From NCBI GenBank assembly GCA_015711725.1, contig JACVIX010000008.1, forward strand, positions 1 through 45,479: a stretch of 45,479 nucleotides of DNA. Direction: 5' to 3'. The notes beneath the pieces were generated by a model. That model was not told the DNA's origin. It searched no databases and saw only the letters and a program-made list of their open reading frames with translations. This DNA is from Candidatus Geothermincola primus. Lineage in GTDB: Bacteria > Actinomycetota > Geothermincolia > Geothermincolales > Geothermincolaceae. The stretch's first letter is position 1; every line of letters starts with the position of its first letter. Positions 1 to 45,479 of the stretch are shown here, piece after piece. Position numbers and translations under genes: made by a program.

Positions 1-86
1 CGAATCCCTCGATCCTCTAACCAACCCGCCAAGGTTCGCGCGGTATTTACCGATTCCTTCTTATATATATTGGGGAGAATTCCCAC
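1..86 (-). CDS. nadK: NAD kinase, N-terminal fragment (cut by window edge)
   Basis: This gene is too short for the ORF track. Reading the minus strand from a GTG at 86-84 gives VGILPNIYKKESVNTARTLA followed by GWLEDRGI, open to the window edge. That matches the N-terminus of bacterial NAD kinase (a GI(V/L)-N beta strand followed by a helix ending in a W-L-x-x-x-G segment). NAD kinase phosphorylates NAD to NADP in the cytosol. The start overlaps the context of the tlyA stop (TAATGTG), so translational coupling is likely, and tlyA-nadK is a common gene pair in Gram-positive and actinobacterial genomes. An overlapping ATG in another frame stops after 13 codons and was discarded. The catalytic GGDGT motif lies outside the window, so the call rests on about 28 residues plus synteny. 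Confidence 0.66.
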   Translation of the reverse strand, partial: MGILPNIYKKESVNTARTLAGWLEDRGI

Positions 87-87
87 A

Positions 88-876
88 TTACGCATCTAAT
101 TCCCAAGCCTCCTCTATTATTTTTCTCCAATTCTCTCTATATTCCCCACCTCTCCCTCTGAAAAGAAGGAGAAAATATTCCAAATTACCGTCCGAACCCC
201 GAGGAAACGCTGGCGCGAATTCCGCAACCCGATACCCCAACTTCTCGCAGGTCGACATCACTTCTCCCACCACTTCGAAATGAACATGAATATCCCTAAC
301 TATCCCACCCTTGCCCACCTTTCCTCTTCCTGCCTCGAATTGGGGCTTGATCAAGGCGATTACCTTGGCATTCTCGGGCAATATATCCCGTAAGGGTTCC
401 AATATAAGTTTTATGGAGATGAAGGAGACGTCGATGGTAACTAGGTCTGGAGTGAAGGGCAACATCTCCTTCTTTAGATACCTGGCGTTCAGTCCCTCCA
501 GTACGAAGACCCGACGATCGTTTCTCAACCTCCAGTGTAAAAGACCCTTCCCTACGTCTAGAGCCACGACTCGTTCCACCCCTCTCTGCAGGAGGCAGTC
601 CGTGAACCCCCCAGTGGAAGAACCGATGTCCAGAACGCTTAAGCCTTTCACGGAAATATCCGCTCTCTCCAAGAACCCATCAAGTTTCAAGCCTCCCCTG
701 GAAACGAACTTGGGAGGATGAGAGATATTTACCTGAGTGCTTTCGTTAACTCGCAGGCTGGGTTTAATATTGCCTCCCCTACCCTGGACGACTACCTCCC
801 CAGCCATAATTGCTCTCTTTGCCTGCTCGCGGGTGGAGAAATATCCCTTTTCGACAAGGAACTGATCTAACCTCAT
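88..876 (-). CDS. tlyA: TlyA family rRNA 2'-O-methyltransferase / hemolysin-like protein
   Basis: A 262-aa protein of the usual TlyA length. Residues 1-60 form an S4 RNA-binding domain (RLDQFLVEKGYFSTREQAKR). From about residue 80 a FtsJ/RrmJ-like Rossmann methyltransferase follows, with the SAM-binding motif DIGSSTGGFTDCLLQRG, an acidic strand end (VALDVGKG) and the KPQFEAGR motif that supplies the catalytic lysine region. Characterised TlyA enzymes 2'-O-methylate 16S and 23S rRNA and affect sensitivity to capreomycin-type drugs. The haemolysin label is historical. The gene follows dxs by 35 nt on the same strand and precedes nadK, so it is probably the third gene of an xseB-dxs-tlyA-nadK operon. 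No clear Shine-Dalgarno is visible before the ATG at 876. Confidence 0.93.
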   Translation of the reverse strand: MRLDQFLVEKGYFSTREQAKRAIMAGEVVVQGRGGNIKPSLRVNESTQVNISHPPKFVSRGGLKLDGFLERADISVKGLSVLDIGSSTGGFTDCLLQRGVERVVALDVGKGLLHWRLRNDRRVFVLEGLNARYLKKEMLPFTPDLVTIDVSFISIKLILEPLRDILPENAKVIALIKPQFEAGRGKVGKGGIVRDIHVHFEVVGEVMSTCEKLGYRVAEFAPAFPRGSDGNLEYFLLLFRGRGGEYRENWRKIIEEAWELDA

Positions 877-911
877 ACTTTATTTCTAGGTATTTCTAAG
901 CCTCTTGGTTA

Positions 912-2801
912 TTACGCGATATGGGATGTTGAAAGAAGCCGCAAGACACTGGCTGAAATATTTTCGCTGTTTATCCCCAGTTCAGAATGGAGCTCCTTTA
1001 TTTTACCCTGTTCGATAAAGGAATCGGGCAGCCCATATTTGATAAGTTTGCAGCACAACCCTTGCTCTAGCAAGAAGTTGCCAACTTCTTCCCCAAACCC
1101 CCCCATTAATGCGTTATCTTCGATAGTAACCCATATGTCATGATTCCTGGAAAGTATCATTAATGTCTCGCGGTCCAGAGGTTTGACGAATCGCGCGTTC
1201 ACCACGGTGGGAACAATCCCCGCCCTCTCTTTGATAATCTTCCCAGCTTGAATCGCGTATTCCACCATGGGACCTACTCCTATCAAGCATAACTTCGAAC
1301 CCTCCTCGATTATCTGCGACTTGCCCGGGGGAATTTTTCTTGGGAGATCATCAACCCATTGTGAACTTCCTGCTCCTCGAGGATATCTGATAGCCACGGG
1401 TGAATTCAACTCTAGCGCGTACCAGAGCATATCCCTCAACTCCTCCTGGTTTCGAGGAGCCATGATTGTCATGTTGGGTATGGGCCTAAGGTAAGAGAGG
1501 TCAAAAGAGCCATGATGAGTGGGCCCATCCTCCCCAACTAAACCCGCGCGGTCGATAGCGAAGATGATTGGCAAATTCTGCAGACACACTTCCTGGACGA
1601 TCTGATCATATGCTCTCTGTAAAAACGTCGAATAAATGCATACCACGGGTCTGAGCCCATTCAAGGCTAATCCCGCGGCCAAGGTTACAGCATGTTGCTC
1701 CGCTATACCCACATCAAAGAAACGGTGTGGAAATTCTTTGGAGAAATCATTTAAGCCAGTCCCTAGGGACATAGCCGCGGTAATGGCCACTACCCTCCGA
1801 TCCCTCTTCGCAATGTTGCTGATAGTTCTACCAAAAACCTCAGTGAAGGTGGGTGTTTTCTTCTGGTTCGTTTTCCCGGTGGTGATAGCGAAAGGAGGCG
1901 TTCCGTGAAAAGTTTCGGGTCGTACCTCGGCATGCTGGTAACCCTTACCTTTGGTGGTTACCACATGGAGTAAAACCGGCCCATCGTAACCCTTAGCGAG
2001 CTGTAGGTCGTTTTCTAGAGCGTCGATATTATGCCCATCGATAGGACCGACGTATTTTATGCCCAATTCCTCGAAGATGAACTCCGGTATGAGGAAATTC
2101 TTAACCCGCTCCTTGAGATTATGGATTAACTGACTGGTCCTGTCTCCCACCATAGGAAAGCCCTCAATTATGCTCTTTATGTCCTTTTTCAGATGTACAT
2201 AAGCTGGATTCAGGCGTAGTTGACTCAGATGTACCGACAATGCCCCCACATTCTTAGAGATGGACATGCCGTTGTCATTAAGCACTAGAATAACATGAGC
2301 TCCCATTTGGCCCATTTGATTGAGGGCTTCGTAAGCCAATCCCCCGGTAAGAGCTCCATCCCCCACCACCGCTACCACTTGGAAATCTTGGCTGAGATAT
2401 TCCCTAGCGAGAGCAAAGGCTAAGGCGTAACTTATGGAAGTGCTGGCGTGCCCTGCATCGACAACGTCGTGTTCGCTCTCCGACCTTCTAGTAAAACCGC
2501 AGATACCATCCCTTGTCCGGAGGCTATCGAAGCTCTTGTTTCTTCCCGTGATGATCTTATGGGCATAAGCCTGATGGCTCACATCCCAAATTATCTTATC
2601 TCGGGGGCTATCAAAAACCCTATGAAGGGCAATAGCCAATTCTACTGCGCCTAGGCTAGAGGCGAGATGCCCTCCTCGTCTGGCGGTGACCTCAATTATG
2701 CGTTGCCTGATCTCTTGGGAGAGTAGGTGTAGCTCTTCCCGGGAGAGATTTTTTAAATCAGCCGGGCCGGATATTTTATCTAGAATTCGAGATCTATCCA
2801 T
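912..2801 (-). CDS. dxs: 1-deoxy-D-xylulose-5-phosphate synthase
   Basis: This enzyme makes DXP from pyruvate and glyceraldehyde 3-phosphate, the first step of the MEP isoprenoid pathway, and uses thiamine diphosphate. The length (629 aa) is typical. The N-terminal half has the TPP/Mg motif GDGALTGG...NDN (about residues 147-181), the central part has FFDVGIAEQHAVTLAAGLA with the catalytic Glu-His region, and DRAGLVGEDGPTHHG is diagnostic of DXS. The C-terminal transketolase domain follows. The ATG at 2801 is preceded by AGGAAAT about 6 nt upstream and lies 14 nt after the xseB stop. The DXP product feeds isoprenoid and thiamine/pyridoxal synthesis. The phytoene-desaturase-like gene near 35 kb is a possible downstream user, though not linked by position. 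Confidence 0.97.
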   Translation of the reverse strand: MDRSRILDKISGPADLKNLSREELHLLSQEIRQRIIEVTARRGGHLASSLGAVELAIALHRVFDSPRDKIIWDVSHQAYAHKIITGRNKSFDSLRTRDGICGFTRRSESEHDVVDAGHASTSISYALAFALAREYLSQDFQVVAVVGDGALTGGLAYEALNQMGQMGAHVILVLNDNGMSISKNVGALSVHLSQLRLNPAYVHLKKDIKSIIEGFPMVGDRTSQLIHNLKERVKNFLIPEFIFEELGIKYVGPIDGHNIDALENDLQLAKGYDGPVLLHVVTTKGKGYQHAEVRPETFHGTPPFAITTGKTNQKKTPTFTEVFGRTISNIAKRDRRVVAITAAMSLGTGLNDFSKEFPHRFFDVGIAEQHAVTLAAGLALNGLRPVVCIYSTFLQRAYDQIVQEVCLQNLPIIFAIDRAGLVGEDGPTHHGSFDLSYLRPIPNMTIMAPRNQEELRDMLWYALELNSPVAIRYPRGAGSSQWVDDLPRKIPPGKSQIIEEGSKLCLIGVGPMVEYAIQAGKIIKERAGIVPTVVNARFVKPLDRETLMILSRNHDIWVTIEDNALMGGFGEEVGNFLLEQGLCCKLIKYGLPDSFIEQGKIKELHSELGINSENISASVLRLLSTSHIA

Positions 2802-2815
2802 GGGAAATTTCCTAT

Positions 2816-2986
2816 CTACTCACTGAGAAGATCCTGACAACGCTCCACCTGAAATAGGGCTTTCTCGATTAGCTCGATCCTCTCATCTTCATCGACGTTT
2901 TCGTCCTTAAGCCGATCCAACAGCCATCTCAGCCTTTTCAATGCGAGTGTCAAATCATCATTTTTTCCGTCAAATTCCTCATACAT
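2816..2986 (-). CDS. xseB: Exodeoxyribonuclease VII small subunit
   Basis: This 56-aa gene was missed by the ORF track because of its size. The translation starts MYEEFDGKNDDLTLALKRLR and continues with an acidic linker, an ERIELIEKALFQVERC helix and LLSE before a TAG. This two-helix pattern (a first helix with L..L..L, an acidic turn, a second helix ending in V-x-x-C) is the XseB family fold. The family is usually 60-80 aa, so this copy is short. XseB partners the catalytic XseA in single-strand DNA degradation. XseA is normally encoded directly upstream but is not in this window: the upstream gene is divergent. The 14-nt gap to dxs indicates co-transcription, and an xseB-dxs pairing is common. 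Identification is by length, pattern and context. Confidence 0.72.
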   Translation of the reverse strand: MYEEFDGKNDDLTLALKRLRWLLDRLKDENVDEDERIELIEKALFQVERCQDLLSE

Positions 2987-3183
2987 CTAACGAATATTCC
3001 TTCGTTACATCCTTATTTCGGCAAAATCTCGCTTTCTATAATCCTACTGCAAATCTCCGATCATTAACAATTCAATTATAAAAGAAGTTGCCATAGAGCT
3101 AAAACCATCTTAATGGGGTGCACTTTTATTTATCATCAGTTTTTAATAATATAGAAAATACTATTCGGCAGTTTCCAGAACTA

Positions 3184-3220
3184 TTAGGATTATCCCGAAC
3201 TTTTTAGGAGAATCCCGAAC
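3184..3220 (+). repeat. Two 17-bp direct repeats overlapping the ribosome binding site
   Basis: TTAGGATTATCCCGAAC (3184-3200) and TTAGGAGAATCCCGAAC (3204-3220) are direct repeats with a 20-bp period and two mismatches. They end exactly at the GTG start of the downstream membrane glycosyltransferase gene. The second copy contains the AGGAG Shine-Dalgarno. The region 2987-3220 is the divergent promoter region between xseB-dxs and this gene. It is AT-rich, with no other gene visible. Confidence 0.6.
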
Positions 3221-4600
3221 GTGCCAAGGCGTAAGAATTTGGTTCCCAGCCTTCTCATAATATTTAGTTTAGCTAGTTATCTCTTTATGGCTATCTTAGC
3301 CCTCTCCCCTTTCCCCGTGATCGGTAAGATCTCTCCATTGCAGCCAGCGTTGCAAAAAAACGATTTCACCAGAAGTCTTTTAGGCGTTTTTCAGCTTAAT
3401 ACCAGGAATTATGCAAAATTGGTCTCCATGGGAATAGCAACCATGGCGGTTATATGGATCCTATATTTTATCCTTATTTATCAGATAACCAGAAAAGGCC
3501 TGCGCCTCCGTCTCCGAAGCCTTGTTCTTATCGCGGGGGCATGTTGCCTTTTCGTCACGCTGTCACCGCCAATTCTTTCTCGGGATATCTTTTCCATGAT
3601 CTTTTACGGGAAAATTGGGAGCTTTTATGACCTCAATCCCTACTTGGTGAAGCCCCAATATTTTATCAGCGATCCCATGTTGGCTTTAATCTCCACAAAC
3701 TGGAAAAACACCGGAATGGTCTATGGCCCCCTCGCGGGAATGATCTGCAGTTTCTCTTTTATGCTTTGGGGCCATAATATCGTGGCCAACGTCATCTTTT
3801 TAAAATCGTTGATGACCATAGCGCACTTATTCAATATATACCTTATTTACAAGATTAAGAATATCGGAGAAGAAAACAATCCTAATCCAGGATTAGCTAT
3901 TTATGCCCTCAACCCCCTGGTCATACTGCATTCTGCCGGAGGAGGCCATTTCGACGTGCTCATGATGACCTTGGTGCTTCTGGCACTTCTTCGCTACGAA
4001 CAAAAGAGGGACTGGGACTCGTTTGCATTGCTGATTCTCGCCTCAACCCTTAAATACGTTACCATTCTGCCCGCATTCACGCTAGTGATTTTTCAGCTAA
4101 GAAAGAGATATGCCCTTAGGGATAAGGTTAATTTGATTATCGCTTATTTTGTCATAGCTCTTATCGTCATCGTCGCTCTTTATTATCCGTACTTCAGCAG
4201 TACCACAATATTCAAGCCTCTTTTCGCCAATATGAAATTGGTAAACGTGGTAAGCGTGGGTTTTGTAATAAGAAAAACGTTGCAATATCTCCTCATGCTG
4301 CTGTTAGTTCACTCTGGTATTGCTTCCGACATTTCAAATATAGCGACTGCCGTTGTGCTCATCTCCGCCTTTATTCTTCTCATATATTACATTTTGAAGG
4401 ATAACGATAAGGACGAGGAGATGGGCAAGATATGGCTGCTCTCCCTTACCTCTTTGCTCTTCACCTTGAGTTATTTGCTACCCTGGTATTTTATTTGGAT
4501 AATTGCTTTAATTCCCTTTAGGAAATGGGATCGCTATAACTGGCTTTTATTTGGCCTCACTGTTATCGGGTTTGCGCTTGCCGCGGATATATGGCTGTGA
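3221..4600 (+). CDS. Polytopic membrane glycosyltransferase, GT87/mannosyltransferase-like
   Basis: A 459-aa, very hydrophobic protein with roughly ten or more predicted membrane segments. The loop after the third hydrophobic stretch carries SRDIFSMIFYGKIGSFYDLNPY (Asp at about residue 122), which resembles the acidic first-loop motif of GT-C polyprenol-phosphate-dependent mannosyl/arabinosyltransferases. Further on come YGPLAG, a NPL.I.....GHFD segment and a C-terminal LPWYFIW motif, all typical of the GT87/DUF2029-type family. Such enzymes transfer sugars from polyprenyl-phosphate donors on the outer face of the membrane. The acceptor cannot be deduced. The start is GTG with AGGAG 10 nt upstream, inside a direct repeat. 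It is transcribed divergently from dxs. The family call is from motif pattern only. Confidence 0.68.
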   Translation: MPRRKNLVPSLLIIFSLASYLFMAILALSPFPVIGKISPLQPALQKNDFTRSLLGVFQLNTRNYAKLVSMGIATMAVIWILYFILIYQITRKGLRLRLRSLVLIAGACCLFVTLSPPILSRDIFSMIFYGKIGSFYDLNPYLVKPQYFISDPMLALISTNWKNTGMVYGPLAGMICSFSFMLWGHNIVANVIFLKSLMTIAHLFNIYLIYKIKNIGEENNPNPGLAIYALNPLVILHSAGGGHFDVLMMTLVLLALLRYEQKRDWDSFALLILASTLKYVTILPAFTLVIFQLRKRYALRDKVNLIIAYFVIALIVIVALYYPYFSSTTIFKPLFANMKLVNVVSVGFVIRKTLQYLLMLLLVHSGIASDISNIATAVVLISAFILLIYYILKDNDKDEEMGKIWLLSLTSLLFTLSYLLPWYFIWIIALIPFRKWDRYNWLLFGLTVIGFALAADIWL

Positions 4601-4816
4601 GAAGGTATTTGACAAACTTTTGTTTAATCAATTGTTGAAAATAATTTCTCTGCCCGTCGAAGATCGGAGCCGGTTTCCGCAAAATGTGACAGAAGGGTTA
4701 GATCGCTGCCTATGGAAGAAAGGATGGATGCCCAGCCGCTTTCCGTCTCAGAGGAGATATTGATCTTTGAGGACGGCAAGGATCATGCCGTATCTTCAAG
4801 CCATCGTAGGAAAGAG

Positions 4817-5983
4817 ATGAATATGATGGCTCATGTACGGAGGATTTCCGAGGTCATTGGAAGTAGGCCCTCCGCTAGCTCTTCGGAAATCGCGGCGGCG
4901 AGATACGTCAAGAGGGAATTTCAACGACTGGGCTTGGATCCCCAGGAACAGAATTTCATATCCCGCAGACATGCTGAACCCTCGCTACTCTTCTCGTATC
5001 TTCTTGTAATAATAGCTGTGGTTCTTCTGCCTAGACATCCCTTGATTTTCTTTGTGGTTTTCTTGATGGGCTTCCTTCTATGCCTTCTTGAATATATGGG
5101 TAGAAGGCCATTGGGATTCTTCCAGTGGAGATATAAGTCGAAAAATATAGTGCTCAAGATATCACCCTTTAAATCGGTTGATAAGAAGGTCGTCTTACTG
5201 AGTCATTTAGACACTCCTAAAGTGGCGTTTTATCACAGGGGTATTCCGGAGCGGATATTCGGCGTATTCGTTCTGGCCAACTTTATATCTCTTTGCTTGC
5301 TCTTTATGGAGATGATCACCCTTATTGCTGCCATCATCTTGAGAGTTGAAAAATCTATCATTGACGCCCTATGGTATATTGCTATTCTTTTAACTGTCCC
5401 ATCTTTCTTCCCCTTTTTGTTTATTTTAATAAAATTTATAATGCGTAAATACTCAATTGGGGCCAATGACGACACCTCGGGATTGGCGATACTATTGAAT
5501 CTCGCCGCACACTATTCCAAGAGGTCCTTGATCAACACCGAACTTTGGCTTGTAGCTCTGGGGAGCGAGGAAGCTGGCTCTATTGGGCTGAAAAGATTCC
5601 TGAGAAAATACGGCGATGACTTGAAGGGGGCATTCTTCATCTACATCGATGCCGTGGGGATGGGTTCTCCGATCTATTACCGTTATGAGGGAATGATCCT
5701 ACCCTTCCGAGCGAACAAAAAACTGACCAAGTTAGCGGAAAAGGTTAAAACATTACATGCCCAGTTGCAAGCATCAGCGGTTCGTAGAAGATATTCACTT
5801 ACCTCATCTTACTGGTTAGTTTCCAGAGGAAAGCGGGCTATAACCATCAGCTCAAAAGGGAAGAGCTCTGGAACACACATCATAGGGACTGATGATTATC
5901 AAAGCTTGGACCCCAAAGGCTTACGGAAGGCCTATGAATTTACCCGATACCTGGTGGAAAATATAGATCGCATGGACATTTAA
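4817..5983 (+). CDS. Membrane-embedded M28-family metallopeptidase
   Basis: The protein starts with an M28-like N-terminal helix (ARYVKREFQRLGL). Hydrophobic membrane segments then interrupt it: a pair after EPSLLF, one at FGVFVLANF and one at LWYIAILLTVPSFF. The zinc-site motifs appear in M28 order: LLSHLDTPK (His/Asp), GANDDTSG (bridging Asp), LGSEEAGSIG (catalytic Glu then Glu ligand), YIDAVGMG (Asp) and SSGTHIIGTDDY (final His). A zinc aminopeptidase acting at the membrane is inferred, with unknown substrate. The ORF track opens at 4712. I prefer the ATG at 4817 because AGGAAAG lies just upstream and the protein then begins at the family's usual N-terminus. The 111-216 nt after the glycosyltransferase gene hold nothing recognisable. 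Confidence 0.8.
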   Translation: MNMMAHVRRISEVIGSRPSASSSEIAAARYVKREFQRLGLDPQEQNFISRRHAEPSLLFSYLLVIIAVVLLPRHPLIFFVVFLMGFLLCLLEYMGRRPLGFFQWRYKSKNIVLKISPFKSVDKKVVLLSHLDTPKVAFYHRGIPERIFGVFVLANFISLCLLFMEMITLIAAIILRVEKSIIDALWYIAILLTVPSFFPFLFILIKFIMRKYSIGANDDTSGLAILLNLAAHYSKRSLINTELWLVALGSEEAGSIGLKRFLRKYGDDLKGAFFIYIDAVGMGSPIYYRYEGMILPFRANKKLTKLAEKVKTLHAQLQASAVRRRYSLTSSYWLVSRGKRAITISSKGKSSGTHIIGTDDYQSLDPKGLRKAYEFTRYLVENIDRMDI

Positions 5984-6023
5984 CCCATTGTCAATTCTAT
6001 ATATTTTCTCACTCGCCTAAGCG

Positions 6024-6569
6024 TCAGCCAACGGCATAGGAGCGGGTCTTCAGTCTTATTAATTTTCCCCTAACCCTTATTCCGCAACGCTTTCCCAGCA
6101 AACCTATACAGCAAAATAACGCTAATACATAAAGAATAGCGAGGGAATTCCGTAAGTTAACGGGTTGGTAGGCAAAGCCGATGTAGATAGTCAATGGCTT
6201 ACCGATAATGGCATTGACAATATTTTGGGTCGCAAGATTGGATAATGCATAACAAAGGAAAGACAAAGACCCCCAAAGGATGGCTCGCTCGGGACTGAAC
6301 CTCCCAAAAAGCAAGGGGGGGAGGAGCACCAGGAATATCCCTGTGGCGGTTAAGGCCACTAGAAACGCCATAGAAGAAGCACCATATACCTGTTTTTCGA
6401 AGTGGTTACTTAAAAATGGTGTGAAGAGATATCGATCGAGAAAAAAAAGGAGAAAGTAATAGAAGCTAATAGAAGCGCAACCTCTCAAATAATTTTTCGT
6501 GGTAGCGTGCTTCCTCCCCCCCTCGCCCTTAATTCCCGATCTCTTGTGTTTCGCTATACTTTTGTTCAT
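6024..6569 (-). CDS. Small polytopic membrane protein of unknown function
   Basis: I do not recognise this 181-aa protein. A basic N-terminus (about 28 residues rich in K/R/H) is followed by four hydrophobic segments: ISFYYFLLFFLDRYLF, MAFLVALTATGIFLVLLPP, LWGSLSFLCYALSNLA and LAILYVLALFCCIGLLG. The C-terminus is basic. The ATG overlaps the stop of the YjbQ-family gene by 4 nt (ATGA), so the two are translationally coupled. No catalytic motif is visible. Confidence 0.6.
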   Translation of the reverse strand: MNKSIAKHKRSGIKGEGGRKHATTKNYLRGCASISFYYFLLFFLDRYLFTPFLSNHFEKQVYGASSMAFLVALTATGIFLVLLPPLLFGRFSPERAILWGSLSFLCYALSNLATQNIVNAIIGKPLTIYIGFAYQPVNLRNSLAILYVLALFCCIGLLGKRCGIRVRGKLIRLKTRSYAVG

Positions 6570-6985
6570 TCACCAATAATCTGGAGGATAACTTCTCTCT
6601 GTCTGGGGCGATTGTCGAAATCGACGAAAACGATCTGTTGCCATGTTCCCAGCAGGAGTTCTTTTCCCCTGAAGGGCACTGTAAGGGATGCTCCCAACAA
6701 TGAGGCCCTTATGTGGGCGTGACCATTGCCATCGTGCCATCTGCGATCATGCTGATAATTAAGTCTCCTGGGAGCCCAACGCTCCCAGGCCTCCTGAAAG
6801 TCTTTCACCAATCCTGGCTCATATTCTATGGTGGTAAGCCCCCCCGTTGCTCCAGGAACGAAAATGACCACTGCCCCATCGGATATCTTTGTTTCTTTAA
6901 TCTTCTTTTGAACCCAATCGGTGATTTCTATAATGTCACAATCCCCTCTAGTGCTGAAACGAATGTTTGTGGTCTCTACTGCCAT
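6566..6985 (-). CDS. YjbQ/UPF0047 family protein (secondary thiamine-phosphate synthase-like)
   Basis: A 139-aa protein of the family's normal length. The characteristic signatures are present: the PGATGGLTTIEYEP segment (equivalent to the THTTAG strand of the family), then HDRRWHDGNGHAHIRASLLG, which carries the conserved histidines, and a C-terminal GTWQQIVFVDFDNRPRQR strand pair. E. coli YjbQ has weak thiamine-phosphate synthase activity, and the true role of the family is uncertain. It is first in a two-gene unit with the membrane protein (4-nt overlap). It lies 15 nt downstream of the ACT-domain gene on the same strand, so it may be read through from the paaK promoter. Confidence 0.88.
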   Translation of the reverse strand: MAVETTNIRFSTRGDCDIIEITDWVQKKIKETKISDGAVVIFVPGATGGLTTIEYEPGLVKDFQEAWERWAPRRLNYQHDRRWHDGNGHAHIRASLLGASLTVPFRGKELLLGTWQQIVFVDFDNRPRQREVILQIIGE

Positions 6986-7000
6986 CTCTCCCCCAAAATT

Positions 7001-7432
7001 TTACAATTTATAAACATCCTCTCCCTGCATCACGACGAATCCGGCTCGCTGAATCGCTTCTATCCCTTTTTCCAGATCTTCTATCCGGAAGACCACGATA
7101 GCGCTTTCGCCACTTTTTTCCACAAAGCAATAGAGATACTCTATGTTCATGCGTTCTTGATATAGCGATTGGAGAACCTGGGCTAGGCCTCCTGGCTTAT
7201 CGGGCACTTCCACGGCTATAACCTCCGTTTCGCTTACCGTAAAGCCTTCGTTGGAAAGGGCCCGTGTGGCTTCATCTGGCTGGTTTACGATCAGCCGTAA
7301 AACCCCATAGTCAGCCGTCTCGGCGATAGAAAGAGCCCTTATATTTACATTGTGTCTGGCTAGGCAATCGCATACTTCGTACAAACGGCCCGACTTGTTT
7401 TCTAAGAATACCGATATCTGTTTAACCTTCAT
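7001..7432 (-). CDS. Tandem ACT-domain regulatory protein
   Basis: A 143-aa protein made of two ACT domains: residues 1-68 start KVKQISVFLENKSGRLYEVC, and residues 72-140 start VIAVEVPDKPGGLAQVLQSL. ACT domains bind amino acids. Two-ACT proteins of this type commonly sit beside phenylacetate-CoA-ligase-family genes and indolepyruvate oxidoreductases in anaerobes, and here it follows such a gene by 16 nt. A role in sensing an aromatic or other amino acid for the neighbouring acyl-CoA ligase is inference from context. Confidence 0.85.
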   Translation of the reverse strand: MKVKQISVFLENKSGRLYEVCDCLARHNVNIRALSIAETADYGVLRLIVNQPDEATRALSNEGFTVSETEVIAVEVPDKPGGLAQVLQSLYQERMNIEYLYCFVEKSGESAIVVFRIEDLEKGIEAIQRAGFVVMQGEDVYKL

Positions 7433-7448
7433 CGCCTTCTCACCCCAT

Positions 7449-8747
7449 CTATATTTTCCTTTTGTCTATAACCCTTAAGGCCTTCCCCTCACTCCTCTGG
7501 ATGGATTTGGGTTCCATCAGCCTGACCTTCACGGATACGCCTAAGTAGCTCTGTACCTCATCCTGTATGCGACGTTCCAACTCCTCCAACTTTTTAATTT
7601 CGTCCGAAAAGACATCCGGGGTTACCTCCACCTGGACTTCCAGTATATCCAGGCTTCCCACCCTATCCACCACTATCTGATAATGTGGCGTCAACCCGGG
7701 TATCTGCATGATTACCATCTCTATCTGGGATGGGAAAACGTTGACCCCTCTGATTATTAGCATGTCGTCCGTCCTTCCGGTAACCCTGCCCATGCGCACA
7801 TGTGTCCTACCACATGGACATGGGGAAATGTCCAGGTGAGTGATATCGCGAGTTCTGTATCTTAAAAGAGAGAGGGCCTCTTTATTTATATTGGTCAATA
7901 CCAATTCTCCCTCTTGTCCGGGAGGCAACGTCCTTCCGGTCGTGGGGTCGATTATCTCGGGAATAAACGAATCTTCGAAGATATGGGCGCCCGCTTTTTC
8001 TTGGCATTCGATGGAAACCCCAGGTCCGATTATCTCGGATAACCCATAGATATCTATTGCGGAAAGGTTCAGTCTCTCTTCTATCTCCTTTCTCATCTCC
8101 TCCGACCAGGGTTCCGCCCCGAAAATACCAGATTTCAACCTGGTATCTTTTGGGGATATCTGCATCTCCTCCATAACCTCGGCGATATTGAGGGCGTAAG
8201 AGGGGGTGCAGCACAGAATGGTGGTGCCAAAATCCACCATCAACCTTACCTGCCTCTTGGTGTTCCCCCCCGACATGGGTACCACCGTGGCGCCCAGCAA
8301 TTCCGCCCCATAGTGTAGGCCTAAGCCGCCGGTGAAAAGCCCATATCCATATGCAACCTGAACGACGTCATCCGGGGTGCCCATGGCCGCCACGATTGTT
8401 CTCGCCACCAGGTCAGCCCATACCTGGATATCCTTAGCGGTATATCCCACCACCGTGGGTTTTCCGGTGGTGCCCGATGAGGCATGTATTCTTATTATTT
8501 CTCGCATGGGCACTGCGAAGAGCCCGAAGGGATAATTGTCTCTTAGATCGTCCTTGGTGGTGAAAGGGAGCTTTTCCAAGTCGCTTAGTTCCTTAATATC
8601 TCCAGGCTCGCAACCTGCTTCCTTCAGCTTCTTCCGGTAAAAGGGAACGTTATCATAAAGATTGGCCACCGTGGTTTTCAACCTTGAGAGCTTGAGCGCT
8701 TCCAATTCCTCTCTATCCAGGACTTCCACGGGATTGAAATATTGCAT
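7449..8747 (-). CDS. Phenylacetate-CoA ligase family (PaaK-like) adenylate-forming enzyme
   Basis: A 432-aa ANL-superfamily enzyme of typical PaaK length. The P-loop [16 protein letters not shown] is at about residue 88. [20 protein letters not shown] and [11 protein letters not shown] follow, then [16 protein letters not shown] (the A5-type motif), YRTRD with the hinge Asp, and a C-terminal domain with [20 protein letters not shown]. It activates an aryl or acyl acid with ATP and CoA. Phenylacetate or indoleacetate released from aromatic amino acids by 2-oxoacid oxidoreductases is the usual substrate in anaerobes. Some members are annotated as coenzyme F390 synthetase, so substrate specificity is open. 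A strong AGGAGGTGA precedes the ATG. No indolepyruvate oxidoreductase genes are in the window. Confidence 0.88.
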
Positions 8748-8940
8748 GAGTTCACCTCCTCGTGAAGCTTCATCCAGAATAATCTATATTTTAACACAAA
8801 GTAACAGTTCGCAATCTCAGAAATGCGGTCAGATTTAACTAAAAGGGGAATGGCCACCATTATATCTTTTCCCTCACAATATAGAAAATTAGGTTTCACT
8901 CAAACCCTCAAATTCATTGGGTTCATTAGATTGATAATCC

Positions 8941-10323
8941 TTATCCCAATCTGCGGTTAAGGACGGTCCCCATGGCGAGGAAGAAGAGCCCGAAGAGAAG
9001 AAGAACTCCTGAATACTTAAATATTATTAGGGCTGGGTCCCCTCTGAGCATCGCCCCACTTAATGCTTCGATGCCCCAGGTGAAGGAGAAACACTTGGCA
9101 AGTATCTGCATAAAGACTGGCATCTGGCTCAAAGGATAGACTGCCCCCGAGATAAAAAAGATAGGAAGGGCTATCAGGACGGAGATAACGATGGCGCTAG
9201 TAACCTCCCTTGTAAAAGCAGCTATCACAATCCCTATGCCTATCGACGAGAAGGACATAACCGCTATCACCGGTAGAGAGAAGAGAATACCGGATGCGGG
9301 TATATCGAAAATTAAGCCAACTATTACGCACATCGTCATAGCTTGGAGGAAGATGATGGTCAGTGATACCAGGGATTTGGAGACAACTAACGCCGTCGAT
9401 CTTAATCTGGTTAAGCGAAGGCGCCTGCGCATTCCCTCTTCTTCCTCCATTACCATAAGGATGGAAGCGCAAAGGATACCTGTCCATAAGGTTGAAAGTC
9501 CTATCAGGGTGGGCACCATGGTCTCTTTCAGGCTCAATTCCCTTCCTGCTAAGCCGCTGACGGCCACCTCGAGGGGCATGGCAGTGGCTTTCAGATAGTC
9601 GGCTGCCTCCCCAATATCCTGGATCACCGATGAAGCCAGCTCCCTGGCTCTCAACAGCTTTTGGGTTAAATCAGGCTGGTCGTGCAGGACCTCGATGATG
9701 GCGTCGATATCCTGAACCACATCCCTCAATCCTATTACCTGATGACCAAAGAAGTCCCCGCCATCGATGAGCACGCTTAACCCCTCCACCACCATCCTCA
9801 CTTTGTTTTCCGCTATAGCTCTATCAATTACGGAAAGGGCTCCTCGTATATTGGTCTCTGTGGCCACCGCTTTTACCAGGTTGGACTGGTCCAATATTAG
9901 ATGAGCGGTGGCGGTTTCGTTCAACATCTTCAATTGATGGACAAACCCAGCTGGAATTATTAGTATGGCGTCTACCCTCCCTTTCCTCAAGGCTTCCGTG
10001 GCGGCAGCCTCTTCCTCAAAATTTTTTATCTCGATGGTCTCCCCAAAAAATCTCTGGATAAGTTCTGCAGAGGCATAAGGCTCTCCCTGAATCCACACTG
10101 ACTCGCCTATTCCATCCCCGGTTCCTTCTTCTCCAGATAGAACGCTTCCCGAAGGCTCATCGTAATTTATCAGCCCTAGCCTAATGGGTTGATTGGTCCG
10201 AGAAAAAGTCAAGGCAATAACCGCCATGAAGACAAACGGATACAAAATCAAAACCGTTAAAAGGAGGCGATTGCGGCCTATTATCTTTAGATCTTTAATA
10301 AAGATCTCTTTCCACCCTTTCAT
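8941..10323 (-). CDS. ABC-2 type transporter permease
   Basis: A 460-aa integral membrane subunit. A first transmembrane segment (LLLTVLILYPFVFMAVIAL) is followed by a large extracytoplasmic region of about 230 residues. A cluster of five or so hydrophobic segments then begins at LIGLSTLWTGILCASILMV and includes the family-typical PIFFISGAVYPLSQMP near the C-terminus. This one-long-loop, C-terminal-cluster layout is the ABC2_membrane_3 (YhgE/YhfQ-like exporter) arrangement. Its start overlaps the stop of the ATPase gene by 4 nt, so the two form an exporter. The substrate is unknown; drug, lipid or polymer export is typical of the family. Confidence 0.85.
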   Translation of the reverse strand: MKGWKEIFIKDLKIIGRNRLLLTVLILYPFVFMAVIALTFSRTNQPIRLGLINYDEPSGSVLSGEEGTGDGIGESVWIQGEPYASAELIQRFFGETIEIKNFEEEAAATEALRKGRVDAILIIPAGFVHQLKMLNETATAHLILDQSNLVKAVATETNIRGALSVIDRAIAENKVRMVVEGLSVLIDGGDFFGHQVIGLRDVVQDIDAIIEVLHDQPDLTQKLLRARELASSVIQDIGEAADYLKATAMPLEVAVSGLAGRELSLKETMVPTLIGLSTLWTGILCASILMVMEEEEGMRRRLRLTRLRSTALVVSKSLVSLTIIFLQAMTMCVIVGLIFDIPASGILFSLPVIAVMSFSSIGIGIVIAAFTREVTSAIVISVLIALPIFFISGAVYPLSQMPVFMQILAKCFSFTWGIEALSGAMLRGDPALIIFKYSGVLLLFGLFFLAMGTVLNRRLG

Positions 10324-11285
10324 CTCTTCGCCTCGCTCTCGATAAACTTTATAAAAGCGTCCTCCAAATTGTAGTCTTCGACATTTATCAATTTCAGCTC
10401 AGGCATCCGCCCTATGATAATCTCAATCTTTTCCCTAATTTCAGGTCCAACTATAGTCACCGCTTTCCCATGTACCGAAGTGATTTCCAGATTTAGCCTC
10501 CTCACTGCCTCTTTCAATTCCCCCAGAGTTATCTCTCCCAATTCCACTGTGGCCTGAGCCTCCGTCAGCTTGCTTCTAATCTGTCGGGGAGTATCCTCCA
10601 TTGCGATTTTGCCATGGTTTAAGATGCCTATCCTGTCACAGAGCTTTTCCGCCTCTAAAAGATTATGGGTAGCGATGACCAAGGTGCTGCCTCTTCCCGA
10701 TAGACCTTTTATCAACTCCCACAGGGATTTACGGGCGAGTGGGTCAAGGCCGGAGGTAGGCTCATCGAGAAAGAGCGCCTGAGGAGAATGGATCAACCCC
10801 ATAGCGATATTTAATGCTTGCCTCATCCCCACAGAGCAGTCCCCCGCCAATCGTGAGGAGAATTTACTCAACCCCGCCCATTCCAATAGCTCTTCGATTT
10901 TTGATTGTAGTTCTTTCCCCCGCAAACCCTGTAATGAGCCCATAATCCTCAAGTTCTCCTCTACCGTCAGCTTTTTATAGAGGGATACTTCTTGAGGAAC
11001 CAAACCTATAATCCTCCTTACCCTATCCTTTTGATCAACGATGGAAAATCCCCCAATAGACGCTTCGCCCCGGGTGGGTGGAAGCTGGCAGCAAAGTATG
11101 TTGATTAGGGTGGTTTTTCCTGCTCCGTTGGGCCCTAACAATCCGTATATCTCGCCTTTTCCCACTCGAAGTTCTATCCCATCCAGAACTCTGAATTTAC
11201 CGAACTCCTTTACTATTGATTCGACCTTAATCACAAGGGGCCCCTTCCGTTCTTTCTTAAATTCAATCGGCAGTATATCCAACAT
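10320..11285 (-). CDS. ABC transporter ATP-binding protein
   Basis: A 321-aa nucleotide-binding subunit. The Walker A is GLLGPNGAGKTT (about residue 50), the Q-loop is GLVPQEVSLYKKLTVEENL, and the Walker B with D-loop is ALFLDEPTSGLDPLARK. The switch His lies in ATHNLLEAEKLCDRIG. The signature is degenerate: DCSVGMRQALNIAMGL stands where LSGGMKQR is usual, so the canonical SGG has become SVG. A C-terminal regulatory region of about 90 residues follows, as in drug or polymer exporter ATPases (DrrA-like). It is coupled to the permease gene. The ATG at 11285 has no obvious Shine-Dalgarno. A GTG about 17 codons later, preceded by GGAAGGGG, is an alternative start that keeps all motifs. Confidence 0.9.
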   Translation of the reverse strand: MLDILPIEFKKERKGPLVIKVESIVKEFGKFRVLDGIELRVGKGEIYGLLGPNGAGKTTLINILCCQLPPTRGEASIGGFSIVDQKDRVRRIIGLVPQEVSLYKKLTVEENLRIMGSLQGLRGKELQSKIEELLEWAGLSKFSSRLAGDCSVGMRQALNIAMGLIHSPQALFLDEPTSGLDPLARKSLWELIKGLSGRGSTLVIATHNLLEAEKLCDRIGILNHGKIAMEDTPRQIRSKLTEAQATVELGEITLGELKEAVRRLNLEITSVHGKAVTIVGPEIREKIEIIIGRMPELKLINVEDYNLEDAFIKFIESEAKR

Positions 11286-11957
11286 TTCATTCTAAACCAA
11301 CCGCATTCGAATTATCCATTTTCACTTTGTATTCCCTAAAGGGTCCCCGAGATCGAGCAAAATAATTTAGCCCATTTGTACTTGAATCTTTCAACCTCTT
11401 GTTAGCGGTTATCAAAGGAGCTGAATTAATCGGTCACAAACCGCCGTTAGGCTAATTTCAGTGGGCGTTAACATAGAGGCTTGCCACATCTCCTCCAAAA
11501 TGCGAAGTGCGTTTAGTTTTATTGATATAATGAGTATCATGAAGTTCGTTTGGTCGTTTTTATTTGAAAAGATTGAGAGGGTCCCTTATTGCACTATGAA
11601 GTTGTGTAAATTCCAAAATAATATAGTTTCGCAGACCCACCACTGGATTGACATCTGCCTAAATTATGATATCTTTATTTTACCCTTACTGGAATGCTAT
11701 AAGGTGCAAGTGTGATAGTTATAAGAATAATATCAGGAAATAATCCTAAGGGCGGTCTTTGGCACCATGGATAGTCGCCATTGAGTCTATTTAACAATAA
11801 TAAAGCGCGGTAAATAAGGCTCCGAATCTATAGCAGCGGGATGTTTTCTTAACATTCGTTGACAAATTCAACAGTAGTGTGCTTTAATATAAATATATAC
11901 CAGCAATATAAAGATGGAATTAAATTATACCGACGAGTAAATTGAGGATAGATTTCT
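11286..11957. other. Gene-free AT-rich intergenic region (about 670 bp)
   Basis: No convincing gene is present. The 84-codon ORF at 11461-11715 has no ribosome binding site and no recognisable protein pattern. A small hairpin-capable segment lies at 11402-11455: TTAGC...GCTAA outer arms, GCGGTT...AACCGC inner arms, and an alternative CGGT-CACAA-ACCG hairpin. The right end carries the promoter of the M23 hydrolase gene. I see no known riboswitch motif, including ydaO, which can precede cell-wall hydrolases. Confidence 0.55.
11859..11888 (+). promoter_or_regulatory. Sigma-A type promoter of the M23 hydrolase gene
   Basis: TTGACA (11859-11864, perfect -35) is followed after an 18-bp spacer by TTTAAT (11883-11888, 5 of 6 to TATAAT) in an AT-rich context. 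The predicted transcript has a leader of about 60 nt before the ATG at 11958. Confidence 0.6.
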
Positions 11958-12983
11958 ATGAGAAGATTTAGTACTGTTCTTTTCTGTTTTATTTTTCTTT
12001 TAACGGCTCTTTTCTGCGTAGGTGTGAGCCCTTATATCTCCGCAGTCACGGTGGAGGAAAAGGAAGCGGAGGCGAGAAGGGTATTACAGCAGATCGACGC
12101 CCTTAAAGCTCAGAGCCAAAAAATTACGGAGGAGTATAACACCGCCATGAGCGAGCTGGAATCCATCCGCATGCTTATCAATGAGAACGAGGAAAAGCTA
12201 GAGAAGGCCCAGAAGGATTATCAGCGCTCCAAAAGCATCCTGGAGAATAGGTTGAGATATATCTATATAATTGGCGATGTTACCTCGGTGGAAGTCCTCC
12301 TTGAAGCTACCACAGTGGATGATTTTCTCAATCGTTATGACTTCCTGCGTTACATCAGCAATCAAGATATCGCCATTTTTGTAAAGATGAAAGATCTCCG
12401 TACTGAGATCGCTAAAAGGCAACGGGAATTGGAAGAGCAGGAGGCTCGCCGCAGGCAGAGCTTAGCCGTTGCCCAACAGAAACAAGCGGAGCTTCAGGCT
12501 TCCCTAATAGCTCAACAGAACCTGCTGAATAGCATCAACGCCGAAATACTCCAGATGGTCAGCCAGATGTCGGGCACTGGCGGTAATGTGAGAATCGGTG
12601 ATTTCGTCTTCCCGGTAAGAGGCCCCCATTCCTATACTAACGACTGGCATGCTCCTCGGGCTGGGCATCTTCATCAGGGCTGTGATATCTTTGCCACCAT
12701 GGGCACTCCTTGCGTGGCATGCGTCACCGGAACGGTCTATCAGAGCCAGGGGAAAAATGCGGGTCTTTATGTCAGACTGGTCGGGGACGACGGCAACGTC
12801 TATTACTATATGCATCTTCAGAGATATGGCCAGACCGGCAGGGTATCCGCCGGTACCGTTATAGGTTACGTGGGGGATTCGGGAAACGCTAAAGGCGGAC
12901 CACCCCATTTACACTTCGAAATCCATCCGGGGGGCGGCGAGGCGATCAATCCTTATCCCATCCTAAAAGCTCATGACTACTAA
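11958..12983 (+). CDS. Secreted M23 (LytM) murein hydrolase with coiled-coil N-terminus
   Basis: A 341-aa protein. Residues 1-30 form a signal peptide (RRFSTVLFCFIFLLTALFCV, then a small-residue cleavage region near ISA). Residues about 32-200 form a long charged coiled coil like PcsB/EnvC activator proteins. The C-terminal 125 residues are a LytM/peptidase_M23 domain with both zinc motifs: GHLHQGCDIFA (HxxxD) and PHLHFEIHPGG (HxH). A full catalytic set suggests an active endopeptidase cleaving peptidoglycan cross-bridges, unlike EnvC-type activators that have lost zinc ligands. GAGGAT lies upstream of the ATG, and the gene has its own promoter. It stands alone, convergent with the rhomboid operon (5-nt gap). 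Confidence 0.93.
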   Translation: MRRFSTVLFCFIFLLTALFCVGVSPYISAVTVEEKEAEARRVLQQIDALKAQSQKITEEYNTAMSELESIRMLINENEEKLEKAQKDYQRSKSILENRLRYIYIIGDVTSVEVLLEATTVDDFLNRYDFLRYISNQDIAIFVKMKDLRTEIAKRQRELEEQEARRRQSLAVAQQKQAELQASLIAQQNLLNSINAEILQMVSQMSGTGGNVRIGDFVFPVRGPHSYTNDWHAPRAGHLHQGCDIFATMGTPCVACVTGTVYQSQGKNAGLYVRLVGDDGNVYYYMHLQRYGQTGRVSAGTVIGYVGDSGNAKGGPPHLHFEIHPGGGEAINPYPILKAHDY

Positions 12984-12988
12984 TCTTC

Positions 12989-13759
12989 TTATGTCTGTAA
13001 ATCCCAGACGTCCTCCATCTCTCTTTTTAATCTTTCGTAAACGAAACGGTCCCTTCTTTTGCGCAATATGGGATAAAAAATCAACACAATAAGAAGTCCG
13101 GAGGCAACCCCCCCTAGGTGAGCGAACCAGGCTACATTACCAGTCATCTCTGTCAAAGACATTACCCCATAGAAGAATTGCGTCGCTATCCATAGACCGA
13201 TCACTACAAATGCTGGAAGCGGCAAAATGATAATGAAAATGAGAGTGTATACCCGAGCGCGAGGGTAAAGAAGAATATATGCGCCGAGCACCCCGGCGAT
13301 GGCGCCACTCGCTCCCAGCATGGGATTTATGGAATTGGGATGCAAGAGAGCCTCAGCCATGGTTCCGGCTAAACCGCAAAATAGGTAGAACCCCAGAAAA
13401 GGCAGGGAGCCCATCACGTCCTCGACGTTGTTGCCAAAAACCCACAAAAATAACATATTGAAAATAATATGCAACCAGCCATCATGCAGGAACATGGAGG
13501 TGAACAGGGAAAGATAGACATTCTTACTTACATTCATGCCCAGATATAAACTCCCGAACAATTGATAAAGCCCATCAGGAGGGAGTTGTTGTCGGTTAAT
13601 GATCTCCCAGGGAACCGCTGAGAACCTATATATGAATTTTAAAAGCGGGGGTCCTTTTAGAAAAAGCATATAGATAAATACCAATAGGTTTGCCACAATA
13701 AGCAACACAGTGGTTTTAGGGAAACGTCTGGTGGGATTTTCGTCATATATTGGGATCAT
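12989..13759 (-). CDS. Rhomboid-family intramembrane serine protease
   Basis: A 256-aa polytopic protein. The rhomboid signature is complete: HDGWLHIIFNMLFLWVFG (the conserved H...N region of TM2), NPMLGASGAIAGVLGAY with the catalytic GxSG serine at about residue 150, and WFAHLGGVASGLL with the catalytic His. Such enzymes cut substrate transmembrane helices. The substrate is unknown. It is the last gene of a packed minus-strand operon, and its start overlaps the end of the methyltransferase gene by 17 nt. Confidence 0.93.
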   Translation of the reverse strand: MIPIYDENPTRRFPKTTVLLIVANLLVFIYMLFLKGPPLLKFIYRFSAVPWEIINRQQLPPDGLYQLFGSLYLGMNVSKNVYLSLFTSMFLHDGWLHIIFNMLFLWVFGNNVEDVMGSLPFLGFYLFCGLAGTMAEALLHPNSINPMLGASGAIAGVLGAYILLYPRARVYTLIFIIILPLPAFVVIGLWIATQFFYGVMSLTEMTGNVAWFAHLGGVASGLLIVLIFYPILRKRRDRFVYERLKREMEDVWDLQT

Positions 13760-14480
13760 CTCTTCCCCCCGGTTTTTTCGCTTTAAGGAAGATAAATCCC
13801 TTCATGCCTTGGAGCCCAAGGCGGTTAATCAGGATTTCGTATTGGACCGCCAGAAAGCCCATTATCCTGGAAAAGGAGACGCAACGGTAATCGGTGAAGG
13901 TCTGTAACAATTCTATTTCTAGACCTGCCTCCTTTACCATTCTCTCCAACTTTTTTGGCGTGTTACATTTATAATAAGTGGTATAGATATCCTCCCCTTC
14001 TCTACCGGAAACGACGGAAACCAGCCTTCTCCTCAAGCTATCGGGCAAAACCTTGGATAGCAGGTAGTTGAGGAAATATGGATAATAGCGAATATTGCTG
14101 GTGCAGAGCAGTAAAGGGCGTCCCGGTTTTAATATCCTTGCTACCTCCGAGAGTGTAATCATGGGATATTTAAGGTGCTCTATCACGAACTTGCATAGAA
14201 CCAAATCGGCACTGTTATCTTCCAAGGGTATGCCCTTGTCCAAATCGGCCTGTAGCTTCATGGAATAAGGGATACAATCCAATTCTATGTCCACGCCAAT
14301 AATCGATTTAACTTTGGGCTCCAAGAAAAGGCATATCCCTTCTCCCCCGCATCCCAAATCCACCAAAATGGAGTTCTCATCCGTCTCTTCGCTTAAAAGC
14401 CGAAAAAGCAAGCCATACATATCCGGCTCTTCCGGAATTTTCCTTGATATATAATTATCCGTCCATGATCTCGCATCCAT
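13743..14480 (-). CDS. Class I SAM-dependent methyltransferase
   Basis: A Methyltransf_11-type protein of about 245 aa. The SAM motif is LVDLGCGGEGICLFL, the acidic strand is IIGVDIELD, and NSADLVLCKFVIEHLKYP matches the post-II motif typical of small-molecule, quinone or sugar methyltransferases. The C-terminal part (residues about 150-245) is hydrophobic, ending FIFLKAKKPG. The ORF track starts at 14777, but its first 99 residues are the out-of-frame shadow of the HAD gene. The ATG at 14480 (MDARSWTDNY), 5 nt after the HAD stop, is the sensible start. The substrate cannot be inferred. Confidence 0.82.
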   Translation of the reverse strand: MDARSWTDNYISRKIPEEPDMYGLLFRLLSEETDENSILVDLGCGGEGICLFLEPKVKSIIGVDIELDCIPYSMKLQADLDKGIPLEDNSADLVLCKFVIEHLKYPMITLSEVARILKPGRPLLLCTSNIRYYPYFLNYLLSKVLPDSLRRRLVSVVSGREGEDIYTTYYKCNTPKKLERMVKEAGLEIELLQTFTDYRCVSFSRIMGFLAVQYEILINRLGLQGMKGFIFLKAKKPGGRDDPNI

Positions 14481-14485
14481 AACCG

Positions 14486-15286
14486 TCAGACCAACTCTAG
14501 GAGATTTTCCACCACATAGTCGGGTTTTATTCTGTACCTGCCAAGTTCTTCCTTGGTAGCCACGCCGGTTAAAACCAGACAGGTCTTTATGCGAATCCTC
14601 TTGGCCCCCAATATATCGGTCTCCAGGCGATCCCCAATCATAAGGGTTCGAGATCTTTTCCCTCCCAAGAGCGAGAATGCTATCTCCATCATATAGCGGT
14701 TTGGTTTCCCCACGACTGTTGCGATTCTGCCAGAGGCTCTCTCCAGCGCGGCCACTATGGATCCCGCTCCTGGCCATAACCCTTCTGGTGAAGGATAGGT
14801 GGCGTCGTCATTGGTGGCGATGAAGTGGGCTCCCTTTTGTATCGCCAGACATGCTATCTTCAACTTCTCATATGTAAGATGGGTATCCCAACCCACAATG
14901 ATAAAATCGGCGTCTTTGCCCTTTTCCCCTTCAATTATTCTCAATCTGGTCTTTCCTATCTCCTCCTCTAGTCCCTCTCCGCCTATAAGGTAAGCGATCC
15001 TTCCTTTGAGTTGGAAGTTGTTTTCCAGAAATTTAGCCGTTGCGGCTGAAGAGGTCAAGACCAAAGGCCGGGATATGTCTATTCCCATAATTGCAAATTT
15101 ACGGCGGTAATATTCCACGGTGAAATTGGAGTTGTTGGTCAAGAATAATATCTTTTTCCCTTTTCTAGATATCAGATTGATAAATTCTATTGCGGTGTCT
15201 ATGGGGCGGTCTCTCAAGTAGATAACGCCATCCATATCGAAGATGAAGCTATCGAAGGCGTCAAGTTGGAACCCTATCGCATTCAT
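14486..15286 (-). CDS. HAD-IIA family sugar phosphatase (NagD/AraL-like)
   Basis: A 266-aa protein with the HAD subfamily IIA layout. Motif I is FDMDGVIYLRDRPI, motif II is ILFLTNNSNFTVE, and there is a C2-type cap of about 110 residues. Motif III lies in VVGKPNRYMMEIAF and motif IV is LMIGDRLETDILGAKRIRIKT. Family members dephosphorylate sugar phosphates, p-nitrophenyl phosphate or glycerol/glycolate phosphate. It sits exactly abutting the TPR gene (stop codon adjacent to ATG) and 5 nt before the methyltransferase, so it is part of the packed operon. Confidence 0.92.
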   Translation of the reverse strand: MNAIGFQLDAFDSFIFDMDGVIYLRDRPIDTAIEFINLISRKGKKILFLTNNSNFTVEYYRRKFAIMGIDISRPLVLTSSAATAKFLENNFQLKGRIAYLIGGEGLEEEIGKTRLRIIEGEKGKDADFIIVGWDTHLTYEKLKIACLAIQKGAHFIATNDDATYPSPEGLWPGAGSIVAALERASGRIATVVGKPNRYMMEIAFSLLGGKRSRTLMIGDRLETDILGAKRIRIKTCLVLTGVATKEELGRYRIKPDYVVENLLELV

Positions 15287-15658
15287 TCAACGCTCGTCTT
15301 CCCTCTGCTCCTCAAACCTCATCAACTTATCAAGATAAAGTTTATTATCGGGTTCCATGGCCGCGGCTAGCCTAAGATGCCCTCTCGCCAAGTTCAATTC
15401 CCCCATCTTCTCCAGACAAATTCCCAGGCAATATTGAGCATAAGCGTTAGTAGGATCAATAACCAGGGCTTCCTCGAACTGCTTTTTCGCCAGTTTGGTC
15501 TCCCCGTAGCTGAAATATGCTCTGCCCAAAGCCTCGAGTATCGATCCCTTGCCGGGTTCTAACTCCTTTGCCCTTTCCAATAAACGTGCCGCTTGCGTGG
15601 GCTTTTTTTCATTGAGTAATTTTTTACCCATGCAAAACAGATCGTATGCTGCCTGCAT
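15287..15658 (-). CDS. TPR-repeat protein
   Basis: A 123-aa protein with about three tetratricopeptide repeats. The clearest reads ILEALGRAYFSYGETKLAKK with a following FEEALVIDPTNAYAQYCLG, and the last ends LRLAAAMEPDNKLYLDKL. It lacks a signal peptide, so it is a cytosolic or membrane-associated scaffold. It abuts the zinc-ribbon membrane protein gene upstream and the HAD gene downstream with no spacer, implying coupled translation. Its partner may be the zinc-ribbon protein; that is inference from gene order. Confidence 0.85.
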   Translation of the reverse strand: MQAAYDLFCMGKKLLNEKKPTQAARLLERAKELEPGKGSILEALGRAYFSYGETKLAKKQFEEALVIDPTNAYAQYCLGICLEKMGELNLARGHLRLAAAMEPDNKLYLDKLMRFEEQREDER

Positions 15659-16711
15659 TTAACCCTCCGTCTCTCCAGGTAAAACCATAGTCTTCCCCCG
15701 CTTTCTCTGCCACTTGAACCCCCTCTCCCTTTCAGCCAAGCGGATGGCTCCCGCAGAGAACAATATTATATAGAGAACCACCAAAAGATACCCACCTACA
15801 AGCGCCTTTTTGTGAGAGTAGGTTATCACAACATTTTTAAAAAAATCAGTTGGGTAACCTTTGGCCTTGGCTGCCGCCCCCGTCACCGCGCTTGCCGTGT
15901 TTATAGATATAAAGAACGTGAGAATCGCCACGATGCACAGACAGATAGCCAAGAAGCTTAAGTCTACTCTCAGCCTTTCTCTGAAAGGAGTCAGCTCCAG
16001 AACGAAGGCGATTAGCATCAGCACGGTAAAAGTTATAAGCAGATAACCACTGGCCCCGAAATCTATCCCGTTTAAATCCGCCATCTCTTTATCCCAGGCA
16101 CCGGCGGTGCCCCACTCGAAATGATAGTAATTCATGAATATTAGTATTGTTAACGCCAGAATGGCCGCTAGTATGCCCCCTATAAAGGAAATTCGGTCTA
16201 AGCGATCCAGGTTTCTTTCCTTGGGCAATGCCATCTTTTTCAACCACGCTAATGCGGTGGGTATTAATTCCGCGGGAGTTATGGTCTTACTGCCCACTCG
16301 GATTTTCATCTTTACCCGCTCTTTCTTATCAGGAACGGCGTATGCTTTTCTCTTCCTTGCCATGTCGCTCGCCTTAGCGACTTTAACTTTTCTCTCGCCA
16401 CTTTTTGGTGCAGAAACCCGCTTTGCCGATCTTCCTTCGGGTTTTTTGGGGAATGAAGCCGGGCCCTTAGAGATCACCCTTTTTTGCGAGGGTGGGGTCA
16501 AGCCTTTCATCGAAGGCATCCCGGCATCTATGACTGAGGTCGGCTCAGCCCATTGAGCCGTACGCTCCGCCTCGTCATCCGCTGTTTTTTCCGCTGCAGC
16601 ACCCACGCTGGGAGGGGCACTCTCCGCCTTGGCGGAGATTTGCTTGAGGCATCGTTCGCAGAAGATCTCACCCACCCTGGTCTCTTCGCCACAACTTACG
16701 CATCTAGCCAT
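15659..16711 (-). CDS. Zinc-ribbon membrane protein of unknown function
   Basis: A 350-aa protein. It opens with a zinc ribbon (ARCVSCGEETRVGEIFCERC: CxxC...CxxC). A linker of about 130 residues, rich in A/P/K/E and probably disordered, follows. Then come four hydrophobic segments: ISFIGGILAAILALTILIF, GYLLITFTVLMLIAFVLEL, LSFLAICLCIVAILTFFI and ALVGGYLLVVLYIILFSAG. The C-terminus is basic. The layout (zinc ribbon, linker, four-helix membrane domain) is common in actinobacterial hypothetical proteins. No enzymatic motif is seen. AAGGAG precedes the ATG. It is followed without a gap by the TPR gene. Confidence 0.7.
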   Translation of the reverse strand: MARCVSCGEETRVGEIFCERCLKQISAKAESAPPSVGAAAEKTADDEAERTAQWAEPTSVIDAGMPSMKGLTPPSQKRVISKGPASFPKKPEGRSAKRVSAPKSGERKVKVAKASDMARKRKAYAVPDKKERVKMKIRVGSKTITPAELIPTALAWLKKMALPKERNLDRLDRISFIGGILAAILALTILIFMNYYHFEWGTAGAWDKEMADLNGIDFGASGYLLITFTVLMLIAFVLELTPFRERLRVDLSFLAICLCIVAILTFFISINTASAVTGAAAKAKGYPTDFFKNVVITYSHKKALVGGYLLVVLYIILFSAGAIRLAERERGFKWQRKRGKTMVLPGETEG

Positions 16712-16745
16712 CCGCGAACAGCTCCTTTATAACTAAAGAAGATGT

Positions 16746-18263
16746 CTATTCCCTAACTCCCCTCAGGTAATCTCTTACCCTCAGATATAAGTCCGGATAT
16801 CTTTCGCGAAACAGATCCTTGAATTTTTCCACAATCTCATCCCTCTTCTCGCCCAATTTCACTAGTAGATCATGGGGAAGATGCTTGCTTTTGAAGATAC
16901 TATCGAAAAAACGCTCCAGAGGTGCTCCCATGAAACCGGGCAACTTCTCCAATAATTTATAAATGCGTATAAAAGTCTTAAAATATCTTCTCACGAAGAA
17001 AAGTTGCTCCCTAGGGAGGGTGGGCTGGTCTATGTATTTGTCCTCGCGGTAATCGTAAACCGGCGAGACGAAACCCTCCCTCACCGCGAGCTCAAAAAGG
17101 GCGGTATCGGGATACGGGTAGTAGATAGGGTTTAGAGATATATCCGCTTTTATCTTCACGTTTAACTTGATCGTATCTAAAACTTTCCCTTTATCTTCAT
17201 AGGGCAATCCCACCATATTGTAAGCCACCGTTTTGATGCCAACCTCACGGCAGGCCTCGAACGCTTTCTCTATCTCTTCCCTCCTCATGTGGCGGTTCAA
17301 AACTTCATTCCTGATATAATCATTGCCGCTCTCCACCCCGAAAAACATCTGGTAGCAGCCGGCGTCTCTCAACATGCGCACGATCTCAGGGGTTACCAGA
17401 TTGGCGCGGTAGTTACAGATAAAGGGCAAATTTATGTGACGCTTATAAAGCTTGGTAAACTCCTCAAGCCATCCCCCTTTCCAGGGCAATATATCATCCC
17501 GGAAATTCAGGTATTCAATCTGAGGGCAAACCGATATTAACTTTTTAAGATATTCGATGGAGTAGGCGGGGCTGTGAAATCTAGAATATTTTTTCTTATT
17601 AGGATAGATATCCCTCATCTTCTTGTTTGAGCAGTAAGTGCAACTATAAGGGCAACCCCTAGAAAGAATCACCACCGCCGTCTTTATCTTGGTGGATATA
17701 AGTTTGGAGAAGTCGAAAATGGCGAAATCAGGCAAGGGGAGAACATCGATGTTCTCCAGAAGCGGGCGCACGGGGTTTCTGATAATCTCTTCTCCCCTTT
17801 TCAACCAAAGGCTCTCCACTTGATGATAATCCTCCCCGGCGTCCATTTTCCTCACTAATTCCATCAACGCCTCTTCCCCCTCGCCCCTGCAAATTATATC
17901 GATTCCCTGAGTTTTAATAACCTCTTCTGGCATAGTGGTGGGATGATAGCTGCCCGATATCACCGGAACATCAAGAACTTCCTTGCACCAAAGGGCGTAT
18001 TCCTTTACCTGAGGATATTCCCTGGTCATGGTTACAAACCCCACTAGATCTGGACTTTGGCTGGCCAGTTGTCTCTGAAATTCTTTCCTCTCAACTGGTT
18101 CAGTTAAATGATAAAGAGAGACTTCGTGCCCATTATCCTTCAACACCGCGGAAAGAGAGGCGACGCCCTCCATATACCAACCTCCCTTTTCCACTCCAAT
18201 TATCCGATGGGTATCAGCATCAACGTTGATCTTAAAATCCGGGTATATAAACAGAATCTTCAA
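16746..18263 (-). CDS. B12-binding domain radical SAM protein
   Basis: A 505-aa protein. Residues 1-150 are a cobalamin-binding-like Rossmann domain (MKILFIYPDF; ...DLVGFVTMTREYP; VPVISGSYHPTTMPEE). It lacks the classical DxHxxG signature in that form, as in many B12-rSAM proteins. The radical SAM core begins near residue 190, with the cluster motif SRGCPYSCTYCSN (CxxxCxxC). FFGVESGND and YNMVGLPYED follow (typical of BchE/P-methylase-like and MiaB-related members). These enzymes methylate or rearrange unactivated carbons; the substrate here is unknown. The start is TTG with AAGG upstream. It is the probable first gene of the operon running down to the rhomboid gene. Confidence 0.88.
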   Translation of the reverse strand: MKILFIYPDFKINVDADTHRIIGVEKGGWYMEGVASLSAVLKDNGHEVSLYHLTEPVERKEFQRQLASQSPDLVGFVTMTREYPQVKEYALWCKEVLDVPVISGSYHPTTMPEEVIKTQGIDIICRGEGEEALMELVRKMDAGEDYHQVESLWLKRGEEIIRNPVRPLLENIDVLPLPDFAIFDFSKLISTKIKTAVVILSRGCPYSCTYCSNKKMRDIYPNKKKYSRFHSPAYSIEYLKKLISVCPQIEYLNFRDDILPWKGGWLEEFTKLYKRHINLPFICNYRANLVTPEIVRMLRDAGCYQMFFGVESGNDYIRNEVLNRHMRREEIEKAFEACREVGIKTVAYNMVGLPYEDKGKVLDTIKLNVKIKADISLNPIYYPYPDTALFELAVREGFVSPVYDYREDKYIDQPTLPREQLFFVRRYFKTFIRIYKLLEKLPGFMGAPLERFFDSIFKSKHLPHDLLVKLGEKRDEIVEKFKDLFRERYPDLYLRVRDYLRGVRE

Positions 18264-18413
18264 TGGCGCTACCTTCTTCTTAATGTAAATCTGTGTACTT
18301 TATCATACACCATCCCTAAATGGAAAATAATTTCTTTCCCTACCATAATACCGGTAATTAAGATAAAGAATAAACAATCCGACGTGTCTTGTGTCGAGGA
18401 AGATAAAAAATGG

Positions 18414-19583
18414 TTACTTGAATCTGGAGAGGGAGAAGGGGGAGATGTCAATGCTCGTCTCTCCATCTAATACCAGCTCCGCTATTAATTTCCCGGTTAT
18501 TGGCGCTAGGCATATCCCGTCGCCAGAATGTCCGGTTGCTAGGTAAAATCCTTTAATCCCCTTGACTCCTCCAAGGATAGGCAAGCCGTCCGGGGAGTAA
18601 GGCCTCAAGCCCGCAAAGCTCCTGATTACATCGAGATCCTCTATTTTAGGAAGATAGGTTATGGCATTTTTGGCTATGGCATTGATAGCTTCCGGGGTGG
18701 TGGAGGTATCCATTCCTACGAACTCCCTGGTGCTCCCCAATAGAATGTTTCCGCTCTTGGTCTGCTCCGCGGTGAATCCCAAGCCTAACCTTCTCCCCTC
18801 CTCCGATTTGGGCATGATTTCCTCAAGATTTTGCTTCATCCCCAAATATTCCATATCGGAGATTACTTTACCAAGCATAGGCGCAACGGGTTCCGTGACG
18901 ATTATCTGCCCTTTCCGAGGCATCACTGGAACATCTATAATAGCCATCTTACCTATCTGATTCGAACCGATGCCCGCTGCGCAGACCACCCTCCTGGTAT
19001 GTACCGATCCCAAACTGGTTTTCAGCTCTCTAACCCGGTCGTTGGCGATAACTATATTCTCTACCCTGCATTTCTTTAAAATAGTAGTGCCCATATCTTG
19101 CGCTTTCTTCGCCAAGCCCAGAGTCAAAGCTATGGGGTTTACCTGGGCATCATCTTTACAGTGGGAAGCCCCTACTATCTGGTCGGAACAACCGACAAGG
19201 GTATTTTTAACTTCAGTGGCATTGAGTATTTCCACATCCAATCCAGCGGATTTCATCTTCTTTGCATATGATTTAAGCGCCTTCAATTCTTCTGTTGATT
19301 TAGCTAGAACCAGCCCCCCACAACGATTGAACTCTATGTCAATATCCAGATCCTTCTCTAGCTCAGCAAATAGATTTATGCTCTCTCTTGCGAGATCTAA
19401 TTGGGGACCCGGCTTTTTAGACTGCAAAAAAAGGAACCCATCACATGCTCCCGACGCTCCACTGGCCAAATCCTCCGCCTCGATTAGCAATACCTCGGCT
19501 CCCTCTTTGGAAAGATAATATGCTGTCGCAGCGCCTATCACGCCTCCACCGATAACCGCGACTTCAGCACTAAGTACCTCCAT
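18414..19583 (-). CDS. DAO-family FAD-dependent oxidoreductase (HcnC / D-amino-acid-dehydrogenase-like subunit)
   Basis: A protein of about 389 aa with the N-terminal dinucleotide motif VAVIGGGVIGAATAYYLSKEGAEVLLIEAEDLASGASG and a C-terminal DAO signature: SFAGLRPYSPDGLPILGG and FYLATGHSGDGICLAP. Members oxidise amino acids, sarcosine, hydroxyproline, opines or glycine. The ORF track opens 6 codons upstream at 19601, but GGAGGAG directly precedes the ATG at 19583, so that is the start. It lies 10 nt after the ferredoxin-BFD gene. Together with the FAD/NAD and [2Fe-2S] genes it matches the heteromeric HcnABC/OoxAB/hydroxyproline-dehydrogenase type, in which this subunit carries the substrate-oxidising flavin. 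The substrate is not determined. Confidence 0.85.
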   Translation of the reverse strand: MEVLSAEVAVIGGGVIGAATAYYLSKEGAEVLLIEAEDLASGASGACDGFLFLQSKKPGPQLDLARESINLFAELEKDLDIDIEFNRCGGLVLAKSTEELKALKSYAKKMKSAGLDVEILNATEVKNTLVGCSDQIVGASHCKDDAQVNPIALTLGLAKKAQDMGTTILKKCRVENIVIANDRVRELKTSLGSVHTRRVVCAAGIGSNQIGKMAIIDVPVMPRKGQIIVTEPVAPMLGKVISDMEYLGMKQNLEEIMPKSEEGRRLGLGFTAEQTKSGNILLGSTREFVGMDTSTTPEAINAIAKNAITYLPKIEDLDVIRSFAGLRPYSPDGLPILGGVKGIKGFYLATGHSGDGICLAPITGKLIAELVLDGETSIDISPFSLSRFK

Positions 19584-19593
19584 ATCTCCTCCT

Positions 19594-20313
19594 CTAACCA
19601 AAAAGTTCTCTCAATTTTATCGGTCGTACAGGGGGTCTCGCTTTAGGATGCCCCAACTCACCCACCGTCATTCCCGTAATGTTTGATAGCTCTGAAAACA
19701 TAAGTTCACTGCATGCCTTACCTTGGCAAAGGCCCAATCCTACACGGGAAAACCTCCTTAAATTTGGGGCAAAGACAATTCCCATCTTCGCTAGGGTTCG
19801 GAGCTCGGACAAGAGTACCTCCTCGCACCGACATATCTGAAAGTCGGTAAAGCTCTCCCTTTCTCCCTCAACTAATTCCGGTTCAGAATCATCCGTTTTC
19901 CGAATCAAGATGTTTCTTGCCGCAAGGCCAATTGCCCTACTTACCTCCACAGATATCAGCGCGGTTCCGTTTTCTGATTTAGTATTCTTTACCCTTTTGA
20001 CTATTCCCTGCCCCACTTCTCTTCCATTGTAATCTAGAACGCTTGCCAGCTCTCCCTTCCTGGGCAGAGGAAGGAACTCATAGGGTAGGGTTATGGTCAT
20101 CTTGTCGCTACCCTCTTCCTCTTCCACCAGGTAAATACATAAACCGGGACATACCGCGACGCATTTGGCGCAACCGTCGCACCTCTCTTCATAATAGCGG
20201 GGCGTACGTGTTATGGGGGAGCCCACTTCAATGGCTTTATGCGGGCATATCTCTTCACAGGGATTGCAGGGTATATCCTGGAAACAATCTATCAATATGT
20301 ATTTTCTTTTCAC
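19594..20313 (-). CDS. Ferredoxin-BFD iron-sulfur protein
   Basis: A 239-aa protein with two Fe-S parts. The N-terminus has two Cys clusters: CFQDIPCNPCEEICPHKAI (imperfect) and CDGCAKCVAVCPGLCIY. A middle beta-rich region of about 80 residues follows. The C-terminus is a BFD-like [2Fe-2S] domain with ICRCEEV and GLCQGKAC. In HcnB/OoxA-type FAD/NAD subunits the BFD domain is fused to the flavoprotein; here it is fused to a ferredoxin instead. It probably passes electrons between the oxidase flavins and a cellular carrier. It is 28 nt from the FAD/NAD gene and 10 nt from the DAO gene, within one operon. Confidence 0.8.
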   Translation of the reverse strand: MKRKYILIDCFQDIPCNPCEEICPHKAIEVGSPITRTPRYYEERCDGCAKCVAVCPGLCIYLVEEEEGSDKMTITLPYEFLPLPRKGELASVLDYNGREVGQGIVKRVKNTKSENGTALISVEVSRAIGLAARNILIRKTDDSEPELVEGERESFTDFQICRCEEVLLSELRTLAKMGIVFAPNLRRFSRVGLGLCQGKACSELMFSELSNITGMTVGELGHPKARPPVRPIKLRELFG

Positions 20314-20341
20314 TCGTCCCTCGGCCTCTATCTTTATTTTT

Positions 20342-21424
20342 TCATACTGTCAAATTTCTTTCCTCAGATGATCTTTGGTCTTCTCCCACCTCTTTACCAG
20401 AAATAGCCCGCAACTCCCTTAGCCTCTCTAGGATCTCCTTCCTTTTGTTTTGAGCTTTCCCTTTGGCGATCAATCCTAGATCAACGCATGCGGAGATTCC
20501 CGCCAACCTTCCCTCTTCCATGGCGATACTGGCTTCTTCTACCCCGCTTACGTCCCCGGCAACATATACATTCGGACAGCTAGTTCGCATGTTTTCGTCG
20601 TGACGAACGACCCACCCACCTAAGCGAAGATTATATTCCAGTTCGCATCCTCTCATGAGAGGCAGTTCCACCAATGGTGACATTCCCACCGCCAGGCAGA
20701 TTCCGTCCACCTTATATCTAAAGACGCGACCAGTCTGCATGTCTTCCACTAAAACAGCGCGGACGCAATCATCGCCTTCAGCTCGTACAACCCTGTGCCT
20801 CAATAAAATTTTTATACCTAGTTTACGTAATTTATCTCGGTGCACCTGGTATCCCTTTACCTTGTCGTCAACTTCTATAATACAGGCTATGGAGGCGCCC
20901 GCCTGCACAAGTTGATAGGCGACGATGAGTCCCACATTGCCCGAGCCCACCATAGCTATCCTTCTTCCGGGTAGAACCCGATGCACATTCATCAGGGTTT
21001 GAGCTCCTCCCGCTCCCATCACCCCTGGAAGGGTCCAGCCGGGAAAGGCCAGTGGTTTCTCCACCGCTCCCGTGGCTATGATGGTGGCCTTGCTTTTCAG
21101 CAGGTATATCTTTTTTGGATCTCTTACCAGAATGGAGCCATCTTGAAAGAAAGCCGCTGCTAGTGAGTTAAGGCGGATCTCCACCTGTTTTTCCTCGCAC
21201 TTTTCCACTAGCTCCTCGCCTATCTGAAAGCCCCTCTTCCCAGCGCCATGATGATGGGATCCAAAAAATTTATGCACCTGCTTTAATAGCTGTCCACCAC
21301 CACGATGGTTTTCATCCAGAACCAGAGGATCGCATTTATGGGAAACGGCTTCAAGAGCAGCACAAAGTCCGGCGGGACCCGCTCCTATGACCACCAGGTC
21401 TCTCTCTTCGCAGGTATAACTCAT
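20342..21424 (-). CDS. FAD/NAD(P)-binding oxidoreductase (HcnB/OoxA-like, lacking BFD domain)
   Basis: A protein of about 360 aa. The first dinucleotide fold is DLVVIGAGPAGLCAALEA, the second is RRIAMVGSGNVGLIVAYQL, and the C-terminal FAD motif is CPNVYVAGDVSGVEEASIAM. ATGAVEKPLAFPGWTLPGVM is characteristic of the HcnB/opine-oxidase alpha family. The ORF track starts at 21478, but that extension overlaps the [2Fe-2S] gene. The ATG at 21424 (MSYTCEERDL), 2 nt after that gene's stop, is preferred. The usual C-terminal BFD domain is absent and is found in the next gene. Confidence 0.86.
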   Translation of the reverse strand: MSYTCEERDLVVIGAGPAGLCAALEAVSHKCDPLVLDENHRGGGQLLKQVHKFFGSHHHGAGKRGFQIGEELVEKCEEKQVEIRLNSLAAAFFQDGSILVRDPKKIYLLKSKATIIATGAVEKPLAFPGWTLPGVMGAGGAQTLMNVHRVLPGRRIAMVGSGNVGLIVAYQLVQAGASIACIIEVDDKVKGYQVHRDKLRKLGIKILLRHRVVRAEGDDCVRAVLVEDMQTGRVFRYKVDGICLAVGMSPLVELPLMRGCELEYNLRLGGWVVRHDENMRTSCPNVYVAGDVSGVEEASIAMEEGRLAGISACVDLGLIAKGKAQNKRKEILERLRELRAISGKEVGEDQRSSEERNLTV

Positions 21425-21426
21425 TT

Positions 21427-21720
21427 CTATAAATCGGGCACGCGGATGCTCATGCCTTCCTTTACAGGAGTGACACAAGCCTTGACCCGTGGGATTCCGT
21501 CGATCTCCACCTCACAGTCGGTACAGCGACCGATAAAGCAGAAGGGACCTCGGGGCTCATGGAATCTCTTCGTCAACTTATAAGCTCGCACTCCCGCTGC
21601 CCATAATGCGGATGCCACTGGCTCTCCGAGATATCCCTCGTGTGGACGCCCATTGATATAAATTGTTACCTTAGGGCTTTTATTTATTTTTCCTAAAATA
21701 GGGTGCTCATATATATACAT
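21427..21720 (-). CDS. [2Fe-2S] ferredoxin-like subunit (HcnA-like)
   Basis: A 97-aa protein matching the Fer2_4 family. VTIYINGRPHEGYLGEPVA forms the beta-grasp start, and PRGPFCFIGRCTDCEVEIDG supplies three cysteines (CxxxxCxxC) with the fourth in VKACVTPV. Such small proteins are the gamma subunit of the hydrogen cyanide synthase, D-hydroxyproline dehydrogenase and sarcosine oxidase complexes. It is the first gene of the four-gene set and is followed within 2 nt by the FAD/NAD subunit. The ATG at 21720 is 35 nt from the end of the phosphoesterase gene, which is transcribed in the same direction toward lower coordinates. Confidence 0.88.
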   Translation of the reverse strand: MYIYEHPILGKINKSPKVTIYINGRPHEGYLGEPVASALWAAGVRAYKLTKRFHEPRGPFCFIGRCTDCEVEIDGIPRVKACVTPVKEGMSIRVPDL

Positions 21721-21755
21721 GATTGCGCCTAGTTTTGTCCTTCACTGGCTCCATC

Positions 21756-24700
21756 TCAATCTTCCACCTGGGTGATTCTCACCGTTTTGCTGGCAAGAGA
21801 GCCAATGGTGACCCTCAATTGGAAATTAAGTCTATCTGGATGTTCAGGGACTTCGCTTACCAAGTAGGAGTCCGCTCCGTAGACCTCGTAATGATAGCCC
21901 AGGCCAGGCCGAGGCATGAAGAACTCCAACTCGCACTGGCTAAAAGCCTTTTCCAATTTATTGGTTATATCGCACCAAACATCGGTATCTCCACCACTCC
22001 AATCACCATTGTTGGAGAAGATATACTGTACGGATGTCTTGTTGAGTTTGGAGAGGTCGGTATTGCCTCCTATGTTCACTCCCTCATAATAGGGATAAGA
22101 GTAATATACCCCGTTCAAGTACTTATAGCTATGGGAAACTAGATTCCAGCCTGAGAATTCGGCTATCTTAAACCCAGGATAACGATTGCTAACACCATCC
22201 TTTTGAATGGCCACACTGGTAGCGTTGGGGAAGATGGTCTTTCCTCCACCCATAGCCCAGGCCAGCTCATGGTATTGGTCCACATGGTCGTGTCCGCTCA
22301 TTACCATGTTCACTTTATATTCAGAGCAGAGTCGCTGCACGGCCATTCTGCCTTTACCGTACTGTCCCAACACAATTATTCCGAAGTAATCGGAGGGCTT
22401 CCACATGCCATCAACTGTGGGATCATGATGCATGAACAATCCTTTGAAAGAGCTGTCTTGATGCGCCGCCAGGTCATCACGCAGCCAACCTAATTGATCG
22501 GTATATGTGCTGGGATCTGGGGCGATGCGATAACAATCATTGCAGCTCTCCGCCAGGAACCATGTAGTGGCGTTGCTCAGCGCGCCGAACACGCAATGGC
22601 CATCCGTCCATTTCCCCCGGTAGTTGAAGTACATGGGGCGCTCGGCGATAACCGGAAGGGTGGATTCAAGCTTGATGGAGATGTCCCCCCGCTCTGGGCA
22701 GTCCCTGTGAACATGGATAGTATATCTACTTCTGGGTTGAACCACGTGTGTCTTCAAGTAATTATTGCCATTGCTCATCATATAATTTACATTTAACGTC
22801 GCCGCTCCGTCGTTGGGATTCTGTATGGTTAAATACTCCTCAAAACCATATCCGGTATATCCTTCAGCGAAATACCAATTGGTGGCTGCCCCGTTCACGC
22901 CCATCACGCAATGTCCCCCATTCCAGCTTCCCCGGTAGTTGAAGTACATGGGTCGCTCGGCGATAACCGGCAGTGTGGAGTCAAGCTTGATGGAAAGCTC
23001 CCCCTTCTCCGGGCAATCGGTGTTTACCGAGATACTGTAACGGCTTTTTGCCGGCACTAGGTGAGACTTACTATAATTATGACCGTTAGCCATCATGTAA
23101 TTAACCGTCAAGGGGGTATCGCTGTCATTGGGATTCTGTATTGTTAAGTACTCCACGAAATCTTTCGCGGTATATCCTTCCGCGAAATACCAATTGGTGG
23201 CGGAGTGGGTGGCGCCGGCCACGCAGTGCCCCCCACTCCATGCCCCACCATACCTGAAGTACATGGGTCGCTCGGCGATAACCGGCAGTGTGGAGTCAAG
23301 CTTGATGGACACGTCCCCGCCTTCTGGGCAATCCTGGTTTACCATAATGCTATATCTGCTTTTCCCAGGCACGATGTGAGACCTGGTATATACATGGCCA
23401 TTGCTCATCATGTAAGTAACGTTTACCTCGGCCGACCCCGTCTGGGGATTCTCTAGGGATAGGTACTCATGAAAGTTAGAATCGGTTCTTCCCTCAGCGA
23501 AATACCAGGTGGTGGAAGGATTAACCGAGCCCAGCACGCAATGGCCCCCATTCCAGGACATATCGTAATCGAAATACATAGGTCGTTCGCAGATAACCGG
23601 CATGCTGGAATCCACCCGGACAGAAAATTCCCCTTTCTCCGGGCAATCCCTATTTACATTTATGGTATACCTGCTTTTTGGTTGGGCCAAGTGTTCCTTG
23701 AGGTAAAGATGGCCATTATACATCATGTATGTTACGTATATGGTTACCGCCGCGTCATTGGGGTTCTGAATGGTGATATATTCCTCGAAAAAGTCATTTG
23801 TATCGCCCCCGGAGCGAACCTGCCCCTGCCAGGCTCCAGGAGCCAGAACCCCAGCCAAGTTGCTATACCAGGGCTGTTCCAGCTTCCTCATCTCCTGAGG
23901 CCAGTCCATGGTGTTTATCGCCGTATAGTGGTGATTGCCATAGTCGAATGAATAGAATAGAGGGCCGAAGGTCTTAGTCCACCAGTCATATCCGTCGTCC
24001 ACGGTGTCGTAATAGCCATCGTGATTTCCCATGACCATAAAAACCGGTACCTTCAGAGCTTGAAGTTCCTCGTACAAGAACGAATACTCATATTCGTACT
24101 CACTAGATCCCCCTCGAGGTTGCCCATCGTTGGGAGGCCACTGGCTAGGCAGATAACGTTGGCCGAAGATAGAATCGCCGGTAATAACTAGGATATCGGG
24201 GTTGAGAAAGTTTACTACACTTATTGCCTTCTTTAAATACTTAGCGTCGTGCAATGCCCTGTCATGCAGGCTGCTATACTCCACCAGTGGATTTCCATAA
24301 GTTATATCGTAGACATGAATGTCGGTCATCTGAACTATACGGTAGTTGGGGTTCCAGTCGTTGACCACCGAGAGGCAATGTGGCTGTCTGTCCACTACCT
24401 CCAGGTCATCCGCCTCCACCTTTACCTCTAGGTCATAAAGATCGGGAGGGATTTCCGAAGGTATCTCCACCGTAACTTTATACACCTCGTAAACCGACCG
24501 CCCGGATCCTTGAGGCCAGCGTTGGCTCATTCCGAAATCCACGCTCAGGATTGGAAGATCCGCGGTAAAAGGCGTGTAATCGTTTGAGCCCGAGATGCTC
24601 ACTTCCCAGTTATCAACGTCAGAAGGCAGCGGGATTGAAGGATTATCCTGACGGAAATCGAACTCAAGGGTAAAATTGGAGCCGGTTTTCGATAATTGGG

Positions 24701-24869
24701 GGAACCCGAATGTGGGGTAGATTAATTTGGTAATGCGCGGCACCACCGCCGCCTCCGCTCTTTCTTCTTCTGCTACTGGCATTATCATCAATGAAGTGAT
24801 AAGAAAAACCGCCAATAGGTAGATAGCGCGGAAACATAACGACCTTCTCTTATCTTTGTTTTTCCACAT
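21756..24869 (-). CDS. Secreted calcineurin-like metallophosphoesterase with four inserted beta-repeat modules
   Basis: A protein of about 1037 aa. A signal peptide (basic WKNKDKRR, then IYLLAVFLITSLMIM and cleavage near ERAEA) leads into an Ig-like region. The phosphoesterase motifs follow: VQMTDIHVYD, ILVITGDSI and VMGNHDGYY. After NHHYTAINTMDW the catalytic domain is interrupted by four 105-aa repeats. It then resumes with QLGWLRDDLAAH, LFMHHDP and VMSGHDHVDQ, giving a complete di-metal site (D..H, GD, GNHD, HH, GHDH). The C-terminus is another beta domain. The ORF track begins 51 codons upstream. The ATG at 24869 has AGGAG upstream and starts the signal peptide, and a promoter-like sequence lies inside the rejected extension. 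The substrate is unknown; extracellular nucleotides or phosphoesters are plausible. Confidence 0.86.
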   Translation of the reverse strand: MWKNKDKRRSLCFRAIYLLAVFLITSLMIMPVAEEERAEAAVVPRITKLIYPTFGFPQLSKTGSNFTLEFDFRQDNPSIPLPSDVDNWEVSISGSNDYTPFTADLPILSVDFGMSQRWPQGSGRSVYEVYKVTVEIPSEIPPDLYDLEVKVEADDLEVVDRQPHCLSVVNDWNPNYRIVQMTDIHVYDITYGNPLVEYSSLHDRALHDAKYLKKAISVVNFLNPDILVITGDSIFGQRYLPSQWPPNDGQPRGGSSEYEYEYSFLYEELQALKVPVFMVMGNHDGYYDTVDDGYDWWTKTFGPLFYSFDYGNHHYTAINTMDWPQEMRKLEQPWYSNLAGVLAPGAWQGQVRSGGDTNDFFEEYITIQNPNDAAVTIYVTYMMYNGHLYLKEHLAQPKSRYTINVNRDCPEKGEFSVRVDSSMPVICERPMYFDYDMSWNGGHCVLGSVNPSTTWYFAEGRTDSNFHEYLSLENPQTGSAEVNVTYMMSNGHVYTRSHIVPGKSRYSIMVNQDCPEGGDVSIKLDSTLPVIAERPMYFRYGGAWSGGHCVAGATHSATNWYFAEGYTAKDFVEYLTIQNPNDSDTPLTVNYMMANGHNYSKSHLVPAKSRYSISVNTDCPEKGELSIKLDSTLPVIAERPMYFNYRGSWNGGHCVMGVNGAATNWYFAEGYTGYGFEEYLTIQNPNDGAATLNVNYMMSNGNNYLKTHVVQPRSRYTIHVHRDCPERGDISIKLESTLPVIAERPMYFNYRGKWTDGHCVFGALSNATTWFLAESCNDCYRIAPDPSTYTDQLGWLRDDLAAHQDSSFKGLFMHHDPTVDGMWKPSDYFGIIVLGQYGKGRMAVQRLCSEYKVNMVMSGHDHVDQYHELAWAMGGGKTIFPNATSVAIQKDGVSNRYPGFKIAEFSGWNLVSHSYKYLNGVYYSYPYYEGVNIGGNTDLSKLNKTSVQYIFSNNGDWSGGDTDVWCDITNKLEKAFSQCELEFFMPRPGLGYHYEVYGADSYLVSEVPEHPDRLNFQLRVTIGSLASKTVRITQVED
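22530..23789 (-). repeat. Four tandem 315-bp coding repeats
   Basis: Four units of exactly 315 bp (105 aa) are in register. Matching landmarks at 22641, 22956, 23271 and 23586 are each 315 bp apart. Each unit starts near F-x-EY-(I/L)-(T/S)-(I/L)-(Q/E)-NP, contains a (M)MxNGHxY segment, SRY(T/S)I, CPE(K/G/R)G and ERPMYF, and ends with a W(Y/F)(F/L)AE motif. The WYFAEG-type repeat is a beta-sandwich-like surface module that I know from actinobacterial OPB41/Geothermincolia proteins. The ERPMYF / cggcgataaccgg portion is the best conserved at DNA level. Confidence 0.85.
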
Positions 24870-25178
24870 GTCCCTCACTCCTCTGACTGCCCTGGAAAAT
24901 ACTTTTAAAAAACGTAGCCTCCCTGCGGAATCTAACCACATCATGGGATTGGCCATCGCTTGTTTATATTTTAATATTAATCCAGGCGCAATGTCATCTC
25001 CCATGGGAATATTCAAAATCATCAGTTTTCCAAAGGTTTCGGAAAAATCGTAAGACTGCCAGTTCCAAAATTGTTTAAAATATATTCAAGTATCTATTAC
25101 TCAAATATAATGGATTAAGCCGGAGATACATCAATCCTGCGTTATCTTGCGTTAGAAAGAACAAGAGGTAGTATAGAA
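24870..25178. other. Divergent intergenic region between phosphoesterase and DUF1015 genes
   Basis: Once the phosphoesterase start is corrected, this 309-bp stretch holds no gene. The ORF track's 51-codon extension into it (MILNIPMGDD...) has no signal or family match. It contains a minus-strand promoter candidate at 24963-24991. For the plus strand there is a perfect TATAAT at 25106-25111 without a convincing -35, about 68 nt before the GTG of the DUF1015 gene. Confidence 0.5.
24963..24991 (-). promoter_or_regulatory. Candidate promoter of the phosphoesterase gene
   Basis: On the minus strand, TTGCGC (91-86 of 24900s) is followed by a 17-bp AT-rich spacer and TATAAA. The -10 is 5 of 6 and the -35 only 3 of 6 to consensus. 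Its position about 95 nt upstream of the ATG at 24869 supports the shorter start choice for that gene. Confidence 0.35.
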
Positions 25179-26516
25179 GTGGCGGACATAAGAGCTTTTC
25201 GCGGAATGATATACAATTCCAGCGTCAAAGGAGGCATGAACAAGCTAGTCGCTCCTCCTTACGACGTGATCGATGAGGAAGAACAAAAGAGGCTCCTTCG
25301 CCTACACCCCCATAACGTTGTGAGACTGATCCTCCCCGAAGATAAACTTAAGACCAATGACTATCCTTGGCAAGCCAAGGCTCGGTCATTTTACGAGGAA
25401 TGGAAATCTCGAGGGGTTTTTAAATCCAGCCTCAAACCCTCTATTTATGTCTACCGCCAGGATTTTCCCCTGCCGGAAGGTGGCAGGAGAAACCGGATAG
25501 CTTTAATCAATCTGTATAAAATCGAGAATTTCGGCACAAACGGTATCTATCCTCATGAGCAGACTTTCTCGGAAGTTACGGAGGAGCAATTAAATCTCTT
25601 GCGACATTGTCGGGCTAGTTTCAGCCAGATTTTTTCCCTTTTTAAGGACGACAAGGCTTTCTGGCTCTGTCTGGAGGATAAAATCCTTCCCTCGAGTAGA
25701 CTCCTATACCGGTTTACCACGGATGACGGCATTCTGCATGAGCTTATGGAGCTAAGCGATGCATCAGTGATAAACGAGCTCAGAAGTTATATGTCAGACA
25801 AGAAGATCTTCATCGCGGATGGTCATCATCGATATGAGACGGCTCTTCTCTACCGTGATGAGCGAAGGGAAAAAGAGAAAACGCAAGAGGAAAGGCCTTA
25901 TGATTTCGCCCTTATGGCTTTTGTGGGCATCAACGACCCGGGTCTAGTGATGCTCCCGGTACATCGCTTGATAAAGAGCTTTAACCTCCCCCCAGAAGAA
26001 GCCTTGCGCAAACTAGAGCGAAGCTGCTCAGTTGAGCGGGTAGGCGACACCCATAACAAAAAGGCGCTTGATAGCGTAACTTCCCAAGTTGTCCGGCGAG
26101 CTGGCAAAACTTCCATATTCGGATTGATAATTCCTGGGGGAATCTTCTTGATAAGGCCAAAAAGAAAGATAATGGTTGAAGACATCGCCGGGCGGAATCA
26201 TTCTGAAAAATGGAGGCGCCTGGATATCGCCATTCTCCACGAGGTGGTGATGAAAAATTTTCTTGGCCTGGGTGATGTGGACAGCGCTGATAAGGGGTAT
26301 TTTTTAAAATACACGATTGATACGCAGGAGATGGTGAAGGAAATCCTCTCGGGAAACTATCAGATGGGGTTCTTGGTAAAGCCACCCAGCCTGGAGGACG
26401 CATGGTCTATCTCTGCCCGTGGAGAAAAGCTCCCCCATAAAAGCACTTATTTTTACCCCAAGATACCCTCCGGCTTGGTGATTTATGACCACACGTCTGG
26501 TTTCTCTGCTGATTAG
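25179..26516 (+). CDS. DUF1015 family protein
   Basis: A 445-aa cytosolic protein of the usual DUF1015 length. The N-terminus IRAFRGMIYN...KLVAPPYDVID is the family signature, followed by LHPHNVVRLILPED, GIYPHEQTF and the invariant IADGHHRYETAL at about residue 212. The molecular function of the family is not established. Members are often near serine/phosphoserine metabolism genes in clostridia and actinobacteria, but not here. The start is GTG with AGAGGTAG upstream. It converges on holA, with 4 nt of overlap between the two stop regions. Confidence 0.92.
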   Translation: MADIRAFRGMIYNSSVKGGMNKLVAPPYDVIDEEEQKRLLRLHPHNVVRLILPEDKLKTNDYPWQAKARSFYEEWKSRGVFKSSLKPSIYVYRQDFPLPEGGRRNRIALINLYKIENFGTNGIYPHEQTFSEVTEEQLNLLRHCRASFSQIFSLFKDDKAFWLCLEDKILPSSRLLYRFTTDDGILHELMELSDASVINELRSYMSDKKIFIADGHHRYETALLYRDERREKEKTQEERPYDFALMAFVGINDPGLVMLPVHRLIKSFNLPPEEALRKLERSCSVERVGDTHNKKALDSVTSQVVRRAGKTSIFGLIIPGGIFLIRPKRKIMVEDIAGRNHSEKWRRLDIAILHEVVMKNFLGLGDVDSADKGYFLKYTIDTQEMVKEILSGNYQMGFLVKPPSLEDAWSISARGEKLPHKSTYFYPKIPSGLVIYDHTSGFSAD

Positions 26517-27517
26517 TCCTGGCGAATCCCGCAAATATCATATATTAAAATCTCTAGGGAGCATTCCGCAGACCTCTCGGAGTTTTTGGAAGCTATGTCA
26601 AATTCCAGTAATCTTCTGTAAATTTTCTTCAGATCGTCTATATCATATTTACTGGATTGTTCCTTAAGTTTTTCCATTATGAAAGGCGCAACTTTCAGAT
26701 GCTCCTCCCCCAAATCCGTTTTTTTTCTTTTGAAAGAGAGTGCTTTGTATCGAATCAACAGTCGATATTGCCGAACCAGACGATTAAAGATCTCCAGTTC
26801 CCTCTCCCCTTGCCTCAAAAGACTGTGGAGTAGTTTCAACGACGTGTCTATGTTTCTTAAAGCGATCTGATCAACCAGCTCATAAACGGTATGCTCCGCG
26901 GTTAAAGATATCAAAGGAACCACATCTTCGAGGTCGATATGGGCTTTATGGTCATAAAAGACATCGATCTTTTCCGCTGCGGAATATAGGCCTTGTAAAT
27001 CATAACCTATACTTTCAAGTAGAAAAGCTAATGCTCGGTTGGAGATAGTCTTTCCCTTATCCCGAAAGAGACTCTTGATCAAGGAAGGATATTCCCTTCT
27101 TGCATACTTAGGTTGTTCTATTACCTTCCCATAGTTCTCCACCAGCTTGTACAATTTATTTTTTCTATCGATGCCCACGCCCGAGAATATTATGCATGAT
27201 GTTTCCACTGGATTCTGAAGATAACTCTCCATTTTCTTTAAATCCCGGGGGGAGATATGCTGCGCCTCTCTCACCAAAAGGACCCTTTTCTCCGCGCCAA
27301 AAGGTGTGGTTTGCGCCCTCAGAAGGGCGGCTTCCAGGTCATCGGTTCCGGCGTCTATATCTTCGAAATTCAAATCCAGATCAGGGGAGGCCGAGATCTT
27401 TTGCGCAATCAGGGCAGTCGTTCTTTTCACTCTGTAAGGGTCTTTAGAGGTTAGGAGGACAACTTTCTGGAGAATATCCCTTTTAAGGCTCAGGCTCTCT
27501 CTGCGGCCATCGCTCAC
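26513..27517 (-). CDS. holA: DNA polymerase III subunit delta
   Basis: A 334-aa protein of HolA length. It has an AAA+-like N-terminal fold without a Walker A (LLTSKDPYRVKRTTALIAQK), then TTPFGAEKRVLLVREAQ and the second-domain helix GYDLQGLYSAAEKIDVF, typical of the delta subunit (G.DL..L..E..K). The C-terminal collar domain carries RQGERELEIFNRLVRQYR. Delta opens the beta clamp for loading. It is translationally coupled to comEC (4-nt overlap) in the very common comEA-comEC-holA order, which strongly supports the call. Confidence 0.92.
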   Translation of the reverse strand: MSDGRRESLSLKRDILQKVVLLTSKDPYRVKRTTALIAQKISASPDLDLNFEDIDAGTDDLEAALLRAQTTPFGAEKRVLLVREAQHISPRDLKKMESYLQNPVETSCIIFSGVGIDRKNKLYKLVENYGKVIEQPKYARREYPSLIKSLFRDKGKTISNRALAFLLESIGYDLQGLYSAAEKIDVFYDHKAHIDLEDVVPLISLTAEHTVYELVDQIALRNIDTSLKLLHSLLRQGERELEIFNRLVRQYRLLIRYKALSFKRKKTDLGEEHLKVAPFIMEKLKEQSSKYDIDDLKKIYRRLLEFDIASKNSERSAECSLEILIYDICGIRQD

Positions 27518-29847
27518 CGTCTCGCCCCTTTTATCCCAACTGAATATCCTTCACCGTCCACTTCGATTATAATATCACCGCATTGGTCCGTTCGGTAGAT
27601 TTGCGACCCTATATATCGGAGAGACTCCAGGGTCTCGGCGTTGGGATGCCCATAGTCATTATCTCGACCTACCGATATCACTGATATCAAGGGGTTTACT
27701 TTGGAGAAAAAGTCTAAGCTTCTTTGGGAGAACCCACCATGATGGGGAACTTTCAAGATGTCCGCCTTCAGATCCATCTGCATATCCAAAAGTTTGCCTT
27801 CTTGCTCGCTTTCGATGTCGCCAGTGAGCAAAATACTGAAAGAGGGAGTGCTTATCCTTAAAACTAGCGACTGATCGTTTTCCGTCGCCAGAGTTATCTC
27901 TGACTCTTTGGGGGAAAGAACTTCTATTCGCAATTCCTGAAAGGTATATATCTCCCCAGCTCTTCCTGTAATCCTTTGCGCCCCCTCAAGATCCACCTTC
28001 TCCGACCATTCTCGATAGAAAGAGCCTCCCTCAAGACCAACTTCCATAACTGCACCCACTGAGCACTCGTCCAAACACCCTGATAGTCCAGCAACGTGGT
28101 CCTTGTCCGGATGGCTGAGTATCATTAGGTCTATATCGCGGATGGAATAATCTTTGAGCTTTCGCCGCAATAGCTGAGAGTCCTCTCCCCCATCGATTAA
28201 TATATTCTCACCGCAGGAATTCTGTAAAAGGATAGAATCCCCTTGGCCCACGTCAAAAAATATGATCCTCGCCTTAAGATCGCCTATCCCGGAACTTAAC
28301 CTCAAAGGCATGCTAGAAAAAATAATTATCGTAATTAAAGCCGCGAGGAACAATTTATTCAGTTTAAGCTTTCTACCCCTCCCCCAAATAAAGGCTGCCC
28401 AGAGAGATAGATAATAAGCTATCACAGTAAATGTATTAAGGATGGTGGATTTAAAGTTAAGCACAGCCCAGTTTGGATAAGCGACGGTATGGGCAACTAT
28501 CAACACGTATTTAAGGCAAAACCTGCCGAGTAATGCCGGCAACACCGCTAATGGAAGCTGAAAATATTTAAATATAGCTCCGATAAATCCGCATGCCATA
28601 ACCACCGGCATCAATGGCAGAACCATGAGATTAGCCAATGGGGCGATCAACGAAATCTCTCCAAAGGTCGAGATTAAAAGCGGGGCGGTAGCCATCTGAA
28701 CTGCCATGGTAGCGGATATAAGCCTGTTGATCTTATTATCTTTCAGCGCAAAAGTTTCCATAAGCGGTCGGTGCAACAAAATCAAGCTCAAGATGGATAG
28801 AAAAGAAAGCAGAAAACTGATGTTATAAATCCAGTGGGGTTTCCATAATAGCATCAGCGTACCCGCTAGGCTCAACGCGGATAGACCATGGAAATCGGCG
28901 AAGAGGATGGCGGAGGAGGAGATTATAAAAACTACCAAAGCGGAACGTATTATCGCCGGCCTTCCTCCCGTTATCAACACATAGAAAGATATCGAGATTA
29001 GCTGGGAGAGAAAGAGTACAAGCGAGCTCATGCGCAGCCTTTTGCCCAAATAGATGATCAGGCCCGCCAATATGGTCAGATGCAAGCCGGAGGCTGAGCA
29101 GATATGGATTAATCCGGTTCTCTTGAGGGCGTTGTTTTCGTCTATGTTCAGTTGGCGATAATCTCCCAACATAATCCCCGAGATGAGTTTCCCTTCCTTC
29201 CCACCGCCCATCTCCTCCATGCAAAACCTGTATATAGTTTTCCTAAATTTGTTAATTAATGATTTAATCGCGCTTGATGGCCCGCTAATCTTAAACATGT
29301 CGGAACAGCGAACTATTCCATCGATTCCCGAGGTCCTATCCCTGAGACGAATTAAATCCCCTATGACTCGGACTCTCTCTCCCCATTCAATTATGTCCTT
29401 TTCTTTTCGTCTGTGATCCGTGACGCTTATCTTGAGCCTCTCGCCCTCACTTACTCCCAACGCTGGATTTCCATCCGTCTCTATAATCAAGCCGCCTGTT
29501 TCCGGAAGAAAAGGCGAATCTAAGGTTAGCTCGCCCTCTATCTTTACATTATGTAATATTTTATATTCTTGATTTCCCTTACCTTCTTGCCCCTTCGCGC
29601 AAATCAGTCCTCCAGTTGCTACAATGATGATTAACAGCCCCAGCCATAAGAGACGTGGCGATCTCCTGAAGAAAAGAAACGCAAAACAAAGCCCGCATGT
29701 AAGAATAGCCCAGTATACTCCAATAGGCGGGCGGCACCGGTCATAGATGAAAATGCTCAAGGCAAGAGCCGCGAAGATGAACGCAAGGCGATAGGAATAG
29801 ACGCGGAGGGTCAGGTCGTCTAGTTTCTTAAATGCTGTGTTTATCAT
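27514..29847 (-). CDS. comEC: ComEC/Rec2 DNA uptake channel protein
   Basis: A 777-aa membrane protein. The N-terminal membrane segments enclose a DUF4131-like OB-fold region (about residues 90-190). The competence domain begins near GKLISGIMLGDYRQL and contains LIHICSASGLHLTILAGLI, a highly conserved ComEC segment. A C-terminal metallo-beta-lactamase-like domain has FFDVGQGDSILLQ, LSHPDKDHVAGL (HxxxDH) and LKVPHHGGFSQRS. It imports single-stranded DNA during natural transformation. The last domain, with intact motifs, may degrade the non-transported strand. The gene follows comEA by 38 nt. A clear Shine-Dalgarno close to the ATG is not visible. Confidence 0.95.
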   Translation of the reverse strand: MINTAFKKLDDLTLRVYSYRLAFIFAALALSIFIYDRCRPPIGVYWAILTCGLCFAFLFFRRSPRLLWLGLLIIIVATGGLICAKGQEGKGNQEYKILHNVKIEGELTLDSPFLPETGGLIIETDGNPALGVSEGERLKISVTDHRRKEKDIIEWGERVRVIGDLIRLRDRTSGIDGIVRCSDMFKISGPSSAIKSLINKFRKTIYRFCMEEMGGGKEGKLISGIMLGDYRQLNIDENNALKRTGLIHICSASGLHLTILAGLIIYLGKRLRMSSLVLFLSQLISISFYVLITGGRPAIIRSALVVFIISSSAILFADFHGLSALSLAGTLMLLWKPHWIYNISFLLSFLSILSLILLHRPLMETFALKDNKINRLISATMAVQMATAPLLISTFGEISLIAPLANLMVLPLMPVVMACGFIGAIFKYFQLPLAVLPALLGRFCLKYVLIVAHTVAYPNWAVLNFKSTILNTFTVIAYYLSLWAAFIWGRGRKLKLNKLFLAALITIIIFSSMPLRLSSGIGDLKARIIFFDVGQGDSILLQNSCGENILIDGGEDSQLLRRKLKDYSIRDIDLMILSHPDKDHVAGLSGCLDECSVGAVMEVGLEGGSFYREWSEKVDLEGAQRITGRAGEIYTFQELRIEVLSPKESEITLATENDQSLVLRISTPSFSILLTGDIESEQEGKLLDMQMDLKADILKVPHHGGFSQRSLDFFSKVNPLISVISVGRDNDYGHPNAETLESLRYIGSQIYRTDQCGDIIIEVDGEGYSVGIKGARR

Positions 29848-29885
29848 AAGTCGGCTTCGGGGGACCTATTCCTCTTATATCATTA

Positions 29886-30485
29886 TTAGATGGTGATCAG
29901 ATCTTTTATATCATTGAATTTCTTATCACCGATCCCTTTTACTTTTTTCAGTTCTTCGACGGATTTAAAACCTCCATTTTTTTCCCGGTACTCCACAATA
30001 TTCTTAGCCAAGGTGGGACCAATGCCCGGCAAAGCTTCTAACTCCTTCGCTGTTGCCTCATTTACGTTTATCTTTCCGGAGGCGTCGGTCCCCATATCGG
30101 AATTCACCCTTTCCCCTACCACTGGCACATAGATTTTCTGGCCATCCCTTAGTTTCTCCGCCAGATTAACAGGCTTGAGATCCGCTTGGGGAAGTGTTCC
30201 TCCCGCCTTTTCCAAAGCCTCGCCAACTCTGCATCCCTCATCAAGCTGATACAGACCAGGCCGTGCAACCGCCCCGGCAACATGCACTACTATCTGGGTG
30301 GGAACCTTTTCCGTCTCCCCTGGCTTCTCTTCCTTGGCGATGAATACCTTTTTCTGAGAGTGGGAGATTGCGTAGAGATAAACGAAGCAACATAGCGAGC
30401 TCACCACCACTAGACCAGCAAGCGCCAGTTTCCAGTAAGGGAGATATAAAATTTTCTCTACGAATGGAGATAGCTTCTTATGCAT
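29886..30485 (-). CDS. comEA: ComEA-type DNA-binding competence protein
   Basis: A 199-aa protein. One membrane anchor lies near residues 17-40 (YWKLALAGLVVVSSLCCFVYLYAI). A SLBB domain (VVHVAGAVARPGLYQLDEG ... LRDGQKIYVP) is followed by a C-terminal tandem helix-hairpin-helix domain (INVNEATAKELEALPGIGPT and VEELKKVKGIGDKKF). ComEA binds double-stranded DNA at the outer membrane face and delivers it to ComEC. AAGGAGG precedes the ATG. No pilin or comGA genes are in the window, so competence cannot be judged from here. Confidence 0.94.
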   Translation of the reverse strand: MHKKLSPFVEKILYLPYWKLALAGLVVVSSLCCFVYLYAISHSQKKVFIAKEEKPGETEKVPTQIVVHVAGAVARPGLYQLDEGCRVGEALEKAGGTLPQADLKPVNLAEKLRDGQKIYVPVVGERVNSDMGTDASGKINVNEATAKELEALPGIGPTLAKNIVEYREKNGGFKSVEELKKVKGIGDKKFNDIKDLITI

Positions 30486-30611
30486 CGATTTCCTCCTTAT
30501 TCATGAAGATGCTGTAAGCTAATATTTCTCGGAGAAACACAGAGATGTATTATTTACAGATTGAAAAATATCACTCAGGAAATATAATAATGAAGTATCT
30601 ATAGCTATCCG

Positions 30612-33086
30612 CTATATCACGATGTTCACTAATTTGCCCGGCACAACAATGACCTTTTTGATCTGGCGATCCTGTATGATCTGTTTGATCCGGGAAGACC
30701 CTAAAGCGAGTTCTTCCATCTCCTGGGGCTTTATATCCGCTTCCACTTCCACCCGATCCCGCACCTTGCCGTTCACCTGTATCACCATGGTGATGGTTTC
30801 CGCCTTGGCCATGTTCTCGTCCCAAGTTGGCCAAGGCTGTTGGTGTACGCTGTAATCTCCTCCTATTTCGCTCCACAACTCCTCGCAGATAAAGGGGGCG
30901 AAGGGGGCAAGAATTAAGATCATGCTTTCCACAGCCTTACGGCCCTCGTAGGTGTTGAATAAGCTTGGAGCTTCCTCCATAAATTTGCCTAAAACATTTA
31001 CGAATTCCATAATTCGCGCAATTGCGGTGTTGAAGGAAAATCTCTCGATGTCCAGGGTAACTTGCTTGACGGTACGATGGGTCCAGTGAACCATCTCCTT
31101 GAGAAGGACATCCTCTTCCGTTACTGGATTGGCCTTCAAAGTCAGGATATTCAGATATCGATATACCAGCCTCCAGACTCTGTGCAGAAAGCGGTAGCAT
31201 CCTTCGATCCCCGATTCGCTCCACTCCTTGTCCGCCTCGGGGGGGCCCAAGAAGAGAATGAATAGCCTCAATGTATCCGCTCCGTAACTGTCCAGGAATT
31301 CCCCAGGCGTGATAATGTTGCCCTTGGATTTGCTCATTTTGGCCCCGCCCATAACCACCATGCCTTGGCATAAAAGATTGGTAAATGGTTCATCGAAGTC
31401 CACCAGCTTGAGATCGTAAAGCACTTTGGTGAAGAAACGCGAATATAGCAGATGAAGTATGGCGTGTTCTATGCCTCCAATATACTGGTCTACCGGTAGC
31501 CAATAATCTATCTCCCCTTTATTAAAAGCCTCCTTTTCGTTACGGGGATCAGCGAAGCGGATGAAGTACCATGAAGAGTCGACGAAAGTATCCATGGTAT
31601 CGGTTTCGCGTTCCGCCCTGCCTCCGCATGAGGGACATGCGGTCAAGCGAAACTGTTCGGAACGCTCCAGGGGTGAAGGTCCCTCAGGGAAAAAGTCCAC
31701 GTCCTCGGGGAGCAATACAGGGAGGTCTTTCTCTGGCACAGTTACTATCCCGCATTTATCACAGTAGACGATAGGAATGGGCACGCCCCAATATCTCTGA
31801 CGGGAGATCAACCAGTCCCTTAAACGGTAGTTTACCTCACGATGCCCCCATCCATTTTCCTCAAGATATTGAGGTACCCTCGATTCCTTTCCTTCCAAGC
31901 TATCTAGCCCATCAAAGAGCCCAGAATTAATCATGATGCCCTCGCCCTCGTAGGCAGCATCCATGGTCTCCGGATCCAGTTCTCCCTCATACGGTTTGAT
32001 TACCACCCGCAATGGGAGGGAATATTTTTTGGCAAACTCAAAGTCCCTCTGGTCATGAGCAGGAACGGCCATAACCGCCCCGGTGCCATATTCCATCAAA
32101 ACGAAATTGGCGGTCCATATGGGCACCTCTTCCCCGTTGACCGGATTTATCGCATAAGCGTTCAAGAAAACGCCCTCCTTTTCCACGTCTAGCGCGGTCA
32201 ACTCGATCTCGGTCTTACCCTTCAACCTTTCCCTAAAATCGAAGACCTCCTTTTCCAGCTTCGTTCCCTTGGTCAAACGATCCACCAAGGGATGCTCCGG
32301 CGCCAGCAGAAAGAAAGTCACTCCCCATAGGGTATCGGGCCTGGTGGTAAAGATCCCGATGGTTTCGCCGGTCTCCTTTACTTTGAAAAACACCTTGCAT
32401 CCGTTGGATTTTCCAATCCAGTTGCGTTGCATCACCAGAACCCTTTCGGGCCAGCCTTTGAGCTTCTCCATATCCTCCAGTAATCTCTCCGCGTAATCGG
32501 TAATCTTGAGAAACCACTGATCGAGGAGTTTCTTCTCCACTAGGGTGTCGCATCTCTCGCAGTAACCGTTAATCACCTGCTCATTGGCTAGCACCGTCCT
32601 ACACGAAGGACACCAATTTGCTTTTGCCTCAGCCTTATATGCCAAGCCATTCTCGTAGAATTTCAGGAATAGCCATTGAGTCCACTTGTAGTAATCCGGG
32701 GAGCAGGTGGCCAGCTCGCGGTCCCAGTCATAAGAGTAGCCAAGCCTCCGCAAGTCCCGTTTCAGTAGGGCAATGTTGTCCCAAGTATATCTGGCGGGAT
32801 GAACCCCTGAACGGATGGCGGCGTTTTCCGCGGGGAGGCCAAAGCCATCCCACCCCATGGGATGCAGGACATTCCAGCCATTCCTGGCATAATAACGGGC
32901 TAAAACATCTCCCAAGTTATAGTTGGCCACATGCCCTATATGGGCTGGTCCCGACGGGTATGGAAACATTACTAGAATATATTTCTTCTTATGCTCCGGG
33001 TCTCGCGAGGTCTTGTAAATATTGTCCTCTTCCCATCGGCTCATCCACTTATCTTCTATCTTTGAAAAATCGTATTTTTCTTGCAA
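30612..33086 (-). CDS. leuS: Leucyl-tRNA synthetase
   Basis: An 824-aa class I synthetase of bacterial LeuS length. The HIGH-type motif is in [36 protein letters not shown] is diagnostic. The editing domain (CP1) carries [14 protein letters not shown] and the [15 protein letters not shown] motif whose Asp positions the mischarged amino acid. KMSKS is in [12 protein letters not shown] zinc-type CPSC/CERC pair lies near residues 180-200. The start is TTG, with GAGGTGG 5 nt upstream. The gene is preceded by a 214-bp AT-rich leader and followed by comEA after 126 nt. Confidence 0.97.
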
Positions 33087-33234
33087 CTTACCACCTCGAT
33101 CAGCTGTTCCCGCTCGACTAGTCCTTCAACCAAACAATATATTTATTCTTTCACCAACCGGCGACTCTCCAGTTTTTGTCCTAATTTTTCCCTATATCGC
33201 CTCCCGCCTTATCTATTTCTTCAACTTAAAATAT

Positions 33235-33263
33235 TTATTATGTTATACAATATGTTATAATAA
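33235..33263. repeat. Imperfect palindrome with internal direct repeat in the leuS upstream region
   Basis: TTATTAT (33235-33241) and ATAATAA (33257-33263) are inverted 7-bp arms. They enclose two direct copies of TATGTTATA with a 12-bp period. This lies about 150 nt upstream of the leuS TTG start, between leuS and the PP-loop gene, both on the minus strand. It could be an operator or simply AT-rich promoter DNA. No T-box elements were recognised. Confidence 0.4.
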
Positions 33264-33300
33264 ATCAAGTTGAGAAATTAATCTATTGACTAATTTTTCT

Positions 33301-34254
33301 CTAGCCCTCACGCGACTTATCTCTTTGCACCTGGATTATCTCCCCGGTCGAAAGGGGCTTCTTACCCTTACCATACCTACCGAGGAGGTTTGCCGTGGTT
33401 CTTATTATATCAGGATTCAGTGTCCCTCCAGGGGGAGTGGTTCTAATCAGAGCGGTGGGCCCTGGTATATCCCCTTCCTTGAAGAGAAAATCGGTAGGCA
33501 AGGATATTTCCGCCAGAATCTCGTTTTCTCTTTCGTTTCTTCCTATCACTATACGGTTATTTCCCTCCCAGAAATGCCTTCCTATTTTAAGTAGCTCCAC
33601 ATCTTCGCGATTGAAATCCGGTATCCTAGCCATGAGATCCTTTAGCCTACGGGAGAATTCTGGATCGGTTAAAAGACATCCACCCGCCGGATTCTTATAG
33701 CCCTTCACCCCCCACTCTCTCGCCAGCTGCAGCTGTATCTTCCTGGATCTCCCTTCTATTCCCAGAAGCTCCTCTCTATTTACCCATCCAAGTTTTTCCG
33801 GCAGCGTCGGAGGCAGCAACTTTGCGGACAGAGGGCGTAGAAGATATTCGCCAGCGCCAGATTCCCGTGCTACCATATCTAGCGCTTGGCGATTCTGGGA
33901 CATGGGCCTTTCCCCCAGTACCTCCCCGGTTGCGATAAAGTCAGCCCCTTCGCGTCTACCCGCTTCCATAGCCCTCCTCACCATCATGGTATGACAATCG
34001 ATGCAGGGATTCATGTTTCTGCCGAAGCCATGTTTGGGAGATTTTAGGATTTCCAGCATATCATCTGTGACATCCTCGACCACCAATCTGATACCCATCT
34101 CCGCAGCGCCCTTCCAGGTGCCCTCGCATGAAAAAAAGGGCGAGACGAAACATATCCCCACGACATCGTGTCCCAATCTCTGCATCAGCCTGGCGGCTAG
34201 AAAGGAATCTAATCCTCCGGATAATAAAACTAAGCACTTAGTTTTCTTGTCCAT
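33301..34254 (-). CDS. ThiI/MnmA-like PP-loop sulfurtransferase with C-terminal NFACT-R-like region
   Basis: A protein of about 317 aa. The N-terminal PP-loop CLVLLSGGLDSFLAARLMQ (SGGxDS) binds ATP. Next come MNPCIDCHTMMVRRAMEAG with conserved cysteines and FIATGEVLGERPMSQN, as in MnmA/ThiI-related tRNA thiolases. A GGCLLTDPEFSRRLKDL segment follows. The last 90 residues (LLKIGRHFWEGNNRIVIGRN) resemble the RNA-binding NFACT-R/DUF814 fold. A tRNA 2- or 4-thiouridine synthase role is inferred. The THUMP domain of classical ThiI is missing, and the length is short for MnmA. The ORF track start at 34395 runs into the neighbouring gene. The ATG at 34254, 11 nt after that gene's stop, fits. Confidence 0.75.
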   Translation of the reverse strand: MDKKTKCLVLLSGGLDSFLAARLMQRLGHDVVGICFVSPFFSCEGTWKGAAEMGIRLVVEDVTDDMLEILKSPKHGFGRNMNPCIDCHTMMVRRAMEAGRREGADFIATGEVLGERPMSQNRQALDMVARESGAGEYLLRPLSAKLLPPTLPEKLGWVNREELLGIEGRSRKIQLQLAREWGVKGYKNPAGGCLLTDPEFSRRLKDLMARIPDFNREDVELLKIGRHFWEGNNRIVIGRNERENEILAEISLPTDFLFKEGDIPGPTALIRTTPPGGTLNPDIIRTTANLLGRYGKGKKPLSTGEIIQVQRDKSREG

Positions 34255-34265
34255 GAAATATGTTC

Positions 34266-35810
34266 CTATGCTACCCAGTTCTTCTTTACCAAAGAGCTTA
34301 CTATAATTCCTGAAGTCATCACCAACGGCACGCCTCCGCCGGGATTGGTGCTGGCTCCAGTCAGGTAAAGATTCTCTATAACCGGGGACTTCCAAGACGC
34401 ACGGAAAGGCCCCAACTGTGTCAGGCTCATCTCCAACCCGTAAATGGCTCCTTCGGGCAGATTCAGTTCCCTTTCGAAATCCAGAGGGGTGGTCATATCC
34501 CAGAACTCAACCATGCTACCAAAATTAGGGAAAGCCCTTCGTTCCACCGACTGTATCACTTCCTCGACAAAATAAGGCTTGACTTCGTCCCAGGAGTGGT
34601 ACTTAATCCTGTAGGGACTGGGAAGTATAGCGGAAACGGCGTACTTTCCCTCTGGGGCTAGGCTGTCGTCGTAGAGACTGGGGCACGCCAGGCCCATGGG
34701 CATATCATCGATCCTTGCCATCAGCCCTTTGGCATAAATCTCGTCCCAGTAGGCATTTATCTTTTCCAAGGTTCCGATGAGAACGGCAGATGGACATCGG
34801 AAGGGGGGCTTCTCTTTTAAACCAAAATAAACAATGGGACAAGGTATAGAGGGCCTGTAGCCTTGGATGGCTTTCACCAAGAGCCAGGGCAACTTATCCG
34901 CCCCAATTAACTTTAGATATGTTGGGATACAACTGGCATTGGAAATAACCATCCTTGCCGGAATCACTTCGCCATCACTAAGCTCAACTCCTGATGCCTT
35001 CCCGTTTCTGACCACAATTCTGCGCACCATGGATTTAGTTATGAGTTCCCCACCATTTTTTCTGGTAATATCCGCCAAAGCTTCAGGTATGGCTACCATT
35101 CCTCCCTTGGGATAGTAATAACCTTCATGGCACACATATGACAGCAGCGCGAAGAGGCCATTGATACGATGAGCCGGAAGACCCGCATAAAGATTTTCGA
35201 ATCCCACTATCGCCTTGAACCTCTGATCACCGAAGTACCTGTCAATGGTCTTCTGCTGGCTTCCCAGAGCAACCCTAAGCGTCAGGGGAAGATTCCCTAA
35301 CATCGCGGGATTTATTATTCTCCTGAACTGATGGCGAAGCGAAGCCGCTTTTTCCAGCGAGGGAAAGTGCAGCTCCCCCGCCATCTTGGCTCCTGACCAC
35401 ACCTTGCCCATATCCTTGCAAAAAAATCGGTAGTTTTCAGCTTCCTTAGGGTTCAGCTCTCTTAAGCTCTCGATGGTCTTCTCCACGTCATAATGGATCA
35501 TCACGCTTTGTCCATCGTCAAAATAGATATCGTAAACGGGGTCAATTAGCCACATGTCCAAATATTGATCCATGCTCAATCCCAACAACTCAAAGAGACG
35601 TTCATAAATTTCTCTATAAAGAACAAAAACGGCTCCAACATCAAAGGAAAAGCCGTTTTTCCGGAATGCGGAGCAACATCCCCCAATTCTTTCGTTCCCT
35701 TCAATTACCAACACCTTGAATCCCTCAGTAGAAAGTAAAGCGGCTGAGGTAAGGCCTCCGATACCCGATCCTATTATCACAACGTCAAAGGCATCTTCTG
35801 CCTTGCGCAT
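34266..35810 (-). CDS. Phytoene desaturase-like FAD-dependent oxidoreductase
   Basis: A protein of about 514 aa. The N-terminal dinucleotide motif VVIIGSGIGGLTSAALLSTEGFKVLVIEGNERIGGCCSAF and the C-terminal motif NLYLTGASTNPGGGVPLVMTSG are those of the CrtI/CrtN/CrtISO-like amine-oxidase superfamily. Members desaturate or isomerise carotenoids, or reduce other polyprenyl chains. No other carotenoid genes (crtB, crtE) are in the window, so the substrate is unknown. The ORF track begins at an upstream GTG. The ATG at 35810 follows GAGGAGG directly and starts MRKAEDAFDVV, so it is preferred. The PP-loop gene follows 11 nt later. Confidence 0.85.
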   Translation of the reverse strand: MRKAEDAFDVVIIGSGIGGLTSAALLSTEGFKVLVIEGNERIGGCCSAFRKNGFSFDVGAVFVLYREIYERLFELLGLSMDQYLDMWLIDPVYDIYFDDGQSVMIHYDVEKTIESLRELNPKEAENYRFFCKDMGKVWSGAKMAGELHFPSLEKAASLRHQFRRIINPAMLGNLPLTLRVALGSQQKTIDRYFGDQRFKAIVGFENLYAGLPAHRINGLFALLSYVCHEGYYYPKGGMVAIPEALADITRKNGGELITKSMVRRIVVRNGKASGVELSDGEVIPARMVISNASCIPTYLKLIGADKLPWLLVKAIQGYRPSIPCPIVYFGLKEKPPFRCPSAVLIGTLEKINAYWDEIYAKGLMARIDDMPMGLACPSLYDDSLAPEGKYAVSAILPSPYRIKYHSWDEVKPYFVEEVIQSVERRAFPNFGSMVEFWDMTTPLDFERELNLPEGAIYGLEMSLTQLGPFRASWKSPVIENLYLTGASTNPGGGVPLVMTSGIIVSSLVKKNWVA

Positions 35811-35916
35811 TCTTCCTCCTCTCCCCCTCACACAAAGATATTTTCAATTAAATCTTATTTCCTCATTCTTAACCCCGATATGACGCAATAAAATTATATT
35901 ATCAAAATTTCGAAAT

Positions 35917-36516
35917 ATGCATGAATCCGCGTTTTTATGTTTTAATAACCATATGAATGAGATTAAGCCGGAAATGTTCGCGGATTTTTGCGCTATCGGG
36001 CGTAGGGCTCTCGACTTAGTAAACGATGGTAACAGAGTGGCGGACGCTTTGGAGAAAGCCTGTAGAGAAATCTATCCCTATACCTACAAAAGCATAGAGC
36101 CCAAGACGAAGCAGCTCTTTTACTCGCTTATGGAAGAAAAGCAGTGGGGAGAACTCCGGACGTTAAGAGCCTTGGCGGAGGAGGAGGAGTTCATTGATCG
36201 CTACGTAAAGAAACGCGGCAAGCTTTTGGGAGAAAAGCAGCATATAATTGAGGAGAGCGCTTTCCCAGAAGTGAGAGCCAATTATCATCAAGTATTCCAA
36301 GCGGCATGGAAGAAAGCGGCAGCAGGTTTTGATCCCTTAGACGCACTGGAGATGGCCTGCTTCGACCTCTATCCCTACACCGCCAAGAAAGTTTATCGCG
36401 TAGCCCTCTCCTATCTTCGCTTATTGGAGCGGAGTGAGAGGATTAAAGGCAGAAGAGCCCTGAAATATCTTTCAGAAAACCCCGATTTTTTCGATAAGCC
36501 TAATAGAGGCGGGTGA
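35917..36516 (+). CDS. Uncharacterised protein with internal duplication
   Basis: I do not recognise this 199-aa soluble, charged, alpha-helical protein. It contains two related halves: ADALEKACREIYPYTYKSI (about residues 42-60) and LDALEMACFDLYPYTAKKV (about residues 141-159). Each is followed by a helix with Y/F-x-x-L and a leucine-rich basic stretch. The conserved core DALExAC-x-x-x-YPYT is striking. There is no signal peptide. Neither the ATG at 35917 nor an internal ATG at 35953 has a good Shine-Dalgarno. The stop overlaps the GTG of the nucleosidase gene, so the two genes are probably co-transcribed and coupled. Confidence 0.6.
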   Translation: MHESAFLCFNNHMNEIKPEMFADFCAIGRRALDLVNDGNRVADALEKACREIYPYTYKSIEPKTKQLFYSLMEEKQWGELRTLRALAEEEEFIDRYVKKRGKLLGEKQHIIEESAFPEVRANYHQVFQAAWKKAAAGFDPLDALEMACFDLYPYTAKKVYRVALSYLRLLERSERIKGRRALKYLSENPDFFDKPNRGG

Positions 36517-37376
36517 CAGAGGCCAAGAAAGTGAAGGAAATGGGATACGAAAAAACTAAGAATTTGGGGTTGATTTGCGCAACTATGAGTGAGTACAAAG
36601 CAACTGCGGAGATGATACCATGGGAAGACCTGCAATCCGACCCAGTCGGGTTTAAAGTGAAAAAAAGCGTGCTGGATGGCAGGAATTTATTTTTAACCGT
36701 TAGCGGCATAGGAAAAGCTGCCGCTGCCGCTGCCACTCAAAATATGATCTGTCGATTCATGCCCGATATTATCATCTCCTTTGGCACGGCGGGGTCCTTA
36801 GAGGAGCAGACGAAAGCGGGAACTGTCATTGTCCCTCTTAAAATCATTCAAGGGGATATGGGCGTCCATGACCCTTTGGGTTTTCACCATATAGGCGTAT
36901 CCCTTCAGCTTGAGGGAAAAATTACTTTAGCCAAGTATTTAAACGTTCCCGAAAAACTGGCGCGTTGGAGCATGGAGACCTTGGAGAGCAGGGGAATGTC
37001 GTATAGCACTGGAACCCTGCTAACCTGTGATCAGATAGTTCTCTCTCGAACGAAGAGATGGGAATTGCATCAGCAGTTTGGCGTGGTGGCGGTGGATATG
37101 GAAAGCTCAGCAGTCGCGCAGGTTGCGGAAACCAATGGTATACCCTGTTTGGTTGTAAGAGCGATAAGCGATGAGGTGGACCTTGAAATTTGCAATCTTC
37201 ATAAAATGATGGTCTACAGAGACGATCCCCCAGGGGATAAAATAACGGATTATATAAAGGATGGAAAAATTTTGTCCACGCTTGCGAGATTCTACCAGCA
37301 AATGCAGCTAGCATATACCAACATGGCCAAAGCCCTACATCTCCTTATCTCCAAATTGCCGGATGAAATCCTATAG
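36513..37376 (+). CDS. Purine/5'-methylthioadenosine-type nucleosidase (PNP_UDP_1 family)
   Basis: A 287-aa protein of the nucleoside phosphorylase/nucleosidase superfamily. An N-terminal strand GLICATMSEYKATAEMI is followed by FLTVSGIGKAAAAAATQNMI, PDIIISFGTAGSLEEQTKAG (the GTAGSL motif of MTA/SAH nucleosidase) and VVAVDMESSAVAQVAETNGIPCLVVRAISDEVD. The last contains the VxMExxA signature and the catalytic (S/I)SD Asp region. It probably cleaves MTA, S-adenosylhomocysteine or a similar nucleoside. It is longer than E. coli Pfs (232 aa) because of C- and N-terminal extensions. GTG at 36513 overlaps the upstream stop. An ATG at 36540 with AAGGA close by is an alternative start. Confidence 0.85.
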   Translation: MTEAKKVKEMGYEKTKNLGLICATMSEYKATAEMIPWEDLQSDPVGFKVKKSVLDGRNLFLTVSGIGKAAAAAATQNMICRFMPDIIISFGTAGSLEEQTKAGTVIVPLKIIQGDMGVHDPLGFHHIGVSLQLEGKITLAKYLNVPEKLARWSMETLESRGMSYSTGTLLTCDQIVLSRTKRWELHQQFGVVAVDMESSAVAQVAETNGIPCLVVRAISDEVDLEICNLHKMMVYRDDPPGDKITDYIKDGKILSTLARFYQQMQLAYTNMAKALHLLISKLPDEIL

Positions 37377-37479
37377 AAGATTTTGTATCTTCACGTTTCG
37401 ATAAAAGAGTTAATGGATATGGCAACTTGATGGCATCTGAAGTAAAGGGAAATTCATTCAAAAATATAATATTTAATAG

Positions 37480-37499
37480 TTTAATATTATAATATTAAA
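37480..37499. promoter_or_regulatory. Perfect 20-bp palindrome upstream of the fdh-hdr operon
   Basis: TTTAATATTATAATATTAAA is its own reverse complement. It lies about 190 nt upstream of the first hdr gene, within a 277-313 bp AT-rich intergenic region (37377 to 37689). It could be a repressor operator. The same region has a weak promoter-like pair, TTGAGA (37613-37618), 17 bp, TATCTA (37636-37641), and otherwise holds nothing recognisable. Being pure A/T, the palindrome could be chance. Confidence 0.4.
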
Positions 37500-37689
37500 T
37501 ATAGTTCCCTATGCATATCCTCTTCTCGCGGTTATTTTAACCTTTATGCAGAAAGAGATTTCGCATAGAAGATATTGGGGAAATTAAATAACCGCTTCAA
37601 CCCGATAAATCATTGAGAAAATATCCTCCATATGTTATCTATAGAGTGGAAAATTGAAGATATGTAGATACGAAAGAAAGTATCCCGTT

Positions 37690-38259
37690 ATGAGCAACCA
37701 GCAAAGTGTAATACGGTTAAAGGATTTCGTCAAGGAACTATCGGCAGCCTCTAACATCGATCCCGATTTAACTCACTGTTACGCATGCGCTAGGTGCAGT
37801 TCTGTCTGCAAGGTAGCAATATTTTCGCCCTTGGATAATACATTAACTCCCCGATCCCTCCTTTATAAAGCCATTATTGGGAAACAAGAGGACATTCTGG
37901 ATTCCGATTTTATCTGGCTATGCTCCGGCTGCGCTCGCTGCGAAGAAAGTTGTCCCCAGAAGGTCAAGATTTCCGAGGTTATAAGAGCCCTGCGCCGCCT
38001 CGCAATTGAGATAGGGAAACAAAATCCCCTTTCCGCCAGGGTAAACGAGAGGATGTGCATGCATTGTGGCGCCTGCGTGCAATCATGTCCCAATGACGCG
38101 ATAACCTTGGTCCAAGGAGGCCCAAGAGGTCTAGTCGCCTGGGTAGATCCAGCAGAATGCCGGGGGTGCGGCAGTTGCACTTCGGTATGCTCCAATGGGG
38201 CAATTCAGCAAAGCATTTTCAATGATGTTGAGGCGCTGGAAAAGCTTAAGAGACGTTGA
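37690..38259 (+). CDS. HdrC-like iron-sulfur protein fused to a 2[4Fe-4S] ferredoxin domain
   Basis: A protein of about 189 aa. The first half matches heterodisulfide reductase subunit C: CYACARCSSVCKVA and CSGCARCEESCPQK (two [4Fe-4S] sites), separated by the RSLLYKAIIGKQEDIL helix typical of HdrC. The second half adds a ferredoxin with CMHCGACVQSCPNDAI and CRGCGSCTSVCSNGAI. HdrC normally links HdrA to the catalytic HdrB. No HdrB (CCG-domain) gene appears in the window, so the partner is unclear. The ORF track uses a TTG at 37654. I prefer the ATG at 37690 (MSNQQSVIRL), where HdrC homology begins. It is the first gene of the electron-transfer operon. Confidence 0.82.
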   Translation: MSNQQSVIRLKDFVKELSAASNIDPDLTHCYACARCSSVCKVAIFSPLDNTLTPRSLLYKAIIGKQEDILDSDFIWLCSGCARCEESCPQKVKISEVIRALRRLAIEIGKQNPLSARVNERMCMHCGACVQSCPNDAITLVQGGPRGLVAWVDPAECRGCGSCTSVCSNGAIQQSIFNDVEALEKLKRR

Positions 38260-38712
38260 GTGAAGAGCATGAATAAGCCATTAACTGCTGAAGCTGGCGA
38301 GAAAAAAACAGAATTGGAATTCGTCCCCGCTATCGCCGTCTTTCATTGTCGGTGGTGTCTCCCAGATTCGGACTCGGTGAGAAGTCTGCTCAATGAAGAA
38401 GTCGCGGCTAAGTCCGTGGTGATCCCGCTAAACTGCACCGCCAGGATGGAGGCGGAATTCGCTATCAAAGCCCTGTCGGAGGGTTTTGACGGAATTCTCA
38501 TCCTAGGGTGCGAAATAGGTGAATGCCATTATCGCACTGGAAATCATCGTGCCCTGAAACGGCTGCTCCTGCTTCGGGACATACTGGCTTTGGTGGGTAT
38601 CTACCCGGAAAGGCTGGGTTTTTTCTGGGTCTCCCCCTTCGACCAAGAAAATATCAGGTTAACAATCAATGAATATCTCGATAAGCTACAAGAACTGGGG
38701 TCTTTTAAGTGA
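38260..38712 (+). CDS. MvhD-like [2Fe-2S] electron-transfer subunit
   Basis: A 150-aa protein of the MvhD/FrhD-like delta-subunit family. The cluster residues are visible: FHCRWC (CxxC), LNCTAR, and ILGCEIGECHY (CxxxxC followed by HY). GNHRALKRLLLLRDIL and PERLGFFWVSPFD follow, as in MvhD. MvhD docks on HdrA and relays electrons from hydrogenase or formate dehydrogenase. Here both cysteines of the first pair are ordinary Cys (TGT/TGC codons), which is the direct control for the Sec-containing MvhD module at 44.5 kb. The GTG at 38260 overlaps the context of the hdrC stop (TGAGTG). An ATG three codons later is possible. Confidence 0.86.
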   Translation: MKSMNKPLTAEAGEKKTELEFVPAIAVFHCRWCLPDSDSVRSLLNEEVAAKSVVIPLNCTARMEAEFAIKALSEGFDGILILGCEIGECHYRTGNHRALKRLLLLRDILALVGIYPERLGFFWVSPFDQENIRLTINEYLDKLQELGSFK

Positions 38713-38729
38713 GCGTGTGAGGTTCGGCT

Positions 38730-39566
38730 ATGGCTGAGAACGATGAGAGAGCGCGTATAGAGGAAGCGAGAAGGATTGCAAGCGACCTACTGGAAAATGG
38801 CGTGGTAATGGGGGTATTAGGCCTAAGAAGGGTTGAAAGCCATGTAGAGCCCTATCTTTTCACAACAAAGGATGAGCTGCGTGATTTAAACATATCGGGG
38901 AGATACGCAATAGCTAGGGTAGCCGAGAATCTTCTGCGCAGATGGGACGAGGGTGCACTTGGGATAATCATCCGAGGCTGCGACGAACGTCACCTAATCG
39001 AACTTTCCAAAAAGAAAAGTGTGGATTTAAAAAGAATTATTACTATTGGTCTTGCCTGTACCGACCACGAAGCAAAAGAATGTCACTGCCTGCGTCCCTA
39101 TCCACAGAAAATCGATGTGGGCAAGAGTATCGGAGACGTAGACTACCAGGATCATGAAACCCTTGCTAGGCTTATGGAGATGGATATCTCGGAGAGACGC
39201 CGCTTCTGGTCCGATATTTTCAACCGTTGTATCAAATGTTATGGCTGCCGTAACAGTTGCCCCTTATGCAATTGTGAAGACTGCAGGCTGGAGGAATCCC
39301 GCTGGGTAAGGGTAGGAGAAATACCACCGGAATTCCCTTCTTTTCACCTGATTAGAGCATTTCATATGGCGGATAAGTGTGTGGGCTGCGGAGCCTGCGA
39401 GAGGGCCTGCCCCATGGGTATTCCCCTGGGTAAGCTCCACCAATTGATCAGAGAAGATATGAAGAGATTGTTTAAGTATGAAACGGGACTCAATCCCGAA
39501 GATGAATCCCCCCTTCAGAACGATTTAGAGAAAAACCCTTTGGAGGTTCAGCTGGATGAATTATAA
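38730..39566 (+). CDS. FdhB/FrhB-like iron-sulfur subunit
   Basis: A 278-aa protein. The N-terminal 140 residues are a non-Fe-S alpha/beta domain (LGIIIRGCDERHLIELSKKK; TIGLACTDHEAKECHC) that resembles the central part of FrhB/FdhB-type flavin-binding subunits. The C-terminus has two [4Fe-4S] motifs: CIKCYGCRNSCPLCNCEDC (about residue 166) and CVGCGACERACPMGIP. Genes of this type accompany FdhA and HdrA-MvhD in anaerobes and probably shuttle electrons between formate dehydrogenase and the Hdr module. Whether it binds FAD and uses F420 or NAD cannot be seen. GAGG precedes the ATG. Its end overlaps fdhA by 11 nt. Confidence 0.72.
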   Translation: MAENDERARIEEARRIASDLLENGVVMGVLGLRRVESHVEPYLFTTKDELRDLNISGRYAIARVAENLLRRWDEGALGIIIRGCDERHLIELSKKKSVDLKRIITIGLACTDHEAKECHCLRPYPQKIDVGKSIGDVDYQDHETLARLMEMDISERRRFWSDIFNRCIKCYGCRNSCPLCNCEDCRLEESRWVRVGEIPPEFPSFHLIRAFHMADKCVGCGACERACPMGIPLGKLHQLIREDMKRLFKYETGLNPEDESPLQNDLEKNPLEVQLDEL

Positions 39567-41604
39567 AACGGTGATGTCCACCTGTCCTTATTGTGGATGC
39601 GGGTGCGGCATTTATCTAGAAGTAATAGATGGCCATCTAGTTGGCACCATGCCTTCCTGCACCCATCCCATAAGCCAAGGTTCCTTGTGTATAAAAGGGT
39701 GGTCCGCTCACGAATTCGTTGAGAGCGACGGACGGCTAACACGGCCTCTTTGGAAGAGAGGGGCTAATCTTGAGACCACCGATTGGGATACAGCCATGTA
39801 CTTCGTGGCGGAACGATTAAGAAATATCAAGGAAACTTATGGACCCCATGCCATAGCTTTTCTCTCCTCGGCAAAATGCACTAACGAGGAGAACTACCTG
39901 TTTATGAAGTTTGCCCGGGCTGTGATAGGAACCAACAATATCGACCATTGCGCGCGTTTATGTCACGCGCCCACTGTGGCGGGTCTCGCTTACGCCTTCG
40001 GCAGCGGGGCTATGACCAACTCCATACCTGAATTGGAGGAAGCATCTTGCATCTTAGTGACTGGCTCCAACACCACCGAAAACCATCCCTTGATAGCTTC
40101 TCGTATCATCGCCGCCAAAGAAAAGGGGGCCTACCTTATCGTCATTGATCCTCGACGTATTCACCTGGCAAATTACGCCGACCTCTTTATACAACCAACT
40201 CTGGGAACTGATGTGGCTTGGATCAACGGCATGATGAATATCATCATCAACGAGGGTTGGCATAATCGGGAATTCATACGTACGAGAACTGAGAATTTCG
40301 AAGCATTAAAAGCGAAGATTTCTGAATATACCCCGGATAGAGTGAGGTCTATCACCGGCGTGGACCCTGAGTTGTTAAAAATCGCCGCGCGCGCCTATGC
40401 CCTATCACCTAATTCTTCCATTGTATACACCATGGGTATTACCGAACATACAACGGGCGTCGACAACGTGCTCTCTCTGGCCAATCTAGCCATGCTCACC
40501 GGCCATGTGGGCAAGAGAGGAAGCGGGATAAACCCCCTACGTGGGCAGAACAACGTGCAGGGTGCCTGCGATATGGGTGCCCTTCCCGATGTATATACCG
40601 GGTACCAGAAGGTAAGCGACTCTGCCTCAAGAGAAAAGTTTGAGAAAGCCTGGGGTGTAACTCTCCCGGAAGAAACTGGCCTCACCGTGGTGGAGATGAT
40701 CGACGCCGCCGCTGAAGGAGAGATAAAAGCCATGTATATTATGGGAGAAAATCCCATGCTATCCGATCCTGACATCAATCACGTAAGGGAGGCGCTGGCC
40801 AATCTCGATCTGTTAGTGGTGCAAGATATATTTATCAATGAGACCGCGGATCTGGCTACCGTGGTCTTTCCTGCGCAGAGCTTCGCAGAGAAAGACGGGA
40901 CTTTTACTTCTACGGATCGAAGGGTTCAGAGGGTGCGCAAAGCCATAGAGCCCATCGGTGAGTCAAAGGCGGATTGGCAGATAATGTCAGAGTTGGCCAG
41001 GTTGATGGGCGCAAAGGGATTTGACTATAAGAACCCCGAGGAGATTTTTAAGGAAATAAGCTCGCTCACCCCATCCTACTCGGGAATAACCTATGAACGC
41101 CTCGACAAGGGCTCATTGCAATGGCCTTGCCGTTCCCTCGATGACCCTGGAACCGAATATCTACATAAAGACGTCTTCTCTAAGGGATTAGGTACCTTTA
41201 CCCCTATTGACTGGAAACCTCCAGCAGAAGTTATCGACGAAGACTATCCCTTCTACCTCACCACCGGCAGAGTTCATTTTCACTATCATACCGGCACCAT
41301 GACCCGGCGTAGTCCCACCCTCAATCGTGAGATGTCCTCGGGATCGGTGGACGTCAATCCACAGGACGCGGAGAAACTCGGCATCAAAGAGAAGGATCTG
41401 GTAAAAGTAAGGTCGCGCCGGGGAGAGGTCAAGATAAGGGCTAAGATAACCGAGATGGTTCCGCCTGGAGTGGTCTTCATACCCTTTAATTTCAGGGAAA
41501 GCGCAGCTAACGCCCTGACCAATTCCGCCCGCGACCCGGTTTCTAAAATACCTGAGTTCAAGGTCTGTGCAGTAAATTTAGAGAAAGTAACAACTAGGAG
41601 GTAG
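39556..41604 (+). CDS. fdhA: Molybdopterin/tungstopterin formate dehydrogenase catalytic subunit
   Basis: A 682-aa FdhF-type oxidoreductase without an N-terminal ferredoxin extension. The [4Fe-4S] motif is CPYCGCGCGI...CIKGW. The active-site segment is NIDHCARLCHAPTVAGLA, with a Cys codon (TGT) at the Mo/W-ligand position where many anaerobes have selenocysteine. Cofactor motifs follow: ILVTGSNTTENHP, LIVIDPRRIHLANYAD, MLTGHVGKRGSGINPLRGQNNVQGACDMG. The C-terminal molydop-binding domain (YPFYLTTGRVHFHYHTGTMT; REMSSGSVDVNP) completes it. It oxidises formate to CO2 or reduces CO2 to formate, in the cytosol judging by the lack of a Tat signal. The start overlaps the upstream gene, with GGAGG 9 nt before the ATG. 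The gene symbol is by family; another formate-dehydrogenase-like oxidoreductase is possible. Confidence 0.9.
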   Translation: MNYKTVMSTCPYCGCGCGIYLEVIDGHLVGTMPSCTHPISQGSLCIKGWSAHEFVESDGRLTRPLWKRGANLETTDWDTAMYFVAERLRNIKETYGPHAIAFLSSAKCTNEENYLFMKFARAVIGTNNIDHCARLCHAPTVAGLAYAFGSGAMTNSIPELEEASCILVTGSNTTENHPLIASRIIAAKEKGAYLIVIDPRRIHLANYADLFIQPTLGTDVAWINGMMNIIINEGWHNREFIRTRTENFEALKAKISEYTPDRVRSITGVDPELLKIAARAYALSPNSSIVYTMGITEHTTGVDNVLSLANLAMLTGHVGKRGSGINPLRGQNNVQGACDMGALPDVYTGYQKVSDSASREKFEKAWGVTLPEETGLTVVEMIDAAAEGEIKAMYIMGENPMLSDPDINHVREALANLDLLVVQDIFINETADLATVVFPAQSFAEKDGTFTSTDRRVQRVRKAIEPIGESKADWQIMSELARLMGAKGFDYKNPEEIFKEISSLTPSYSGITYERLDKGSLQWPCRSLDDPGTEYLHKDVFSKGLGTFTPIDWKPPAEVIDEDYPFYLTTGRVHFHYHTGTMTRRSPTLNREMSSGSVDVNPQDAEKLGIKEKDLVKVRSRRGEVKIRAKITEMVPPGVVFIPFNFRESAANALTNSARDPVSKIPEFKVCAVNLEKVTTRR

Positions 41605-41610
41605 CTCCAT

Positions 41611-42459
41611 ATGCCTAAAAGGCAGAAATTAAAGAAAGAGGATACCGATAAGATCATCATAACCCAATCCCTCTGGGTGGATACTATCACGCTCACCTTC
41701 GACAAGGTTGTATGCATCAGTTGTGATCTTTGCCATCAGGTCTGCCCCAAAGAGGCTATATCTCTCAAGGTCCAGGAGGAAAGAATAGTTCCCGATGTCG
41801 ATGAGGAAAAATGTTCCCTATGCAGCCTTTGTGTAGCCTTTTGCCCGGTTAATGCCATTGTGATGAGATCCCGTAACACCTGGAAAGGGACGGAGGAGGA
41901 GATCAGGCCAATTCTGGATGTGGGCGGTATACCACATTTCTCCAAAGGAATGCAACTTAATACAGAACTCTGCCCTCCAGGTTGTGATCTCTGCGTGAAA
42001 GCCTGCCCAAGAGAAGCTCTTTCTTTGGATAAATCAGGACTGAAACTGGATAGATTGAAGTGTCTTTCCTGCGCCCATTGCGAGGAGGCTTGCCCGGTGA
42101 AGGGCGCCATAAAAGTAACTCGCCTCTTTGAGGGGAATATCCAGGTTGACTTGGATAAGTGCCCTCCAGGTTGTGATCTCTGCGTGAAAGCCTGCCCAAC
42201 CCATTGTTACACTGCCCTCCCCGGGAAAGGCGTGAAGGTGGACCCCAGGCACTGTATCTGTTGCGGCGCCTGTTACGTGGCTTGTCCCCATCAAGCTATA
42301 GATCTAACAAGGCTAAGATTGAGATCGGCCGAGGATGGTTATTCGGCGGTGTGGAGCCGAGCTATAGATAGATTACTTGAGGAACACGCCAGATTCATAA
42401 ATCATAATGAAACTAATATAATAAAATTGATGGACCTTTTACATAAATCTAAATTATAA
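41611..42459 (+). CDS. Polyferredoxin with six [4Fe-4S] motifs
   Basis: A 282-aa protein. Cluster motifs in order are CISCDLCHQVCPKEAI, CSLCSLCVAFCPVNAI, CPPGCDLCVKACPREAL, CLSCAHCEEACPVKGAI, CPPGCDLCVKACPTHCY and CICCGACYVACPHQAI. Motifs three and five use a CxxxCxxCxxxCP spacing and share a 40-bp identical DNA segment. It probably forms an electron wire between FdhA/FdhB and the HdrA modules, or supplies low-potential ferredoxin-like electrons. TAGGAGGT lies 8 nt upstream of the ATG, and the gene is 6 nt after fdhA. The C-terminal 45 residues lack cysteines. Confidence 0.85.
   Translation: MPKRQKLKKEDTDKIIITQSLWVDTITLTFDKVVCISCDLCHQVCPKEAISLKVQEERIVPDVDEEKCSLCSLCVAFCPVNAIVMRSRNTWKGTEEEIRPILDVGGIPHFSKGMQLNTELCPPGCDLCVKACPREALSLDKSGLKLDRLKCLSCAHCEEACPVKGAIKVTRLFEGNIQVDLDKCPPGCDLCVKACPTHCYTALPGKGVKVDPRHCICCGACYVACPHQAIDLTRLRLRSAEDGYSAVWSRAIDRLLEEHARFINHNETNIIKLMDLLHKSKL
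41971..42010 (+). repeat. 40-bp perfect direct repeat, copy 1 (copy 2 at 42160-42199)
   Basis: The 40 bases beginning TGCCCTCCAGGTTGTGATCT occur identically at 41971-42010 and 42160-42199, 189 bp (63 codons) apart and in the same frame. They encode CPPGCDLCVKACP in both places. Flanking sequence differs, which suggests recent internal duplication or gene conversion inside the polyferredoxin gene. Confidence 0.9.
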
Positions 42460-42496
42460 TTAATATAATAAATATTTATATATGAAAGGACCTACT

Positions 42497-44860
42497 ATGG
42501 AAGAAGAGGTGCGTATAGGAGTTTATGTCTGTCATTGCGGTCTAAATATCGCCCAGACCGTAGACTGCGCCGAGGTGGCAGAGTATGCCTCCACCCTTCC
42601 TAACGTGGTGGTGGCCAAAGAGAATATGTATAGCTGCGCCGACCCTGGTCAGATACAGATCAAGGAAGACATCAAGGAATATAATCTCAATCGAGTTGTT
42701 GTAGCCGCATGCTCGGTTAAGATGCATGGCCCCACTTTTATGAATGTTTGCGAGGAAGCGGGGTTGAACCCTTACCTCTTCGAAATGGTGAATATACGGG
42801 AGCACTGCTCTTGGGTACACATGCAAGACAAAGATGGAGCCACTCGTAAAGCCAAAGATCAAATTCGAATGGCAGTTGAAAGAATCCAATATAACCGCCC
42901 CTTGCAAGATAGGCTGGTCCCCGTGAACAGAAAAGCTCTAGTTATAGGAGGAGGGGTCGCTGGGCTGCAATGCGCTCTGGATATCGCGGAGGGTGGCTAC
43001 CCCGTCTATTTGGTGGATAAGCAGCCCTACCTCGGCGGCATGGCTGTGGGAATGGATCGTTTGTTCGACAACATGGAAAGGGTCTCCTGCGTGGTCAACC
43101 CATTGATAATGAAAGTCATCAACCATCCACTTATCCATGTTTACACCAGCTGCGAGGTTGAAAATATAACTGGCTATGTTGGTAATTTTCACGTTAGCCT
43201 TAAAGTTACACCCCGTAAGGTAAATGAGAATTGCAATGCCTGCGGTCTATGCACGGAAGCATGTCCGATACAGGCAAAGAATGAATTCGACCGAGGTTTG
43301 AGCGAGAGAAGAGCCATCTATCTTCCCCATCCCCAAGCGATTCCCTACCTCTATTATATTGATAAAGAATTATGCGATGGTTGTGGCGCCTGCGTGGAGA
43401 TCTGCCCACAAAAAGCCATCGAACTGGACATGGAGGAAATTGAAGAATCTATCGATGTTGGAACCATTGTGGTGGCCATAGGCGCCCAGCCTTATTGTCC
43501 ACCGGAAGGTAATCGCTGGGGATACGACGGCGCAGGAGACATATTCACCGCTCCAGAGCTGGAACGCATGCTCCATCCTATGGGCCCCACCAAGGGACGC
43601 CCTTTGAGAAGAACCGATGGCCAAATGCCCTCAAGTATCGCATTTATCCAATGCGTAGGTTCTCGGGACCCACAAGAAAACCCCTGGTGTTCACGAATAT
43701 GCTGCATGAATACCATTAAAGAGGCTCTTATTATCAAGTACAGATTTCCATCCATAAAAATATCCGTGTATCACAATGATATAAGGTTGTATAAGAAAAA
43801 CCACGAGGACGCCTATCGCTTAGCCCGGGACTGGGGAGTCATCTTCATGCGCTCCCAAGTTGAGAAAGTAGTTGAGAAAGATGGCACGCTGGAAGTGCGG
43901 GCCCACGACGCAATAATCGGCGAGACGACTTCCCAGGAAGTAGATATGGTGGTCCTGGCCACTGGCTTAGTGCGCTCGGACGACGCTCAAAGATACCAGG
44001 ATATGCTGAAAATCCCTTCCAGCGCGGACGGATTTATGTTGGAGGCTCACCCTAAATTAAAACCGCTGGAAACAGCTATAGATGGCGTTATGCTGGCGGG
44101 TTTATGCCAATTTCCAAAAGATGTGGGGGACGCCATTCTGCAAGCAAGCGGTTCTGCCGCAAAGTGCCTAGGTTTGCTCTCTAAAGACCAGATAAAATTG
44201 GACGCCATCATCTCCACCATCGATCAGGAGAAGTGCACCGGCTGTTTAGTATGCGTCAAAAGATGCCCTTTCTCAGCTATAGTCACCGACGAAGTGGAGA
44301 TAGAGGGGAAGAAGAGAAAGCGGGCGCGGGTAATCGAGGCATCCTGTAAAGGGTGCGGAGTCTGCGCGGCGCGATGTAAACAGAAGGCAGTGGAAGCCCA
44401 GGGTTTCACCGATGATCAGATCTTCGCTCAGATAGACGCGGCTTTGGAGGAGAACCCTGAGGATAAGATCCTTGCCCTTGTCTGTCACTGGTGAACTTAC
44501 GGAGGTGCAGACCTGGCAGGTGTGTCGAGGTTACAGTATCCGGCAAATGTAAGAATGATCAGGGTGATGTGCACGGGAAGGATCAGCCAGGAGATGATTC
44601 TCCGTGCCTTCGAAAAAGGCGCTCCGCTGGTAATGGTGGGAGGATGTCACCCACCGGGAGATTGCCATTATATCAACGGAAATATTCAATGCGAAGAGAT
44701 GATAAATAAGTTGAAGGAAAAAGTGCTTCCTGAGAAGGGGATCGACCCGGAGAGGTTGAGGCTGGAATGGATTTCTTCAGCTGAAGGAGCGGTCTTCCAG
44801 AAGGTAATGAAGGAGATGTCTGAGCAATTGGATAAGATGAAAAAGGTGGTAGGAAAATGA
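42497..44860 (+). CDS. HdrA-MvhD fusion selenoprotein (UGA at 44492-44494 read as Sec)
   Basis: One frame of 787 residues, split by the ORF track at an in-frame TGA. Residues 1-140 are the HdrA N-terminal domain (YVCHCGLNIAQ...). The FAD domain has ALVIGGGVAGLQCALDIAEGG, then CNACGLCTEACPI and CDGCGACVEICPQKAI, FIQCVGSRDPQENPWCSRIC, and C-terminal ferredoxin motifs CTGCLVCVKRCPFSAI and CKGCGVCAARCKQKAV. After KILALVCHW the UGA is followed in frame by TYGGADLAGVSRLQYPANVR, then VMCTGR and GGCHPPGDCHY: exactly MvhD, whose motif is CxWC-SYAGADLAG. The MvhD piece has no start or ribosome binding site of its own at the proper N-terminus. Sec is about residue 666. ATG 42497 (AAAGGA upstream) is preferred over 42482. 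In this HdrA module, the Cys pair found in the next HdrA is reduced to one Cys. It overlaps the next gene by 4 nt. Confidence 0.88.
44507..44525 (+). promoter_or_regulatory. Putative bacterial SECIS element of the HdrA-MvhD gene
   Basis: Downstream of the UGA, ACCT (44511-44514) pairs with AGGT (44518-44521) around a GGC loop. Below a single G-G mismatch, GCA/TGT extends the stem by three more pairs (one a G-T wobble). Twenty nucleotides separate the UGA from the apical loop, and the loop starts with G. Both fit the bSECIS consensus as I recall it (16-37 nt spacing, a G in the first two loop bases). A competing hairpin AGGT-GCAG-ACCT (44503-44514) sits closer to the UGA. Confidence 0.6.
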
Positions 44861-45479
44861 GCCCCTTAATTTTCATCTGCACCACCAATGAGGAAAAGCT
44901 AGATGAATTGAAAAATCTCAAGAATTATCTGGAGGAGATGGGTTACGAGGTACTAATGGAGCGGGATTGCTGCTCCCCCCTTGGACAGTTGGCTATAAAG
45001 CAGAAGCTCGACGGAGAAGAAGGGATGGTTCTTGTCTGCGCTAGGGGATTGGGTCGAGATGCCTTTGAAGGCATAATCCATCCGGAGAATGAATTTTTCT
45101 CTTACAGCCTGGAGGAAGACCCCAAAGAGCTTGCCAACACTATTCATACTGAAGTCACCCTGGTATCACACGAAAAGGTGATTGACCTCAAGCCCCTTGA
45201 AAAAGTACTGGTTATAGGAGGGGGCGTGGGCGGAGTATTCGCCGCGCTGGACATAGCCGATCAAGGATATCCCGTGTTCATGGTGGAAAAGGATCCTTCC
45301 ATCGGAGGGATCATGGCCGCTTTAGACAAGACCTTCCCCACCATGGACTGTTCCATATGAATACTCGGGCCAAAGCTGGTGGAAACAGCTAAGCACAAGA
45401 GCATAGAGCTGATAACCAATACGGAAGTCCTCAACGTGGAGGGAGAGCCAGGAAGGTTTACGGTAACCTTATTACGTAA
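44857..45479 (+). CDS. HdrA selenoprotein (UGA at 45358-45360 read as Sec), cut by window edge
   Basis: Partial gene. The N-terminal 115 residues are a small alpha/beta domain rich in charged residues. The FAD-binding motif then follows: VLVIGGGVGGVFAALDIADQGYPVFMVEKDPSIGG, and DKTFPTMDCSI before the UGA at codon 168. In frame after it comes ILGPKLVETAKHKSIELITN and onward, with no stop to 45479. HdrA proteins have DCSxC-I-L-x-PK(M/L)V here, with the second Cys a known cluster ligand that is Sec in some methanogens. The whole alignment is kept if UGA is Sec. HdrA bifurcates electrons at its FAD between ferredoxin and a higher-potential acceptor. The ATG overlaps the previous stop (ATGA). The rest of the protein lies outside the window. 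Confidence 0.87.
45374..45390 (+). promoter_or_regulatory. Putative bacterial SECIS element of hdrA
   Basis: AGCTG-GTGGAAA-CAGCT forms a perfect 5-bp stem with a 7-nt loop beginning GU. The loop starts 18 nt after the UGA, within the expected spacing. The hairpin lies inside the coding sequence, as is normal for bacterial SECIS elements. Confidence 0.68.

Follow-up and report, generated by a model that had tools for sequence, protein, structure and literature searches.

A four-unit ASRAH/ASRT-type repeat block nested in a loop of a metallophosphoesterase from Candidatus Geothermincola primus, a probable single-chain tetramer

Results

The DNA analysed here (the window) is a stretch of 45,479 nucleotides from Candidatus Geothermincola primus (contig JACVIX010000008.1). 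It belongs to a 3.2-Mb draft genome of 225 contigs that contains about 25 similar repeat arrays. By its matched contigs, the closest named relatives of this genome are uncultured Actinomycetota, Candidatus Solincola and Candidatus Geohydrothermomicrobium among them. The phosphoesterase gene is a single complete ORF on the minus strand (21756-25022), encoding 1088 amino acids from the first ATG, and all motifs quoted in an earlier note on this DNA lie inside it. M52 at 24869, where that note had begun the gene, is located directly before the signal peptide and is plausibly the true start. The signal-peptide-like segment, recognised by eye, suggests that the product is secreted or anchored. The neighbours at window 25179-33086 are ordinary (DUF1015, DNA polymerase III delta, a ComEC-like competence protein and leucyl-tRNA synthetase), and no obvious operon partner of the phosphoesterase was found among them. 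The gene has the following features.

21756..25022, minus strand: complete ORF, 1088 aa; alternative start plausible at M52 (24869)
24747..24845, minus strand: signal-peptide-like hydrophobic segment, residues 60-92, RRSLCFRAIYLLAVFLITSLMIMPVAEEERAEAA region (sequence by eye; helix 59-79 in the model)
24348..24746, minus strand: N-terminal all-beta domain of the phosphoesterase family, residues 93-225, common to all paralogues
23802..24347, minus strand: metallophosphoesterase first half, residues 226-407, with DxH (D234, H236), GD (D283) and GNHD (332-335) (PF00149 E 3.6e-12; invariant columns)
22542..23801, minus strand: insert of 420 aa, residues 408-827, four circularly permuted units of ASRAH/ASRT type (DUF5719)
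23508..23801, minus strand: unit 1, residues 408-505, without its own strand 1 (WYFAEG)
23193..23507, minus strand: unit 2, residues 506-610
22878..23192, minus strand: unit 3, residues 611-715
22563..22877, minus strand: unit 4, residues 716-820
22542..22562, minus strand: trailing strand 1 WFLAESC, residues 821-827, the fourth Trp strand, which is proposed to complete the ring at unit 1
21759..22541, minus strand: metallophosphoesterase second half, residues 828-1088, with linker NDCYRIAPDPSTYTD, QLGWLRDDL, HHDP (865-868), GHDH (910-913) and C-terminal beta region

The enzyme matched the calcineurin-like phosphoesterase family of Pfam (PF00149) at 47.5 bits, against a curated cut-off of 21.5. 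Like other calcineurin-like metallophosphoesterases, it has intact DxH, GD, GNHD, HH and GHxH motifs. The metal-ligand residues are intact and invariant, D234, H236, D283, N333 and H334 before the insert and H865, H866, H911 and H913 after it, and the protein is predicted to be catalytically active as a phosphoesterase. The core profile also matched purple acid phosphatases (E 1e-5), among which 6GJA and 3ZK4 are the nearest solved relatives. Unlike these, the window protein carries a 420-aa insert between GNHD and HHDP and has no purple-type tyrosine; membership of the purple acid phosphatases was rejected since the tyrosine ligand of GDxxY is replaced in G282-D283-S-I-F286 (GDSIF).

The earlier note had described the repeats as dividing the catalytic motifs and lying in a loop of the enzyme rather than at one of its ends, and both points were borne out. 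VMGNHDGYY (about 329-337) and NHHYTAINT (363-371) lie before the repeats, and QLGWLRDDL (843), LFMHHDP (861) and VMSGHDHVD (about 908) lie after them. Each of two uninterrupted paralogues, L002 from this genome and L063 from a relative, aligns with both catalytic halves in their order. The halves are thus parts of a single fold that has the repeats in one of its loops, and not of different folds. L002, a repeat-free protein of 628 aa from another contig, shares 54% identity with the first half and 39% with the second. L063 is the closest relative; its core is uninterrupted and its four repeats are at the C-terminus. A contiguous core was found in dozens of relatives across the class. These alignments show a phosphoesterase split by the repeats rather than a fusion with a second protein.

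The repeats are inserted in the linker that joins GGD to QLxW, a stretch of naturally variable length (10-21 aa in relatives). Minus its 420-aa insert, the window protein has a linker of 15 aa, the same length as in its four nearest homologues (L002, L032, L033, L034). No target-site duplication was detected at the insert ends, where the two junctions share no DNA word of at least 8 bases. Other nested copies in this phosphoesterase family were found neither in 31 genomes of the class nor, by core search, in the named genomes.

A second group of phosphoesterase paralogues (L055 to L059 and L081, about 920 aa) aligned to the core in three segments, with breaks at about core positions 128-150 and 348-359, which suggests other insertions in the same enzyme family. 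The paralogue of Candidatus Solincola sediminis (L115, 6001-7676) is read as two ORFs that break near the same loop, which would reflect either a frameshift or a split gene.

The repeat block occupies residues 408-827, exactly 420 aa or four units of 105 aa. EYL-type motifs at 413, 518, 623 and 728 are spaced by exactly 105 aa, and self-identity reaches 0.58-0.61 at lags of 105, 210 and 315, whereas other lags average 0.05 (sd 0.017). Identity between units is 52-66% at the protein level and 62-70% at the DNA level, and the 315-bp array was detected by Tandem Repeats Finder. Four 105-aa WYFAEG repeats with a 315-bp period and no length drift had been reported in the earlier note. The four units and the exact period stand, but WYFAEG is present in three copies only; the lack of drift holds for the phosphoesterase, but not for its relatives, whose units drift by a few residues each. 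A usual unit runs from strand 1 (WYFAEG) to GGHxxxGA. Here WYFAEG is absent from the first copy and a degenerate fifth, WFLAES, follows the last one, so the block has the usual unit order in circularly permuted form. The four units are each other's nearest relatives and are not closest to any other array.

The repeats matched DUF5719 (Pfam PF18986) at 56.3 bits, above its curated cut-off of 26.2, and sibling proteins with the same repeat matched ASRT (PF07100) at 51.4 and 49.4 bits (curated cut-off 25). A profile of the units searched against PDB retrieved 1NC7 (TM1070, E 4.9e-5) and 2II7 (ASRT, E 1e-3). Predicted structures superposed on 1NC7 by Foldseek with TM of 0.79-0.81 and rmsd of 1.9-2.9 Å over about 112 of 116 residues. 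The superfamily Trp at the start of strand 1 occurs four times (W506, W611, W716 and the trailing W821), and the superfamily Asn at the end of strand 2 is present as an NP motif in all four units. These matches identify the repeat, at the level of profiles and predicted folds, as an ASRAH/ASRT domain (Pfam DUF5719 and ASRT). ASRT stands for Anabaena sensory rhodopsin transducer.

The SHExxCxxN pocket signature of the ASRT-like subfamily is absent. The units read EEYITIQN, HEYLSLEN, VEYLTIQN and EEYLTIQN, so that His is found in unit 2 only and Cys is replaced by T, S, T and T. Other ASRAH subfamilies carry their own residues in place of this signature (PMC2739507); its absence therefore excludes the ASRT subfamily, not the superfamily, and the ligand probably differs from that of ASRT itself.

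We counted copies in 117 complete repeat ORFs from the window's genome and its relatives. Four copies were present in 101; the others were scored as five (5 ORFs), three (5), two (2) or one (4). Of the five arrays scored as five, four turned out to have four units with the opening inside a unit; in the fifth, an insertion splits one of four copies. Whenever the front strand 1 is missing, a strand 1 is present behind the last copy: this holds for 19 of 19 such tetrads and for none of 86 others (Fisher p 3e-21, by motif rules drawn up after examples had been seen and with a statistic that ignores kinship among the sequences). The opposite permutation, with the last strand ahead of unit 1 and absent from unit 4, was seen in about 15 others, a count made partly by reading, as the automatic rule for this strand is loose (23 false positives among unpermuted arrays). 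In L202, L234 and two proteins of L205 the opening falls in a loop of the unit, at position 60/61 (52 in one case), and the array still amounts to four units.

L181 (ORF from 4016, plus strand) has at residues 176-612 four units that are 99.5% identical in protein, ahead of a region that looks by eye like a multicopper oxidase. It reads as a very recent amplification that stopped at four. Since the window units are also mutually nearest, arrays seem to be remade from one unit, yet they end at four.

Other proteins have tetrads inside them. In L202 (ORF from 6544, minus strand), L234 (ORF from 3010, plus strand) and L223 (ORF from 3428, plus strand) the array is located between IWQEP or IWNEP and (A/S)VHPY or AIHPY, and both flanks align among the three proteins. 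The first half of L234 matches glycoside hydrolase 42 at 29.5 bits (cut-off 21). Most simply, the three would be clan-A TIM-barrel glycosidases with a tetrad in a loop. Their arrays are opened at unit position about 60, unlike that of the window protein. L223 has about three units, two of them almost identical, so a collapsed copy is possible. These tetrads in putative glycosidase-like barrels of related genomes show that nesting is not a one-off. Two neighbouring secreted proteins of unidentified family in L205 (ORFs from 1178 and 4483, plus strand) also have four-unit arrays opened mid-unit, both of them nested between mainly non-repeat flanks.

AlphaFold models were obtained for the full-length protein (pLDDT 82, pTM 0.63; a shallow alignment of 23 rows) and for the block alone (residues 400-835; pLDDT 85, pTM 0.86; a shallow alignment of five rows). 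With a pTM of only 0.63, the full-length model does not define the placement of the four-unit body relative to the enzyme. The block model predicts that the four units form one defined body. In it the trailing TTWFLA is a strand (closing strand 818-823), and the enzyme-derived residues 400-410, which align with the missing WYFAEG, are disordered.

Discussion

ASRT defines a superfamily of beta-sandwich domains predicted, from context, to bind sugars (De Souza, Iyer and Aravind 2009, PMC2739507). In the solved members, which are tetramers, the interface forms part of the clefts, and the extracellular members occur in tandem, as dyads or tetrads (PMC2739507). An array of four copies therefore resembles a tetramer made of one chain. 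We consider it probable that the insert is such an ASRT/ASRAH tetramer in one chain, a closed four-unit body with meeting ends, in a loop of the phosphoesterase. Like TM1070 (1NC7), ASRT (2II7, PF07100) and the amidase-linked ASRAH tetrads of Chloroflexi, the window repeats have the same beta-sandwich unit, the Trp of strand 1 and the Asn at the end of strand 2; a functional body of four units and the fusion of secreted tandem tetrads to hydrolases are further likenesses. The window tetrad differs in being nested in a catalytic domain, in its circular permutation and in the replacement of most pocket His and Cys residues. DUF5719 (PF18986) is an extracellular actinobacterial family of unknown function; the window repeats exceed its curated cut-off, but the Pfam model spans about three units and describes neither the four-unit rule nor the permutation.

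In the proposed structure, four covalently linked ASRAH beta-sandwiches would form a closed body in which the first and last residues meet. In the window protein the chain would be opened just after strand 1 of a unit, and unit 1 would borrow the WFLAES strand behind unit 4 in a Velcro-like closure. The chain thus appears to close on itself, and we infer that it does so as a ring. Because its two ends would meet, four domains could fit inside the enzyme loop without breaking the enzyme. The body would be plugged into the variable surface loop between the strand after GNHD and the QLxW helix before HHDP, and the enzyme would fold from the two flanks. It would be a rigid head, presumably adjoining the active site, with four candidate ligand clefts, and would probably hold the phosphoesterase at its substrate or at the cell surface. 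The ligand is most likely a glycan. The guess in the earlier note that the repeats are a binding platform agrees with their assignment to ASRAH/ASRT, a domain already predicted to bind sugars in 2009.

A front strand missing and a spare one at the back also resemble donor-strand exchange, in which the trailing WFLAES or WYFAEG of one molecule would complete unit 1 of its neighbour and build surface polymers. The spare strand is indeed at the extreme C-terminus in most type A tetrads. However, both ends of the tetrad in the window protein are tethered to the same enzyme loop, in the high-pTM AlphaFold model the strand belongs to the same single chain, and type B and type C permutations also sum to four complete units, as a closed body predicts. 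We regard such intermolecular exchange as unlikely.

Tandem beta-sandwich domains often form rods, and the top Foldseek match by E-value was a tetra-tandem adhesin repeat (6xi3). The insert could accordingly be a linear rod, or four Ig-like domains on a flexible string, that loops out of the enzyme and does not close. The ends of a rod lie far apart, and a loop site of 10-21 aa could not bridge them unless the chain returned. Superposition on solved rod-like arrays was poor (TM 0.12-0.13, TMq about 0.1 and rmsd about 40-41 Å for 6xi3), and neither the block pTM of 0.86, nor the fixed number of four, nor the balanced permutations would be expected of a rod. On the block model and these superpositions the rod was dropped as the favourite, and we now think it decidedly unlikely. 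That the array was joined into the gene by an assembly error, as might happen in a draft of many contigs and similar arrays, is very improbable, as both junctions lie in non-repeat sequence with the frame kept through them, the addition is of exactly 420 aa and leaves the 15-aa linker intact, GC is similar (0.50 vs 0.51 and 0.48), the units are closest to each other and nested tetrads arise independently in other genomes.

Some observations count against the single-chain ring. Of the 117 arrays, five hold three copies and two hold only two; the closing strand WFLAES is diverged; most pocket His and Cys residues are replaced; both models come from shallow alignments, and the full-length one leaves the position of the body on the enzyme undefined; and the nested form in the phosphoesterase family was found in one genome only. 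With less assurance, but on balance in its favour, we suggest that the ASRAH four-unit ring is a natural plug-in module which has been cut open at a minimum of three points of the unit, placed behind, before or inside unrelated secreted enzymes across the class (the phosphoesterase, a TIM-barrel glycosidase and others), repeatedly re-amplified, and held at exactly four by closure.

The ASRAH superfamily, its tetrads (described in 2009) and the enzyme family are already known. In the open-access literature searched, the 2009 paper (PMC2739507) was the only relevant one on ASRAH, DUF5719 or nested tetramers, and neither the nesting of ASRAH tetrads in enzymes nor their circular permutation was found to be reported. 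If the proposal is true, a natural homotetramer has become one chain, has been circularly permuted and has been inserted in an enzyme loop. Protein engineers make such designs deliberately, for example with avidin (PMC3105096). The four-unit rule, together with the strand bookkeeping, would give a simple sequence test for the closure of repeat arrays. DUF5719, which is uncharacterised and present in dozens of secreted proteins per genome in the class, would become a testable glycan-binding display system.

No strong relatives of the tetrads outside the class were found in the other genomes of a 120-genome sample of the phylum. A phage or mobile origin of the repeats was rejected, since the viral collection gave no relative. 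Two genomes, G019 and G020, gave about 150 repeat matches, with up to 312 candidate places per genome. In them, secreted tetrad proteins seem to have expanded very strongly, an expansion confined to the class, and many different partner domains occur, among them M28 and M23 peptidases, GH39 and PQQ repeats.
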